Source: Sphingomonadales bacterium (lineage in GTDB: Bacteria; Pseudomonadota; Alphaproteobacteria; Sphingomonadales; Sphingomonadaceae). From it: a stretch of 64,000 bases of DNA. Shown here piece after piece: positions 1 to 64,000 of this stretch. Location of the stretch: the NCBI GenBank assembly GCA_027490095.1, contig JAIXYT010000004.1:1-64000 (forward strand), written 5' to 3'. Below the pieces are notes generated by a model. That model made no database searches. It saw only the letters and a list, made by a program, of their open reading frames with translations, and was not told where the DNA came from. Within the stretch, counting starts at the first letter, position 1; each line of letters starts with the position of its first letter. A program made the translations under genes and the position numbers.

Positions 1-1636
<1,636 letters not shown>

Positions 1637-1693
1637 GGGGAGCCTTCACGAAAACGGGTGGGCGACAGCTCATGCTCCCGCCCTCGAGGCTGC

Positions 1694-1722
1694 CAAATAG
1701 GAAGCGGGGAGGACAGCGTCAA
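1694..1722 (-). promoter_or_regulatory. Sigma-70-type promoter for secA
   Basis: On the minus strand, TTGACG (1722-1717) is separated by exactly 17 bases from TATTTG (1699-1694). This places a transcription start about 50 bases upstream of the secA ATG. The -35 matches the consensus at five of six positions. The assignment comes from sequence match and position only. Confidence 0.55.
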
Positions 1723-1806
1723 TCACGCCCGCCCAACTCCTGTGTCGGTGCCCACCCGGGAAAGGCGACTTTCCCCATCGGCCGGTCGGCGCTAAGCGGC
1801 TGGGCC

Positions 1807-3033
1807 ATGGCCGATGTTTCCCCCCTTGCCCGCCCCTTTCCCGACCTTCCCGAGGTTGCCGGATGCACGCGGGGCACGGCGACCGCAGGCTACAAGAACT
1901 GGACCCGGGCCGATGTGACTCTGCTGGCCTTCGCACCCGGCACCTCGGTCGCCGGAGTCACCACCCGCTCCAAATGCCCGTCGCCCGAAGTGGAGCTGTG
2001 CCGCCGGCACCTGCCCTGGGGCAGCGCACGCGGGCTGGTGGTGAACGCGGGCAACAGCAATGCCTTCACGGGGCTGAAGGGGGCGGAGGCCTGCGCGCGC
2101 CAGGTGGCGGAGGCTGCCAACCTGCTCGGCTGCGAGCCCGCCGAGGTGTTCGCAGCTTCGACCGGCGTGATCGGCGTGCCGCTGCCGCAGGAAAAGGCGA
2201 TCGCCGGCGTGCAGGCCGCCCATGCCGCGCTCGGCACGGCGAGCTGGCTGGACGTGACCCGCGCGATCGGCACCACCGACACCTTTCCGAAGGCCGCCGC
2301 CCGCGAGGCGGTGATCGACGGCACGACCGTCCGGCTGGTCGGCTTCATCAAGGGCTCGGGGATGATCGCGCCCGACATGGCGACGATGCTGGGGTTCACC
2401 GTGACCGATGCAGCCATTGATCCGGCGCTGCTGCAGGCGCTGCTGGAGGCTGCCAATGGCCGCACATTCTCGTGCATCACCGTCGATGGCGACACCTCGA
2501 CATCCGACACGGTGCTTGCCTTTGCGACCGGGGCCGCGGGGAACAGGCCGCTTGCCGCCGTTGGAGACGCCGGTGCGGACGCCTTTGCCGCCGCGCTGGA
2601 GGACCTCTGCCGGGAGCTTGCGCAACTGGTGGTGCGCGACGGCGAGGGCGCGAGCCGGTTCATCGAGATCCGCGTGTCGGGCGCCGTGTCCGATGCCAGC
2701 GCGCACAGGGTTGCGATGTCGATCGCCAACTCGCCGCTGGTGAAGACGGCGATCGCAGGCGGCGACGCCAACTGGGGCCGGGTGGTGATGGCCGTCGGCA
2801 AGGCCGGCGAGCCGGCCGAGCGCGACCTGCTGTCGATCCGCTTCGGCGGGATCGAGGTGGCAGCCAGCGGCATGGTGGTGGACGGCTATGACGAAGCGCC
2901 CGTGACGGCCCATCTGCAGGGCCCGGAAATCGACATCGCGGTCGACCTGGGGCTGGGCGACGGCCGCGCGACCGTGTGGACCAGCGACCTGACGCACGGC
3001 TACATCTCGATCAATGCCGACTACAGAAGCTGA
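1807..3033 (+). CDS. argJ: Bifunctional glutamate N-acetyltransferase/amino-acid acetyltransferase ArgJ
   Basis: ArgJ transfers the acetyl group from N-acetylornithine to glutamate, closing the cyclic arginine pathway, and in many bacteria also makes N-acetylglutamate from acetyl-CoA. The 408-residue protein carries NAGNSNAFTG near the N terminus, the self-cleavage site in GSGMIAPDMATMLGF (cleavage before the Thr of ATML gives alpha and beta chains) and the conserved DGDTSTSDT. A final block resembling DLTHGYISINADYRS ends the protein, as in the family. The ORF track starts 135 bases earlier, but that extension is arginine/proline-rich and unlike the family. The ATG at 1807 begins the conserved part, although its ribosome binding site is weak. 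The GST-like gene follows 8 bases later. Confidence 0.95.
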   Translation: MADVSPLARPFPDLPEVAGCTRGTATAGYKNWTRADVTLLAFAPGTSVAGVTTRSKCPSPEVELCRRHLPWGSARGLVVNAGNSNAFTGLKGAEACARQVAEAANLLGCEPAEVFAASTGVIGVPLPQEKAIAGVQAAHAALGTASWLDVTRAIGTTDTFPKAAAREAVIDGTTVRLVGFIKGSGMIAPDMATMLGFTVTDAAIDPALLQALLEAANGRTFSCITVDGDTSTSDTVLAFATGAAGNRPLAAVGDAGADAFAAALEDLCRELAQLVVRDGEGASRFIEIRVSGAVSDASAHRVAMSIANSPLVKTAIAGGDANWGRVVMAVGKAGEPAERDLLSIRFGGIEVAASGMVVDGYDEAPVTAHLQGPEIDIAVDLGLGDGRATVWTSDLTHGYISINADYRS

Positions 3034-3041
3034 GCGCGCGC

Positions 3042-3947
3042 ATGTTCCTGCTGCACCATTATCCGACATCGCCCTGGGGCGAGCTGCTGCGCCTGGCTCT
3101 GGGCCTGAAGGGGCTGAGCTGGGGGTCGGTGACCCAGCCCGTCATCTGCCCCAAGCCGCGGCTGGAGGTGCTGACCGGCGGCTATGTCCGCATCCCGGTT
3201 CTGCAGAAGGGAGCCGACATCTTCTGCGACACCGCCGCTGCCATCGACGCGCTGGAAGAGGCGCACCCCCTGCCCTCGCTGTTCCCCGAGCCATTGGGTG
3301 ACGGGCACCGGATGCTGGCACAGCTGGCGCAGGGGCAGGTCTTCTTCTGGGCGGTCGGCGCCGCGATGGGGGCGCTGCCCATGGAGGGGATGGAGGCATT
3401 CTGGGCCGACCGCGAGCGGCGGTTCGGCATGAAGCCGGCCGCCTTCCGGATGGCCGCCCCGCACCTTGCCGCCCAGTTCGGAGGGCATCTTGCGCAGCTG
3501 GACGCCACGCTGTCGGACGGGCGGGCCTATCTGGGCGGTGCAGCGCCCGGCCATGCCGATCTTGCCCATTACCAGCTGCTCTGGTTCCAGGGCGCCCGCA
3601 CGGGCGGGGACCTTTCACACCTGACCGCCGGGCGACCGCACCTGGCCGGATGGATCACCCGGGTCGCCGCGATCGGCCATGGTCGACCCGAAGAGATGGA
3701 CGCCGAGGCCGCAATCGCAATGGCCCGAGCCGCCGACCCCATGGTTCAGGCCAACGTCGCGCCCGACAGCGGTTTCAGCGCCGGGCAGCAGGTTCTTGTC
3801 GCACAGGAGGGCACGCAGGACAGCCCGAGCGCCGGGCGGCTGATGGTGCTGACCGACCGGCGCATCACCATCCTGCGGGACCATCCAGAGGTGGGCACGG
3901 TGGCCGTGCACTTCCCCCGGATCGGGCAGATCGTCAGGCCGGCCTAG
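3042..3947 (+). CDS. Glutathione S-transferase family protein with C-terminal extension
   Basis: The N-terminal 80 residues (MFLLHHYPTSPWGELLRLAL, then VRIPVLQKGADIFCDTAAAI) show the thioredoxin-like GST fold, with the usual cis-Pro (IPVL) and the Ser/Asp region (CDTAAAI). A helical C domain follows to about residue 200. The protein is 301 residues, some 80-100 longer than a plain GST. The extra tail contains LMVLTDRRITILRD and VAVHFPRIGQIV, which looks like a small beta-rich, PH-like module. Substrate is unknown. The gene begins 8 bases after argJ and probably shares its transcript. It ends only 3 bases from the convergent trxA stop. I chose the ATG at 3042 because the longer frame overlaps argJ without homology. 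Confidence 0.85.
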   Translation: MFLLHHYPTSPWGELLRLALGLKGLSWGSVTQPVICPKPRLEVLTGGYVRIPVLQKGADIFCDTAAAIDALEEAHPLPSLFPEPLGDGHRMLAQLAQGQVFFWAVGAAMGALPMEGMEAFWADRERRFGMKPAAFRMAAPHLAAQFGGHLAQLDATLSDGRAYLGGAAPGHADLAHYQLLWFQGARTGGDLSHLTAGRPHLAGWITRVAAIGHGRPEEMDAEAAIAMARAADPMVQANVAPDSGFSAGQQVLVAQEGTQDSPSAGRLMVLTDRRITILRDHPEVGTVAVHFPRIGQIVRPA

Positions 3948-3950
3948 GCC

Positions 3951-4271
3951 TCAAAGCGACGACTCGACCCACTTCTTGAGCGACGACTTCGGCTCGGCGC
4001 CAAGCTTCTGGGCGACCAGCTCGCCGTTCCGGAAGATCAGCATGGTGGGGATGGAGCGGACGTTGAACTTCGACGCCCATTCGGGCTCGTCGTCAATGTT
4101 GACCTTCGCGATGGTCAGCCTGTCGGCGAGTTCGTCGGAGATTTCCTCCAGCGCCGGGCCGATCATGCGGCAGGGGCCGCACCATTCCGCCCAGAAATCC
4201 ACCAGAACGGGCTTGTCGCTCTCCAGAACATCGGCCTCGAACGAGGCATCGGTCACCTTCACGGTCGCCAT
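3951..4271 (-). CDS. trxA: Thioredoxin TrxA
   Basis: TrxA is the cytosolic dithiol reductant serving ribonucleotide reductase, methionine sulfoxide reductases and others. The 106-residue product has the active site WCGPC (Cys 31/34), the conserved Asp-rich VNIDDEP segment, and cis-Pro in RSIPTMLIF. The ATG at 4271 is preceded by AGGAG at ideal spacing (GGAAAGGAGATTCTGTCG), which decides against the longer ORF-track start. The gene lies 41 bases downstream of addA on the same strand, an arrangement often seen in sphingomonads, so it may be read from the addAB transcript as well as its own. Confidence 0.97.
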
Positions 4272-4312
4272 CGACAGAATCTCCTTTCCCCCGACATAGC
4301 CCTGTGCTCCGC

Positions 4313-7300
4313 TCAATCAAGCGGGAGCAGCCCTTCCATGTCCTTCTCGCCAAGCAAGAGGAACTTGGGGGCGGCGGTGTAGAGCAGTGCCGCCTCCACC
4401 CGCCGGCCGGGGAAGGCCCGGGCGAGCACCGCGGCATAGGCGGCCATCTGGCGCCGGTGCGGCAGGGCGGCGTCTGCAGCGGTGGCCGGGATGTTGAGCC
4501 CGGTCTTGAAGTCGACGACGAGCACGCGGTCCTCCTCGACCAGCAGGCGATCGACGATGCCGGCGATCACCCGGCCGTCAACCAGCCCTGCCACCGGCGC
4601 TTCGGCGAGCGCATCCGGGCCGAACAGGCGGCCGAGCGCCGGGTCCTCCAGAACGGCGATCACCTCGGCCAGTATGGACTCTGCCTGGGCGCCGGCGCCC
4701 TGGGCGTGCAGCCAACGCCGGGCTGCCTCTGCCCGGTCGGGCACGGCAATGGCAGGAAGACGCTCGAACAGCTTGTGGATGAGGGTGCCGCGGACCGCCG
4801 CTGCGCGCATCGCGTCTGCGGCCGGCCCCTCGGGCGGAGGCTCGGGCAAGCCGGAGGGTGTCAGCGGACGGGTGGGCCGGCCCGGGGCCGGCGCAGCCGT
4901 GGTCAACACCTGGCGCAGATCGCTCCGGCTTTCCTCGCCGGCGATGCTCGCTGCCGTGTCGAACGGCGCGGTCCAGTCGCCGCGGCGCAGGCGCCAGGTC
5001 TCGCCCGGCCAGCCGGGACAGTCCAGCGCCTCGGCGCCTAGGCTGCGCAGCACCGGCTTCAGCCGCGTGTGCCAGCAATTGTCCGCCTCGCCTTCAAGGC
5101 CTGAGGCGGACTTCGCGCTGACTGCCCCCCCGATGTACAGATGGTCTGCCGCGCGCGTCAGCCCGACATAGAGCAGGCGCAAATCCTCCTCGGCCTCGCG
5201 CAGCTTCATGGCCTCGCGCGCGTCCCCGACCTTGCGGGGGCATGCGGCCGAGGGCGGATGGAAGAGCGGCAGGCGCATGCCGTCGTCGGTCTCGGCAACG
5301 ACGAAGCCGTCCTGCCGGCCCCTTCGCTGGTGCGCGCTGTCGGCCAGCACGACCACCGGCGCCTCAAGGCCCTTGGCGCCGTGGATCGTCATCAGCCGCA
5401 CCTGGCCCGCTGGCGCGTCGGCGTCGCGCTTCACCTCCGAGCCTTCGGCCTCGACCCAGGCGAGGAAGCCGGCAAGCCCGGGCGGGTTCAGCTGCTCGAA
5501 GGCGATGGCCTGGTTCAGCAGTTCGTTGATCGGGTCGTTCGCCTGCGCGCCGAGGCGCGCGAGGAGGCGCTGTCGGCCCTTGAGCGGGCCGGAGAGGATG
5601 GTGTCGAGGAAGGCGTAGGGGCCCACCCGGTCGGCAAGGCCGAGAACCGAACCAAGCCAGTCCCGCGCCTGCGCGGCGCGGGCATCGGCGGACGCCGCCC
5701 GGCCGAGCGCCGCCCACAGCCCGGGCCGGCCGCCGGTCAGCGCGCGGATCTCCTCATGGTCCCAACCGAGGAAGGGCGAGACGAGGAGGCAGGCGAGGTT
5801 GAGGTCGTCCTCCGGCTGGACGGCGAAGCGCACCAGCGCGAGGCAGTCGAGCACGGCCAGCGGCTCGGTGAGGAGCAGCCGGTCCACACCGGCGACCGGC
5901 ACGCCCGCCTGGTACAACTCTGCAACCAGCCCGCCCATCAGCCAGCTGCGGCGCCTGAGCAGGATCAGGATGTCCTGCGGGCGGGCGAACCTTCCGCGCG
6001 ACGGCAGCCACAGCCGGCCCGGGCCGGGCGCCAGCCAGCGCGCCACCTGTGCGGCAAGCGCCTTCGCCATCGCGCGGTCGGCGGCTTCGGTGCCGTCCTC
6101 CAGCCGGTCGCCCTCGTCACTCTCCTCGGCATCCGCCTCGTCGCCGTCGGGCGTGACGACGGGCCAGAGTACCACCTCGCCCGCCGCATCGGCCCGGTGG
6201 GGCTGATGGTCTGCCGGCGTCTGCGACATGCCCAGCGCCGCGGCCCCCACGTCGCGGATGAAGCGGTTCACGACGTCGAGGACGGCCGGGCCGGAGCGGA
6301 AGCTGAGGTCGAGCCCGACGCGCTCGATCGGGCGGCCGGCGGCAGCAGCGCGCGGTTCCAGCCGGGTGACGACCCGCTCGAACACCTGTGGGTCGGTGCC
6401 CTGGAAGCCGTAGATCGCCTGCTTGTGGTCCCCCACCACGAACAGGCTGCGGCGGCGGCTGTCCTGGCCGTCGAAATAATCCTCCACCAGCCTGCCGATG
6501 ATGCGCCACTGGCGGTCGTTGGTGTCCTGCGCTTCATCGACGAGCACATGATCGAAGCGGCTGTCGAGCTTCCAGCCGACGTAGCCGGGCATGGTCTCGG
6601 GGCCGAGCAGCAGGGCGGTGCGGCTGATCATGTCGTCATAGTCGATGGCGACGGCCGCGCGTTTCAGCCGGTCGTAGCGGGCGACGATGCGGTGGCCGGC
6701 GCGGAGCGCGCGGGCAGCGAGCTGGGCCGTTTCGACGGCGCGTTCGATGTCGATGAGCTTGCGGAGGTCGTCGGCCATCTCGGCGATCAGGGGCCTCAGC
6801 CCCGGCACGGCCTTCACCGCGTGCGGATGCTTCTTGTTTTCCAGCTCCTTCGTCAGGAACTCGGACCAGAAGCTGCGGAAGGCGGCAACACGGCCCTCTG
6901 CATCCGCGGCAAGCCACTCCTCGACCGCGGCCGCGCTCTTCCGGCCGGTGGCTGTGCCCCACGCCAGCATGCCGTCGGCAAAGGCCTGCGCCATGCCGTC
7001 GTCGAACATCCCGGGCGCCAGCATCTCGCGGAGTCGCTCGCCCGGTTGTTCGTCGGCGCCGACGCCCAGCCAGCGGCGCACCGCGACGCCGAGCGCCTGG
7101 GGGTTGCCATAGGCTAGCAGCGCGTCCGAATGGGCGATCATCGTGTCGATCGCCTGCATCACGCCGCCCTCGCCCTTCAGGACCGACAGTTCGGCGAGAT
7201 CGTCGAGGAAGCGGGTGTCGCCGGCGGCCTGGGCTTCGGAAATCGCTTCGGCCAGCGCCCGGCGCCTGAGCTGACCTGCATCGCGATCATCGAGCGCGCG

Positions 7301-7747
7301 GAAGCCCGGCGGAAGCCCGGCCTCCAGCGGGAAGGCCGCGAGCAGCCCCTGCGCAAAGGCGTGCAGCGTCTGCACCTTGAGGCCGCCCGGCACGTCGAGG
7401 GCCAGCGCGAACAGGCTGCGGGCGCGGCTTCGGGTGGCGGGTTCGGGGTGACCCCCAAGCGCCTGCAGCTCGGCATCGAGCCTTGCGTCATCGAAGCCCT
7501 GCCAGTCGCCCAGCCGCTTCACCAGCCGGTTCTGCATCTCGGCCGCAGCCGCGCGGGTGAAAGTGAGCGCGAGGATCCGGTCGGGCGGGCTGCCGGCCAG
7601 CATCAGCCTGAGAATGCGGTCGGTCAGCACGTGGGTCTTGCCGGTGCCGGCCGACGCCGCGACCCAGACATGGCTGGCGGGATCGGCCGCGCGGCGCTGC
7701 GGCTTCGTGCGCTGCTCGGGGGCGGCGCGCTCTACCGGCCCAGCCAT
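4313..7747 (-). CDS. addA: Double-strand break repair helicase/nuclease AddA
   Basis: AddA is the UvrD-like helicase plus nuclease subunit of AddAB, the alphaproteobacterial RecBCD counterpart that resects broken DNA ends for RecA. The 1144-residue protein has Walker [15 protein letters not shown] (residues 31-44), the helicase box [14 protein letters not shown] near 400, a superfamily 1 motif [20 protein letters not shown], and a C-terminal PD-(D/E)XK nuclease with [10 protein letters not shown] near residue 1079. These are the features of a complete protein. The start overlaps the addB 3' end by 16 bases, indicating translational coupling. The 658-codon plus-strand ORF opposite it is a shadow. 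Confidence 0.95.
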
Positions 7748-10698
7748 TCCGCCACCCGTGCCAGCTGGTCGAAGTCGCTGAAGCGTCTTCCATAAACCAT
7801 GTGCTGCTTAGCCCTGAACGGTGCGTCACCCAGCAGATAGGCGCCGACGAGCTGCTGGAAGTCCTCGGACGCGGCCTTGATGTGGGCCTGGATCTCGTCG
7901 GTCGACGCCTTGCCGAGCGCGGCCTTGCTGGATCCGGGGTCGCGCCCGCCCGACAGTTTGAGATAGTCCAGCCGATCCACCGGGGCCCCGGCGGCAAGGC
8001 CGAATTCGCCTGCCGTCGCCATCCGGGCGAGAAGCGCAAGCTGGGTCTGGTAGAGCGCCTCCACGTCCTTCACGGCCGGGACGGCGCCTGTCTTGTAGTC
8101 GATCACCCGGAGGGCCCGCCCGTTGCTGTCGATGCGGTCCACCCGGCCCTTCAGGGTGATGCCGCGCCATTCCAGCGTGCCATCCCGCTCCCACTTCACG
8201 GGAGTCCAGACCGGGTCTTCGGCGATCAGGTCCAGCGCCCAGTGGATCATGCGCTGCACGCGCGGCCGCCAGAGTGCGACAAGCTCCGGCCGGTCGCCCA
8301 GCTTCGCAAGCTCGGAATCGATCAGGCGCGCGATGGACCCGGGCTCCGACAGATGTTCCTCGAGCACCCGCTCGAGCACCTTGTGGACCGCCTGGCCGCG
8401 GTCGCCCGCGGTCGGCTCCGCGTCGCGCGGGTCGAGCGGCTTCAGCCCCAGGACGCGCCGCGCGTAGAAGGCGAAGGGGTCCGCCTTCAGCGTGGCAACT
8501 TCCGTGACGCTGAGCGCGCGCGGCCGCGCCGAGGCGGGCGGCTGCGGTTCCGGGCGGGCCCATTTCTCCTCGACGGGCGGCCGGTCGATCGCCCGTGCGG
8601 CGCCGATCAGGGCGGCAGCCGAGGGTGCCAGCTGACCGCCGTCGGGCAGGGTGCCGCCGCAGGCCGCCCGCAGCCGCTGCCAGAAGCGCGATGCAACCGA
8701 CGGCGCACTGCCCTCGCGCACCGCGCGGGTGAGCAGCACGTCGGGCGCGCCGAGGCCGCTTGCGAAGTCGTGCGCCTGCAGGCCGGTGCGCCTGGCGAGA
8801 CCGGGCAGGCCGAGCGTGCGGCGGATCACCGGGGCGAGGAAGGGATCGGGCGCGGGCATGCCGGGCCAGGTGCCCTCGTTCAGGCCCGCCATCACGACGA
8901 GATCCGCCGTCTGCAACCGCGCTTCGAGCGGCCCCCAGATGGCAAGCTGCGGGTGGCGGCTCCCGCGCGGGCGCACGGTCTGGTCGCCGAGCAGGCCGTC
9001 GACGAAGGCAGCGGCATCATCCGCCGTGACGGGGAGCAGCGCGAGGTCGGGGCGGCAGGCTTCCAGCACCTCGAACGTTCGAACCAGCGCGCGCCCTGCC
9101 TCGCCGGCCCAGAGCGCGTCGCCGGCAAGCGAGACGGCGACCTCCCGGAGCCGGTCGAGCAGCGCCTCTGCCGTGGCCGGAAGCGGCTCGAGCGGGGCGA
9201 GCGACGGGGTCACCTCGGCCGCCCACCAGTCCTTGAGCCCATCCGGCGTGTCGCGCGTCGTTGCAAGCCGCCGGGCGATCCCGCCGAGGCCCCGCGCCGG
9301 GCGGATGCCCCTCAGCGCCAGCCGGTCGAGTGCGCGGACATTGTTCAGCCAGGGGAGACGCGCCTCGCCGCTTCGGACCAGCGGATGCTGCAGCAGGGTG
9401 AGCAGCGCGACGGGGGCAAAGCCCTCGCCCGCCGCAGCCGCAAGCGCAACCAGCAGGCTGCCGGGAAGCGTGCGCTTCAGCGGCACCCCGGCACTGTCGT
9501 CGATCGCGATGCCGAAGCGCTGCAGCTGCACCGCGACCCGCGCCGCCAGGGCCCGGTCGGGCGTGACCAGTGCCGCAGTGAGCCCGGGGCGCTCGACCAC
9601 CTGCCTGAGCGCGATTGCCACCACCAGCGCCTCTTCCGCGGGGTTGGCCGCCTCCACCATCCGGAGCCCGGCCAGTGCCGCGTCGGCGGGGGCTTCGGCC
9701 TGGCCCCCTGCAAGCGCCGGCGGCAGCAGCGCGTGCGAAACCAGCGCCGCGCGGGCGGGCGAACTTCCGGCGCGGGCCGACGCGGTCGGCCAGGGCTGCG
9801 CCTCGAGCGGGGAGAGGTCGGCCGCGTCGAGCAGGCGGGCCATGCCATGCTGGGGGTGGGTTTCCAGGCCGGGTTCTTCCGCCTCGCCGCGGATCAGCGC
9901 CCAGCTGTCCGCGGGCATGGCCAGATCGAGGCCGGGCATCACCACGAGCCCAGCGGGAAGGCGGGCGATGGTCCGCGCCAGCCGGGCAACGGCCGGGGGC
10001 GCGCTTGCGAAGCCTGCAAGGACAATCGGGTGGGGCGGCGGACTGGCGGCCCAGCGCTCGGCCAGCCGGTGAAGCTGCAGGTTGCGCCGCCGCGCGGCAT
10101 CGACCAGCCCGCGCGCCTCGAGCAGTGCCGGCCAATGTTCCATCACCGCCTTCAGCACCTCGGCGTTGGCGGACCAGTGCGCCTGCACGCCGCCGGCCGG
10201 CACGGCTTCGGCCAGATCGGTGGCGCGCCGCCCTTCGATTTCCAGCGTGTCGAGCGCGACACCGAGCTGGGTGGCGAGCGCCAGCGCTTCTGCCGCCGAA
10301 AGCCCGCGGGCACGGCCCAGGATCTTCGCCAGCGCAAGCCTGCGAGCCTGAGGTGCGACCGCCGGCAGCAGATCGGCAGGGCCGTCCAGCCCGGCGAACA
10401 GCGGGCTTCCCTCCCAGCCCTCGATCGCGTCCGTATCGATGTCGCCGGCCGGCACCATGCGGGGCAGCAGCAGCGCCGCGCCATCGCTTTCGCGAACGAA
10501 GGCATCGGTGAGCGCGCGGATCGCGCGGCGGGTGGGCAGCAGCAGCAGCACCCGGGCGAGCGCCATCCGGTCCGGGTAGCGGGCGAGCAACCCGGCCGCG
10601 AGGTCGTCTGCAAAGGGCCGCCAGGGCGGGATGGAAAAGAGGCCGGCGCGACTCTGAGAGAACGCCGCCTGGGGATCCGGCGTCTCAGAGGACGCCAA
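7732..10698 (-). CDS. addB: Double-strand break repair protein AddB
   Basis: AddB is the partner subunit of AddA, with an inactivated helicase-like N terminus and a second nuclease domain. The 988-residue protein opens with SIPPWRPFADDLAAGLLARY and a LLLPTRRAIRAL segment where the Walker A would be, and ends with a RecB-type nuclease carrying LRVIDYKTGAV near residue 866. The only possible start is TTG at 10698, since the next Met is inside the domain. A strong GGAGG lies 6 bases before it, inside the murU coding sequence. The gene overlaps murU by 14 bases and addA by 16 bases. A 1092-codon antisense ORF covers it but has no recognisable protein features. Confidence 0.93.
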   Translation of the reverse strand: MASSETPDPQAAFSQSRAGLFSIPPWRPFADDLAAGLLARYPDRMALARVLLLLPTRRAIRALTDAFVRESDGAALLLPRMVPAGDIDTDAIEGWEGSPLFAGLDGPADLLPAVAPQARRLALAKILGRARGLSAAEALALATQLGVALDTLEIEGRRATDLAEAVPAGGVQAHWSANAEVLKAVMEHWPALLEARGLVDAARRRNLQLHRLAERWAASPPPHPIVLAGFASAPPAVARLARTIARLPAGLVVMPGLDLAMPADSWALIRGEAEEPGLETHPQHGMARLLDAADLSPLEAQPWPTASARAGSSPARAALVSHALLPPALAGGQAEAPADAALAGLRMVEAANPAEEALVVAIALRQVVERPGLTAALVTPDRALAARVAVQLQRFGIAIDDSAGVPLKRTLPGSLLVALAAAAGEGFAPVALLTLLQHPLVRSGEARLPWLNNVRALDRLALRGIRPARGLGGIARRLATTRDTPDGLKDWWAAEVTPSLAPLEPLPATAEALLDRLREVAVSLAGDALWAGEAGRALVRTFEVLEACRPDLALLPVTADDAAAFVDGLLGDQTVRPRGSRHPQLAIWGPLEARLQTADLVVMAGLNEGTWPGMPAPDPFLAPVIRRTLGLPGLARRTGLQAHDFASGLGAPDVLLTRAVREGSAPSVASRFWQRLRAACGGTLPDGGQLAPSAAALIGAARAIDRPPVEEKWARPEPQPPASARPRALSVTEVATLKADPFAFYARRVLGLKPLDPRDAEPTAGDRGQAVHKVLERVLEEHLSEPGSIARLIDSELAKLGDRPELVALWRPRVQRMIHWALDLIAEDPVWTPVKWERDGTLEWRGITLKGRVDRIDSNGRALRVIDYKTGAVPAVKDVEALYQTQLALLARMATAGEFGLAAGAPVDRLDYLKLSGGRDPGSSKAALGKASTDEIQAHIKAASEDFQQLVGAYLLGDAPFRAKQHMVYGRRFSDFDQLARVAEWLGR

Positions 10699-11404
10699 GC
10701 AGGGCCTCCGCCTCTTTCACGGCCGCCGCGGTGCCGACATCGAACCAGAGGCCCTGGTGCACGACTCCATAAAGCCGCCCCTCGGCCGCTGCCCGGTCCC
10801 ACAGCCGGTTCATCGAGAAGGGTTCGACGGCAACGCCGTCGAACAGCCGCTTCGAGAGCATCTGGAAGCCGGTGTAGACAAAGGGTGCGACACGGCCAGG
10901 CCGACGGCGCGACAGGCGCCCCATCGCATCCATGTGGAAATCACCGGGGCCGCGGTGACAGTTGGCGCGCGCCAGTGGCACCATCAGCAGCAGCGCATCC
11001 ATCTCGGCTGCATTCCAGCGACCGGCCAGTAGTTCGGTCGCACCCACGGGGCCATCCACCCAGATGTTGTCGGCGTTGATCGACAGGAACGGGTCCGCGC
11101 CGATCAGCGGCAGGGCCCTGGTGATTCCGCCGCCGGTTTCCAGCAGCAGGTCGCGCTCGTCGGAGATGCTGACCTCCACCCCGCTGCGGCGGGCGTTGAG
11201 ATGCGCCTCGATGCGGTCGGCCATGTAGTGGACGTTCACCACCACGTGCCGGACGCCGCCTGCCACAAGCGTGCCGAGTGCCCGGTCCAGAAGGGTGCGG
11301 CCGGCCACCTCCACCAGCGGCTTCGGGCGCGTTGCGGTCAGGGGGCGCATGCGCCGGCCGAGGCCGGCCGCCAGGACCATCGCGCTTGCCGGAACCGGAG
11401 TCAT
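10685..11404 (-). CDS. murU: MurU-type nucleotidyltransferase (N-acetylmuramate-1-phosphate uridylyltransferase)
   Basis: The 239-residue protein has the nucleotidyltransferase signature MVLAAGLGRRMRPLT and RPKPLVEV at the N terminus, and a metal-binding SINADNIW near residue 110. MurU makes UDP-MurNAc from MurNAc-1-P and UTP, bypassing de novo synthesis during peptidoglycan recycling. The name rests on the partner: the sugar kinase amgK lies immediately upstream and overlaps by ATGA (stop and start share 4 bases), as in the known AmgK-MurU pathway. A GDP-mannose or glucose-1-P specificity cannot be excluded from sequence alone. The ORF-track start at 11881 is antisense-like read-through of the amgK region; ATG 11404 begins the domain. 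Confidence 0.85.
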   Translation of the reverse strand: MTPVPASAMVLAAGLGRRMRPLTATRPKPLVEVAGRTLLDRALGTLVAGGVRHVVVNVHYMADRIEAHLNARRSGVEVSISDERDLLLETGGGITRALPLIGADPFLSINADNIWVDGPVGATELLAGRWNAAEMDALLLMVPLARANCHRGPGDFHMDAMGRLSRRRPGRVAPFVYTGFQMLSKRLFDGVAVEPFSMNRLWDRAAAEGRLYGVVHQGLWFDVGTAAAVKEAEALLGVL

Positions 11405-12372
11405 CGGCACCAGGCCTTGCGCAGGTCCATCGGCACGTTCGCATCGAACCAGGCCTTCACCGGCGCCAGTCCGGGATGTGTGAAGTTGCGCTCGAGATAG
11501 TCCCAGACGCGGGGCAGCCGCTCCACATAGCCCTTGCGGCCATCCCGATCCCTGAGCCGCACGAACACGCCCAGGATCTTCACGTTGCGCTGGGCGCCAA
11601 GCACTTCGTAGCGGGCGCGGAAGGCGGCGTTTCCGGCGCCTGCGAAGCGGTCGAGCATGGCCTGTTCGAGCGACGGGGGCACGTCGCGGCGGGCATCCTG
11701 CAGCAGCGAGACAAGGTCGTAGGCCGGGTGCCCGGCAAGCGCGTCCTGGAAGTCGAGCAGGCCGAGCGCCTGCACGCCGGGACGGTCGAGCAGCATCAGG
11801 TTCTCGGCATGATAATCCCGCAGGGTGACGACGGGGCACGCCGCAGTCTCGGCGAGCACATCCTGCCAGACGGCATCCCAAGCGGCGATATAGCCTTCCT
11901 CGTCGACAGCGATCCCGGCGGCCTTCGCATACCAGTCCGCGAACACCATCACCTCGCGCACGAGGGCTGCGCGATCATAGGGGGCGAGGCCCTTCGGCGG
12001 GACGGCGGCGTGCAGGGCCGACAGGATGTCGACGGCCTGCGCATAGACGTCTGCCTCGAGCGCCGGTTCCGCCTTCAGCACCGGCCCCATCAGCCGGTCG
12101 CCGAAATCCTCGATCAGCAGAAAGCCGTGGTGCTGGTCCTCGCCGAGGATGCGGGGGGCCGAAAAGCCGGCGTCGAGCAGCAGGCGGGCGACCGACAGGA
12201 AGGGGCGGACATCCTCATGTTCGGGCGGCGCATCCATCAGGACCGCGCAGCGGGCCGGCTCCACCACGCGGAAGTAGCGTCGGAAGCTGGCGTCGCCGGC
12301 AAGCGGCAGCACGTCGGCGCTGCCCCAGCCGACGGTTTGAAGAAAGGCGCGGTGGCCATCGCGCGGGGTCAT
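11401..12372 (-). CDS. amgK: Aminoglycoside phosphotransferase-fold sugar kinase AmgK
   Basis: AmgK phosphorylates the anomeric OH of N-acetylmuramate (and GlcNAc), feeding MurU. The 323-residue protein has LAGDASFRRYFRVV at the ATP-binding N terminus, the catalytic loop RDYHAENLMLLDR near 190, and LGLLDFQDALAGHPAYDLVS carrying the metal-binding DFQDA. These are the marks of the aminoglycoside phosphotransferase-like fold. Its stop overlaps the murU start, and its own start overlaps the DUF4239-like stop, both by ATGA, so the three are surely co-translated. Bacteria with this pair recycle wall sugars without UDP-MurNAc synthesis from scratch, which lowers fosfomycin sensitivity in species where it was tested. 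Confidence 0.9.
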   Translation of the reverse strand: MTPRDGHRAFLQTVGWGSADVLPLAGDASFRRYFRVVEPARCAVLMDAPPEHEDVRPFLSVARLLLDAGFSAPRILGEDQHHGFLLIEDFGDRLMGPVLKAEPALEADVYAQAVDILSALHAAVPPKGLAPYDRAALVREVMVFADWYAKAAGIAVDEEGYIAAWDAVWQDVLAETAACPVVTLRDYHAENLMLLDRPGVQALGLLDFQDALAGHPAYDLVSLLQDARRDVPPSLEQAMLDRFAGAGNAAFRARYEVLGAQRNVKILGVFVRLRDRDGRKGYVERLPRVWDYLERNFTHPGLAPVKAWFDANVPMDLRKAWCR

Positions 12373-13226
12373 GGCCTGGTTCCCCGATACCGGGCGGCCC
12401 GGCGCTCGATCTCGGCCCGGTCAATCGCCGGCGTCGACCCGATGTCGGTTTCCAGCAGCCGTTCGAACGCGCCCGGCGGGGTGCGGAACGGCGAGGTGAA
12501 GGGACTGGCGAAGCCCTGGATGAAGAAGAGGATCAGGCCGGAAAAGGCGCCGAAGCAGGACAGCAGCACATGCGTCACCCGGCCGGGGGGATAGACGTAG
12601 AAGGGGATGGTGACGAGGACCAGGCCGGCAATTGCCGGCACCCAGAAGACGAGGCCGAAATCCTTCGCGGCCACCTCCTGGCGCAGGTGGCGATAGGTGG
12701 TGATGTCGTGGATGCGCTTCAGCATGTGCTGCCGCAGCGCCACCTGCCGCGGCGTGACCGCCTCTGTGTCGAGAAGCGTTTCATAGGCGATGTCGCGGGC
12801 AGCCCAGGCCCGGTTGGAAAGCCGCTTTTCCTCGCCCAGAAGGTCCCATTCGCGGTCGACGACGAAGGTCACATAGGTTGCCATTGCCTTCCGCACGGGG
12901 GTCGCGACCGGCTCGCCGTAGCGGCCTGCATCGTGAAAGACGTCGGCGATTGCGGTCGCCTCTCCGGCGAGCCCGTCGCGCACGGTCTGATACTCGCCCA
13001 GTTCATGGGCATAGACCAGCGCGAGGATGACCCCGTAGAAGGCCGCGATGCGGAAGCCCGTGGCCGATGCCATGTCGCGCACCACGCCCGAATAGACATG
13101 GCCGTCCTCATCGGGCTCGACGGGCGGCGGCATGGTGCGGCGGGCAGCCCAATGCACGCCCAGCACAAGCAGGATGGCGCCGCCGACCCAGAGGAGGGCG
13201 ACGAGCGTGTCGGTCAGCACGGTCAT
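12369..13226 (-). CDS. DUF4239-like integral membrane protein
   Basis: The 285-residue protein has a first membrane segment (LVALLWVGGAILLVLGVHW), a second near residue 60 (GFRIAAFYGVILALVYA), a long soluble middle rich in charged residues, and two closing segments (VFWVPAIAGLVLVTIPFYVY and VLLSCFGAFSGLILFFIQ). This is the topology of the DUF4239 (bestrophin-like) group, whose function is not established. I start at ATG 13226, 13 bases after the tsaE stop. The ORF track uses a GTG 54 bases earlier that overlaps tsaE, and either is possible. It shares ATGA with amgK downstream, so it belongs to the same transcript, but its role there is unknown. Confidence 0.7.
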   Translation of the reverse strand: MTVLTDTLVALLWVGGAILLVLGVHWAARRTMPPPVEPDEDGHVYSGVVRDMASATGFRIAAFYGVILALVYAHELGEYQTVRDGLAGEATAIADVFHDAGRYGEPVATPVRKAMATYVTFVVDREWDLLGEEKRLSNRAWAARDIAYETLLDTEAVTPRQVALRQHMLKRIHDITTYRHLRQEVAAKDFGLVFWVPAIAGLVLVTIPFYVYPPGRVTHVLLSCFGAFSGLILFFIQGFASPFTSPFRTPPGAFERLLETDIGSTPAIDRAEIERRAARYRGTRP

Positions 13227-13239
13227 GCGGGTCGAGACG

Positions 13240-13680
13240 TCAGGCAGGCGGCCATCGGCCTTCCCAAGCCGTGCCGGCACGCGAAGTCAAGCGCCGCGCC
13301 GGCGTTCCCGCGCCGTCGAGCCTGAGCCACAGCACATCGGGCCAGATCGTGTCACCCAGGCGCTCGGGCCATTCGATGAGGAGCGCGCCGTCGCGCAGCC
13401 AGTCGTCGAGCCCCAGCGCCTCGGCCTCGGCCGGGGTCTCCAGCCGATAGAGGTCGGCGTGGGCGACGGGCACGGGGAGATCGGGGTAGGTCTGCACCAG
13501 CGTGAAGGTCGGGCTGGGCACCTCGCCCGCGTGGCCCAGGCCTTCGAGGATCGCGCGGGGAAGCGTCGTCTTTCCCGCGCCGAGTTCACCCGACAGCGCA
13601 ATGACGTCGCCGGGGCGGAGCACCGACGCAAGACGGGCTCCGATCGCTCGGAGCCCGTCCTCGTCGAGCGCAAGGCTCAC
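13240..13680 (-). CDS. tsaE: tRNA threonylcarbamoyladenosine synthesis ATPase TsaE
   Basis: TsaE is the P-loop ATPase that resets the TsaBD complex making t6A37 on ANN-decoding tRNAs. The 146-residue protein shows the Walker A SGELGAGKTTLPRAIL (residues 30-45), the family block SPTFTLVQTY and the HADLYRLE motif, followed by LIEWPERLGD. Length and motif order match the family. The start is GTG at 13680, directly after the ahcY stop with one base between, and no clear Shine-Dalgarno is seen, so initiation is probably by coupling to ahcY. A run of overlapping genes follows downstream. Confidence 0.93.
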   Translation of the reverse strand: MSLALDEDGLRAIGARLASVLRPGDVIALSGELGAGKTTLPRAILEGLGHAGEVPSPTFTLVQTYPDLPVPVAHADLYRLETPAEAEALGLDDWLRDGALLIEWPERLGDTIWPDVLWLRLDGAGTPARRLTSRAGTAWEGRWPPA

Positions 13681-13681
13681 A

Positions 13682-15085
13682 TCAATAGCGGTAGTGCTCG
13701 GGCTTGAAGGGGCCGGTTTCCGGAACCCCGATGTAGCCCGCCTGCTGCGGCGTCAGCTTCGTCAGCTTCACGCCCAGCTTCTCGAGGTGGAGTGCGGCCA
13801 CCTTCTCGTCGAGGTGCTTGGGCAGCACATAGACCTTGTTCTCGTACTTGGCGCCATTGGCCCACAGCTCGATCTGGGCGAGCACCTGGTTGGTGAAGGA
13901 CGCGCTCATCACGAAGCTGGGGTGGCCGGTTGCGCAGCCGAGGTTCACGAGCCGGCCTTTGGCAAGCACGATCAGGCGCTTGCCATCGGGGAAGACAACC
14001 TCGTCGACCTGCGGCTTCACCTCTTCCCACTGGAAGTTCTGCAGGCTGTTGATCTGGATCTCGGCGTCGAAGTGCCCGATGTTGCAGACGATCGCGCGGT
14101 CCTTCATCGCGCGCATGTGGTCGAGCGTGATGACATCGGCATTGCCGGTCGCCGTCACGAAGATGTCGGCGATCGGGGCTGCATCCTCCATGGTGACGAC
14201 CTGATAGCCTTCCATTGCGGCCTGCAGCGCGCAGATGGGGTCGACTTCGGTCACCAGCACGCGGGCGCCCTGGGTGCGAAGCGAAGCGGCCGAGCCCTTG
14301 CCGACGTCGCCGAAGCCGGCAACCACGGCAACCTTGCCGGCCATCATCACGTCGGTGGCGCGCTTGATGCCGTCGACCAGGCTTTCCTTGCAGCCGTAGA
14401 GATTGTCGAACTTGGACTTGGTGACGCTGTCGTTCACGTTGATCGCCGGGAACGGCAGGTGGCCCTTGCCGGCAACCTCGTACAGGCGGTGGACGCCGGT
14501 GGTGGTTTCCTCGGACACGCCCTTGATGGCGGCCTGGGTCTTCAGGAAGAAGCCCGGGGTGGCGGCTGCGCGCTCGCGGATCATGCGGAAGAATTCGACC
14601 TCTTCCTCGTTCGAGGGCTCGGGCAGGTCCTCGCCGGCCTCGAGCTTGGCGCCCTTCAGGATGTAGAAGGTGGCGTCGCCGCCATCGTCCAGGATCATGT
14701 TGCAGGGCTTGTCGCCCCACTGGAAGATCTTGTCGACGAACTGCCAATATTCGCGAAGGTTCTCGCCCTTGTGGGCGAAGACGGGGGTGCCGGCCGCGGC
14801 GATCGCGGCTGCGGCATGATCCTGGGTGGAGAAGATGTTGCACGACGCCCAGCGGACTTCGGCACCGAGAGCGGTCAGCGTCTCGATCAGCACGGCAGTC
14901 TGGATCGTCATGTGCAGGCAGCCCGCGATGCGCGCGCCCTTCAGCGGCTTGGTTGTGCCGAATTCGTCGCGGAGCGCCATCAGGCCCGGCATCTCGGTTT
15001 CGGCGATCTGGATTTCCTTGCGGCCCCAGCCGGCAAGGCTCATGTCGGCAACGGCGAAATCGGTGAAAGCGGGGGCAGTGGCCAC
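13682..15085 (-). CDS. ahcY: Adenosylhomocysteinase (S-adenosylhomocysteine hydrolase)
   Basis: AhcY splits S-adenosylhomocysteine, the inhibitory by-product of methyl transfer, into adenosine and homocysteine, using a tightly bound NAD. The 467-residue protein has [16 protein letters not shown] with the substrate pocket, the NAD-binding glycine run [16 protein letters not shown] (near 255), and the terminal [24 protein letters not shown] tail with the conserved Lys-Pro-x-His-Tyr-Arg-Tyr. Length fits the long bacterial type with the roughly 40-residue insert. The start is GTG at 15085, with GAGGAG six bases before it. It heads the long minus-strand run through addAB. I looked for an SAH riboswitch in the leader and did not find one. 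Confidence 0.97.
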
Positions 15086-15121
15086 GAAAGGCTCCTCGGA
15101 ACAGGGCTGGAAGATGGCCGC

Positions 15122-15150
15122 TCCTTAGCGTCCCCGCCAAACACTTGCAA
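15122..15150 (-). promoter_or_regulatory. Candidate promoter for ahcY
   Basis: On the minus strand TTGCAA (15150-15145) and TAAGGA (15127-15122) are 17 bases apart, with the GTG start 36 bases past the -10. The match is moderate (TTGnnA and TAnnnn). This is the only well-spaced pair I could see between mscS and ahcY. Confidence 0.4.
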
Positions 15151-15187
15151 CTTTCTTTAAGTCTTTATGTCCTGCTCCGGAACGGGA

Positions 15188-16012
15188 TCAGCCCTTGCGC
15201 TGGAAGACCTCCTCGCGCTCGACCACGAAGGGCGGCGGGAAGCCGGCCGCGCCGAAGGTCGCCGCGATCGCCTTGTTGGTGTCGAACCAGACCTGCCAAT
15301 AGTCGTTGGTGTGGCAATTGGGGCGAACGGCGAGCTGGGTGCCCATCTCGTTGAAGTCCAGGATCTCGATCGTGGGCGCGGGATCGGCGAGCACGTTGGG
15401 CACCGCCGCGATCGCGGGGCGCAGCTTCTCCATCGCCTCCAGCGGATCCACGCCGAAGGCGAGTTGGACCGTGCGGTCGACCCGGCGATAGGGGTTGTTC
15501 GAGAAGTTCTTGATGATGTCCCCGGACACCTTGGCGTTGCCGACCACGGTCGTCACATTGTCGGGGCTGGTGATGACGGTGTTGAACATGCCGATCTCGA
15601 CCACCGTGCCCTCGACACCACCGGCCACCACATAGTCGCCGACCTTGTAGGGGCGGAAGATGATGAGGAAGGCGCCGGCAGCGAAATTGCCGAGCAGGCC
15701 CGACCAGGCTGCGCCGATGGCAAGGCCCACACCGGCGAGGAGGGCTGCGAAGCTGGTGGTCTGGAGCCCGAAATAGCCGAGGATCGCGACGACCAGCAGG
15801 ATGTTGAGCACGACGGCCAGGATGTTCGCGATGTAGCGCTGGAGGGTCGCGTCGAAGTTCCGCGCGGTCAGAACGCGCGAGAGCATGTTGATCGCCATGC
15901 TGATCAGCCAGCGGCCGACCATGTAGAGCACGAAGGCGGCGGCGATCTTCAGGCCGACGGCGGTCGCGACCGGAAGCATCCGGTCCCACAGGCTCACGAT
16001 TTCGGTTTCCAT
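15188..16012 (-). CDS. mscS: Small-conductance mechanosensitive channel, MscS family
   Basis: The 274-residue protein forms a tension-gated pore releasing solutes on osmotic downshock. Three membrane segments are visible: KIAAAFVLYMVGRWLI, ANILAVVLNILLVVAILGYF and the pore helix AALLAGVGLAIGAAWSGLLGNFAAGAFLII, which has the Gly/Ala pattern typical of TM3. After it come RPYKVGDYVVAGGVEGTVVEIG (beta domain) and VGNAKVSGDIIKN. Length equals the minimal MscS. I chose ATG 16012 because it follows a G-rich Shine-Dalgarno and removes a 30-residue basic extension. It is divergent from the next gene. Confidence 0.93.
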   Translation of the reverse strand: METEIVSLWDRMLPVATAVGLKIAAAFVLYMVGRWLISMAINMLSRVLTARNFDATLQRYIANILAVVLNILLVVAILGYFGLQTTSFAALLAGVGLAIGAAWSGLLGNFAAGAFLIIFRPYKVGDYVVAGGVEGTVVEIGMFNTVITSPDNVTTVVGNAKVSGDIIKNFSNNPYRRVDRTVQLAFGVDPLEAMEKLRPAIAAVPNVLADPAPTIEILDFNEMGTQLAVRPNCHTNDYWQVWFDTNKAIAATFGAAGFPPPFVVEREEVFQRKG

Positions 16013-16188
16013 GCCGTTCCCCCCCTCAAGTCGCTGTCGGAACAGTTTGTGGCGCATCGGGAAAACTGCCGCAAGGTGCAGCAGACGCTGGCGCATCGAC
16101 ACAGGCCCGGCTGCGACCTACAGAGGGGCGCCCGCGATCGCTGGCACTCTTCGAGCGTTGGCCTTCAAGGCCGGAATGGGGAACCCCG

Positions 16189-16677
16189 ATGAACAGATTC
16201 CAACTTCTTCTCGGCGCAGCACTGCTTGCGTCGGCGCCTGTGGCCGCCCAGGCGCCGCAGCAGCAGCCCGGCATCAGCCAGCAGGACATCGACCTGCTGC
16301 GCCGGGACGTGGCCGCCGCCCGCAAGGAGATCACCGCTCAGACCCTTGCGCTGACCCCCGACGAGGCCGCCCGCTTCTGGCCGGTCTATGACCAGTATGC
16401 CGCCGAAGCGGGGAAGATCACGGCCGAGCGTGCCGCGATCATCAAGGAATATGCCGAGAATTTCGGCAAGATCGACGCCAAGCGCGCTGACAGCCTGACC
16501 CGCCGGTCGCTTGCGGTTGATGTTTCGATGGCGAAGCTGAGGACCGACTGGCTGCCCCGCTTCGAGAAGGTGGTTCCCACCACCAAGGCTGCGAGCTTCA
16601 TCCAGATCGATCGCCGGCTCTCGACCCTCATCGACCTGCAGCTGGCCGCAAACCTGCCCCTGATGCAGGACCAGTAA
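16189..16677 (+). CDS. Small exported helical protein, unknown function
   Basis: The 162-residue product starts with a signal peptide (MNRFQLLLGAALLASAPVAAQA, cleavage after AQA likely), so it should be periplasmic. The rest is strongly helical and charged, with LTPDEAARFWPVYDQYAAE and later a DWLPRFEKVVPTTKAASFIQIDRR block. The phrase D-E-A-x-x-F-W-P-x-Y is shared by Spy/CpxP-like and other small alphaproteobacterial periplasmic proteins. I cannot assign a family with confidence, and the function is unknown. The gene stands alone, divergent from mscS, and ends in a clear hairpin. Confidence 0.8.
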   Translation: MNRFQLLLGAALLASAPVAAQAPQQQPGISQQDIDLLRRDVAAARKEITAQTLALTPDEAARFWPVYDQYAAEAGKITAERAAIIKEYAENFGKIDAKRADSLTRRSLAVDVSMAKLRTDWLPRFEKVVPTTKAASFIQIDRRLSTLIDLQLAANLPLMQDQ

Positions 16678-16691
16678 GACCCACAGGCTGC

Positions 16692-16717
16692 GGCGGCCCC
16701 GGACCACCGGGGCCGCC
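16692..16717. terminator. Bidirectional hairpin terminator between convergent genes
   Basis: GGCGGCCCCGG and CCGGGGCCGCC form a perfect 11-bp stem with the loop ACCA. It sits between the stops of the small periplasmic gene and the convergent S9 peptidase. There is no long T run on either side, as is common at this GC content. Confidence 0.6.
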
Positions 16718-16724
16718 CGGCTTC

Positions 16725-18668
16725 TCAGTTCAGCAGGGTCTTTTCCCAGAACATCAGGCTGGTCCAGAACTGATAGTCCTGGTTCTCCTTCTTGGCGAAG
16801 CCATGGCCTTCGTTCTTCGCCAGCAGGTGCCAGGCGGTGCCGCCCCTCGCCCGAACCGCGGCGACGATCTGGTCGGCCTCGGACGCGGGCACGCGCGGAT
16901 CATTGGCGCCCGTCACCACCATCAGCGGAACCGCAATCCGGTCGGAGCGGCCAAGTGGCGAGATCTCCTTCAGCTTCGCGCGCTGCCCGGCATCCCGCTC
17001 ATCGCCATATTCCACCCGCCTGAGGTCGCGCCGATACTCCGCCGTGTTCTCGAGGAAGGTCACGAAATCCGAGATGGCGACGACGGCGAGGCCAGTGCGC
17101 CAGAGCTTCGGATAGAGCGTGAGGGCGCCGTAGGTCATGTAGCCGCCGTAGCTGCCGCCGGTGACGGCGAAGCGGCTGCTGTCGAGACCGGGGTCCTTCT
17201 GCAGCGCGGCCACGAACGCCGCCACGTCCTTCACGCTGTCCTCGCGCTTGAAGGGGCCATTGTCGAGGCTGACGAACCGCTTGCCGAAGCCGGTGGAGCC
17301 GCGGACGTTGGGGAAGAAGACGGCCACCCCGCGCTCGTTGATGAGATAGTTGGTGCGGCCGAGGAAACCGGGGCGCGACTGGCCTTCGGGGCCGCCGTGG
17401 ATGTTCACCATCAGCGGACGCGGCCCAGGGAACTTCGCCGGATCGGGTCGATACAGGAAGCCGGTCACCTCGAGGCCGTCGAAGCTCTTCACGCGGACGA
17501 ACTCGGGCTCGACATTCAAGGTGGCATCGAGGCCGCCCGTCTCGCTCTGCGTCCAGCGCGCGACCTGGCCGGTGGCGGGGTCGAAGCTGTAGGCGTCCGA
17601 CGGGGACCTTGCCGACGACAGGCTGAACCCGAGCGTGCCCCAGGGCGCATATTCGAGCCCGCCGATCACGCCTGCCGGCAGCTTCGGCTCGGCCGTGACG
17701 GCGCCCGTGCGGCTGTCGACCACCCGCAGGCGGGCGACGCCGGCCTCGTTGCTGACGACGGCGAGGCTGCGGCCGTCGGGCGACACGTCGAAGCCGTCGA
17801 CATCCCACTTGGCAGCGGGGCCGATCGGGACGAAACCCCAACCCTGTCCAGGACGGCCGGGGACGAGTTCGCCGAGCTGCTGGAAATCGCTCCCCTTGTC
17901 ACTGGTGACGAACAGGCGCCCGTCGGGGCCGTATTTGGCTTCGCCCCAGGCGATCTTCTCGTTGTCGACCGTCAGTGGCGTGAGCACGCCCGAGGCGAGA
18001 TCGAGGCTGAAGAGATCGCTGTCCTGCACCGAGCGGTACTGGCCCACCAGCGCCGTCTTCCCGTCGGGTGCGAAGTCGGCGATCGCCCAGCCACCGCCCT
18101 CGCGCTCGATCACCCGGCGTGCCGTCCCGGGATCGCGCGGGTCCATCACATAGAGGTCGCTGTCGCGGCCGTTGCGCGCGTTCGACGCATAGCCGATCAG
18201 CCTGCCGTCCTTGGAGACGCTGACGCCGGTGTGGCGGCTCTTGCCATCGGTGAGCAGCACCAGCCGGCCGGATTCGAGGCGATAGATCTGGAAATTCTCG
18301 GCCCCACCAACATCCTTCACCACGATGGTCGCATCGCCCGAGGGTAGGACGGCGGCATTGGCGACCGGCTCGGGCTCGAAGGTGAGCTGGGTGCGGGCAG
18401 CGCCAGGCGCCTTCACCTCGTGGATCTGGTTCGCATTGCCGAAGCGGGTGGCGATCAGCATCGCTTTTGTCTTCGGATCCCAGGACAGGAATCCGGCGGA
18501 GCGGAACTCCATGTAGGGAAGCGTGGCGTCGCGAAGGCTGATCGGCACGGCCGGGATGCCATCGGCGACGATGGCCGCAGGGGTCGGCACGGTCGGCCCG
18601 TTGGCCTGCTGCGCCGCGAGCGGCGCCGCCAGAAGCACAGATGCAATCGCGAGCATCGAAATCCGCAT
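16725..18668 (-). CDS. Exported S9 family serine peptidase (acylaminoacyl/dipeptidyl peptidase type)
   Basis: The 647-residue protein carries a signal peptide (MRISMLAIASVLLAAPLAAQQ), a beta-propeller of WD40-like repeats in the N-terminal 400 residues, and an alpha/beta hydrolase domain. The catalytic triad is visible: Ser in VTGGSYGGYMTYG, Asp in TGANDPRVPASEAD, His in KNEGHGFAKKEN. VNIHGGPEGQSRPGF is the oxyanion region. Such enzymes cut short peptides in the periplasm or outside. The true start is ATG 18668 with GGAG upstream; the ORF-track frame runs some 600 residues upstream through antisense pabBC and is not real. A second, different S9 enzyme lies at 37.9 kb. Confidence 0.92.
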   Translation of the reverse strand: MRISMLAIASVLLAAPLAAQQANGPTVPTPAAIVADGIPAVPISLRDATLPYMEFRSAGFLSWDPKTKAMLIATRFGNANQIHEVKAPGAARTQLTFEPEPVANAAVLPSGDATIVVKDVGGAENFQIYRLESGRLVLLTDGKSRHTGVSVSKDGRLIGYASNARNGRDSDLYVMDPRDPGTARRVIEREGGGWAIADFAPDGKTALVGQYRSVQDSDLFSLDLASGVLTPLTVDNEKIAWGEAKYGPDGRLFVTSDKGSDFQQLGELVPGRPGQGWGFVPIGPAAKWDVDGFDVSPDGRSLAVVSNEAGVARLRVVDSRTGAVTAEPKLPAGVIGGLEYAPWGTLGFSLSSARSPSDAYSFDPATGQVARWTQSETGGLDATLNVEPEFVRVKSFDGLEVTGFLYRPDPAKFPGPRPLMVNIHGGPEGQSRPGFLGRTNYLINERGVAVFFPNVRGSTGFGKRFVSLDNGPFKREDSVKDVAAFVAALQKDPGLDSSRFAVTGGSYGGYMTYGALTLYPKLWRTGLAVVAISDFVTFLENTAEYRRDLRRVEYGDERDAGQRAKLKEISPLGRSDRIAVPLMVVTGANDPRVPASEADQIVAAVRARGGTAWHLLAKNEGHGFAKKENQDYQFWTSLMFWEKTLLN

Positions 18669-18779
18669 TCCAGTCTCCCTGTCCGAGCGGTGGCCTGCAC
18701 CGGGCCGGCCGTCTTGCCCTGCATTGCGGCTCGGTGCCGTTTTGGCAACCGGCTGCCGTTCGGCTAGTGGGCGGCCGCC

Positions 18780-21772
<2,993 letters not shown>

Positions 21773-21857
21773 CTTGCGCCGGATAGCCGCAGCCTATCGA
21801 AACCATCGCGGAGACAGGGGTAACCTTGCGTTCAGTCCCGACGTATAGAGTTGAACC

Positions 21858-22796
21858 ATGCGATATCACCCCAAGCCTGACTGGCACATCCGCGCATCCG
21901 GCGCGACGCCCGAACGCCTCTACCTCGACCGGCGGCAGATCGTCGCCGGCATGGGGCTGTCCGCGCTGGCTTCGCCCCTTCTCGCCTCGACCGATGTCAC
22001 GAAGCTCGCGCCGCTGAAGGCGCGCCGCACCATTGCGACATCCGAAGAGCCCACGCCGATCGATGCCGTGACGGGCTACAACAATTTTTACGAGTTCGGG
22101 CTCGACAAGGACGATCCGGCCGCCAACGCCGGCACGCTGAAGCCCAGGCCCTGGACGGTGCGCGTCGGCGGGCTGGTGCAGAAGCCCGTCACGCTCGATG
22201 TCGACACCTGGATCTCGAAGCTCAGCCTCGAGGAGCGCGTCTACCGGATGCGCTGTGTCGAGGGCTGGTCGATGGTCATCCCCTGGATCGGCTTCCCGCT
22301 GGCCGGGCTGCTGAAGTCGGTCGAGCCCCTTTCGAACGCGAAATATGTGCGGTTCACGACGCTGGCCGATCCGGACCAGATGCCGGGAACGCGCTTTCCC
22401 GCGCTCGACTGGCCCTATCGCGAGGGGCTCAGGATCGACGAGGCGATGAACCCGCTGACCCTGCTGGCGGTGGGCCTCTACGGGCGGCGCCTCCCCAACC
22501 AGAACGGCGCACCGCTCAGGCTGGTGGTGCCGTGGAAATATGGCTTCAAGTCCATCAAGTCGATCGTCGCCATCGACTTCGTGGAGCGCCAGCCGCTGAC
22601 CAGCTGGAACCAGTCCCAGCCCAGCGAGTACGGCTTCTATTCCAATGTGAACCCGGACGTGGACCACCCGCGCTGGAGCCAGGCGACCGAGCGGCGCATC
22701 GGCGAGTTCCGCAAGCGCCCCACCCTGCCCTTCAACGGCTATGGCGAGCAGGTGGCCGGGCTCTACCGGGGCATGGATCTCAAGAAATTCTACTGA
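21858..22796 (+). CDS. msrP: Protein-methionine-sulfoxide reductase catalytic subunit MsrP (YedY)
   Basis: MsrP is the periplasmic molybdopterin enzyme that repairs oxidised methionines in envelope proteins with electrons from MsrQ. The 312-residue precursor has a twin-arginine export signal ([20 protein letters not shown]), the molybdenum-ligating Cys in [14 protein letters not shown] (near residue 132), and [31 protein letters not shown] as in the family. Note that the N-terminal stretch before the RR is long (about 25 residues), normal for this family. The stop overlaps the msrQ start (TGATG). A short leader of 85 bases separates it from the aminotransferase. Confidence 0.95.
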
Positions 22797-23461
22797 TGCC
22801 GCAGCCCTCCGCCCGACGGCGGCCCCTCAATGCCCCGCCCCGCTGGCTGAAGCCGGCCGTGCACTTGCTGGTCGCCATGCCGGGCCTGTTCCTTCTTGCC
22901 GGCTGGGCCGAGCTTCTGTTCACCAATCCGGCCTCGCTGCGCCTGTCGGCAGAGCCGGTTGCCTACACGCACAATGCGCTGGGGCTGATGGCGCTGCGCA
23001 CGCTCGTTGCCACCCTTGCGGTCACGCCCGTCCATCGCCTGACCGGCTGGACGCCCGTGATGTCGCTCAGGCGGATGCTCGGGCTCTGGGCCTTTGCCTA
23101 TGCCGCAGTTCACCTCGGCTTCTACCTCTGGCTCGAACTCGACTTCAGCCTCGCCGCGCTCTGGGCGGAGGCGCTGAAGAAGCCCTTCATCCTGTTCGGC
23201 ATGGTCGGCCTTCTCGCGATGGCACCGCTTGCCGCCACCAGCACGAGGGCCGCCATCAAGGCGCTTGGCGGCCGCCGCTGGCAGGCGCTCCACCGCCTCG
23301 TCTATCTGGCGGGCATCGCCGGGGCGGTTCACTTCATCCTGCGCGTGAAGGGCTTCCAGCTCGAGCCCTGGATCTACGCCGGCCTCGTCCTGGCCCTTCT
23401 GCTGCTGAGGCTCATGCCCAGTCGACGACGGGCCAGCCGCGCAAGCCCGCAACCCGCCTGA
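22796..23461 (+). CDS. msrQ: Haem-binding membrane subunit MsrQ (YedZ)
   Basis: MsrQ is a b-type haem membrane protein that passes electrons from the respiratory chain to MsrP. The 221-residue protein has about six membrane segments, including HLLVAMPGLFLLAGWAELLF, LGLWAFAYAAVHLGFYLWL and LVYLAGIAGAVHFILRVK; the His residues in AYAAVHLGFY and LHRLVYLAGIAGAVHF are the expected haem ligands. ATG 22796 overlaps the msrP stop by one base; the ORF-track frame starting at 22532 is a shadow. Its 3' end overlaps the convergent HAD gene by 50 bases. Confidence 0.94.
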   Translation: MPQPSARRRPLNAPPRWLKPAVHLLVAMPGLFLLAGWAELLFTNPASLRLSAEPVAYTHNALGLMALRTLVATLAVTPVHRLTGWTPVMSLRRMLGLWAFAYAAVHLGFYLWLELDFSLAALWAEALKKPFILFGMVGLLAMAPLAATSTRAAIKALGGRRWQALHRLVYLAGIAGAVHFILRVKGFQLEPWIYAGLVLALLLLRLMPSRRRASRASPQPA

Positions 23462-24065
23462 GCGGGGACGAGGGATTTGCGGCGACCGGATCGTCGGCCC
23501 AGTCCAGCACGATCAGGTCGCTCAGATGGTCCGAGGTGAAGCGGACCAGCGGCGGCCGCGCCGGCAAGTCGGCGAGGATCATCCTGAGCTTGCCCATCTC
23601 GTAGCAGTTCTCGCCGCGGATGCGGTTGGTCAGCCGGTCGCCCTCCCAGTGGTTTTCGGTGGCAACCACATGGTCGACCCCCCAGCGGCGGGCGAGCGCC
23701 TCCACGAAATAGCGGCAGCTGGCCGTCGCCAGCCACACCTCCCGGCCGGCCGCCCGATCGGCCGCGATCGCGGCGAGTGCACCTGCGAGTTCCTCGCGGG
23801 CGCCGAAGCGGTCGGCGAACCCGGCCGCAGCCCGCTCCACCTTCGACCGGGGCACGCGACGCCCCATCAGCAGGGCCTGGGTCGCCTCTTTCAGCTCCTT
23901 GCGGCCGAGCGCCCCCACGGCAAAACCGGCGACGGGAAACAGGACCAGCGGCGCCAGAAGCAACCGCCACGGTGCCTCGGTCCGGGCATAGTGCAGCAAC
24001 CACCAGCTCCAGCTCGGCGTGCGGATCACCGTCTTGTCCATGTCGTAGATCGACAGCGGCTTCAT
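23412..24065 (-). CDS. HAD superfamily hydrolase, subfamily IB-like
   Basis: The 217-residue protein begins with the HAD nucleophile motif YDMDKTVIRTPS (the Asp pair DxD), has a WLATASCRYFVEALARRWGVD motif II region, and ends with SDLIVLDWADDPVAANPS. This is the PSP/SerB-like (IB) class, which usually acts on small phosphate esters; the substrate is unknown. A hydrophobic stretch LLLAPLVLFPVAGFAVGAL sits in the cap region, perhaps a membrane anchor, as in CicA-like members. Start at ATG 24065, sharing ATGA with the upstream nuclease gene. The 3' end lies 50 bases inside msrQ on the other strand. Confidence 0.85.
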   Translation of the reverse strand: MKPLSIYDMDKTVIRTPSWSWWLLHYARTEAPWRLLLAPLVLFPVAGFAVGALGRKELKEATQALLMGRRVPRSKVERAAAGFADRFGAREELAGALAAIAADRAAGREVWLATASCRYFVEALARRWGVDHVVATENHWEGDRLTNRIRGENCYEMGKLRMILADLPARPPLVRFTSDHLSDLIVLDWADDPVAANPSSPLRRVAGLRGWPVVDWA

Positions 24066-24553
24066 GGGCCCGACACGCGCGGGTTCCGCTCGCGCCAGGT
24101 GGGCGGCGGCAGCCGGTCTTCGGGCGGAAGCGCCCAGAGCCCCCGTCTCTCTTTCCGGGCAAGATCCTGACCGGCACGGATGCGGCTGTCCTTCAGATAG
24201 CGGTCGAACGCCCAGGCATGCCCGAACTGGGTCATGTAGGCGTTCACATAGGTCGGGCCCACCCAGATGCGTGCGACGAGCCGGCCGTAGCGGTCCCTGT
24301 CGGTCACCTCGATCCGCACGATGCGCCCTTCCACCTTGCGGCGCAGGGCCGAGCGTGCCTGCAGGCCCCAGGGCTGGGCAAGCTCAGGTGCGTCGATCCC
24401 GGCCAGCCGCAGCTCGCTCGTCCGCTTCACGTCGGGCCGGTAGAACATCAGGGAATCCCCATCCTTGACGCGGACGACCTCGCCGTCGAGGATCCTGGCG
24501 GCGGCCGGCGCAGCAACCAGAAGGAAGCACGCAAGGAGAAGGGCACGAAACAT
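24062..24553 (-). CDS. Exported thermonuclease (SNase)-like protein
   Basis: The 163-residue precursor has a signal peptide (MFRALLLACFLLVAAPAAA) and an SNase-like OB-fold. Visible are GEVVRVKDGDSL, ELRLAGIDAPELAQPWG and VTDRDRYGRLVARIW, and near the end the YNNAxG-like KDSRIRAGQDLARKERRGLWA. The conserved Asp/Arg/Glu set of staphylococcal nuclease seems present. Role unclear: scavenging or just a secreted OB protein. I chose ATG 24553 because it begins the signal peptide and has GGAAG before it; the ORF-track frame extends across antisense mlaE. It overlaps the HAD start by ATGA. Confidence 0.87.
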   Translation of the reverse strand: MFRALLLACFLLVAAPAAARILDGEVVRVKDGDSLMFYRPDVKRTSELRLAGIDAPELAQPWGLQARSALRRKVEGRIVRIEVTDRDRYGRLVARIWVGPTYVNAYMTQFGHAWAFDRYLKDSRIRAGQDLARKERRGLWALPPEDRLPPPTWRERNPRVSGP

Positions 24554-24625
24554 CGGCGCTTCCTTGCATCGGGGGCGGGCGATATGCAAAGCCATAGCGG
24601 GGAAACAGGAGAGCATCGGCCGCGA

Positions 24626-25768
24626 ATGCCAGACACGGCACCACCAGACGCGCGTTCCGACGCCCCTGCACTCGACATCAGCCTTGAGGGCGGCACCCTG
24701 CGCTTCGTCGGCCGCCTGTCGATCGCGCGGATCTCGGAAACCGAACGCCGCCTGCACGAACTGCTCGATACCGTCGAAGGGCCGCTGCTCATCGACCTGT
24801 CGAAGGTCAGCCGGATCGACACGGTGGGGGCCTGGATGGTGCATCGCCTGCTTCGGGACCGGCCCGGGAGCGCGGTTGTCGGGGCGAGCGCCGACGCCGA
24901 ACGGCTGATCCTGGAAGTGGCCGCGGCCGATCGACCCTGCGAGATGCGCCCGGCGCATGAACCCTTCCTCACCCGCGAACTGGAGCGGCTGGGGCGCTAC
25001 ATGATCCTTGCCTGGGTCAACTTCACGGCGATCCTGGGGTTCATCGGGCTGTCCATCATTTCCGCCTGGAACGCCTTCACCTCGCGCCGGGGCGTGCGCT
25101 GGGGCGCCGTCACCGTCCAGATGGAGCAGGTGGGCGTCAATGCGCTGGGCATCATCGGGCTCATGAGCTTCCTGATCGGAATCGTGCTCGCCCAGCAGGG
25201 GGCCGTGCAGCTGCGGCAGTTCGGGGCCGAGATCTTCGTGATCAACCTGGTCGGCCGCGCCACCTTCCGCGAGCTCGGGATCCTGCTGACCGCAATCATG
25301 GTCGCCGGCCGCTCGGCCTCGGCCTTTGCCGCGCAGATCGGATCGATGAAGCTCGCCGAGGAGGTGGATGCAATGCGCACCATCGGGCTCGATCCGATCG
25401 AGGTTCTGGTGCTTCCGCGCACGATCGCGCTGATCCTGATGATGCCGCTGCTGGCCTTCTACGCTTCGATCCTGGCGATCATCGGCGGCGGGCTGTTCAC
25501 CTGGATCTCGCTGGACATTCCGCCGGCCACCTATGTGCAGCGCCTGCGCGAGGTGGTGCCGATGGCGGACTTCTGGATCGGCATGTCGAAGGCGCCGGTG
25601 TTCGGGGCCATCATCGCGATCATCGGCTGTCACCAGGGCTTCAAGGTCTCCGGCAATGCCGAATCGGTGGGCCAGCGGACCACCCAGGCCGTGGTGGAGG
25701 CCATCTTCCTCGTGATCGTCCTCGATGCCGTGTTCGCGGTGTTCTACTCGGCGCTGGGGTTCAATTGA
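24626..25768 (+). CDS. mlaE: STAS-domain MlaE-type ABC transporter permease
   Basis: This is the permease of the Mla-type MCE system that moves phospholipids between outer and inner membranes. The 380-residue protein is a fusion. Residues about 15-105 are a STAS domain (LEGGTLRFVGRLSIARISE, then GPLLIDLSKVSRIDTVGAWMV), equivalent to the separate MlaB of E. coli. The rest is the permease with QMEQVGVNALGIIGLMSFLIGIVLA and a late TM region (VEAIFLVIVLDAVFAVFYSALGF). ATG 24626 is chosen; another in-frame ATG at 24584 cannot be excluded. The stop overlaps the mlaF start. It is divergent from the nuclease gene. Confidence 0.92.
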   Translation: MPDTAPPDARSDAPALDISLEGGTLRFVGRLSIARISETERRLHELLDTVEGPLLIDLSKVSRIDTVGAWMVHRLLRDRPGSAVVGASADAERLILEVAAADRPCEMRPAHEPFLTRELERLGRYMILAWVNFTAILGFIGLSIISAWNAFTSRRGVRWGAVTVQMEQVGVNALGIIGLMSFLIGIVLAQQGAVQLRQFGAEIFVINLVGRATFRELGILLTAIMVAGRSASAFAAQIGSMKLAEEVDAMRTIGLDPIEVLVLPRTIALILMMPLLAFYASILAIIGGGLFTWISLDIPPATYVQRLREVVPMADFWIGMSKAPVFGAIIAIIGCHQGFKVSGNAESVGQRTTQAVVEAIFLVIVLDAVFAVFYSALGFN

Positions 25769-26568
25769 TGCGCGAGCCCGGCACCGAGCCCATCATCAAG
25801 GTCAGCGGCCTCGTGAACCGCTTCGGAAACCAGACCGTGCACGAGGGGCTCGACCTCGATGTCTGGCCCGGCGAGATCCTGGGCGTGGTGGGTGGATCGG
25901 GCACGGGCAAGTCGGTGCTGATGCGGTCGATCATCGGGCTGCAGCATCCGGCGGAGGGCCATATCGAAGTGCTTGGCCGCAGCGTGATGGGCGGCGACAC
26001 GACACAGAACCAGGACCTGACGCGCCAGTGGGGCGTGCTGTTCCAGGGCGGCGCCCTGTTTTCCGGCCTCACGGTCGCGGAGAACATCCAGGTGCCGATC
26101 CGCGAGTATTTCACCCTGTCGCAGGGGCTGATGGACGAGATCGCCGCCTACAAGATCGCGATGGTCGGCCTGCCACCCGAGGCCGGGCCCAAATATCCGT
26201 CCGAACTGTCGGGCGGGATGAAGAAGCGCGCAGCGCTTGCCCGGGCGCTTGCGCTCGACCCCAGGCTGCTGTTCCTCGACGAACCGACCGCCGGGCTGGA
26301 TCCGATTGCAGCCGACGGGTTCGACACGCTGATCCGCACCCTTGCGGAAACCATGCAGCTGACGGTGTTTCTGATCACGCACGACCTCGACACGCTGCAC
26401 GCCATCTGCGACCGGGTGGCGGTGATCGCCGAGAAACGCATCATCGCCTGCGGAACCGTCGCCGAGCTGTCGCGCTTCGACCATCCGTGGGTGCAGGAGT
26501 ATTTTTCCGGTCCCCGCGGCCGTGCGGCTGCAATCGCCCAGCACCATGCCCCGGTGGAAGTGGGCTGA
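25768..26568 (+). CDS. mlaF: Mla-type ABC transporter ATP-binding protein
   Basis: MlaF powers the lipid transporter. The 266-residue protein has Walker A VGGSGTGKSVLMRS (about residue 45), the MlaF-type signature ELSGGMKKRAALARALAL and Walker B RLLFLDEPTAGLDP, then the switch His in LITHDLDTLHAICD. The ATG at 25768 overlaps the mlaE TGA by one base, and the stop TGA overlaps the mlaD ATG in the same way. The tight packing shows a single operon of four genes with mlaD and the lipoprotein. Confidence 0.95.
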   Translation: MREPGTEPIIKVSGLVNRFGNQTVHEGLDLDVWPGEILGVVGGSGTGKSVLMRSIIGLQHPAEGHIEVLGRSVMGGDTTQNQDLTRQWGVLFQGGALFSGLTVAENIQVPIREYFTLSQGLMDEIAAYKIAMVGLPPEAGPKYPSELSGGMKKRAALARALALDPRLLFLDEPTAGLDPIAADGFDTLIRTLAETMQLTVFLITHDLDTLHAICDRVAVIAEKRIIACGTVAELSRFDHPWVQEYFSGPRGRAAAIAQHHAPVEVG

Positions 26569-27524
26569 TGGAAAACCGGCACAACCATGTCCTGGTGGGC
26601 GCCGTCACCTTCGTGCTGGTGCTCGCGCTGTTCGGCTTCGTGCTGTGGCTCGCCCGCTTTTCGCGCGAGGACAAGGCCGAATATGACATCTTCTTCGCCC
26701 AGTCGGTTTCGGGCCTTGCCGTCGGCTCCAACGTCTCCTTCTCGGGCGTGCCGGTTGGCCAGGTGCAGCGCATCGCGCTGATGCCGGAAACGCCGCAGTT
26801 CATCCGCGTTCGCGTCGCGCTGCAGCCGGACACGCCGATCCTGGAGGGCACCACCGCCAGCCTGAATTCGGTGGGCTTCACCGGCGTGACCGAGGTGCAG
26901 CTGTCGGGCAGCATGCGCGGCCAGGCGCCGCTCACCGAGCCGGGTCCCTATGGCGTGCCGGTAATTCCGGCCACCTCCGGCGGCTTCGGCCAGATCCTGG
27001 AAAGCGCACCGGAAGTCATCGAACGCGCCTCAACCCTGCTTGCGCGGCTGAACGAGATCTTCAACGACGAGAACCGCGCCCGCTTTGCGAGCCTGATCGA
27101 CAATCTGGACAAGGTGTCGGGCGAGGTGGCGCAGGAGGGCCCCGCCATCCGGGCGGCAGTGCGCGAGGCCGAGCAGACACTGAAGGCAGCCACCCGCGCC
27201 GCCGACAGCCTGGCGAAGACGAGCGAGGCTGCCAACACCATCCTCACCGAGGACGGCCGGCCGATGATCGCCGAACTGAAGCGGGCCATCGTGACGGCCG
27301 AGGCAACCCTTCAGCGCGTCGACCGGCTTGCAAAGGCAGCCGAGCCGGGCGTCAACAGCCTGTCCACCCAGACGGTGCCGCAGGTGAACCAGCTGGTCGC
27401 CGATCTGCGCGATGTCAGCCAGCAGATGGGCGCGCTCGCCGCCAAGCTGGACGAGGATCCGCTGGGCGCCGTCACCGGCGGACGCCCGCTTCCCGATTAC
27501 GAGCCGGAGGCGGAGCCGAGATGA
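26568..27524 (+). CDS. mlaD: MCE-family substrate-binding protein MlaD
   Basis: MlaD forms the ring that holds lipid next to the permease. The 318-residue protein has an N-terminal anchor (HVLVGAVTFVLVLALFGFVLWLA), an MCE domain (residues 40-120: YDIFFAQSVSGLAVGSNVSF, GVPVGQVQRIAL and the VGFTGVTEVQLSG block), and a long helical tail from about residue 145 with regular Leu/Ala spacing likely to be a coiled coil. At 318 residues it is longer than E. coli MlaD (183) and closer to the PqiB-like long-tail type, which may bridge the periplasm. It overlaps mlaF by one base. Confidence 0.92.
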   Translation: MENRHNHVLVGAVTFVLVLALFGFVLWLARFSREDKAEYDIFFAQSVSGLAVGSNVSFSGVPVGQVQRIALMPETPQFIRVRVALQPDTPILEGTTASLNSVGFTGVTEVQLSGSMRGQAPLTEPGPYGVPVIPATSGGFGQILESAPEVIERASTLLARLNEIFNDENRARFASLIDNLDKVSGEVAQEGPAIRAAVREAEQTLKAATRAADSLAKTSEAANTILTEDGRPMIAELKRAIVTAEATLQRVDRLAKAAEPGVNSLSTQTVPQVNQLVADLRDVSQQMGALAAKLDEDPLGAVTGGRPLPDYEPEAEPR

Positions 27525-27546
27525 CCGACACGGAGGCCCAGCCGAA

Positions 27547-28143
27547 ATGACCCGCACCTCCCTCCTGCTGCTGCCGCTGCTGCTGGGCGCCTGCAGCCCG
27601 ATCGTCCAGATCGGTGGCAATACACCCCGCCCGAATGCCGTCTACACCCTGTCGGCTGCACCGCCCACGGCCGTGCCGGCCGGCACGGCGCCGATCGACA
27701 TGGCGCGGGCCGTCACGGTCGACACGCCATCGATACCCGGCGCGCTGCAGACGCTCAGGATGCCGGTCAGCGTGTCGGACACGACGATCCAGTATGTGAA
27801 GGGCGCGCAATGGTCCGAACAGCCCAACCGGCTGTTCCAGCGGCTGCTGGCCGACACGCTCGTGCATGCGGGCATCGCGGTCGTGGACCAGCGCTCATCG
27901 GGCCAGACCGGCGGGCGGCGGCTGACAGGGCAGCTGATGGCTTTCGGGCTGGATGTGCGCGACGGCCGGCAGGTGAAGGTTCGCTTCGACGCGACGCTTG
28001 CGGGTCCCGATGGCGTGCGACAGCGGCGGTTCGAGCGCGAGGCGCCCGTTGCGAGCGCGGATGGGGCGGACGTGGCGCTGGCGCTGAACGGGGCGGCGAA
28101 CCTGGTCGCGGTGGATGTGGCGGCCTGGGTGAAGGGCGCCTGA
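27547..28143 (+). CDS. ABC-type transport auxiliary lipoprotein (PqiC/LptE-like DUF330 type)
   Basis: The 198-residue product has a lipobox (LLLLPLLLGACSPI, Cys 16), so it is an outer-membrane or periplasmic lipoprotein. Mature sequence shows the family pattern: YTLSAAPPTA near residue 35, TIQYVKGAQWSEQPNRLFQRLLADTL, and the LTGQLMAFGLD and KVRFDATLAG strands. Members sit at the end of MCE operons, and PqiC is the best-known example, forming a ring at the outer membrane. It is the fourth gene of the operon, 22 bases after mlaD. ATG 27547 begins the signal peptide. Confidence 0.87.
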   Translation: MTRTSLLLLPLLLGACSPIVQIGGNTPRPNAVYTLSAAPPTAVPAGTAPIDMARAVTVDTPSIPGALQTLRMPVSVSDTTIQYVKGAQWSEQPNRLFQRLLADTLVHAGIAVVDQRSSGQTGGRRLTGQLMAFGLDVRDGRQVKVRFDATLAGPDGVRQRRFEREAPVASADGADVALALNGAANLVAVDVAAWVKGA

Positions 28144-28189
28144 CGGACGGGACCGCTAGGCCGGCTACGTCAACGGCTGCAGCAGACAG

Positions 28190-28218
28190 TTGACCCTGCT
28201 GCCCCGAGACGGTATCGC
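28190..28218 (+). promoter_or_regulatory. Promoter of the tRNA-Met gene, stringent-type discriminator
   Basis: TTGACC (28190-28195) and TATCGC (28213-28218) are exactly 17 bases apart. The following bases are GC-only (GCGCGC), the discriminator pattern of stringently controlled stable-RNA promoters. The predicted start lies about 11 bases before the mature tRNA. A GCAGCAG/CTGCTGC 7-bp inverted repeat overlaps the -35. Confidence 0.6.
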
Positions 28219-28236
28219 GCGCGCTCTTTCAAGGCT

Positions 28237-28313
28237 GGCGGGGTAGCTCAGCTGGTTAGAGCACAGGATTCATAACCCTGAGGCCGCGGGTTCAAGTCCC
28301 GCCCCCGCCACCA
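28237..28313 (+). tRNA. tRNA-Met (anticodon CAU)
   Basis: A 77-nt cloverleaf: acceptor GGCGGGG pairs with CCCCGCC, then discriminator A and an encoded CCA. The D arm GCTCAGCTGGTTAGAGC, the anticodon loop TTCATAA (anticodon at 28271-28273) and the T arm GCGGGTTCAAGTCCCGC are all visible. The last anticodon-stem pair is an A-C mismatch. A CAU anticodon can also mean initiator Met or lysidine-modified Ile2. The fully paired 1-72 bases argue against initiator, and the body resembles elongator Met rather than Ile2, but I cannot settle this without comparison. Confidence 0.9.
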
Positions 28314-28396
28314 TGCTGCTCGACAGCAGCTCCAGGACAATCCAGCCTGCATTCCCGGCTTTGCCGCAGCCGTGGGCGCGCGCTATGGCGTTCGCC

Positions 28397-29380
28397 ATGC
28401 ACAGGTTCCTCGCGTCCGCAATCGTCCTCCTCGCCACCCCGTCGACCGCGTCGGCGGCAGACTGGGCCATCGCCATCCATGGCGGCGCCGGAGTCATCGA
28501 GCGCGCCGACATCAGCGCCGCCGACGATGCGGCCATCCGCGCCGATCTCGCAAAGGCCCTGGACGCCGGCACTGCCATCCTGAAGGCTGGCGGCAGCTCG
28601 ACCGACGCGGTCGTCGCCGCCGTCGCAGCGCTGGAGGCCTCGCCCTGGTTCAATGCGGGTGTCGGCGCGGTCTTCACGTCGGCCGGCACCATTGAGCTTG
28701 ATGCCGCAATGATGGAGGGTGAAGGCCGCCGGGCGGGCGCCGTGACGGGCGTGAAATCCACCCTCAGCCCCATCGCGCTCGCCCGCACGCTGATGGACAA
28801 GGGGCCGCATGTGTTCCTCGCCGGCCCCGCAGCCGACGAATATGCCCGCGAGGTCGGCCTCTCCCAGGTGCCCAACAGCCATTTCATGACCGAGCGGCGC
28901 CGGAAGCAGCTGAACGACCTCAGGATGCGCAACCAGGGCGCTTCGCTCGAACGCCCCGAGGTGCGGATGGGCACTGTGGGCGCTGTCGCGCGCGACGTGA
29001 AAGGCACGGTCGCGGCCGGAACATCCACCGGTGGCCTCACGGGCAAGTCCCCCGGCCGGGTCGGCGACGCCCCGCTGGTCGGCGCCGGCACGCTGGCCGA
29101 CAACCGCTGCGGCGCGATCTCGGCGACCGGCTCGGGCGAGATCTTCATCCGCACGCGCGTCGCCTCGCAGATCTGCGATGCGGCCCGCTTCGGCAAGGTG
29201 CCGCTGCAGAAGGCCGCCGATACAACGCTTGCCGAGGTGCTGGCGCTGGGTGGCGATGGCGGGGTCATCGTGCTCGGCCCCTCGGGCGACGGGCTGTTCA
29301 GCTTCAACTCGGCCGGCATGTACCGCGGCCGCGCAAGCGCGAAGGGCCCGCGCGAGATCAAGGTCTATGGCGACGAATGA
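28397..29380 (+). CDS. iaaA: Isoaspartyl peptidase/L-asparaginase (Ntn hydrolase)
   Basis: The 327-residue precursor removes isoaspartyl residues from damaged peptides and has asparaginase activity. It begins with a signal peptide (MHRFLASAIVLLATPSTASA), then the family opening WAIAIHGGAGVIE and a DAVVAAVAALEASPWFNAGVGAVF block. The autocleavage site is MGTVGAVARD (new N-terminal Thr nucleophile), followed by AAGTSTGGLTGKSPGRVGD that binds substrate. The precursor would be split into alpha and beta chains in the periplasm. The ORF begins in the ORF track at the tRNA CCA end; ATG 28397 starts the signal peptide. Its stop overlaps the next gene by ATGA. Confidence 0.93.
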   Translation: MHRFLASAIVLLATPSTASAADWAIAIHGGAGVIERADISAADDAAIRADLAKALDAGTAILKAGGSSTDAVVAAVAALEASPWFNAGVGAVFTSAGTIELDAAMMEGEGRRAGAVTGVKSTLSPIALARTLMDKGPHVFLAGPAADEYAREVGLSQVPNSHFMTERRRKQLNDLRMRNQGASLERPEVRMGTVGAVARDVKGTVAAGTSTGGLTGKSPGRVGDAPLVGAGTLADNRCGAISATGSGEIFIRTRVASQICDAARFGKVPLQKAADTTLAEVLALGGDGGVIVLGPSGDGLFSFNSAGMYRGRASAKGPREIKVYGDE

Positions 29381-30585
29381 GCGACCATAGCGACGTCCTG
29401 ATCATCGGGGCAGGCCAGGCAGGCGCCCAGGCCGCCATCTCGCTGAGGCAGGAGGGCTTTGCCGGCAGCATCCGCATGGTGGGCGAGGAACCCGACCTGC
29501 CCTACGAGCGCCCGCCGCTGTCGAAGGACTATCTCGCCGGCGAGCGCACGGCTGACCGCCTGCTGCTGCGCCCGCCCGCCTTTTGGGCCGAGCGCGGGGT
29601 CGAGATCCTGACGGGCGTGCGCATCACCCGCGTCGACGGCAATGTGGCGCAGGCGGAAGACGGTCGCAGCTTCGGCTTCGACATCCTGATCTGGGCGGCC
29701 GGGGGCCACGCGCGGCGCCTCGCCTGCCCGGGTGCCGGGCTCGGCGGCGTCCATGTGATCCGGACGCGGCAAGACGACGACGACCTGCGCGCGGACCTCA
29801 GGACTGCTTACAGGATCGTCATCGTCGGCGGCGGCTATGTCGGGCTGGAGGCGGCAGCCGTGCTCAGCAAGGCGGGCAAGGATGTGACCGTCGTCGAGGC
29901 GCAGGGCCGCCTTCTCGCGCGGGTCGCGGGGCCGGAGGTCTCGGACTTCTACAGGGCCGCGCACGAAGCCCATGGCGTACGCGTCCTGCTCGATGCGCAG
30001 GTAGAGGCGCTGGAGGGCGACGCACGTGTCGCCGCGGTACGGCTGGCAGACGGCAGCATCCTGCCCACCGACCTGGTGATCGCCGGCATCGGCCTGATCC
30101 CCTCGGTCGCCCCGCTCGGGCTCGATGCGGTGGAGGTGGATGGGCATTGCCGCACCACGCTGCCCCACGTCTATGCCATCGGCGACTGCGCGGCGCATGT
30201 GAACCGCTATGCCGGGGGCGCGCGCATACGGCTGGAATCCGTGCAGAATGCCGTCGACATGGCAAAGGCCGCCGCAGCCCACATCGTCCATGGCGATGCG
30301 GCGAAGCCCTATGACGCCTGCCCCTGGTTCTGGTCGAACCAGTATGACCTCAAGCTGCAGACGGTCGGCCTGTCGGTCGGGCATGATTCGCGCGTGGTCC
30401 GGGGCGATCCCACCAGCGGCAATTGGTCCCTCGTCTATCTGAGGGCTGGCGCAGTAATCGCGCTCGACTGCATCAACGCGCCGAGGGACTATGTGCAGGG
30501 CAAGGCGCTGGTGGAGCGCGGCGCAAGGGTTTCGCCCGAGCTCCTGGCCGATGCACAGGTTCCGCTGAAATCACTGGAAGGATGA
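29377..30585 (+). CDS. Rhodocoxin/ferredoxin reductase-like FAD-NAD(P) oxidoreductase
   Basis: The 402-residue flavoprotein has two dinucleotide folds, DVLIIGAGQAGAQAAISL for FAD and RIVIVGGGYVGLEAAAVLSK for NAD(P)H, and a second FAD motif HVYAIGDCAAH. This is the order of the putidaredoxin/rhodocoxin reductase group, which feeds electrons to [2Fe-2S] ferredoxins for P450s or dioxygenases. The C-terminal domain contains PWFWSNQYDLKLQTVGL as in the group. No ferredoxin or P450 lies nearby, so the partner is unknown. It shares ATGA with iaaA and lies directly ahead of the nitronate monooxygenase. Confidence 0.88.
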   Translation: MSDHSDVLIIGAGQAGAQAAISLRQEGFAGSIRMVGEEPDLPYERPPLSKDYLAGERTADRLLLRPPAFWAERGVEILTGVRITRVDGNVAQAEDGRSFGFDILIWAAGGHARRLACPGAGLGGVHVIRTRQDDDDLRADLRTAYRIVIVGGGYVGLEAAAVLSKAGKDVTVVEAQGRLLARVAGPEVSDFYRAAHEAHGVRVLLDAQVEALEGDARVAAVRLADGSILPTDLVIAGIGLIPSVAPLGLDAVEVDGHCRTTLPHVYAIGDCAAHVNRYAGGARIRLESVQNAVDMAKAAAAHIVHGDAAKPYDACPWFWSNQYDLKLQTVGLSVGHDSRVVRGDPTSGNWSLVYLRAGAVIALDCINAPRDYVQGKALVERGARVSPELLADAQVPLKSLEG

Positions 30586-30590
30586 CACCC

Positions 30591-31559
30591 ATGCACCCGA
30601 TCACCGCCAGGCTCCGCGCCCGCATGCAGCTGCCGCTGATCGGCTCGCCGCTGTTCATCATCTCCAACCCGGACCTGGTGATCGCCCAGTGCAAGGCGGG
30701 CGTGATCGGCAGCTTCCCCAGCCTGAACGCGCGGCCGCTTCCCCAGCTGGAAGAGTGGCTGCAGCGCCTGAACACCGAGCTTGGGCCGGATGACGCGCCC
30801 TATGCGGTGAACCTGATCGTCCACAAGTCGACCGACCGGCTGATGGCCGACCTGGAGCTGGTGGTGAAGTACAAGGTGCCGGTCGTCATCACCTCGCTGG
30901 GTGCGCGGGAGGACGTGAACGCCGCGGTCCACAGCTATGGCGGCGTGGTGCTGCACGACGTCATCAACAACCGCTTCGCGAAGAAGGCGATCGAGAAGGG
31001 CGCCGATGGCATCATCGCGGTCGCGGCCGGCGCCGGGGGCCATGCGGGCACGCTGTCTCCCTTCGCGCTGGTGTCGGAAATCCGCGAATGGTTCGATGGG
31101 CCGCTGGCACTTTCGGGCGCGATGGGCACGGGCGCAAACATCCTGGGCGCCGAGGCCATGGGCGCGGACTTCGGCTACATGGGCTCGGCCTTCATCGCCA
31201 CCACCGAAGCGCGCGCCGACGAACGCTACAAGCAGGCGATCGTCGAAGGCCAGGCCTCGGACATCGTCTATTCCGACCTCTTCACCGGTGTGTCGGGCAA
31301 CTATCTGAGGCCCTCGATCGTGGCGGCGGGCCTTGATCCCGACAATCTGCCCAAGGGCGACTATTCGACCATGAACTTCGGCTCGGGCGGCAACACCGAA
31401 GCCAAGGCCTGGCGCGACATCTGGGGCTCGGGCCAGGGCATCGGCGCAGTGAAGGCCGTGCTGCCGGCCGCCGAGCTGATCGCCCGCCTGAAGCGCGAAT
31501 ATGCGGCCGCGCGGGCACGGCTGCTGGGCGAGAATGCGGCGGCACTTGCTGCGGAGTAG
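30591..31559 (+). CDS. Nitronate monooxygenase / 2-nitropropane dioxygenase-like flavoprotein
   Basis: The 322-residue TIM-barrel flavoenzyme shows GSPLFIISNPDLVIAQCKAGVIGSFPSLNARP and GIIAVAAGAGGHAGTLSPFALV, the hallmark of class I nitronate monooxygenases with the catalytic His in GAGGHAG. MGADFGYMGSAFIATTEA follows, binding FMN phosphate. These enzymes detoxify propionate-3-nitronate or act as enoyl reductases; the substrate here is not known. GGAAGG nine bases upstream supports ATG 30591; an ATG at 30582 overlaps the previous stop by ATGA and is an alternative. The small membrane protein gene overlaps its 3' end. Confidence 0.9.
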   Translation: MHPITARLRARMQLPLIGSPLFIISNPDLVIAQCKAGVIGSFPSLNARPLPQLEEWLQRLNTELGPDDAPYAVNLIVHKSTDRLMADLELVVKYKVPVVITSLGAREDVNAAVHSYGGVVLHDVINNRFAKKAIEKGADGIIAVAAGAGGHAGTLSPFALVSEIREWFDGPLALSGAMGTGANILGAEAMGADFGYMGSAFIATTEARADERYKQAIVEGQASDIVYSDLFTGVSGNYLRPSIVAAGLDPDNLPKGDYSTMNFGSGGNTEAKAWRDIWGSGQGIGAVKAVLPAAELIARLKREYAAARARLLGENAAALAAE

Positions 31560-32007
31560 ATTGCGCCGTCTTTTCGCTTCGCCCTTCTGGGCATACGTTC
31601 TGTTCGCAGCGTTCGTCGCGTCTGCGATCATCGTGTCCACCGAAGTCCTGGCACGCTCCAGGGTCGAGCTTCTGGAGCCATCCGCTGCGTTCAGGCAAAC
31701 GATGGCAGACATCCGGGACTTTCCGGCGGCGTTTGGCCTTCTGGTCCTGCCGTTCCTGATCCTGGGCTACGGGTGCAGCCTGCACCACAATCTGACGTCC
31801 CGTCCGATTGCAATCGCCATTGCCGTGATGACGGCTGGCGGCCTTGCATGGCTGTACCTCGAGCTTTTCGAAGACTCACTCCGGGCTTTGCAGGATGGGG
31901 CTTGGACAGCTGCTGCGCTCGCGGCCGGGTTCCGCATGATCTATGGGGTTGGCGTGGCGGGCGTCTATGTCGTGCTCGCACATCTGCTTCGAGCCCGTGC
32001 CAGATGA
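31534..32007 (+). CDS. Small integral membrane protein, unknown
   Basis: About 157 residues with four hydrophobic segments: FWAYVLFAAFVASAIIV, AAFGLLVLPFLILGYGCSL, PIAIAIAVMTAGGLAWLYLE and a last one near GVAGVYVVLAHLL. Basic N terminus suggests a cytoplasmic start. I found no known family. The start is uncertain: ATG 31534 overlaps nitronate monooxygenase by 26 bases, while a TTG at 31561 has GGAG five bases upstream and gives 148 residues. It ends one base from the convergent Mth938-like gene, so it has no terminator of its own there. Confidence 0.55.
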   Translation: MRRHLLRSRLRRLFASPFWAYVLFAAFVASAIIVSTEVLARSRVELLEPSAAFRQTMADIRDFPAAFGLLVLPFLILGYGCSLHHNLTSRPIAIAIAVMTAGGLAWLYLELFEDSLRALQDGAWTAAALAAGFRMIYGVGVAGVYVVLAHLLRARAR

Positions 32008-32008
32008 T

Positions 32009-32362
32009 CTACAGGATCAAGGCAGCAACAAGCCGTTCCTCGGCGACCAGCACGTTGAACGTGCGCGCGGCGGCAGCGCTGTCCATCGGCTCGATGCGCA
32101 CGCCACGCGCCCGCAGCGCTTCGGTGAAGGGCCGCGGAGGCCGCCTGAGCATCGGGCCGCTTCCAAGCAGCAGCAGGTCTGCGCCGTCGAGGTCGGGCAC
32201 CGCTTCCCGCGTCAGCGTCTCCAACTGGAGCCCGGCCAGGCTCTCCGCTCGCTCGGCCGTGATCAGCAGCGCCGGGCGGTAAAGCCGCCCATCCACCACC
32301 CAGCCGTCGGCCGCCCGCCCCTCGATCCGGGCGCGGCCGGCCGCAAAGCGCAGCCCGCTCAA
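32009..32362 (-). CDS. Mth938-like domain protein (NDUFAF3/YajC-SecDF operon companion)
   Basis: The 117-residue product contains GWVVDGRLYRPALLITAE and DLLLLGSGPMLRRPPRPFTEALRARGVRIEPMDSAAAARTFNVL, the pattern of the Mth938/NDUFAF3 family (residues LxLGTG-like, then a conserved Thr/Asn near the end). Members assist complex I assembly in mitochondria; the bacterial role is unclear. The gene is fourth in the yajC-secD-secF operon, the standard alphaproteobacterial position. The start is TTG at 32362, overlapping the secF stop (TTGA). That start is inferred from frame and overlap. Confidence 0.72.
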   Translation of the reverse strand: MSGLRFAAGRARIEGRAADGWVVDGRLYRPALLITAERAESLAGLQLETLTREAVPDLDGADLLLLGSGPMLRRPPRPFTEALRARGVRIEPMDSAAAARTFNVLVAEERLVAALIL

Positions 32363-33336
32363 ACCTGGCCGCGCTCGGCTGCCAGCTTCGCCTTCAGCTT
32401 TGCGTCGGGATCGTTCGCGTCCGACGGCACGAAGCTCTGCGGGCTGACGCCAAGCCACATCAGGATCGGCGCGCCGATGAAGATCGACGAATAGGTGCCG
32501 ATCACGATCCCCAGCAGCATCGCCACCGAGAAGCCGAACAGCACCGAGCCGCCAAGCACCACCAGCGTGCCCAGCGCAATCATCATCGAGATGGAGGTCA
32601 CGATGGTGCGCGACAGCGTCTCGTTGATCGAGAGGTTCAGCACCTCCTCGATCCCCATCTTGCGGTATTTGCGGAGATTCTCCCGGATCCGGTCGTAGAC
32701 GACGATGGTGTCGTTCAGCGAATAGCCGATGATCGTCAGGATGGCGGCCACGATGTTGAGGTCGAACTCCAGCTGGGTCAGCGCGAAGAAGCCGAGCGTC
32801 AGCGCCACGTCGTGGATGAGCGCGAACAGCGCTCCAACCCCGAACTGCCATTCGAAGCGGAACCAGATGTAGATGGAGATGCCGAGCATCGCGAGCGCCA
32901 TGGCAAGTGCGCCATCCCGGATCAGTTCGTTCGACACCTTGCCGGATACCGTTTCCACCCGCCTGAACTGGGCATCCGGGTTGTCGGCCTTGATCTTTGC
33001 CTGGACCGCGGACACCACCTTCTGCACGGCCGCATCGTCGCCGGGGGGCAGCGGCAGGCGGATGGAAACCGTCCGCGGGTCGCCGAAGGTCTGCAGGTTG
33101 CCCGCGCCTGCGCCGGCGCTGTTCACGGTCGTGCGCAGATCATCGAGCTGGGCGGGCTTTTCGAAGCGCACTTCCATCATCAGGCCGCCGGCAAAATCGA
33201 CGCCGAAGTTGAGCCCGCGGATGGCGACGAGCGCGATGGAGCCGACGATCAGAAGGATCGACAGCCCCATCGCGATGTTCCGCCACTTCAGGAACGGGAT
33301 GTTGGTGTTGTCGGGAATCAGTTTCAGCAGCCGCAT
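32359..33336 (-). CDS. secF: Protein translocase subunit SecF
   Basis: SecF with SecD uses proton flow to pull exported proteins out of the Sec channel. The 325-residue protein has an N-terminal membrane helix (LSILLIVGSIALVAIRGL), the periplasmic head starting with GLNFGVDFAGGLMMEV, and five C-terminal membrane segments containing YSLNDTIVVYDRIRENLRKYRKM, the RND proton-path motif with the conserved Asp/Arg. ATG 33336 lies 12 bases after secD. The tail is followed directly by the Mth938-like gene. Confidence 0.97.
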   Translation of the reverse strand: MRLLKLIPDNTNIPFLKWRNIAMGLSILLIVGSIALVAIRGLNFGVDFAGGLMMEVRFEKPAQLDDLRTTVNSAGAGAGNLQTFGDPRTVSIRLPLPPGDDAAVQKVVSAVQAKIKADNPDAQFRRVETVSGKVSNELIRDGALAMALAMLGISIYIWFRFEWQFGVGALFALIHDVALTLGFFALTQLEFDLNIVAAILTIIGYSLNDTIVVYDRIRENLRKYRKMGIEEVLNLSINETLSRTIVTSISMMIALGTLVVLGGSVLFGFSVAMLLGIVIGTYSSIFIGAPILMWLGVSPQSFVPSDANDPDAKLKAKLAAERGQV

Positions 33337-33348
33337 GGGGCGTGGTCC

Positions 33349-34944
<1,596 letters not shown>

Positions 34945-34952
34945 CTAGGGTC

Positions 34953-35303
34953 TCAGGCCTTCGCGTCGTTGGCGGCCGCCGGCGCGCCGCGCGGCGTCAC
35001 GGAGGCCAGCGTCGATTTCAGCGCGCGCACCTTCACGTTCGGCGCCAGCTCGATCTCGACCTCGCCGTCGGTCACCTTGGTCACCTTGCCGATCAGGCCG
35101 CCGCCGGTCACCACCTCGTCGCCCTTCTTGGCGGCATCGACCATTGCGCGGTGCTGTTTCAGCTTCTGCTGCTGCGGGCGGATGATCAGGAACCAGAAGA
35201 TCACGAACAGCAGCAGCAGCGGCACGATCTGCACAAGGATGGCCGAAGCGCCTCCAGGTGCCGCACCGGCAGCAGCCTGAGCATAGGCAGGGGTCGAAAA
35301 CAT
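34953..35303 (-). CDS. yajC: Preprotein translocase subunit YajC
   Basis: The 116-residue single-pass membrane protein has the helix IVQIVPLLLLFVIFWFLIIRP and the conserved RPQQQKLKQHRAMVDAAKKGDEVVTGGGLIGKVTKV soluble part. It associates with SecDF. The family's lone N-terminal segment is preceded by AYAQAAAGAAPGGA, a short alanine-rich leader. GAGGGA lies upstream of ATG 35303. It is the first gene of yajC-secD-secF-Mth938, divergent from the DUF815 gene across a 95-base gap. Confidence 0.95.
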   Translation of the reverse strand: MFSTPAYAQAAAGAAPGGASAILVQIVPLLLLFVIFWFLIIRPQQQKLKQHRAMVDAAKKGDEVVTGGGLIGKVTKVTDGEVEIELAPNVKVRALKSTLASVTPRGAPAAANDAKA

Positions 35304-35398
35304 GCAGCAATCCCTCGAGTGGGGTGGGTATCGAAGCGCCGCGCTTACACGCCGCCCCCGTGTTTTTCAAATGGGAGGACATCGGCTAGGCACAAGCC

Positions 35399-36196
35399 AT
35401 GCCGGAAGACATCCCCACAGCCCTGTTGCGCATCGCCCACAGTCTGGACCGCCTTGCAGGCTCCGCCCCGCCCGAGGCCGACCCGGCAGCGGGCATGGCC
35501 TTCCGCTGGGACGGTGCAGCGCTGCACGCGGTCGACAGCCCGTCCGTGCTGCCGACCAGCCGCTTCGCGGGCGTCGATCAGCAGATGGAGGCGCTTTCCC
35601 GCAACATCGGCGCGCTGGCGAACGGTTCGCCCGCGCACGACATGCTGTTGTGGGGCGCACGCGGGATGGGCAAGTCCGCCCTCGTCCGCGCGGTCGCGGC
35701 CGAACGACAGGTCGCGCTGGTGCAGGCCGCCGGCGATGCGCTCGCCTCGCTGCCGGGGCTCTTCGCGCGCCTTGCTGCCGTGCCACGCCCGTTCCTGCTG
35801 TTCGTCGACGATCTTGCCTTCGCGGGCGCCGACCCGCAGGTCCGCACCCTGCGCTCGCTGCTGGACGGCGGGATTGCCGAACGCCCGGCCAACATCCGCC
35901 TTGCCGTCACCTCGAACCATCGGCATCTGGTGGAGCGCGAGGCGGCCGACAGCCGGCACGCCCGCGATGCCGCCGACGACCAGCTCGCCCTTGTCGACCG
36001 CTTCGGCCTTGTCCTCGGCTTCCACGCGCCCGACCAGCACACCTACCTCGAAATGGTCCGCCGCCACCTCGATGCCGAGGGGCTTCCGCTGGACGAGACG
36101 GACGCCATTGCCTTCGCGCTCTCCCGCGGAGGCCGTTCGGGCCGCACCGCCTGGCACTACCGCACCGAGCTGCTGACGCGCCGGGCCGCCACTTGA
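35399..36196 (+). CDS. DUF815-family P-loop ATPase
   Basis: The 265-residue protein has Walker A WGARGMGKSALVRAV (about residue 85), Walker B FLLFVDDLAFAG, an arginine finger candidate in TSNHRHLVER, and a C-terminal lid (ALSRGGRSGRTAWHYRTELL). That order, AAA+-like with GARGxGKS, defines DUF815 (formerly hypothetical ATPases such as those in cyanobacteria and alphaproteobacteria). The function is not known. Length is typical. The gene starts 6 bases after the upstream region of yajC's promoter side; no partner is seen downstream apart from the operator-bearing small gene. Confidence 0.85.
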   Translation: MPEDIPTALLRIAHSLDRLAGSAPPEADPAAGMAFRWDGAALHAVDSPSVLPTSRFAGVDQQMEALSRNIGALANGSPAHDMLLWGARGMGKSALVRAVAAERQVALVQAAGDALASLPGLFARLAAVPRPFLLFVDDLAFAGADPQVRTLRSLLDGGIAERPANIRLAVTSNHRHLVEREAADSRHARDAADDQLALVDRFGLVLGFHAPDQHTYLEMVRRHLDAEGLPLDETDAIAFALSRGGRSGRTAWHYRTELLTRRAAT

Positions 36197-36199
36197 TGC

Positions 36200-36245
36200 T
36201 TGCTTCTGCGAATAGTTCGCAATAGCTTCCTGCGACTCGTTCGCA
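36200..36245 (+). promoter_or_regulatory. Putative promoter with two 15-bp palindromic operators (Fur-box-like)
   Basis: TGCGAATAGTTCGCA (36207-36221) and TGCGACTCGTTCGCA (36231-36245) are nearly identical 7-1-7 palindromes, 24 bases apart start to start. The first fills the 17-base spacer between TTGCTT (36200-36205) and TAGCTT (36223-36228), a weak -35/-10 pair. The second ends just before the Shine-Dalgarno AGGAAGGA. The 7-1-7 form with TGnGAAT halves resembles Fur-family boxes. The regulator's identity is inference. The second copy can also fold as a 10-bp hairpin, CTTCCTGCGA/TCGCAGGAAG. Confidence 0.5.
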
Positions 36246-36258
36246 GGAAGGATTCTCC

Positions 36259-36663
36259 ATGCACAGCGCCCTCACCGTCCTGAGCTTCACCCCGCCCCCG
36301 GTCGCGGCCCTGGCCGAGGAGGCGCGGATCCAGCTGAAGGCCGCCCGGATGTGGGTGATGCTGGCGCGGCACCACCGCAACCCCAAGCCCGTTCTCGCCA
36401 GCCTTCTCGGTGGAACGACGGCCGCCTTCTGCACGCTGATGGAGGCGCTGGTGACGGCCTGGCCCGAGGCCTTCACGGCCTATCCGCCCTGCGCCTGCGC
36501 CGTCTCGCCCGACGAGGCGACGCTTCTGGACCTGCTGACACAGGCCAGCGAGGGGCAGAGGGACGAAGCCGACGCGCTGCTGAAGGACATGCTGCCGCCC
36601 TCCGACCGGCAGCGGCTGTGGGCGGCCGCCATCCGGGCGACGCCCTTAGGGCACGGCTTCTAG
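36259..36663 (+). CDS. Small helical protein of unknown function under palindromic operator
   Basis: The 134-residue protein is mostly helical, with ALAEEARIQLKAARMWVMLARHH in the first half and a cluster PPCACAVSPDEATLLDLL in the second. It has no signal peptide and no membrane segment. I do not recognise a family. Start ATG 36259 has AGGAAGGA eight bases upstream. Its promoter carries two strong palindromes (separate entry), which suggests tight control, perhaps by iron. It ends 7 bases from the convergent acyl-CoA dehydrogenase gene. Confidence 0.75.
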   Translation: MHSALTVLSFTPPPVAALAEEARIQLKAARMWVMLARHHRNPKPVLASLLGGTTAAFCTLMEALVTAWPEAFTAYPPCACAVSPDEATLLDLLTQASEGQRDEADALLKDMLPPSDRQRLWAAAIRATPLGHGF

Positions 36664-36670
36664 CGAGCGC

Positions 36671-37846
36671 TCAGCGCCGCCCGCCGAACAACTGCCGCCC
36701 TGCGAGATCGAGCATTATTTCTTCGCTGCCCCCGCCGATCGCGTTGACCCGCACCTCGCGGTAGATGCGCTCCACCTTGCTGCCGCGCAGATAGCTCGCA
36801 CCCCCCAGCACTTGTGCTGCCTCGCGCGCGACGGCCTCCAGCGTGCGGGTCGCCTGCACCTTCAGCATCGCATAGCTCGCCGGCTCGCCTGTGCCGTTCT
36901 TGTGCTGGTGCGCCAGCAGGTCCACCCAGGCCTGGGTCGTCTCGATCTGGCGCACCAGGTCCGCCAGCTTGATGCGGATGGACTGGTGCGACATCAGCGA
37001 CTTGCCGAAGGTCTCCCGCTCCACCGCCCAGTCGACCGCTTCCTGCAGCGCCACCCGCGCCATCGCCATGCAGCCGTGCGCCATCCCCAGCCGCTCGGAA
37101 TTGAAGTTGCGCATGATGCCCAGAAAGCCGCCGTTTTCCGGCCCGATCAGATTCTCGGGCGGCACCTCGACATCCTGGAAATAGACCGCCGCAGTGTCCG
37201 AACAGTGCCAGCCCATCTTTTCCAGCCGGGTGCGGCTGACACCGGGCCGATCGGTCTCGATCAGCATCAGCGAGATGCCGCCCATGCCCGCCCCCCCGGT
37301 GCGAACCGCGACCGTCATATAGTCCGCCCGCATGGCGGACGTGATGAACATCTTGGAGCCGTTGACGACATAATGGTTGCCGCGCTTTTCGGCCTTTGTC
37401 TTCAGCGCCGCCACATCCGAGCCGCCCCCCGGCTCGGTGATCGCGAGGCTGATGATCTTGTCGCCCGCCAGCACTTGCGGCGCGATCCGGCGCTTCATCT
37501 CTTCGCTGCCCAGCGCCAGGATCGGCGGCAGGCCGATGCCGTGCGTCATCAGGCTGGCCCCCAGGCCGCCTGCGCCGGGCGCCGCCAGCTCCTCCGACTG
37601 GGCCATCGAATGGAACACGTCGAACCCGTCCGAGTGGCCGCCAAACTCCTCTGGGTAGCCCAGCCCCAGGATGCCGGCGGCAGCGGCCTTGCGGTGCAGC
37701 TCGCGCGGCAGCTCGCCGTCGCGCTCCCACTGGTCGATGTTGGGCTCCACCTCGCGCTGGACGAAGGTCCGCACGCTGTCGGCGACGGCCTGGTGGGTCT
37801 CGTCATAGAAGGGGCTCTTCGCCCGCCATTTTTCGAACAGCCGCAT
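36671..37846 (-). CDS. Acyl-CoA dehydrogenase family protein
   Basis: The 391-residue flavoenzyme introduces a double bond into acyl-CoA. It has ISLAITEPGGGSDVAALKTKAE (FAD/substrate binding), YVVNGSKMFITSAMRADYM, and QATRTLEAVAREAAQVLGGASYLRGSKVERIYREVRVNAIGGGSEEIMLDLAGRQL at the C terminus. In that block the first Glu of GSEE may be the catalytic base of the long-chain type; the usual medium-chain base lies nearby. The chain-length class is not set by reading. Start ATG 37846 with GAGGAG upstream; the longer ORF frame is a shadow. Divergent from the S9 peptidase at 37.9 kb. Confidence 0.92.
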   Translation of the reverse strand: MRLFEKWRAKSPFYDETHQAVADSVRTFVQREVEPNIDQWERDGELPRELHRKAAAAGILGLGYPEEFGGHSDGFDVFHSMAQSEELAAPGAGGLGASLMTHGIGLPPILALGSEEMKRRIAPQVLAGDKIISLAITEPGGGSDVAALKTKAEKRGNHYVVNGSKMFITSAMRADYMTVAVRTGGAGMGGISLMLIETDRPGVSRTRLEKMGWHCSDTAAVYFQDVEVPPENLIGPENGGFLGIMRNFNSERLGMAHGCMAMARVALQEAVDWAVERETFGKSLMSHQSIRIKLADLVRQIETTQAWVDLLAHQHKNGTGEPASYAMLKVQATRTLEAVAREAAQVLGGASYLRGSKVERIYREVRVNAIGGGSEEIMLDLAGRQLFGGRR

Positions 37847-37898
37847 TGAATTCTCCTCTGTCTCCACGCTAGCAAGGCGAAAGAGAGGGAATAAGCTG

Positions 37899-39962
37899 AT
37901 GAAAACTCTTGTGAGCCTGCTGCTGGCAGCCGCAATTCTGCCCACTGCGCAGGCCGCCGCCCAAACAAGACCGTTCCAGCCCGCCGACATCTACGACCTG
38001 TCCATGGTCACGTCGCCGCAGGTCTCGCCAGACGGCACGCGGGTGCTGTTCACCCGCACGGCCTTCGACCGCGGAACGGACCGGCGCACCGGCGAGCTGT
38101 GGCTTGCCCACCTCGATTCCGCCGGCCGCATCATAGACAAGCGTCTCCTCGTCGCCCGAGATGTCAGCCCCCGCGCCGCCGGCTGGTCGCCCGACGGAAG
38201 CCGGATCGCCTATGTCGCCCAGGCGCTCGGCAAGGCACAGATCCACGTGCTTGCGCTGGCGGACGGCGTCGGGCGCCCGCTCACCACGGGCGACCTGTCG
38301 CCGTCCCAGCCCACATGGTCGCCTGACGGCCGGCGCATCGCCTTCATCGGCCGGGTGGAGGCAAAGCCCGTCTCGATCCCGGGCATGCCGGAAAAGCCGA
38401 AGGGGGCCGACACGGCCGCCGACCCGAAGATCATCTCCGACCTCTTCTGGCGCGCCGATGGCGCCGGCGAACGCAAGCCGGGTGCCACCCACCTGTTCGT
38501 GGCCGACGCCGCCACCGGCACAGTCACGCAATTGACGGTCGGCGACACGGACAAGGTGAACGACGACGGCGGGCTCGACTGGACAAAGGACGGCCGCGCC
38601 CTCGTCGCCCCCTTCACCCCAGACCCCATCAAGGGCCCGCGCGAAATCGACCTCTATCTCTACGAGGCGCGGATCGGCGACGGCGGCAAGGTGTGGCCGC
38701 CCACCCGGCTCACCAGCCGCCCTGGCAGCGAATATCAGCCCGCCGTCTCTCCCGATGGCCGTACTATCGCCTTCCTCGGCAGCGTTGCCAGCAACCAGTT
38801 CTACGACATGCCGGAACTCTGGACGACCTCCACCACGCCCGAAGGCGAGGTGCGCCACCTGAGCAAGGCGCTGGACCGCCCTGTCGCGAGCGCCGAATGG
38901 GCAACGGACGGCAGCGGGCTCGACATTCTGTACCACGACGAAGGCACGCAGCGGATCGCCCGCATCGATGCCCGGACCGGGGCCACCAACATCCGGGTCC
39001 CCTCGGTCGGCGGAACCCGCCTCTACCTGCCGTCCGCCGGCGGCCAGGCCAGCTGCGTGAACGACGTCTGCGCCTTCACCACCCCGCTGACCGACCGCCC
39101 GGCGGGCCTGGGCATCGCGAAACTGGCCACCCAGTCCGACGCACTCGACTTCAACGCCCAGTGGGCCGCCACCCGGACCCCTTCGCGCATCGAGGAAATC
39201 ACCGCAGCCTCACGCGCCGACGGCAAGCGCGTGCAGGGCTGGATCGCCTTCCCGCCCGATTTCAATCCGGCCCGGCGCTACCCCGTCATCCTCGACATCC
39301 ACGGCGGCCCCAACACCGATTACGGCCCCTTCTTCTCGGTGACGCACAGCCTCTATGCCGCCGCCGGCTACATCGTGCTGTTCGCCAACCCGCGCGGCTC
39401 GATCGGCTATGGCAACGCCTTCGCCAACGCGATCACCAACGCCTATCCGGGCCAGGACCATGACGACCTGATGACGCTCGTCGATGCGCTTGCCGCGCGC
39501 CCCTACGCCGACGGCCGCAACCTGTTCATCGGCGGCGGCTCGGGCGGCGGCGTACTGACGCTGTGGGCGATCGGCAAGGAACCCGACAAGTTCCGCGGGG
39601 CGGTTGCACTGAGGCCGGTCGTCGACTGGACGGACCAGGCGACGACCTCCGACGGATCGGCCTTTTTCGCCAAGCACTGGATGGGGGCAATGCCCTGGGA
39701 CAAGCCGGATCTCTACTTCAGCCGCTCGCCCTTCAGCCTGACGGGCAGCATCAAGACGCCGACGCTGCTGATCACCGGCGAGAACGACTATCGCACCCCG
39801 ATCAGCCAGACAGAGCAGATGTTCGGGGCGCTGAAGCTGCGCGGCGTGGAGACGACGATGATCCGCCTGCCCGGCGCCGGGCACGGCATGGGCCGGCCGT
39901 CGCAATGGCTGCAGTCGATCCTGGCACCGATCGACTGGTTCAACCAGCGCAAGGCCAGATAG
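37899..39962 (+). CDS. Exported S9 family peptidase (second copy type)
   Basis: The 687-residue precursor has a signal peptide (MKTLVSLLLAAAILPTAQAAAQ), an N-terminal TolB-like/WD propeller with several SPDG repeats (e.g. SPDGTRVLF, SPDGSRIAYV, SPDGRRIAF) and an alpha/beta hydrolase half. Catalytic residues: Ser in FIGGGSGGGVLTLWA, Asp in TGENDYRTPISQ, His in GAGHGMGRP. The nucleophile is set in GGGSGGG, not the GGSYGGY seen in the other copy at 16.7 kb, so the two are different subgroups. The N-terminal Sec signal indicates a periplasmic peptide-degrading role. Divergent from the dehydrogenase gene. Confidence 0.92.
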   Translation: MKTLVSLLLAAAILPTAQAAAQTRPFQPADIYDLSMVTSPQVSPDGTRVLFTRTAFDRGTDRRTGELWLAHLDSAGRIIDKRLLVARDVSPRAAGWSPDGSRIAYVAQALGKAQIHVLALADGVGRPLTTGDLSPSQPTWSPDGRRIAFIGRVEAKPVSIPGMPEKPKGADTAADPKIISDLFWRADGAGERKPGATHLFVADAATGTVTQLTVGDTDKVNDDGGLDWTKDGRALVAPFTPDPIKGPREIDLYLYEARIGDGGKVWPPTRLTSRPGSEYQPAVSPDGRTIAFLGSVASNQFYDMPELWTTSTTPEGEVRHLSKALDRPVASAEWATDGSGLDILYHDEGTQRIARIDARTGATNIRVPSVGGTRLYLPSAGGQASCVNDVCAFTTPLTDRPAGLGIAKLATQSDALDFNAQWAATRTPSRIEEITAASRADGKRVQGWIAFPPDFNPARRYPVILDIHGGPNTDYGPFFSVTHSLYAAAGYIVLFANPRGSIGYGNAFANAITNAYPGQDHDDLMTLVDALAARPYADGRNLFIGGGSGGGVLTLWAIGKEPDKFRGAVALRPVVDWTDQATTSDGSAFFAKHWMGAMPWDKPDLYFSRSPFSLTGSIKTPTLLITGENDYRTPISQTEQMFGALKLRGVETTMIRLPGAGHGMGRPSQWLQSILAPIDWFNQRKAR

Positions 39963-40037
39963 GCCCCGCCGACGCAGCCGCTGCCGCAGATCGGGCCGCA
40001 GCCGACGCGCCCGCATCGACCGCGCGGGCCTCAGTCG

Positions 40038-40526
40038 CTAGAGGTCGCTCACCGCGATCATGAGCCACTGATCGGTCCCGTTGGAGACGAAGGTGGCCAT
40101 TTCGTTCCGGTCGAGGTTGATGGCGGATTGGCCCTCGACCAGATCGGTGGGAACGGCGACCACCACGCCCACCTCGGTCGAACGCGGCGGACCGCCCCCG
40201 GGGGCAGGTCGCGGAACGGCATTGCGGATCGTTATCACCCGCCCGGCGCCCGCAACCGCTGCTCGCGGCAGGGTGATCACGACAGGGGCGGTCACGATCA
40301 CGACGTCGGAAGTTGGGGCAACCTGCAGGCTGCGGGTCGCGGTCTCGACGACAAGGCGGGTCGGGCCTGACGCCGCTGGCCCTGGCGGGCCGGGCGGGCC
40401 GGCCGGGCCGGGTGGGCCCGCAACCCCGGGAGCGCCGGTGGAAACGCAAGCCGATAGTGCAAGGCACAGGGCTGCACAGGTAGCCGCTTGCAGTCCGGAT
40501 CCGAATCTCTGTCCTGCCCTGCGCAT
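40038..40526 (-). CDS. Lipoprotein with short collagen-like Gly-X-Y run
   Basis: The 162-residue precursor has a lipobox (LCLALSACVSTG) and directly after the lipidated Cys a collagen-like run GAPGVAGPPGPAGPPGPPGP of about seven Gly-X-Y triplets. The rest is a compact beta-rich domain (LVVETATRSLQVAPTSDVVIV, then GRVITIRNAVP). Short collagen-like stalks trimerise in other bacterial proteins. The mature domain belongs to no family I recognise. GGAGG precedes ATG 40526. It lies 27 bases downstream of the bactofilin gene, suggesting co-transcription with bactofilin and the M23 peptidase, but the role is unknown. Confidence 0.75.
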   Translation of the reverse strand: MRRAGQRFGSGLQAATCAALCLALSACVSTGAPGVAGPPGPAGPPGPPGPAASGPTRLVVETATRSLQVAPTSDVVIVTAPVVITLPRAAVAGAGRVITIRNAVPRPAPGGGPPRSTEVGVVVAVPTDLVEGQSAINLDRNEMATFVSNGTDQWLMIAVSDL

Positions 40527-40553
40527 CGACGTCCTCCCTGTCGGAGCGGCTCT

Positions 40554-41015
40554 TCAGCCGCCAGCGGCAGCTTCCACCTTTGCGCCATCGCCTGCAATGG
40601 AAACCACGGTCGCAGCAACCGAACTTCTGGGTCGGAAATGCCCGTCGACCTGGCTGCCCTGCTCTATGGTGAGGCTTTCGTAGGTCACGTCGCCGGTAAT
40701 GCGGGCGCTGGCCTGGATCACCAGTTCCCGCACGGAAACGGAACCCACGACGGTTCCGGCCAGCCTGGCCACTTCAGCCGAAACGGCCCCTGAGATCACG
40801 CTGTCGCGCCCCTGGACGAGGCTCGCGCAGCTGATGTCGCCCTCGACCCGGCCATCCAGGTGCAGATCCACGCTTGCGGCGATGTTGCCTGTCACCACCA
40901 CGTCCGCGCCCAGCACGGAAAAGGTGGACTGGGTGCCGCCCCTAGCTGGCGCGGACATCGCTGTACTGCCCGCTCCGGACCCTTGTGTCGGTGTCTGCCT
41001 TGACTTCGAGAACAT
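40554..41015 (-). CDS. bacA: Bactofilin family cytoskeletal protein
   Basis: Bactofilins self-assemble into filaments that localise cell-wall enzymes. The 153-residue protein has the conserved core (SVLGADVVVTGNIAASVDLHLDGRVEGDI, then SVISGAVSAEVARLAGTVVGSVSVRELVIQASARITGDVTYESLTIEQGSQVDG), a regular right-handed beta-helix pattern, flanked by short disordered tails. The start at 41015 is backed by GGAGG nine bases upstream but overlaps the M23 3' end by 74 bases; ATG 40958 is an alternative (134 residues). Bactofilin/M23 pairs are a known shape-control unit, and here the collagen-like lipoprotein follows. Confidence 0.9.
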   Translation of the reverse strand: MFSKSRQTPTQGSGAGSTAMSAPARGGTQSTFSVLGADVVVTGNIAASVDLHLDGRVEGDISCASLVQGRDSVISGAVSAEVARLAGTVVGSVSVRELVIQASARITGDVTYESLTIEQGSQVDGHFRPRSSVAATVVSIAGDGAKVEAAAGG

Positions 41016-42177
41016 GGGGCTGTGCCTCCAGGAAGCGGCGCGGGTTGACGGGCGTGCCGCCCACCCGGACCTCGAAATGCAGGTGCGTTCCGGTCGAGCG
41101 CCCTGTCGAACCCATCCGTCCGATCTGTTCGCCGGATTCGACCTTGCTGCCGACCCGGGCGGTGAAGCCCGACAGGTGCGCATAGCGGGTTTCGATGCCA
41201 TGGCCATGATCCACCTCGATCACATTGCCATAGCCGTTCTTGACGCCGGCAAAGATCACGCGGCCGGCGGCGGCTGCGCGGATCGGGCTGCCATGGGCGC
41301 CCGTGAAGTCGAGGCCGGCGTGCAGTGCGCGCTGGCCGTTGAACGGATCGAACCGATAGCCGAAGCCGCTCGAAAGCTCCATCCGCTCGGCCGGCAGGGC
41401 CGAAGGCACTGCGTCCAGCAGGCTTTCGAGCTGGCTCATCCGGTCCAGCTTCAGCGCCAGTTGCCGGATTGCCGGATCGGCCGAATTCGCCGCGCGCCGG
41501 CCGGGCCAGGGAATGAAGGGGCCGCCGCGCGCCGACACCGGGGAGGGGCGGATTCCCACCTGCTTCAGCACCCCCTCCACCTCGGCGGAGCGCTGTTCGA
41601 CAAGGCCGCCGATTTCGGCAATCATCGAGTCCTGCCGCAATGCGGCCGCCTGGAGCCTTGCCACCTGGTTGCCGCCGGGGGCGGCGGCGGGCACGAAGGC
41701 CGCTGCCGGCTGGGCGGTCGCCGTCTGCGGCGCGGGCGCCTGAACCGCCTCTTTCGGCAGTTCGCCGAAATGGGCGCCGACCAGTGCCTCCAGCTGGTCC
41801 TGCCGTGTGTCGATGGTCCGGGCGATCTCCTCGACCGTGCGCTTTTCGGCTGCAACCCGCGCTTCGGCCAGCGCGATCGCCGCTGCCCGCTCCGCCACGT
41901 CGCGGTTCTGCCAGCTGGTCCAGGCCTGCCAGCCCAGAAGCCCCGCCGTCCCCAGCGCCCAAGCGCCAACGACACTCAGCGCAAGGGACGCCGCACGGCG
42001 CTGCGCGCGCGCCGACAGGTGCAGGAACCGGACGTCTCCGCCGGTGCGCACGTAAATCTCATGATCCCGAAACAATGCGTTCCAGGTGCCGGAAAGGCTT
42101 TTCCGACGATCGGCTTCTGGCACTGAGGTGCGACCCCCATCCGGTTGCGGCAGACGCCCGTTGGGAGCTGGCTGCAC
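40942..42177 (-). CDS. M23 family metallopeptidase (membrane-anchored, LytM-like)
   Basis: The protein (411 residues from GTG 42177) has a transmembrane helix near residue 70 (ALSVVGAWALGTAGLLGWQAW), a coiled-coil stretch (RAAAIALAEARVAAEKRTVEEIARTID), and an M23 peptidase domain at the C terminus: LSSGFGYRFDPFNGQRALHAGLDF (first His and Asp zinc ligands) and STGTHLHFEVRVGG (HxH ligand). It likely cuts peptidoglycan crosslinks, possibly as a partner of the bactofilin overlapping its 3' end. The start is uncertain: GTGs at 42177 and 42123 and a TTG just before the HEIYVRTGGDVRF block are all possible, with no clear Shine-Dalgarno. Confidence 0.87.
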   Translation of the reverse strand: MQPAPNGRLPQPDGGRTSVPEADRRKSLSGTWNALFRDHEIYVRTGGDVRFLHLSARAQRRAASLALSVVGAWALGTAGLLGWQAWTSWQNRDVAERAAAIALAEARVAAEKRTVEEIARTIDTRQDQLEALVGAHFGELPKEAVQAPAPQTATAQPAAAFVPAAAPGGNQVARLQAAALRQDSMIAEIGGLVEQRSAEVEGVLKQVGIRPSPVSARGGPFIPWPGRRAANSADPAIRQLALKLDRMSQLESLLDAVPSALPAERMELSSGFGYRFDPFNGQRALHAGLDFTGAHGSPIRAAAAGRVIFAGVKNGYGNVIEVDHGHGIETRYAHLSGFTARVGSKVESGEQIGRMGSTGRSTGTHLHFEVRVGGTPVNPRRFLEAQPHVLEVKADTDTRVRSGQYSDVRAS

Positions 42178-42342
42178 GGCTATGCGAAACGTTAACGCAA
42201 GCCGCCTAGCAGCCCCGGCGTGGGAGTCCGATTCAAGGCAGGGGCCGGGCGTGATGACCCGAAATGGAATCGCGACGGAACGTGCACGGGGTGTGCAAAC
42301 TTGTCGCAGGTTCGTCGCAAACGGCCGTGCCGGGCCCGAGTC

Positions 42343-42882
42343 TCAGGCCTTCAGGCGCTTGCCATATGTCTGCATGAACTTGCGGACCTTCGGGCTGACG
42401 ACGGCCGTGCAATAGGGATTTCGGTCTCCAACGCGGTCGAAATACTCCTGATGCTCGTCCTCGGCCACATACCAGGGGGCGGCCGGCTCGATCGTCGTCA
42501 CGATGGGCGCCGGCCAGTCGGCCTGCGCGCGTGCGATGGCAGCCTTGGCTTCGGCCTCCTGGGCCGGCGTCTGGGGGAAGATGGCGGACCGGTACTGTGG
42601 CCCGACGTCATTGCCCTGCCGGTTCAGTTGAGTCGGGTCATGCGTGGCCAGGAAGATGTCCAGCAGATCGGCATAGGGGATGACGGCCGGATCGAAGACG
42701 ATCTTCACCGCCTCGGCATGGCCGGTGTCACCGCCGCAGACCTGCCTGTAGCTGGGGTTCGGCACATGCCCGCCCGTATAGCCGCTCTCCACGCTGTCCA
42801 CGCCGCGCAGCCGGTCGAAGATCGCTTCGGTGCACCAGAAGCACCCGCCTGCGAACACAGCAATGTCCCGTTCGTCAGCCAT
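42343..42882 (-). CDS. msrA: Peptide-methionine (S)-S-oxide reductase MsrA
   Basis: MsrA repairs the S-diastereomer of methionine sulfoxide in the cytosol. The 179-residue protein has the active site FAGGCFWCTEAIFDRL (catalytic Cys 14), GYTGGHVPNPSYRQVCGGDTGHAEAVKIVFDP and the late HQEYFDR. Together with the periplasmic MsrPQ pair at 21.9-23.5 kb the window holds two repair routes; no msrB is seen. Its ATG 42882 is 42 bases from the gcvPB stop, and a 165-base gap follows before the M23 gene. Confidence 0.96.
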   Translation of the reverse strand: MADERDIAVFAGGCFWCTEAIFDRLRGVDSVESGYTGGHVPNPSYRQVCGGDTGHAEAVKIVFDPAVIPYADLLDIFLATHDPTQLNRQGNDVGPQYRSAIFPQTPAQEAEAKAAIARAQADWPAPIVTTIEPAAPWYVAEDEHQEYFDRVGDRNPYCTAVVSPKVRKFMQTYGKRLKA

Positions 42883-42924
42883 TCCGGTCCCATCCAGATC
42901 CAGCCCCCGTGGGAGCCAATTGCA

Positions 42925-44535
42925 TCATTCGGCTGCGAGCCGATCGTCTATCGGCGGTTGCCAGGTCAGGATGGGCTGGCGCGCGGCACGTGTTTCATCC
43001 AGCCGGCTGCGCGGCGCGAAGTGCGGCGCGGTTGCAAAGCGCGCTGTTTCGCCGCTGCGGGCCGCGGTCGCCAGGGTCCGCATCGCACCGATGAACTGGT
43101 CCAGCCGCTGCCGGCTTTCGGTCTCGGTCGGCTCGATCAGCATCGCGCCATGCACCACCAGCGGGAAGTACATGGTCATCGGGTGGAAGCCCTCGTCGAT
43201 CAACGCCTTGGCGACATCCAGCGTGGTGAGGCCGGTGTCCTTCAGGAACCCGTCGTCGAACAGCGCCTCGTGCATGCAGGGGCCCGACTTCGCGAACGGG
43301 GCCGTCATCACGTCCTCGAGGCTGCGCAGGATGTAGTTGGCATTGAGCACGGCATCCTCGGCCACCTGCCGAAGACCGTCGGCGCCATGGCTCATGATGT
43401 AGGAAAGCGCGCGGACGAACATGCCCATCTGCCCATGGAACGCCGCCAGCCGCCCGAAGCTCTGCCCATGGTCCTCGGCAGAGGCGGTTTCCTCCTCGAT
43501 CAGGTGGTATCGGACCCCATTGCTGCCGCGAATTCCGGGCGCGGCAGGCTCCTCGACCACGAACGGCAGTGGGGCGAAGGGCGCCAGCGCCTGCGAGAAC
43601 ACCACCGGCCCCGAACCGGGCCCGCCGCCGCCGTGCGGGGTGCTGAACGTCTTGTGCAGGTTGATGTGCATCGCGTCGACGCCGAGGTCGCCGGGGCGCA
43701 CCCGGCCGACGATGGCATTGAAGTTGGCGCCGTCGCAATAGACATAGGCCCCGGCTGCGTGCACCGCGTCCGAGATCCTCTTGAGGTCCGGATCGAACAG
43801 GCCGCAGGTGTTCGGGTTGGTGATCATCACGGCGGCAACATCCGGCCCCAGCCGCGCAAGCAGCGCGTCGGTGTCGACCCGCCCCCGGGCGTCTGCGGGA
43901 ATGTCCTCCACCGCATAGCCGCAGAAGGCAGCCGTCGCGGGGTTGGTGCCGTGCGCGGATTCCGGCACCAGCACCACCTTGCGCGCATCGCCCCGGGCCT
44001 CGTGGGCCGCCCGGATCGCCAGCATCCCGCACAGCTCGCCATGGGCTCCGGCCTTCGGCGTCATCGCGACCGCGGGCATGTTGGTCAGCTTCATCAGCCA
44101 CCCGGCCAGCCGGTGGATCAGCTCCAGCGCGCCCTGCACGGTATCCTGCGGCTGCAGCGGGTGCACATCGCCGAAGCCCGGCAGGCGCGCCATCTTCTCG
44201 TTGAGGCGCGGATTGTGCTTCATGGTGCAGCTGCCCAGCGGGAACAGCCCCAGATCGATCCCGTAATTCTGCCGCGAGAGCCTGGTGAAGTGGCGGACGG
44301 TCTCGCCCTCCGACAGCCCTGGAAGCCCGATTGCGCCCTTGCGCTCGAGGCCCGACAGCCGCGACCGGTGCGCCGGCACCGGCTCGAGATCGACGCCCGT
44401 CACCTGCGGAGACCCGCTTTCGAAGATCAGCGGCTCCTCCAGCATCAGGGCGCGGTTGCCCGTGAAGGTGGGGGCAAGGTGCACCGGCACCTCGCCTGTG
44501 GGAGACGACGGACGGCCCTGGTTCATCATGCTCAT
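42925..44535 (-). CDS. gcvPB: Glycine dehydrogenase (decarboxylating) subunit 2
   Basis: This is half of the split P-protein that decarboxylates glycine and passes the aminomethyl group to GcvH. The 536-residue subunit has the PLP-Lys motif in [22 protein letters not shown], the substrate pocket [25 protein letters not shown], and [19 protein letters not shown]. Its length and motifs match GcvPB. Start ATG 44535 overlaps the gcvPA stop by ATGA. The downstream edge is 42 bases from msrA. The upstream shadow frame in the ORF track should be ignored. Confidence 0.97.
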
Positions 44536-45899
44536 TGGGACACCACCTCGGTCAGCGCGCGCACCAGCGCATCGATATCGGACGGGGAAACGGTCTCGGT
44601 CACCGCGATCAGGAGGACATTGTCCAGGCCTGCGCCCGGCCACAGCCGGGCAGCGCCAACGCCGCCCAGCACGCCCATTTCGGCCATGTCGCGCACGGCC
44701 TGGCGGGCCGGCACCGGCAATTCGACCGCAAACTCGTTGAAGAAGCGCTCCGTCAGCAGCTTCACGCCCGGGATGGCGGCCACCCGGTCGGCCACCTCGC
44801 AGGCACGGGCATGGTTCAGCTCGGCGAGGTGCCGCAGCCCCTTCTCGCCAAGCAGGGTCATGTGGATGGTGAAGGCCAGGCTCATCAGCCCGGAGTTGGT
44901 GCAGATATTGCTCGTCGCCTTCTCGCGGCGGATATGCTGTTCGCGCGTGCTCAGAGTCAGCACGAAGCCGCGCCGCCCATCCGCATCGACCGTCTCGCCG
45001 CACAGCCGCCCCGGCATCTGCCGCACATGCTTGGCATTGCAGGCGAACAGGCCAAGGTGCGGGCCGCCGAACTGCAGCCCGACGCCAAGCGACTGGCCTT
45101 CGCCCACCACAATGTCTGCGCCCATCTCGCCGGGGGATTTCAGCGCCCCGAGGGAGACGACCTCCGTCACCACCACGATCAGCAGCGCACCCTTCGCATG
45201 GACGGCCGCAGCCAGCTCCGTCAGGTCGGCGACATGGCCGAAGCTGTCCGGGTTCTGCACGACAACCGCCGAGGTGTCGCCGTCCATCCGGCCGATGATC
45301 TCGTCGAAGTCGGCGGTGGCTGGCGCGCGACCGAGCGTCGGCACGCCCGTGACAAGCTTGTCGCCTGTGAAGCGGCAGAGCGTCTGCGTCGCCTTCACAT
45401 AGTGCGGGTGGACACCAGCCGAGATCAGCGTGGTGCCGCGCCGGGTGATGCGCCGGGCCATGAACACGGCCTCGGTCAATGCGGTCGAACCATCATACAT
45501 CGAGGCATTGGCCACATCCATTCCGGTCAACTGCGCGACCTGGGTCTGGAACTCGAACAGATACTGCAGTGTACCCTGCGCGATTTCCGGCTGGTAGGGT
45601 GTGTAGCTGGTCAGGAACTCGCCACGCTGGATGAGGTGATCGACACTGGCCGGCACATGGTGGCGATAGGCGCCGGCACCGATGAAGAAGGGGTGCTCTC
45701 CGGCCGCCATGTTGCGCTTGGCCATCCGGGTCAGCTCGCGCTCCACCAGCATTTCGGGCTGGTGGAAGGCAAGGCCCTCGATCGGGCCTGAAAGTCGTGC
45801 CTCGGCGGGCACGTCGACGAACAGGTCGTCGATCGAGGACACGCCGATCTTCGCAAGCATCGCCTGCCGGTCGTCCGGCGTCAGGGGAAGGTACCGCAC
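44532..45899 (-). CDS. gcvPA: Glycine dehydrogenase (decarboxylating) subunit 1
   Basis: The 455-residue N-terminal half of the glycine decarboxylase. It starts [27 protein letters not shown], carries [43 protein letters not shown] and [43 protein letters not shown], which are conserved. The start codon is GTG at 45899, with GAGGAG close upstream; the frame before it is antisense-like. It begins 10 bases after a methyltransferase gene and overlaps gcvPB by ATGA. Confidence 0.97.
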
Positions 45900-45909
45900 G
45901 TCTCTCTCC

Positions 45910-46659
45910 TCAATCGGGTTTTCGGGCCTGCCAGCGCAGGCGAACATAATCGGCGCTCCAGTTGCCGGCAGCATCGCGCAGCTGGGGCGCCAGCAGGGCT
46001 TCCACCGCGTCCACCACCTTCGCCCGGGCATCCTCGGGGACTCCGGCCTCGTCGAGGAAACCGGCGCGGAACGTCTTCAGCCAGCCGCGGATTCCGGTCG
46101 GAAGCGGGGTTGGGCGCGGGATGATCCAAGCCTCGATGTCGGTGAAGCCCGCCGCCGCGTGGATCTCGGTGAAGGCCTCGGCCGTCTGGTAGGTCTGCCC
46201 CCCACCGCTGTCGGGGCTGAACCCATGCGCCTGCAGCACCGCCCGCAGCGCGGTGCGGATCGCGGCGATGTTGCCGAACCCGCCGCATTCGCCAACATAG
46301 CGCCCGCCCGGCTTCAGCGCCCGGAACACGCCTTCGGCCACGGCCCGCTGGTCCGGCATCCAGTGCAGCGTCGCATTGCTGAACACGGCATCGAAACGGT
46401 CAACGTAGAACAGCGCCTGGCCATCGCCCTGCTCGACCACCAGCCCCAGGGCCCGGGCCGCCGCCAGCATGCTTTCGGATGCGTCGAGGCCAATCACCTC
46501 GGCCCCTGCTTCGGCGATGCGCTTCGTCAGCACTCCGTCGCCGCAACCCAGGTCCAGGATCGCCTCTCCGGGCTGCGGGCACAGCAGCTCCAGCGCGGCA
46601 TTGCCCAGCGCCGGCACGAAGCCGGCGTTGGCCGCATAATCCCGGGGGTTCCAGCCCAT
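45910..46659 (-). CDS. SAM-dependent class I methyltransferase embedded in the gcv operon
   Basis: The 249-residue protein has the Rossmann SAM motif [33 protein letters not shown] (motif I and II), then [16 protein letters not shown] and a long helical end. It resembles trans-aconitate methyltransferase-like enzymes (Methyltransf_11/25). It sits between gcvH and gcvPA, 5 bases after gcvH and 10 before gcvPA, so it is controlled by the glycine riboswitch. The substrate is not known. This gene is not part of the textbook gcv set. Confidence 0.87.
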
Positions 46660-46664
46660 GGGGC

Positions 46665-47033
46665 TTACAGGCTGGCGACGAACGCCTTGTAGGCGCCCTC
46701 GTCCATCAGCCCGTCAAGCTCGGCAGGATTCGACAGCCTCAACCGGAAGAACCACCCCTCGCCCTCAGGCGCCGTGTTCACCAGATCCGGCGTGTCGGCG
46801 AGTGCGCCGTTCGCTTCCGTGACCGTGCCCGAAACGGGGGCATAGACCTCGCTCGCGGCCTTCACGCTCTCGACGACGGCGGCTTCCTTGCCGGCCACGA
46901 CCGCCCGGCCGGCCTCGGGAAGCTCGACGAACACGACGTCGCCCAGTTGCCCCTGCGCATAGTCGGTGATGCCGACAGTCGCGGACGTGCCGTCGACGTC
47001 GATCCATTCATGGTCCTTGGTGAAATAGCGCAT
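46665..47033 (-). CDS. gcvH: Glycine cleavage system H protein
   Basis: The 122-residue lipoyl carrier that ferries the aminomethyl group between P, T and L proteins. The lipoylated Lys is in [19 protein letters not shown] (about residue 60); [36 protein letters not shown] begins the domain. Length is typical. Spacing: 12 bases to gcvT and 5 bases to the methyltransferase gene. Confidence 0.97.
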
Positions 47034-47045
47034 CGGACTTCCCCT

Positions 47046-48179
47046 TCAGCGGACGTAGTTCTTCTGGTGGAACGGCATGGGCACCACGGTCGCAGGCAGC
47101 CGCTTGCCCCGGACTTCGATCTCCAGCGCGGTGCCGTCGGCGGCCCGGGCGCTGTCCACATAGGCCATCGCGATCGGCGCACCCACCGAAGGCCCGAAGC
47201 CGCCGGAGGTGACCACGCCAACCTTGTCCGCCCCGGCAAACACGTCGGCCCCTTCGCGGGCGGGCTGCCGGCCCTCGAGCTTCAACCCGACCCGCTTGCG
47301 CGCAGGGCCATCCAGCAGCGCCGTCAGGATGCGTTCCGCGCCCGGAAAGCCGCCTTCCACCTTGCGCCGCTTGGAAATCGCGAAGGCAAGCCCGGCCTCG
47401 ACCGGCTCGATCTCAGGCGACAGGTCGTGCCCATAGAGCGGAAGGCCCGCTTCCAGCCTGAGCGAATCCCGCGCGCCCAGTCCGATTGGCTTGACCGCCG
47501 CGTCCGCGAGCAGCGCCTCGGCAAAGCGCTCGGCATCGGACGCGTGCACCGAGATCTCGTAGCCGTCCTCGCCGGTGTAGCCCGAGCGGCTCAGCCCCAG
47601 CCGCACGCTGCCCCACAGATAGGGCCCGCCGGTCATGAACTTCATCGCGCCGACCGCAGGGACGTCCGGAAGCTCGGGCACCACGCCCAGCCGCTCCAGC
47701 ACGGCGACCGCTTCCGGCCCCTGCAGCGCCAGAAGCGCATGGTCGGTCATGTGCGTCAGCTTCAGCGAACCGGGCATCAACCCGGCCATGTAGGCGATGT
47801 CCTCATGCTTGGTGGCACCGTTCACCACCATGTAGAGCGCCCTTCCGGTGTTGGTGACCATCAGGTCGTCCAGCACCCCGCCGTCGGGCGCCAGCAGCAG
47901 CGAATAGCGGATCTTGCCCGCGGGCAGCGCCTTGAAGTCCCCGGGGGCCACGGTTTCAAGCCAGTCGGCAGCACCCTCGCCTTCCAGCAGCAGCTGGCCC
48001 ATGTGGCTGACATCGAACAGGCCCGCACGCTCGCGGGTCCACAGATGCTCGGCCATCACGCCGGTCGGGTACTGCACCGGCATCGCATAGCCCGCGAACG
48101 GCACCATGCGGCCGCCAAGCCGCCGATGCAGCGCATCGAGCGGAAGCAGCTTGCAGTCGGACAGATCGACGTCGGCCAT
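47046..48179 (-). CDS. gcvT: Glycine cleavage system aminomethyltransferase T protein
   Basis: GcvT releases ammonia from the H-bound aminomethyl and makes 5,10-methylene-THF. The 377-residue protein shows FAGYAMPVQYPTGVMAEHLWTRERAGLFDVSHMGQLLLEG, the tetrahydrofolate-binding RSGYTGEDGYEISV and a late GGFGPSVGAPIAMAYVD. ATG 48179 starts the conserved part. It is the first gene of gcvT-gcvH-methyltransferase-gcvPA-gcvPB, and a tandem glycine riboswitch fills its leader, so the whole operon is glycine-controlled. The L protein (lpd) is elsewhere. Confidence 0.97.
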   Translation of the reverse strand: MADVDLSDCKLLPLDALHRRLGGRMVPFAGYAMPVQYPTGVMAEHLWTRERAGLFDVSHMGQLLLEGEGAADWLETVAPGDFKALPAGKIRYSLLLAPDGGVLDDLMVTNTGRALYMVVNGATKHEDIAYMAGLMPGSLKLTHMTDHALLALQGPEAVAVLERLGVVPELPDVPAVGAMKFMTGGPYLWGSVRLGLSRSGYTGEDGYEISVHASDAERFAEALLADAAVKPIGLGARDSLRLEAGLPLYGHDLSPEIEPVEAGLAFAISKRRKVEGGFPGAERILTALLDGPARKRVGLKLEGRQPAREGADVFAGADKVGVVTSGGFGPSVGAPIAMAYVDSARAADGTALEIEVRGKRLPATVVPMPFHQKNYVR

Positions 48180-48227
48180 GCACAGTCCCTCGCGACGCGG
48201 CGGAGCCCTGATCGGCTCCATCGCCCG

Positions 48228-48450
48228 CCCCCGCCTGTCACGAGACCTGAGAGCTTTCACACCGGCAGGATGCCGATGCTTACCCCTTCGGTGGTCCCGG
48301 AGTTGCTCCGGGACGCTTTCCAGACTGCCGTGCTCTTCAACGCGCCGCTGCGGTCCGTTGGCCTGAGAGATTCCGGGGGCGGTTGCTCCTTCGGCGGCCC
48401 CGGATGCCGGTCCTTCGCAGGGCCTCATCCGCGGCACTCTCCCGCAGCGC
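48228..48450 (-). promoter_or_regulatory. Tandem glycine riboswitch upstream of gcvT
   Basis: On the minus strand two aptamers are visible in series. Aptamer 1 (about 48450-48345) has P1 GCTGCGG/CCGCAGC, the GGAGAG-type 5' core, CGCCGAAGGAGCAA and ATCTCTCAGG. Aptamer 2 (about 48330-48228) has ACCGAAGGGGTAAG, AGCTCTCAGG and GACAG. This two-aptamer form turns gcv expression on with glycine. An independent expression platform was not traced, but the aptamer 2 end is 48 bases from the gcvT start codon, suiting translation control. Confidence 0.93.
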
Positions 48451-48715
48451 CGCCGGGCTTGCGCCCGCCGACCCTGTCGCTCTGGCCGCTCAGCCCGATT
48501 CGGTCAACCGCGCGCCGCCCCAGTGCGGCCACATGGTCGCATCGGCAGTGCGTTCGACGGCGCTGCAGGAACCCGGCACGGCCAGCGCCGGCAGCAGCAA
48601 GCGGGCCTTTTGCCAGCTTATCGACTTAACCCTGTTTCACAAACGTCCCGCCTCACGGCTGCTAAAGGCCGTCATCGAGGGCGACGTAGATCGCCTGTTG
48701 CGTATGGAGATCGAG
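48451..48715. other. Gap between glycine riboswitch and PEP-CTERM gene
   Basis: About 265 bases without an obvious gene. On the minus strand a TTGACC at 48507-48502 could be a -35 for the gcv operon, though the matching -10 (CAGAGC) is poor. On the plus strand no convincing promoter was seen; GGAG at 48706-48709 is the ribosome binding site of the PEP-CTERM gene. Confidence 0.4.
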
Positions 48716-49459
48716 ATGAAGTCGCTTTCGGTTCTGCCCCTGCTGATCGCTTCGGCTGTGGTGCTCGCTGCGCCGGCGGACGCTGCCATCCTGGCGTCCG
48801 GCGCCTCAACCGACCCGCAGCTTCTTACCGGCTTCTCCACCGTGGGCGTGCGCTTCCGTCAGCTGAACACGGGCAGCAGCTCGGAGCTGTATGTCGGCCA
48901 TTCAAACCTGGGCGTGGCCGCCAACCGGTCGCAGGCAGACCTCAGCTGGGCGCCCGCCAACGCCTTCACGATCAGCAACAGCGGTGGCACGCTCAGCGCG
49001 ACCGTCGGCAGCGTCACCAGCAGCTTCGCGAATGTGTTCAACGCCTCGGGTGCGGATCCGCTCCAGCCTTTCGACACCCTCCAGATCGGCCTGCGAGACG
49101 GCGCGACCGGCCAGGGAACCTTCGACCTGAGCGGGCTCGCCCTGTCGGGCATCGACTACCGCGGCAGGGTCATCTCCAATGCCCCACTCGGCGGCTTTGC
49201 CGGAGTGGATGGCGGCCTGTTCCGCTACTTCACGGTCACCGGCGTCGACTTCCGCCAGGATTTCACGCTGACGGGCACGTTCAACCGTGCGGGCACCTTC
49301 GGGAGCACACAAGAGGGCAATCGCGTGGAGTTCACCATCGGCAACGGCCCCATCACCCAGCCGGTCATTCCCGAGCCCGCCACCTGGACGATGATGATCG
49401 CCGGCTTCGCCTTCGTGGGCGCCGCCCTGCGCGGCCGCAAGGCCAGCGCCGCCATCTGA
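48716..49459 (+). CDS. PEP-CTERM sorting domain-containing exported protein
   Basis: The 247-residue precursor has a signal peptide (MKSLSVLPLLIASAVVLAAPADA) and ends with PEPATWTMMIAGFAFVGAALRGRK: the PEP motif, a hydrophobic stretch and a basic end that exosortase recognises. The body is beta-rich with several Gly/Ser/Asn-rich stretches (e.g. NTGSSSELYVGHSNLGVAAN). Such proteins are cell-surface or EPS-associated. Function unknown. GGAG six bases upstream supports ATG 48716 over 48704. It is convergent with the entericidin-like gene, with a hairpin between them. Confidence 0.88.
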   Translation: MKSLSVLPLLIASAVVLAAPADAAILASGASTDPQLLTGFSTVGVRFRQLNTGSSSELYVGHSNLGVAANRSQADLSWAPANAFTISNSGGTLSATVGSVTSSFANVFNASGADPLQPFDTLQIGLRDGATGQGTFDLSGLALSGIDYRGRVISNAPLGGFAGVDGGLFRYFTVTGVDFRQDFTLTGTFNRAGTFGSTQEGNRVEFTIGNGPITQPVIPEPATWTMMIAGFAFVGAALRGRKASAAI

Positions 49460-49462
49460 CGA

Positions 49463-49482
49463 ACCGGCCGGGTCCGGCCGGT
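49463..49482. terminator. Hairpin terminator between PEP-CTERM gene and entericidin-like gene
   Basis: ACCGGCCGG and CCGGCCGGT form a 9-bp stem around GT; in practice the innermost pairs open. It lies just after the PEP-CTERM stop and just before the opposite entericidin stop, so it can serve both. No T run. Confidence 0.55.
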
Positions 49483-49486
49483 CGGC

Positions 49487-49618
49487 TCAGTCGACCGCCC
49501 GCTCGATCGCGGAGCCGACCGACTTCACATCCTTGCCGATCCCCCGTGTGGTGTTGCATCCCGCCACCAGCAGCGCGGGAAGCAGCAACAGGGTCGCCGT
49601 CCGAACAGCCTTGGTCAT
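49487..49618 (-). CDS. ecnB: Entericidin EcnA/B-like small lipoprotein (missed by the ORF track)
   Basis: A 43-residue product read from ATG 49618 on the minus strand: MTKAVRTATLLLLPALLVAG, then the lipidated Cys 21 and NTTRGIGKDVKSVGSAIERA. The lipobox LVAGC and the GxGxDxxxxGxAIE-like mature part match the entericidin A/B family, tiny envelope lipoproteins seen in many proteobacteria. AGGGAG lies six bases before the ATG. In E. coli the pair acts as a stress-linked lysis toxin/antidote; here only one copy is seen, so no antidote partner is present and its role is not clear. Confidence 0.82.
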   Translation of the reverse strand: MTKAVRTATLLLLPALLVAGCNTTRGIGKDVKSVGSAIERAVD

Positions 49619-49648
49619 GCCTGTCTCCCTTCCACCACGAGCAATGCG

Positions 49649-50623
49649 TCAGGCCCGGTCCATGGCAATCACCGCCTTGCCCACAAGTGAACCGGCCTGC
49701 ATGGCCCGGAACGCATCGGGCGCCCTGGTGAAGGGCACCTCGAGCCCCACGATCGGCCGAAAGCGGCCCGAAGCCGCAATGCGGTCGATCTCTGCCAGCG
49801 CCCGTCGGCCGAGCGCCGGATCCTGCCGCCCGGCCTCACCAGCCCGGACCCCCAGGATCTCGATCTCCTTCAGAAGCGCGAGGTTGGTTGGAACGCCCAC
49901 GGGCGGGCCGGCAACGAACCCGATCACGAGATAGCGCCCGCCACGGCGCAGCGCCTTCAGCGCCGGCAGCACCGCAGGGCCGCCGACAGGATCGAACACC
50001 AGGTCGCAGCTGCCCTTCAGTGGGGAGAGGTCGGGGGCTGCACGATCGAGGAGGACACAGGCATCCGCGCCGGCCTGCTCGGCGGCCGCCAGCTTGGCGG
50101 AATCGGACGCAGCCGCCGTCACCCGCGCGCCCAGCGCCTTGCCCATCGCGACAGCAGCAAGCCCCATGCCCCCGCCGGCGCCCAGCACCAGCAGATGCTC
50201 GCCTTCCACCAGGCGGCCGCGCGGCACCAGCGCGACCCAGGCGGTCAGCGCACCGGTGGTGAAACCGGCAGCTTCCGAATCCGACAGGGCCTCGGGCACT
50301 TCGCGCAAGGATGCCAGCGGCAGCGTCACCTGTTCGGCCAGCAAACCCGTCCGCCGGCCCAGCAGCAGCCGATGGCCAAGCAGGTCCGCCGACACGCCCT
50401 CGCCCACCGCCGTGATGCGGCCCACACCCTCCATCCCGGGGGTGAAGGGAAGTGGCGGGCGGTACTGGTAGCTCCCCGACAACATCAGCAGGTCGGGGTA
50501 ATTGAGCCCGACGGCCGAAACCGCGACGGTCACCTCGCCGGGCCCGGGCGCGGCGGGCTCCGGCAGTTCGCGCAGTGTCAGCGCCTCGACGCCACCCAGC
50601 TGCTCCACCACCCAGGCCCGCAT
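49649..50623 (-). CDS. NADPH:quinone oxidoreductase family protein (zinc-free MDR)
   Basis: The 324-residue protein belongs to the medium-chain dehydrogenase/reductase superfamily, quinone oxidoreductase branch. It shows GLNYPDLLMLSGSYQYRPPLPFTPGMEGVGRI at the catalytic domain, the NADPH Rossmann motif VLGAGGGMGLAAVAMGKALGARV and FDPVGGPAVLPALKALRRGGRYLVIGF. No structural zinc cysteines are visible. Substrate unknown. ATG 50623 begins the domain; the longer ORF frame is not supported. Divergent from the acyl-CoA synthetase. Confidence 0.9.
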   Translation of the reverse strand: MRAWVVEQLGGVEALTLRELPEPAAPGPGEVTVAVSAVGLNYPDLLMLSGSYQYRPPLPFTPGMEGVGRITAVGEGVSADLLGHRLLLGRRTGLLAEQVTLPLASLREVPEALSDSEAAGFTTGALTAWVALVPRGRLVEGEHLLVLGAGGGMGLAAVAMGKALGARVTAAASDSAKLAAAEQAGADACVLLDRAAPDLSPLKGSCDLVFDPVGGPAVLPALKALRRGGRYLVIGFVAGPPVGVPTNLALLKEIEILGVRAGEAGRQDPALGRRALAEIDRIAASGRFRPIVGLEVPFTRAPDAFRAMQAGSLVGKAVIAMDRA

Positions 50624-50741
50624 CCCTCGCCTTTCGCCGCTTTCTATCGAAGTGGCGGGTTGCGGCAGCGCCGACCCCCATGTCAATGCCGCAACATCGG
50701 GGAGGCGCGGCGGGAGGCCGCACGGCATCGAGGGAGAGCCC

Positions 50742-52334
50742 ATGTTTTCGTTCGGTCAGATTCTGTCGGCGCTCGGCGGCCAGCTTGGCAGCGCGCCGGC
50801 GCTCATCCACGGCGACGAGATTGTCGACTGGGCCAGCTTCGACCGGCGGACCAATGCGCTTGCCCGCGCCTTCCTGGCAGCGGGCGCCGAGCCGGGTGAC
50901 CGGGTCGCGCACCTGATGCGCAACTCGCCGGCCTATCTCCTCACCACGGCCGCAGCCTTCAAGGCGCGCATGGTGCATGTGAACGTCAACTATCGATACA
51001 CCGGCGAGGAGCTGGCCTATATCCTCGACAACAGCGACAGCGCGGTCGTGGTGTTCGACGCGGAGTTCGCCGAAGTGCTCGGCACCCTGCGCGCGCGCCT
51101 CCCGGCCGTGAAGCTCTGGCTGCAGGTGGGCGGCACCCCGCCGGCCTGGGCGCAGTCGTTCGACGCCGTGTCCCGCGGCCCGTCCGACCCTGTTCCAGCC
51201 GATCACACGCCCGAGGACATGCTGTTCATCTACACCGGCGGCACCACCGGCATGCCCAAGGGCGTGATGTGGGACCAGGGCGTGATCTGGACGGTGCTGG
51301 GCGCGGGCGCGCCGCTTCCCGGCATGCCTGCGCCCGAAACGCTGGAGGCCCATGTCGCAGCCGTGCTCGCGGGCGATGCGCGACGCAGGCTGCTGGCCCT
51401 TCCGCCGCTGATGCACGGCACCGGCTTCCTGATGGGGATCTATGCCCTGGCGCTCGGCGGCACGGTGATCACCACCGCCGCGCGCGGCTTCGACCCCGAA
51501 GAAGCGCTCCGCCTGTCCGAGCAGCACAACCCCGACGTCACCGTGATCGTGGGGGACGCCTTCGCCCGGCCGCTGCTGCGCGCGATCGAGGGCGGCAAGG
51601 GCAGGCTGGGCCAGACCGGAATGATGATCTCGTCGGGCACGATGTGGTCGCCGGAGATCAAGGCGGCGCTCTTGCAGCACTGCCCCACGATGGTGTGCTT
51701 CGATGCCTACGGCTCGTCGGAGGGGCTTGGCTATGGCGCCTCGGTGAACACGGCCGCCAATGCCGACGCCCCCACCCGCTTCCTGCACGATCCCAACACC
51801 ATCCTCGTCGACCTGGACGAGGCGACGGGTGCGTTGCGCGTGATCACCGAGCCGGGAGTCCCCGGCCGGGTCGCCCGAACCGGGCTGCTGCCGCGCGGCT
51901 ACTGGAAGGACCCGGAAAAGAGCGCCCGCACCTTCGTCACCGTCGAGGGCCAGCGCTACACGATGCCCGGCGACTTCGGCGTGCTGGAGGCCGACGGCGC
52001 GATCGTCCTGCTGGGCCGCGGCAGCCAGTGCATAAACTCCGGCGGCGAGAAGATCTTCCCCGAGGAGGTGGAGGAGTGGCTGAAGACCCACCCGGCCGTC
52101 GAGGATGCCCTGGTGTTCGGCGTGAAGGACGAGACATGGGGCCAGGCCGTCACCGCCGTCGTGGAGGCCCATGCCCACGTCACCGAGGCCGAGCTGATCC
52201 AGCATGTGAAGGCGGGCCTCGCCGCCTACAAGGCACCCAAGCAGGTGATCGTGGTCGACAAATGCCCCCGCGCGCCCAATGGCAAAGCGGACTACGAGAC
52301 AGCCCGCAGGCTGGCCGAAGCCGTCGCCGCCTGA
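50742..52334 (+). CDS. Acyl-CoA synthetase (AMP-forming, ANL superfamily)
   Basis: The 530-residue enzyme activates an acid with ATP and CoA. The adenylation core shows FIYTGGTTGMPKGVMW (P-loop), DAYGSSEGLGYG, YTMPGDFGVLEADGAIVLLGR and the C-terminal lid CINSGGEKIFPEEVEEWL and RAPNGKADYE, where Lys is catalytic. The length and motifs fit medium/long-chain acyl-CoA synthetases (FadD-like). The substrate is not clear. GGGAG is upstream of ATG 50742. Divergent from the quinone oxidoreductase; convergent with the CHASE2 kinase gene across 34 bases. Confidence 0.92.
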   Translation: MFSFGQILSALGGQLGSAPALIHGDEIVDWASFDRRTNALARAFLAAGAEPGDRVAHLMRNSPAYLLTTAAAFKARMVHVNVNYRYTGEELAYILDNSDSAVVVFDAEFAEVLGTLRARLPAVKLWLQVGGTPPAWAQSFDAVSRGPSDPVPADHTPEDMLFIYTGGTTGMPKGVMWDQGVIWTVLGAGAPLPGMPAPETLEAHVAAVLAGDARRRLLALPPLMHGTGFLMGIYALALGGTVITTAARGFDPEEALRLSEQHNPDVTVIVGDAFARPLLRAIEGGKGRLGQTGMMISSGTMWSPEIKAALLQHCPTMVCFDAYGSSEGLGYGASVNTAANADAPTRFLHDPNTILVDLDEATGALRVITEPGVPGRVARTGLLPRGYWKDPEKSARTFVTVEGQRYTMPGDFGVLEADGAIVLLGRGSQCINSGGEKIFPEEVEEWLKTHPAVEDALVFGVKDETWGQAVTAVVEAHAHVTEAELIQHVKAGLAAYKAPKQVIVVDKCPRAPNGKADYETARRLAEAVAA

Positions 52335-52368
52335 GGGTTGCGCGCGGCCAGACGCCCCGAAGGCCGGC

Positions 52369-54765
52369 CTAGTCTGCGGACTTCTCGCGCGGGAGTTCGA
52401 GCCCGAAGACGGACCCCTTGCCCTCTTCCGAGGTCACGGTCACCCGCCCGCGATGGCGCTCCACCACCGCCTTCACGAAGGCAAGGCCCAGGCCGGCTCC
52501 GGGCGCTGCGGCGGCCGCGGGCGCGCCTTCCGGGGGCGCCAGCCGGCGGAAGGGCTCGAACAGCTTGCCGAGATCCTCGGCTGCAATGCCGCGGCCTTCG
52601 TCGGCGATCTCGACGATCACCTTCGATGTCGTCACCCGGACCCGCGCCTCCACCCGGGTCCGCTCGTCGCTGTACTTGATCGCATTGCCGATGAGGTTGG
52701 TGACAGCCCGTGTCAGGAGAGCGCGATCGCCGGTGACCCAGGCCTCTTCCTCGGGCACATCCGAAACGATGCGGATGCGCTTTGCATCCGCAAGCGGCCA
52801 CAGGTCGTCGACCGCATCGAGCACGGCTTCGGACAGGTTGAAGCCCTCGGCCATGAAGCGGCCGCTCTCGGCACGGGCAAGGTGCACGAAATCGTCCGCG
52901 AGCCCCAGGGTCTGGTGGGCATAGCGCTCGAGGCGGCGCGCCAACTCGGGCGGCACCTTGTGGCCTTCGGCTTCCAGGACTGCCAGGATCGAGGCCTGGG
53001 GCGCCCGCATGTCATGGGTCAGAAGCCGCAGGGCATCCTCGCGCTGGCGTTCCGAGGCGCGAAGCTCGGTGATGTCGGCAAAGCGGCTGATCCAGCCCAA
53101 TGGGCGGCGTTCGGCGTCGGTGAAGAAGGCGACGCGGATCTCGAGGCTCGTCCCGTCGGCAAGCCGGGTCTCGTAGCCGCTGTCGGGTGGCAGGGTCCGC
53201 GCCTGCATGGCCGCAAGCAGTTCGACGGCCCGGGGATCGGGCAGTCTCGGATCAAAGTCCAGCGCCCGGAACAGGTCCGACAGGGGTCGGCCGAGCAGGG
53301 CGCCGGGAAGGCGCGCGGCGAACAGCGCATCGGCTGCATCATTCGCGATCACCACCTGCCCCTCGAGATCCGACACCACGGCGGCGTCGGGCAGGCTGTC
53401 GAGCGACTGGGCGATGAACTGCCGGAGATCGCGGACATCGCGGATGGCCTCGTGCATCAGCACGATCTGCTTTTCCACCGGGTCGCCCTGCAGGACCTGC
53501 CGCTGGCGCGGGAGCACGTCGGGCTCGGACCTGAGCTCGCGAAGCTCGGCGACCATGTAGCGGCTGGCGAGATCGAGCCTGCGCCAGCCCCAGAGCGGAT
53601 AGATGAGACCGATCGCGATCAGCGCAAGCGCGGGCGGCAGCCAGACGCGGAAGATGGCAAGGGCCACCATCGACACGAAGAAGACCGCAAAGGCCAGCGC
53701 AATGCCCAGCCACAGGTTGATGCGCGGCCCCAGGAACAAGAGGCTCATCATCAGGGCCCAGACCGGCAGCAGCGAATAGCCGAGCCAGACAAGGCCCGGA
53801 ACCGGACGGATCATCCGCCCGGACAGCAGGCTGTCGACATAGTTGGCGTGCAGTTCGACGCCCGCCATGGTCTCAAGCGTGCCCGACATGGGGGTGGAAA
53901 AGCGGTCGCCCATGCCGGCGGCCGTCGCACCCACCAGGATGACCCGCCCGCGGATCACCTCGGCAGGGACCCGGCCCTCCAGCACGTCGACGAAGCTCAG
54001 CTGCGGATAGGTGCCCGATGGTCCGGCAAAGGGAATGAGGTTGCGCGACCGGGCATAGACCGGCGCCTCGGCCTCGGGAACGGCGGCTGCCAGCAGGCCG
54101 GTATCGCCGGTCACGAGGGCGGCGAGCGATTCCGACATGTGGCGATCCCGCCGGCCCTGCGCATCCGACAGGATGTCGATGCCGCGAACCACGCCGTCGC
54201 GATCGGGCCGGGTGGTCACATGGCCGGAGGCACGGGCAGCCCGGGCCAGGTCCGGTGCCGGGGGGACGCGCAGCGCAGGCGCCCCGTTGGGGCCCGGGAC
54301 CTCGATGTAGGAGGCAAGCACGACCTTCCCGCTGCGGGCAAGCGAAGCGGCAAGTGCGGCGTCGCCGGTCGGTGCCGAGGGCTCGGGGAACAGCACGTCA
54401 TAGCCGATCGCCTCGGCGCCCGCGGTTCCCAGCTGGTCGATCAGGCGCGCGTGCACGTCCCGGTTCCATGGCCATCGGCCGATCTCGGACTGGCTCCGGT
54501 TGTCGATCGCCACGATCAGGACCCGCTGGCTCGCCGGCGGCGGATTCAGCCGGAGAATGAGGTCGTAGACCAGATTGTCGGCCCGCACCGGCGGCGAGAC
54601 GAGGCTGATGCCGATGATCGCAAGCGTTGCGATCGCCAGTACGGCCCACCATTCGACGACCATGCGCCGGCTCTGGAAACTCAGCTCGCCGGAAACCCGC
54701 GCAGCCATTGCGCTGGACGGGGGGTCCGCCGGAACCAGGGCTTGGGGGCGATCCAGCATGTTCAT
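52369..54765 (-). CDS. CHASE2 sensor histidine kinase
   Basis: The 798-residue kinase has an N-terminal membrane segment (VEWWAVLAIATLAIIGISLV), a periplasmic CHASE2 sensor domain (residues about 65-310, with VAIDNRSQSEIGRWPWNRDVHARLIDQL), three more membrane segments (residues 325-400), a PAS domain (SLDSLPDAAVVSDLEGQVVIANDAADAL, residues 455-580), the phospho-acceptor His in LLTHDMRAPQASIL (near 584), and an HATPase domain with TNLIGNAIKYSDE and AAPGAGLGLAFVKAV. It is third in an operon after a response regulator and a FecR protein. Sensing input from outside the cell membrane is implied by CHASE2. Confidence 0.93.
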   Translation of the reverse strand: MNMLDRPQALVPADPPSSAMAARVSGELSFQSRRMVVEWWAVLAIATLAIIGISLVSPPVRADNLVYDLILRLNPPPASQRVLIVAIDNRSQSEIGRWPWNRDVHARLIDQLGTAGAEAIGYDVLFPEPSAPTGDAALAASLARSGKVVLASYIEVPGPNGAPALRVPPAPDLARAARASGHVTTRPDRDGVVRGIDILSDAQGRRDRHMSESLAALVTGDTGLLAAAVPEAEAPVYARSRNLIPFAGPSGTYPQLSFVDVLEGRVPAEVIRGRVILVGATAAGMGDRFSTPMSGTLETMAGVELHANYVDSLLSGRMIRPVPGLVWLGYSLLPVWALMMSLLFLGPRINLWLGIALAFAVFFVSMVALAIFRVWLPPALALIAIGLIYPLWGWRRLDLASRYMVAELRELRSEPDVLPRQRQVLQGDPVEKQIVLMHEAIRDVRDLRQFIAQSLDSLPDAAVVSDLEGQVVIANDAADALFAARLPGALLGRPLSDLFRALDFDPRLPDPRAVELLAAMQARTLPPDSGYETRLADGTSLEIRVAFFTDAERRPLGWISRFADITELRASERQREDALRLLTHDMRAPQASILAVLEAEGHKVPPELARRLERYAHQTLGLADDFVHLARAESGRFMAEGFNLSEAVLDAVDDLWPLADAKRIRIVSDVPEEEAWVTGDRALLTRAVTNLIGNAIKYSDERTRVEARVRVTTSKVIVEIADEGRGIAAEDLGKLFEPFRRLAPPEGAPAAAAAPGAGLGLAFVKAVVERHRGRVTVTSEEGKGSVFGLELPREKSAD

Positions 54766-54831
54766 CGGTGTGTATCGCTAGGCCTCGCAGGGCCCGCACT
54801 CAAGCCCGACCGCGGCCCCGGCCCTTTCGGC

Positions 54832-56961
54832 TCAGCCGACCCGACCGGTGGCGCGCGCCCGACGCCGTCGAAGCGCAAAGCCCGAAATGCCGAAACCCGC
54901 GATCAGCATGACCCAGCTGGCCGGCTCCGGAATGGCACCGGCGTTGCCGCCGCCCGGACGGGGGAGCCCGCCGGGCGGGTCTCCTCCACCGATCCATGTC
55001 GGCGGGGGCGGCGCGCCCGGTTGTGGTGCAGGGTCGACGGGAATGATCACCGGGCCCGGATCGGACCCGGTGTCAGGATCGGATTCGGACTGGGAAGGCT
55101 TGGAAAGATCGGGGCCTGGTGCCGGCCCGGAAGAGCCAGGCCCCTCGCCGGCATCACCACCGGTTCCGCCAGTGCCGCCGGTTCCGCCGGTGCCGCCGGT
55201 ACCGCCCGCTCCACCAATGCCGCCGAGGCCGCCCGATCCGCCGGTACCGCCAGGCTCACCAATGCCTCCCGGCCCACCGATGCCGCCCGGCCCACCGATA
55301 CCGCCCGGTCCGCCAGTGCCGCCCAGTCCGCCAGTGCCGCCGGCTCCGCCAGTGCCGCCGCCCGGGCCGGCACCGCCGCCAGTTCCCGTACCGGAGCCGG
55401 AACCGCCGCCGAAGCCGCCACCACCGCCGCCGCCGCCGCCGAAGCCGCCGCCGCCTGATCCTCCACCGCCGCCGCCGCCGCCGGCACCACCGCCGCCGCC
55501 GCCGCCCGATCCGCCAAAACCACCGGTTCCGCCGCTGCCGGTCCCACCGGAGCCGCCGCCACCGGTTCCGCCACCAGAACCGCCGGATCCACCGCCGCCG
55601 GTCCCACCGCCGCCTGCGTCGCCGCCAAATCCGCCGCCGCCCGGCGGCAGGAGCGAACCCGCGCCGAAGCCGTCGTCGGCCGGCAGCACGGGATCGTCAC
55701 CGCCTCCGGCGCCACCGCCCGATCCGCCGGCACCACCGCCGAAGCCGCCCGCGCCGGCAGCGGCAAGCAGCAGTTCGCCACTGCCGCTGTTGTTCCGTTC
55801 GAACCAGCTGAACTCCGTCTGTTCCGTTCCCAGCTCGGAAATCTGTTGGCGCAGCGCAGATTGCTGGCGCTCCAGCGCTGCCTGCTGGTTGCCGACCCAG
55901 CTGCGCTCGAACAGGATCGGTTCGGCGGGCGCCCCGCTCAGGCCGAGCGCATCCAGCGCAAAGGCGCGGACATGGTATTTTCCGTCGGGCACGCCTTCGA
56001 ACGTCGCCGTGGTGCCATCGATCTCGACGCTTCCGACACGGTCGGTGAAGCCGGCATCCGCTGCGATCTCGACCCGGTAGCGCACGGCACCGGCGACAGG
56101 GCGGACCCGGAACGTCACCTGCTCGGCGTCCTGCACGCGTTCGGGTGTTTCAACCGCCGGCGCCGGCAGCAGGGCGATCGGCCTCGTCGCACCGGTGTTC
56201 GTGGTCATGTTGCCGAAGCCTGCGCGCAGCAGCACATCCTCGATCCCGCCCTTGCGCTGCACCGCGACCTTGCCTTCGGTCACGGCGGTCAGGGCCCGCA
56301 TCTCGCCGGGCGTGTAGGTGACGACGAACTGGGTTCCCCGCACGGCCGCCACTGCCACCGGGGTGGTGATGAGGAAGCGCGACGCCGGGTTCGACATCGG
56401 GGTCACCCGCGCCTCTGACCGCCCCTGTTCCAGCGTGAACCGCCGGTCGATCGAGTCGGACATCGGAACCTGGCGCAGGCGCGCCAGCCGGATGCGGCTG
56501 GCCGAGGGCAGAGAGACCTGGCTTCTGTCCGGAAGGGACAGGGTGGCATAGCCGTTGGGCCCGGTCTCGACGATATCGCCTTCGGACAGGGTCATGCCCT
56601 TCATCACCGGGATCGCTGCGGTCTTGCGGACGATCCGCACGTCGCCGCGGAACGCCGCCAGCTCGGCCGTGATCGGGCTGGTCTTCAACCAGCCGGACCT
56701 GAGCCTGAGCGCCGTTCCCGGCGCAAGGGCGTCTGGGTCCTTCACCTTGTTGAGCGCCATGGCAGGGCGCCAGTCCTCGGGGTTGGTGAACCAGCGCTTG
56801 GCCAGCCCCTTCAGCGTGTCACCCTGCTTCGTCGTGTAGACGATGATCTCGTCCGTCGCCTCGAGCTGCGCACGCTGCCGTTGCTCCAGGCGCGCGCCGT
56901 TCGGCATCGCCGGAGCGGTGGCCGCCAGAAGCAGCAGCAGGGACGGAACGGCGCGGCGCAT
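54832..56961 (-). CDS. LysM-FecR domain protein with glycine-rich linker and PEP-CTERM tail
   Basis: A 709-residue mosaic. Signal peptide (MRRAVPSLLLLLAATAPAMP), LysM peptidoglycan-binding domain (IIVYTTKQGDTLKGLAKRWF, residues 40-90), FecR domain (FRGDVRIVRKTAAIPV to VRGTQFVVTYTPGEMRALTAVTEGKVAVQ, residues 105-240), a fibronectin-like segment (FRVRPVAGAVRYRVEIAADAGF, 285-350), a glycine-rich stretch of about 230 residues (395-620), and a PEP-CTERM end (IPEPASWVMLIAGFGISGFALRRRR). It should be exported and anchored or released at the surface by exosortase. It lies 5 bases after the response regulator gene and 66 before the CHASE2 kinase gene. The plus-strand proline-rich ORF opposite is an artefact. 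Confidence 0.9.
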   Translation of the reverse strand: MRRAVPSLLLLLAATAPAMPNGARLEQRQRAQLEATDEIIVYTTKQGDTLKGLAKRWFTNPEDWRPAMALNKVKDPDALAPGTALRLRSGWLKTSPITAELAAFRGDVRIVRKTAAIPVMKGMTLSEGDIVETGPNGYATLSLPDRSQVSLPSASRIRLARLRQVPMSDSIDRRFTLEQGRSEARVTPMSNPASRFLITTPVAVAAVRGTQFVVTYTPGEMRALTAVTEGKVAVQRKGGIEDVLLRAGFGNMTTNTGATRPIALLPAPAVETPERVQDAEQVTFRVRPVAGAVRYRVEIAADAGFTDRVGSVEIDGTTATFEGVPDGKYHVRAFALDALGLSGAPAEPILFERSWVGNQQAALERQQSALRQQISELGTEQTEFSWFERNNSGSGELLLAAAGAGGFGGGAGGSGGGAGGGDDPVLPADDGFGAGSLLPPGGGGFGGDAGGGGTGGGGSGGSGGGTGGGGSGGTGSGGTGGFGGSGGGGGGGAGGGGGGGGSGGGGFGGGGGGGGGFGGGSGSGTGTGGGAGPGGGTGGAGGTGGLGGTGGPGGIGGPGGIGGPGGIGEPGGTGGSGGLGGIGGAGGTGGTGGTGGTGGTGGDAGEGPGSSGPAPGPDLSKPSQSESDPDTGSDPGPVIIPVDPAPQPGAPPPPTWIGGGDPPGGLPRPGGGNAGAIPEPASWVMLIAGFGISGFALRRRRARATGRVG
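55130..55760 (-). repeat. Glycine-codon repeat tract inside the FecR/PEP-CTERM gene
   Basis: A low-complexity tract of GGC/GGT-rich short units, encoding runs such as GGTGGTGG and GGPGGIGGPGGIG. The plus strand reads as repeated GCCGCCGCC and CCGCCGG. Related 9- and 12-base units recur (for example ACCGATGCCGCCCGGCCC). Such tracts slip during replication, so length may differ between strains. Confidence 0.85.
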
Positions 56962-56966
56962 GGAGT

Positions 56967-57698
56967 TTACGCCGCGTCCTCGACGCGCTCGACTGCCTGC
57001 AGGGCGTTGGTGGGTTCCAGCCGGTAACCGTAGGAATAGACCGGCAGCACCCGATAGCCGTTCTCGGCCCGGAGATTGAGCTTGGAGCGGATGCGCGAGA
57101 CATGGGCGTCGAGCGTGCGGGTCTCCGCCTCGGGGCTCTGGCCCCAGATGCTCTCCAGCAGGTAGCTGCGCGACAGGGGACGCGACATGTTCTCGAACAG
57201 CATCAGCGCAAGCGCGATTTCCTTTGCCGTCAGCTTCACGGCCTCGCCGTGCACGGTGACCGTCTCGGTCGGCACATCGAAGCTGTAGACGCCCCAGCTG
57301 GCGGCAGTGCGTTGCGGCTTGTTGAGCTGGGCGCGCCGAAGCGCGGCCTCGACACGGGCCATGAACACCGCAGCGTTCAGCGGCTTGACGATGTAGTCGT
57401 CGGCGCCTGCCGCCAGACCCATGACGACATCCTCGTCGTCGGCCCGGCTCGTGATCATCAGGATGGGCAGGTTGGCGTGCTGCCCCTGCCGGACGGTCTC
57501 CAGAACCTCGATGCCGGACATGCCGGGCATGTTCCAGTCGATGATCAGCAGATCGAAGGTGTCCTGGCGCAGACGGTTGATAAGCGTGCGCCCCTGGTGG
57601 AACACCTCGCAGTGGTGACCAGCGTCCGCCAGCAGCTTCGCCACCAGCTCCGTCTGGGCCTTGTCATCATCGAGTACGGCACAGCGCATGTTCGGCAT
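56967..57698 (-). CDS. OmpR/PhoB-type response regulator transcription factor
   Basis: The 243-residue regulator has a receiver domain with the phospho-acceptor in LLIIDWNMPGMSGIEVL (near residue 53), the acidic pair CAVLDDDKAQTELV and the Lys in DDYIVKPLNAAVFMARV. A winged-helix DNA-binding domain follows (VKLTAKEIALALMLFENMSRPLSRSYLLESIWG, TRTLDAHVSRIRSKLNL, YRVLPVYSYGYRLE). It is the first gene of an operon with the FecR/PEP-CTERM protein and the CHASE2 kinase, so is likely the cognate regulator of that kinase. ATG 57698; an in-frame ATG nine bases later is possible. Confidence 0.94.
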   Translation of the reverse strand: MPNMRCAVLDDDKAQTELVAKLLADAGHHCEVFHQGRTLINRLRQDTFDLLIIDWNMPGMSGIEVLETVRQGQHANLPILMITSRADDEDVVMGLAAGADDYIVKPLNAAVFMARVEAALRRAQLNKPQRTAASWGVYSFDVPTETVTVHGEAVKLTAKEIALALMLFENMSRPLSRSYLLESIWGQSPEAETRTLDAHVSRIRSKLNLRAENGYRVLPVYSYGYRLEPTNALQAVERVEDAA

Positions 57699-57786
57699 CC
57701 TGACCCTTATTACGTTCCATCCGGCGCTTCGTTGAAAGGACGCCGGTTGATCAACCCCCGTGGTTTACCACACGGGCGACACGTTA

Positions 57787-57815
57787 ACTGTAAACTTCTG
57801 AGACATTCGGCGCAA
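57787..57815 (-). promoter_or_regulatory. Candidate promoter of the response regulator operon
   Basis: On the minus strand TTGCGC (57815-57810) and TACAGT (57792-57787) are 17 bases apart. The leader of about 80 bases contains the short inverted repeat CCGTGGTTTACCACACGG. Confidence 0.4.
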
Positions 57816-58213
57816 CGTCCTTCCATCAGGAGTGAAACAAGTCCGTCCAACCTGTGCTTTTTGCGCAACTTTTTATCAGATTGCTCAATATGGCACCAGG
57901 GGTGCAATCACTGCATCGACACGGCGGCGACCGGGTCAGGCACGCGTCACCCGGCGTGCATGGGCCGACTCAGGGGCCGGAATGGGGCGGCTGCGTGTCA
58001 AAAAAACGCCGCATGCGTGCGTTTCGGGCCGTTTTGCCGTTTGACGGCGCGAAAAAGCGGTGAAAAGAGGGGGCTCACAAGGGTCGTGCGCGGAAGTGCC
58101 CCGCCGGCCATTGCAGCAGGGCCCCGGCATGTAACGGTTCGGGGCCGTATGACGTAACGACCGGCCGCCCGCTCGGGTTGTTGCCGGCAAGGGTATCAAG
58201 GGAGAGGGACACA
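57816..58213. other. Gene-free divergent region between the regulator operon and swib gene
   Basis: About 400 bases, less GC-rich in the centre (57840-57900, with TTTTTGCGCAACTTTTTATCAG) than the surroundings. No ORF with protein features was found on either strand. A GCCGTTTGACGGC hairpin lies at about 58032-58044, and the Shine-Dalgarno GGGAGAGGG precedes the SWIB start. No confident plus-strand promoter could be named. Confidence 0.5.
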
Positions 58214-58468
58214 ATGGCCGACAAGAAACCGAACGCACTCCAGACTCCGCTGACCCCGTCGGCAGAGCTCGCCGCCATCGTCGGCAGCGCGAAGCTTGCC
58301 CGTGGCGAGGTGGTCAAGAAGGTGTGGGACTACATCAAGGCCAACAATCTGCAGGATCCGAAGGACAAGCGTCGCATCAACGCCGATGCCAAGCTGAAGC
58401 CGATCTTCGGGGTGGACAGCGTGACCATGTTCGAAATGAACAAGCACCTGGCCAAGCATCTGAGCTGA
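58214..58468 (+). CDS. SWIB/MDM2 domain protein
   Basis: The 84-residue protein consists of one SWIB domain: LTPSAELAAIVGSAKLARGEVVKKVWDYIKANNLQDPKDKRRINADAKLKPIFGVDSVTMFEMNKHLAKHLS. This fold occurs in eukaryotic chromatin remodelling factors and in chlamydial topoisomerase, and as stand-alone small proteins in many bacteria, where a nucleoid role is suspected but not shown. GGGAGAGGG is six bases upstream of ATG 58214. It is followed by a strong terminator. Confidence 0.93.
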   Translation: MADKKPNALQTPLTPSAELAAIVGSAKLARGEVVKKVWDYIKANNLQDPKDKRRINADAKLKPIFGVDSVTMFEMNKHLAKHLS

Positions 58469-58527
58469 GGCATGCGATACCGGCCCAGGCGGCCGGCTGC
58501 GATGCGCGCCTCGCAGGAGGCACCGGG

Positions 58528-58553
58528 AGGGCGGAGCCGAAAGGTTCCGCCCT
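58528..58553. terminator. Rho-independent-like terminator after the SWIB gene
   Basis: AGGGCGGAGCC and GGTTCCGCCCT make an 11-bp stem (one G-T pair) closed by a GAAA tetraloop, then TTCGTTCGTTT. It separates the SWIB gene from the convergent PKS cluster and can serve both. Confidence 0.7.
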
Positions 58554-58598
58554 TCGTTCGTTTCCGCCCGGACCGGCTGGCCGACCCGCGCTGCAGGT

Positions 58599-59729
58599 TC
58601 AAGCCTGCGCTGCCCTTCGGATCGCAGCCGGTGACAAGCGGGTCAGCCGCGCACCGAGCCCGAGCAGGGCCGGCGCTGCTGCAAGCAGCGACGCCGCCCG
58701 GTCCCGCCAGGCGCCATCCGCGCTTGCCCGCTGCAGCCAGGTGGCCCTTGCCACCGCGCGCCCTGCATCCTGCGCCAGCCGACGGTAATAGGCCCCCTGC
58801 CCTGCCCCGGTCAGGCGCGCAGTGGCCGCAAGCCGGGCGCTGTGCAGCGCCAGGCTCATCCCGTCGCCCGTGAAGCTGGGGATGACAGCCGCCTGGTCGC
58901 CCAGGCGCCACCCGGGTTCCGGGCCCGAGGGCCGGTGCAGGAACCCGTAGGGTACGCCCGAAATCGCCAGCGGACGGTCCAGAAGCGGCACCGCACCCTG
59001 CAACCGTTCGCCCAGGTGCGGCACTTCGCCAGACAGGTCGGCGATCAGCGCGGCGAAATCCCCGTCCAGCCGCTTCCACCGATCGGGCGAGACCAGAAAG
59101 CACAGGTTGGCTGCGTCCCGCTCCACCATCTGCAGGCCGGCATAACCGCCTTCGAACAGGATCAGCTCCACATGGCCCGACAACGCGGCGCGCTGTGCCG
59201 GAGTCAGCCGGAAATAGGCCTTGAAGCCCAGCTGGTGATTGAGCGTGCCGGTGCCATCCCGCCCGACGCCCCGAAGATTGTGCTTGCCCGTCGCGACGAA
59301 CAGCGTTTCCGGCCGCAGGGCAGCGTGGGGCGCCACGACGGTGCCGTCGGCCAGCACCTCGCGCACGGTGATCCCGCGCTCGACCTCGACGCCGGCGGCA
59401 GCTGCCGCGTCCAGCATGGCAGCATCGAGCGCACGTCGCGTGACGGAGCGGGCCGTGAACCCAAGTCGACCGACGGCAGACCGACGCGCCGTCACCAGCC
59501 GCACCCGGTCGATGGCAACGGCCCCCAAGCTGTCGAGTTCGATCCCGAGGTCGGCAAGCCAGGCTTGCGCCTCCCAGCTCAGGAACTCGCCGCAGATCTT
59601 GTGGGCGGGCACCCGCTCCCGGTCCCACAGGGCAACCGGCTGTCCGGCGCGCGCAAGCCAGATGGCGGCTGCCGGCCCTGCCAGCCCGCCCCCCACCACC
59701 AGGGTCCCGGCCATGGCCCTCGCCGTCAT
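58599..59729 (-). CDS. FAD-dependent oxidoreductase of the type III PKS cluster
   Basis: The 376-residue flavoprotein has the FAD-binding VVGGGLAGPAAAIWLARAG, then VPAHKICGEFLSWEAQAWL and the second FAD motif DQAAVIPSFTGDGMSLAL. This resembles geranylgeranyl reductase/tryptophan halogenase-like monooxygenases. In Streptomyces the third gene of the srsABC set is such a hydroxylase that acts on the ring of the polyketide lipid, so an analogous role is inferred. ATG 59729 overlaps the methyltransferase stop by ATGA. Convergent with the SWIB gene. Confidence 0.85.
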   Translation of the reverse strand: MTARAMAGTLVVGGGLAGPAAAIWLARAGQPVALWDRERVPAHKICGEFLSWEAQAWLADLGIELDSLGAVAIDRVRLVTARRSAVGRLGFTARSVTRRALDAAMLDAAAAAGVEVERGITVREVLADGTVVAPHAALRPETLFVATGKHNLRGVGRDGTGTLNHQLGFKAYFRLTPAQRAALSGHVELILFEGGYAGLQMVERDAANLCFLVSPDRWKRLDGDFAALIADLSGEVPHLGERLQGAVPLLDRPLAISGVPYGFLHRPSGPEPGWRLGDQAAVIPSFTGDGMSLALHSARLAATARLTGAGQGAYYRRLAQDAGRAVARATWLQRASADGAWRDRAASLLAAAPALLGLGARLTRLSPAAIRRAAQA

Positions 59730-60454
59730 TCCGGAACCGCTGCGCCCTTCAGGCGACCCACGCACAGGCGAAACAGCGGATGCCAGCGCACGGCGGCGTC
59801 CCCGATGGCGGCCTCGGCCAGCATGTGGTGCCAGTCCGCCGGCACGAAGGCCCGGCGCACCGACAGCGCGCCGTCATGCCGGACGCAGGGGTGCCAGCGC
59901 GCCACGAAGGCAAGTGCGGAAAAGCCACCCCAGGCGAACCAGTGCCGGTGCAGGTCGTTCACGAACCAGCCGTGGGACGCGGTTGCCTCCTGCCAGCGCA
60001 GCAGGCGGATCACGTCGGGCGTGGGCAGATGGTGGGTGAAGAGCGCGCTGATGATGGCGTGCGGACGCTCGGCCGGTGCCCAGTCGAACAGGTCGCCCTC
60101 GTGCCAGGTGATTTCCATATCACCGGGCGTCCGCGCCTGCGCCAGCGTGCGGCAACGCGGGTTCATGTCCACCCCCGTCAGCCGCGGCCGGAAGCCCCGC
60201 TCCGTCGCCCAGCGGTGGATCCGCCGCAGCATCCCGCCCTGCCCATAGCCAAGGTCGGCCACCCTCAGTTCGCTGCCGGCCGGCCACCCTTGCGTCAGGC
60301 GGCCCAGAAAGCCCAAGGTCGGCGGCGCTGCGAGCGTCACCAGGTTCACCGTTTCCAGATCATCCAGAACTGCGGCGAAATCCTCCAGCGGATAGTCGCG
60401 CACATCCATCCATTCGGGCTCGTCAGCCCGCACGGAAAAGTCCGGCCAGGCCAT
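59726..60454 (-). CDS. Methyltransferase of the type III PKS cluster
   Basis: The 242-residue protein has a SAM motif VADLGYGQGGMLRRIHRWATERGF and TGVDMNPRCRTLAQ, then IISALFTHHLPTPDVIRLLRW. It resembles the class of methyltransferases next to type III PKSs that O-methylate alkylresorcinol or alkylpyrone products (SrsB-like). Overlap with the flavoprotein start by ATGA and 11 bases after the PKS show co-translation. Whether the target is the ring hydroxyl is inference. Confidence 0.85.
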   Translation of the reverse strand: MAWPDFSVRADEPEWMDVRDYPLEDFAAVLDDLETVNLVTLAAPPTLGFLGRLTQGWPAGSELRVADLGYGQGGMLRRIHRWATERGFRPRLTGVDMNPRCRTLAQARTPGDMEITWHEGDLFDWAPAERPHAIISALFTHHLPTPDVIRLLRWQEATASHGWFVNDLHRHWFAWGGFSALAFVARWHPCVRHDGALSVRRAFVPADWHHMLAEAAIGDAAVRWHPLFRLCVGRLKGAAVPE

Positions 60455-60465
60455 GGTGGCTGCGG

Positions 60466-61554
60466 TCAGATCTTGCGGAAGGTGAAGGTCTCGCAGGCAA
60501 GCCCCGGCCCGAATGCCATGGCAAGCCCCGGCCCCGGGGTCGCACCCGCAATCACGCGCTGCAGCACGAACATCAGCGTCGCGCTGCTCATGTTGCCGAA
60601 GTCCTTCAGCACCCCGCGCGACCAGTCCAGCCGGCCCTTCGCAAGCTCCAGCCCCGTCTCCACCGCATCCAGGATCGCCTTGCCGCCGGCATGGACGGCA
60701 TAGATGCCATAGTCTTCCGGCTGGCGCCCGCGCAGCACGCCGTCAGGCGCATTGCGGGCCCGCTCGTCCGCCATCGCCTTCTGGATCCGCTGCGGCACAT
60801 GGCCGGACAGGTGCATGTCGAAGCCGCTGTCGCCGATGTCCCAGGTGATCAGCCCGTCGGATTCCGGAAGGGCAAAGCTCAGGAACTCGTCCAGCGCAAC
60901 GCCCTCGGGCTCGGCCGTCACCAGCGCGGCTGCACAGCCGTCGCCGAACAGCAGCATCGACAGCAGCTTCTCGACGTCGGTCGTGTCCTGGAAGTGGAGC
61001 GTGCAGAGCTCGATCGTCACCACCAGCACACGCGCGTCGGGCTGCGAGCGCACGATATGGTGCGCAAGCCGCAGCGAGTTCACGGCGGCATAACAGCCCA
61101 TGTAGCCGACGACGGTGCGCTCCACGCCCGGATCGAGGCCCAGCTGCCGGACCAGCACCTGGTCGAGCCCGGGTGCCATGAAACCCGTGCAGCTCGCCAG
61201 CACCAGGTGGGTGATGGTCGACAGGTCGGTGTCGAGGCCAAGGATCGCCTCGCCTGCCAGCTGGGGCGCCACCTCCCCGTAGCGTGCCATGCGGCGGCTG
61301 GTCGGCGGGAACTGGCCGGGGACGTAGAAACCTTCGGTGTCCGCCACGAACCCATCGGGGTTCTCGACCGGCTGGAAACTGGAAAAGCGGCGCTCGATGC
61401 CCGAGCGACCGGCCAGCCGCTTGAACAGAACGGCTTCGCGCCGACCTTCCAGAAGGCCGCCGACAAAGCGGCCGAACGCCTCGTGCACATCGTGCCGCGG
61501 AACCGCGGTGGAAATGCGGTTCACGTGCGCGACGGTGGCTTGATGAGCTTGCAT
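60466..61554 (-). CDS. Type III polyketide synthase
   Basis: The 362-residue homodimeric condensing enzyme takes an acyl-CoA starter (often long-chain) and malonyl-CoA extenders. The catalytic triad is visible: Cys in VVGYMGCYAAVNSLRL (near residue 153), His in YAVHAGGKAIL (near 287), Asn in FGNMSSATLMF (near 321). It carries TGFMAPGLDQ and LLFGDGCAAALV as in chalcone-synthase-like enzymes. The product is probably an alkylresorcinol or alkylpyrone lipid, from the associated genes. ATG 61554 and GTG 61563 are both possible starts; no good Shine-Dalgarno is seen. Confidence 0.95.
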   Translation of the reverse strand: MQAHQATVAHVNRISTAVPRHDVHEAFGRFVGGLLEGRREAVLFKRLAGRSGIERRFSSFQPVENPDGFVADTEGFYVPGQFPPTSRRMARYGEVAPQLAGEAILGLDTDLSTITHLVLASCTGFMAPGLDQVLVRQLGLDPGVERTVVGYMGCYAAVNSLRLAHHIVRSQPDARVLVVTIELCTLHFQDTTDVEKLLSMLLFGDGCAAALVTAEPEGVALDEFLSFALPESDGLITWDIGDSGFDMHLSGHVPQRIQKAMADERARNAPDGVLRGRQPEDYGIYAVHAGGKAILDAVETGLELAKGRLDWSRGVLKDFGNMSSATLMFVLQRVIAGATPGPGLAMAFGPGLACETFTFRKI

Positions 61555-61635
61555 GGCGGACACAGTGGCACAGCCTTTCGGGATGGTCGAGAAAAACGGT
61601 TGCGGCCGGCTGCGGTTCCATGCCGCTGCGCTCGA

Positions 61636-62523
61636 TCAGCTGTCCGACAGCGGATGAAGCGTCGTCACGGTCGCCGCCAGCCGTGCGCCGTCGACATGGG
61701 TGTAGCGTTCCGTCGTGGAGATGTCCGAATGCCCCAACAGCGTCTGGAGGGCGCGCAGGTCCGCCCCGTTCGCCAGCATGTGGGTTGCAAAGGCATGGCG
61801 CAGCACATGCGGTGAAATGCGTTCGGGGGCGATTCCCGCCCGCGCGCCCAGCGCCTTCACCAGCTGGTACAGCCGGATCCGGCTGAGGTGCGCCTTGCCC
61901 GAGGGAAACAGCCAGCGGCTGTCCTTGGGCACCAGCTGCAGCTGCGCCTCGACCGCCTTCAGGGCAGGCGGCGACAGCGGCACCATCCGCTCCTTGTTGC
62001 CCTTGCCGAGGACGATCGCGAAAGGCTGCGGTGGGCGGATGGCGTTGCGGGGCAGCGAGACCAGTTCGGTCGCCCTGAGCCCCGAGCCATAGAGCAGCTC
62101 CAGCAAGGCCTTCAGCCGGATCGCCTGCGGACCGGGATTTTCGGCAAGATCCGAGTCCAGCGTTGCGAACAGCCGGTCGACCTCGTCTGCCGACAGCGTC
62201 TTCGGCAGCGGGCGGCCCGGTTTCACGCCGGCAAGCGCGGCGGCCGGATTGTCGGGCCTTATCCCTTCGGCCACCAGGAAGCCGAAGAACCGTCGAAGCG
62301 CCGAGCGCTTGCGGGCAAGGCTTGCCGGCGAAAGCGTCCGCCAGCCGGCGAACAGCCGCTCCAGGTCGGCAGCTTCCGCCCCGGCCAGCCCCCCCGAAAG
62401 ATCCGCCGATGCGCCTTCGAGATCACGCCCATAGGCGGCAAGCGTGTTCTTCGCGGCCCCCCGCTCGCTCGCCAGCATGTCGAGAAACAGGGCGATCGCA
62501 CGGGAATCCGGAAGGTCGTTCAT
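61636..62523 (-). CDS. xerD: Site-specific tyrosine recombinase XerD
   Basis: XerD with XerC resolves chromosome dimers at dif. The 295-residue protein has the N-terminal SAM-like core-binding domain (FLDMLASERGAAKNTLAAYGRDLE) and the catalytic R-K-H-R-H-Y set: Arg in YGSGLRATELVSL, Lys in VLGKGNKERMVPL, His/Arg in SPHVLRHAFATHMLANGADLRALQTLLGHSDISTTERYTHV, ending with the nucleophile Tyr. It starts 5 bases after the SMP-30 gene; the ORF-track start is far upstream and is a shadow. Confidence 0.95.
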   Translation of the reverse strand: MNDLPDSRAIALFLDMLASERGAAKNTLAAYGRDLEGASADLSGGLAGAEAADLERLFAGWRTLSPASLARKRSALRRFFGFLVAEGIRPDNPAAALAGVKPGRPLPKTLSADEVDRLFATLDSDLAENPGPQAIRLKALLELLYGSGLRATELVSLPRNAIRPPQPFAIVLGKGNKERMVPLSPPALKAVEAQLQLVPKDSRWLFPSGKAHLSRIRLYQLVKALGARAGIAPERISPHVLRHAFATHMLANGADLRALQTLLGHSDISTTERYTHVDGARLAATVTTLHPLSDS

Positions 62524-62528
62524 GGGCT

Positions 62529-63443
62529 TCAGGCGTTGAAATGGAGGCGAAGGCCGGGCTCGTCCCAGCGGCAGACGGCAAGCTTGCCGGTGGTGGACAG
62601 GCACACCGCCGCATCCCTCATATCTGCGCCGCCGAAGGCGATGTTGGTCGTCAGCAGGTCCGGGAAGGCATGATAGACGACCTCGCCCGTCGCTGGGTCC
62701 GCCACCCCGATCCCGGGCCTGTCGACCAGCGTCGCCTGCGCGATCTTGCCCGACGCCAGCATCGCCAGCGAGTCGAGCAGCGTGCGCCCCGGAAAGTCGG
62801 CCACCAGCCGCCCCGGAATGGCGCCCAGCGGCGACGGCGCCACCTCTCCGGGCCCCGTAATGTCGAAGGCCAGGATGTAGCAACGGCTGCACACGGCCGC
62901 ATAGACCGTCTTCCCGTCTGGCGAGAGGCCGACGCCGTTGAAATCGGGGCCATACACCGCGCGCTTCAGCGTGGCGCCGTCGGGCGTCGCATAATAAAGC
63001 CCGCCATGGTCGGTGTGATGGTCGAAATGCTTGCCGAGGTCGGTGAACCAGAATCCGCCCTCGGCATCGAACACGATGTCGTTCGGGCCGGATAGCCGAT
63101 GCCCCTCGAAGCTGTCGTACAACCGCTCGGCCTTGCCGCTCGCGATGTCGATCCGCTCGATCCGGCCGGTCGTATACTCGTCGGCGGCGTTGCCCGGGAT
63201 CAGCAGCCCGTCCATCTGCGCCCATTTGAAGCCGCCGTTGTTGCACACATAGAGCGCCCCGTCGGGGCCGATCGCGGCGCCGTTCGGCCCGCCGCCCGGT
63301 GTTGCCACCACTTGGGTGCTGCCATCGCGGCGCACCCGGGTGATCTGGCCGCGCGCGATCTCCACCACCAGGATGGACCCATCGTCCATCATCACCGGGC
63401 CTTCCGGAAAGGCCAGGCCCTCGGCCAGAATCTCGAAATCCAT
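62529..63443 (-). CDS. SMP-30/gluconolactonase family protein
   Basis: The 304-residue six-bladed beta-propeller has the family metal/substrate residues: FPEGPVMMDDGSIL (Glu), GGGPNGAAIGPDGALYVCNN (Asn), GPNDIVFDAEGGFWFTD (Asn/Asp) and FNGVGLSPDGKTVYA. SMP-30 members hydrolyse sugar lactones; the substrate here is not fixed. GGGGAG is upstream of ATG 63443. It is divergent from rmuC and its 3' end is directly followed by xerD. Confidence 0.9.
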   Translation of the reverse strand: MDFEILAEGLAFPEGPVMMDDGSILVVEIARGQITRVRRDGSTQVVATPGGGPNGAAIGPDGALYVCNNGGFKWAQMDGLLIPGNAADEYTTGRIERIDIASGKAERLYDSFEGHRLSGPNDIVFDAEGGFWFTDLGKHFDHHTDHGGLYYATPDGATLKRAVYGPDFNGVGLSPDGKTVYAAVCSRCYILAFDITGPGEVAPSPLGAIPGRLVADFPGRTLLDSLAMLASGKIAQATLVDRPGIGVADPATGEVVYHAFPDLLTTNIAFGGADMRDAAVCLSTTGKLAVCRWDEPGLRLHFNA

Positions 63444-63532
63444 CTCCACTCCCCTTGCGCTGTTTTCACCATGCTTCCACGTGACCCCGTCCGGCACAAG
63501 CTCTGCCGAAAGAGCGTGACAGGCGAACCGTT

Positions 63533-63547
63533 GTTCGCTTAATGTTC
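63533..63547 (+). promoter_or_regulatory. Candidate LexA (SOS) box upstream of rmuC
   Basis: GTTCGCTTAATGTTC fits the alphaproteobacterial LexA consensus GTTC-N7-GTTC exactly and lies 5 bases before the rmuC ATG. It also overlaps the inverted repeat GCGAACCGTTGTTCGC (63523-63538), a Gram-positive-style CGAACN4GTTCG site. Confidence 0.5.
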
Positions 63548-63552
63548 CGGCC

Positions 63553-64000
63553 ATGTCGCCCGAAGTCCTGTCCGCTGCCATTGCAATCGTCTGCCTGCTC
63601 GCAGCCCTTGCTGCCGGATGGGCCATCTGGGGCCGGCCGCTCGGGGCGCTTCGCACCGAACTCTCCGAACGCCGCGAAGCGCTGGGCCGGGCGATCGCCG
63701 AAGTCGCCGCCTTCAAGCAGCAGGCCGAGGAGGCAAAGCCCTTCATCGGCCGCGCCGCCGAGCTGCAGGCAGCGCTCGCCGCCGCCGAATCCGCCGCCAC
63801 CGAGCGCGACCGCGCCCATGCCGACGCCCTGATCGAGCGCGACCGGGTTCATGCGCAACAGCTCGACCAGATGCGCGGCGAGTTCCAGCGCCTCGCTGCC
63901 GAGGCGCTGGAGCGCGCGCAGAAGCAGTTCACCGAACAGGCGTCCGAAACGCTGAAACTGCACCGCGCCGAGGCCGCCAAGGGCCTGACCGACAGCCGCG
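63553..64000 (+). CDS. rmuC: DNA recombination protein RmuC, N-terminal part (cut by window edge)
   Basis: About 149 residues from ATG 63553: a membrane helix (EVLSAAIAIVCLLAALAAGWAIWG), then a long coiled coil (RTELSERREALGRAIAEVAAFKQQAEEAKPF, ERDRAHADALIERDRVHAQQLDQMRGEF) typical of RmuC. RmuC suppresses inverted-repeat-based rearrangements and carries a C-terminal nuclease-like domain, which is outside the window. A candidate LexA box lies directly upstream. It is absent from the ORF track because it has no stop here. Divergent from the SMP-30 gene. Confidence 0.9.
   Translation, partial: MSPEVLSAAIAIVCLLAALAAGWAIWGRPLGALRTELSERREALGRAIAEVAAFKQQAEEAKPFIGRAAELQAALAAAESAATERDRAHADALIERDRVHAQQLDQMRGEFQRLAAEALERAQKQFTEQASETLKLHRAEAAKGLTDSR

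Follow-up and report, generated by a model that had tools for sequence, protein, structure and literature searches.

A conserved type III polyketide synthase, methyltransferase and flavoprotein cassette in Sphingomonadaceae with a probable role in phenolic lipid formation

Genes and features of the locus

We analysed a window of 64,000 nucleotides from a sphingomonad contig (JAIXYT010000004.1), in which three adjoining genes on the reverse strand encode a type III polyketide synthase (PKS), a methyltransferase (MT) and an FAD-dependent oxidoreductase (Table 1). The coordinates and enzyme classes assigned to this trio in the initial annotation agree with the sequence and with Pfam. The coupling of the genes by ATGA, which had also been proposed, holds for the MT/FAD junction but not for the PKS/MT junction, where the PKS stop (60466-60468) and the MT start (60452-60454) do not overlap; in related loci, either junction often shows an NTGA overlap (in about half). 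The FAD protein was read from the ATG within the ATGA, versus an open reading frame of 388 aa when read from a GTG. A tyrosine recombinase gene (stop at 61636) lies upstream of the cassette on the same strand, and a small SWIB-like gene (58178-58468) lies downstream in convergent orientation, both read by eye. Hairpin-type sites in the region were no more numerous than in shuffled sequences, and a promoter scan at the locus found nothing. The same flanking neighbours recur in Sandaracinobacteroides, Sandaracinobacter and other related loci, so that the cassette is a settled chromosomal feature. The source genome contains one type III PKS, which is 87% identical to that of the nearest named relative, Sandaracinobacteroides hominis, in line with the sphingomonad host suggested at the outset. 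Elsewhere in the window (52369-57698, reverse strand), a run of genes read by eye encodes a sensor histidine kinase, a glycine-rich protein (FecR-like and PEP-CTERM-like) and a response regulator.

Table 1. Features of the cassette and its boundaries (positions in the window)
Feature	Position	Strand	Description	Basis
Type III PKS	60466..61563	-	365 aa, GTG start	ORF and translation
Class I SAM-dependent MT	59726..60454	-	242 aa	ORF and translation
FAD-dependent oxidoreductase	58599..59729	-	376 aa, ATG start	ORF and translation
ATGA overlap	59726..59729	-	MT stop/FAD start	Sequence
Intergenic gap	60455..60465	-	11 nt, PKS stop to MT start, non-overlapping	Sequence
GC-rich hairpin	58526..58555	+	Lies between the cassette and the convergent SWIB gene, for which it resembles a terminator	

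Conservation and distribution of the trio

We surveyed 151 genomes of Sphingomonadaceae, counting as the window type any PKS with at least 49% identity to the window PKS. This type was present in 81 genomes, and 16 others contained only a distant PKS (about 30% identity). The MT was found in 80 genomes, all of them with this PKS type and never without the PKS (Fisher's p = 6e-43 over the 151 genomes, kinship ignored). Among the 70 family loci with flanks, 66 display the order PKS>MT>FAD on one strand, the other four being rearranged, split over contigs, or cut. Because order and strand are kept in 66 of 70 loci and MT and PKS co-occur over the 151 genomes, the trio is conserved beyond chance and almost certainly forms one functional unit, as the initial annotation had supposed. 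The cassette is thus real, functional by conservation and widespread in the family, and represents a type of pathway already known from other bacteria.

Beyond the family the window PKS type is rare (about six of the other sampled Alphaproteobacteria); plasmid copies occur in Roseomonas, Microvirga, Methylobacterium, Mesorhizobium, Sphingobium and Novosphingobium. No MT/FAD pair accompanies the distant PKSs for which flanks were read. Three cases deserve separate mention. G027, the only carrier of this PKS type that lacks the MT, has its PKS broken into two pieces (C1:1990267-1990946), and its cassette is apparently decaying. In G033 the MT (C8:274710-275396) is separated from PKS and FAD (C25:224311-225381) by lying on another contig, yet both are retained; here the MT/PKS pair is co-inherited without close linkage. 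A contig labelled as a Gemmatimonadetes metagenome-assembled genome (L039:3452-6928) carries a cassette with 61% PKS identity and a tree position inside the sphingomonads, which reflects either transfer or a mis-binned contig.

Predicted enzymes and proposed product

The window PKS is a type III polyketide synthase, as shown by its chalcone/stilbene synthase domains (PF00195, E 1e-22; PF02797, E 2e-22; both above cut-off) and by a Cys-His-Asn catalytic triad (Cys157, His291, Asn324) that is invariant in all 78 aligned family sequences. The window MT matches PF13649 (Methyltransf_25; 32.8 bits, cut-off 27) and PRK06202, contains conserved HH and NDLxR motifs, and is modelled as a soluble class I Rossmann enzyme (AlphaFold2, pLDDT 94.9, with matches to Rossmann MT structures). 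For the FAD protein the best family match is the geranylgeranyl-reductase superfamily (TIGR02032), with PF01494 marginal, and its AlphaFold2 model (pLDDT 90.7) adopts the PHBH fold, which places it in the superfamily of PHBH-type monooxygenases, geranylgeranyl reductases and halogenases; within this superfamily we infer an aromatic hydroxylase.

Taken as a whole, the trio is probably a phenolic-lipid cassette, in which an alkylresorcinol is formed, methylated and hydroxylated by the flavoprotein to yield a hydroquinone- or quinone-like membrane lipid. The PKS would take as its starter a long-chain fatty acyl group, bound as a thioester to CoA or ACP, extend it with about three malonyl-CoA and cyclise the chain by aldol condensation, which would yield a 5-alkylresorcinol. 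The MT would then add a methyl group to the ring, at an oxygen or a carbon. Ring hydroxylation by the flavoprotein, probably para to a phenol, would lead to a methylated alkyl hydroquinone able to oxidise to the quinone in the membrane. We infer starter, ring type (resorcinol versus pyrone), methylation site, hydroxylation, product identity and physiological role alike; the phenolic lipid first proposed is plausible. Some relatives have a dedicated ACP and ketosynthase adjoining the PKS, and none lie beside the window cassette. In four loci an ACP and a beta-ketoacyl-ACP synthase of one family are found near the PKS (L076:3578-5010 and L079:3063-4495, directly upstream; L094; L095), which suggests a dedicated acyl-ACP starter system and fits an acyl-ACP as starter.

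The ring formed by the PKS could alternatively be an alkyl alpha-pyrone, closed by lactonisation, then O-methylated by the MT and oxidised by the flavoprotein. The best PDB sequence match of the window PKS is indeed the pyrone synthase PKS18 (E 5e-39), and related type III PKS clusters of myxobacteria have been assigned to alkylpyrones (PMC12766979). Trp241 and Met250 of the window PKS align to ArsB Trp281 and ArsC Met293, and the Trp occurs in 78 of 78 family sequences; this equivalence is derived from the nine-residue Trp/Gly-Met spacing, which is that of ArsC 284-293, and from an alignment to CHS, where the residue is Gly. Replacement of ArsB Trp281 by Gly converts the resorcinol product to a pyrone, and in ArsC Gly284 adjoins Met293 (PMC6274091); ArsC (3VS8) was absent among the matches listed in our PDB searches. 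Trp241 was considered as proof of resorcinol formation and rejected, because PKS11 and the R. etli RePKS, both reported pyrone makers, also have Trp at this position in the alignment. The residue may therefore be taken as non-decisive support for resorcinol cyclisation. The Leu found there in PKS18 and in the Ectocarpus enzyme speaks against the pyrone reading. The phylogeny points in the same direction: in a tree of 55 sequences (with SrsA left out), the window PKS falls within a fully supported clade of alphaproteobacterial cassette PKSs, whose sister group (93/92) consists of cassette PKSs of Deinococcus, Psychrobacter and Bacteroidota, and lies apart from PKS18, PKS11, THNS and plant CHS. 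A phylogeny of the PKS had been named in the initial annotation as a check, and the grouping with cassette enzymes, away from pyrone- and flavonoid-type ones, agrees in part with the phenolic-lipid reading, but the deep branches are weak, as is the one that puts the planctomycete PKS near the window clade. Since planctomycete operon PKSs of like kind gave resorcinols (PMC10896814), we consider pyrone formation rather unlikely and retain the alkylresorcinol as the preferred intermediate.

Starters of type III PKSs vary widely and cannot be read from sequence, and this wide range would accommodate an aromatic or short starter and thus a non-lipid phenol, e.g., phloroglucinol or a pigment precursor; such a product is very unlikely given the linked ACP/ketosynthase pairs in relatives and the kinship to long-chain enzymes. 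A further alternative concerns the last step, because the flavoprotein might halogenate its substrate or reduce a double bond, and the end product would then be a halogenated or reduced alkylphenol. Its top PDB fold matches are the phenol/pyrrole halogenases ChlB4, Bmp2, PltA and CndH, its best family match, as given above, is to geranylgeranyl reductases, and how hierridin C becomes chlorinated is not known (PMC8086630). However, the halogenase motif WxWxIP was found in none of the 78 family sequences, for which reason a flavin halogenase was rejected in spite of the fold matches, and hydroxylases (PqsL, kynurenine monooxygenase (KMO) and PHBH) are among the matches as well as geranylgeranyl reductase, with TM-scores of about 0.7 that do not separate halogenase, hydroxylase and reductase. 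We regard a halogenated or reduced product as improbable, and hydroxylation to a methylated alkyl hydroquinone remains our preferred last step.

A compact, strictly co-inherited three-gene pathway is thus present in about half of the sampled Sphingomonadaceae genomes, and no phenolic lipid or other product of it in sphingomonads was found in the literature searched. By analogy, candidate roles might be resistance to beta-lactams through the envelope, as in S. griseus (cited in PMC10896814), or the carriage of electrons, as described for polyketide quinones of mycobacteria (PMC9927152). It is conceivable, and we put it forward only tentatively, that about half of the Sphingomonadaceae maintain a methylated alkyl hydroquinone/quinone of undescribed chemistry as a standing envelope or redox lipid, similar to the mycobacterial polyketide quinones, and that it was missed since work on sphingomonad lipids targeted sphingolipids and carotenoids. 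If a quinone-like lipid is indeed formed, many members of a pollutant-degrading, stress-exposed group would have an alternative lipid for redox or envelope functions.

Comparison with known systems

The initial annotation likened the cassette to srsABC of Streptomyces, and this comparison stands for the activities and their order but not for kinship. Both srsABC and mycobacterial pkqABC have the order PKS-MT-flavoprotein and make alkylquinones (PMC9927152), and their overall chemistry is probably like that of the window cassette, which might suggest a true orthologue that came from actinobacteria or is shared with them. SrsB, however, is an isoprenylcysteine carboxyl methyltransferase (ICMT; PMC6669644), unrelated to the class I Rossmann MT of the window, for which family searches gave no match to the ICMT family; SrsC is of the flavin hydroxylase type, to which the PHBH-fold flavoprotein of the window may belong. 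Orthology was therefore rejected and appears most improbable: the window cassette is not a member of the srsABC group, though it may work like one.

Kinship across phyla was judged with profiles built solely from family sequences. These match all three partners in a plasmid operon of Paludisphaera (L068, order MT-FAD-PKS; PKS E 9e-94, MT E 8e-41, FAD E 8e-36) and likewise in Bacteroidota, Paenibacillus and Psychrobacter, and the Deinococcus flavoprotein shows marginal likeness to the FAD profile (E 0.002). In three Bacteroidota loci (L043, L045 and L046), homologous FAD and MT genes occur in the order FAD-MT-PKS beside a type III PKS from a distant branch, in which Phe replaces the Trp; it seems that these tailoring genes have combined with two PKS lineages. 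A trio of PKS, MT and FAD with unknown product has been reported in Acetobacteraceae (PMC8776678), a different alphaproteobacterial family from that of the window host, and the cassette of Roseomonas haemaphysalidis is homologous, with the same order and 52% PKS identity. The planctomycetal operon of Gimesia maris and Rhodopirellula baltica comprises the same three protein families and the same PKS Trp, but its order is MT-FAD-PKS and identities are about 36% (PKS) and 27% (MT); PKSs from such operons, when expressed in C. glutamicum, gave pentadecyl- and heptadecylresorcinols, and the MT and FAD pair of G. maris adds one methyl, probably on carbon, with no demonstrated role for the FAD enzyme (PMC10896814). 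Cyanobacterial hidABC, which makes the doubly O-methylated hierridin B, likewise combines an MT, an FAD oxidoreductase and an alkylresorcinol synthase, a likeness drawn by description; of the two gene orders among hid operons, the main one is MT-FAD-PKS, and only the minority one, hidC>hidA>hidB, equals that of the window (PMC8086630). The nearer kin of the window cassette are thus the hid and planctomycete cassettes, and the analogy to srsABC extends to gene order and likely chemistry only.
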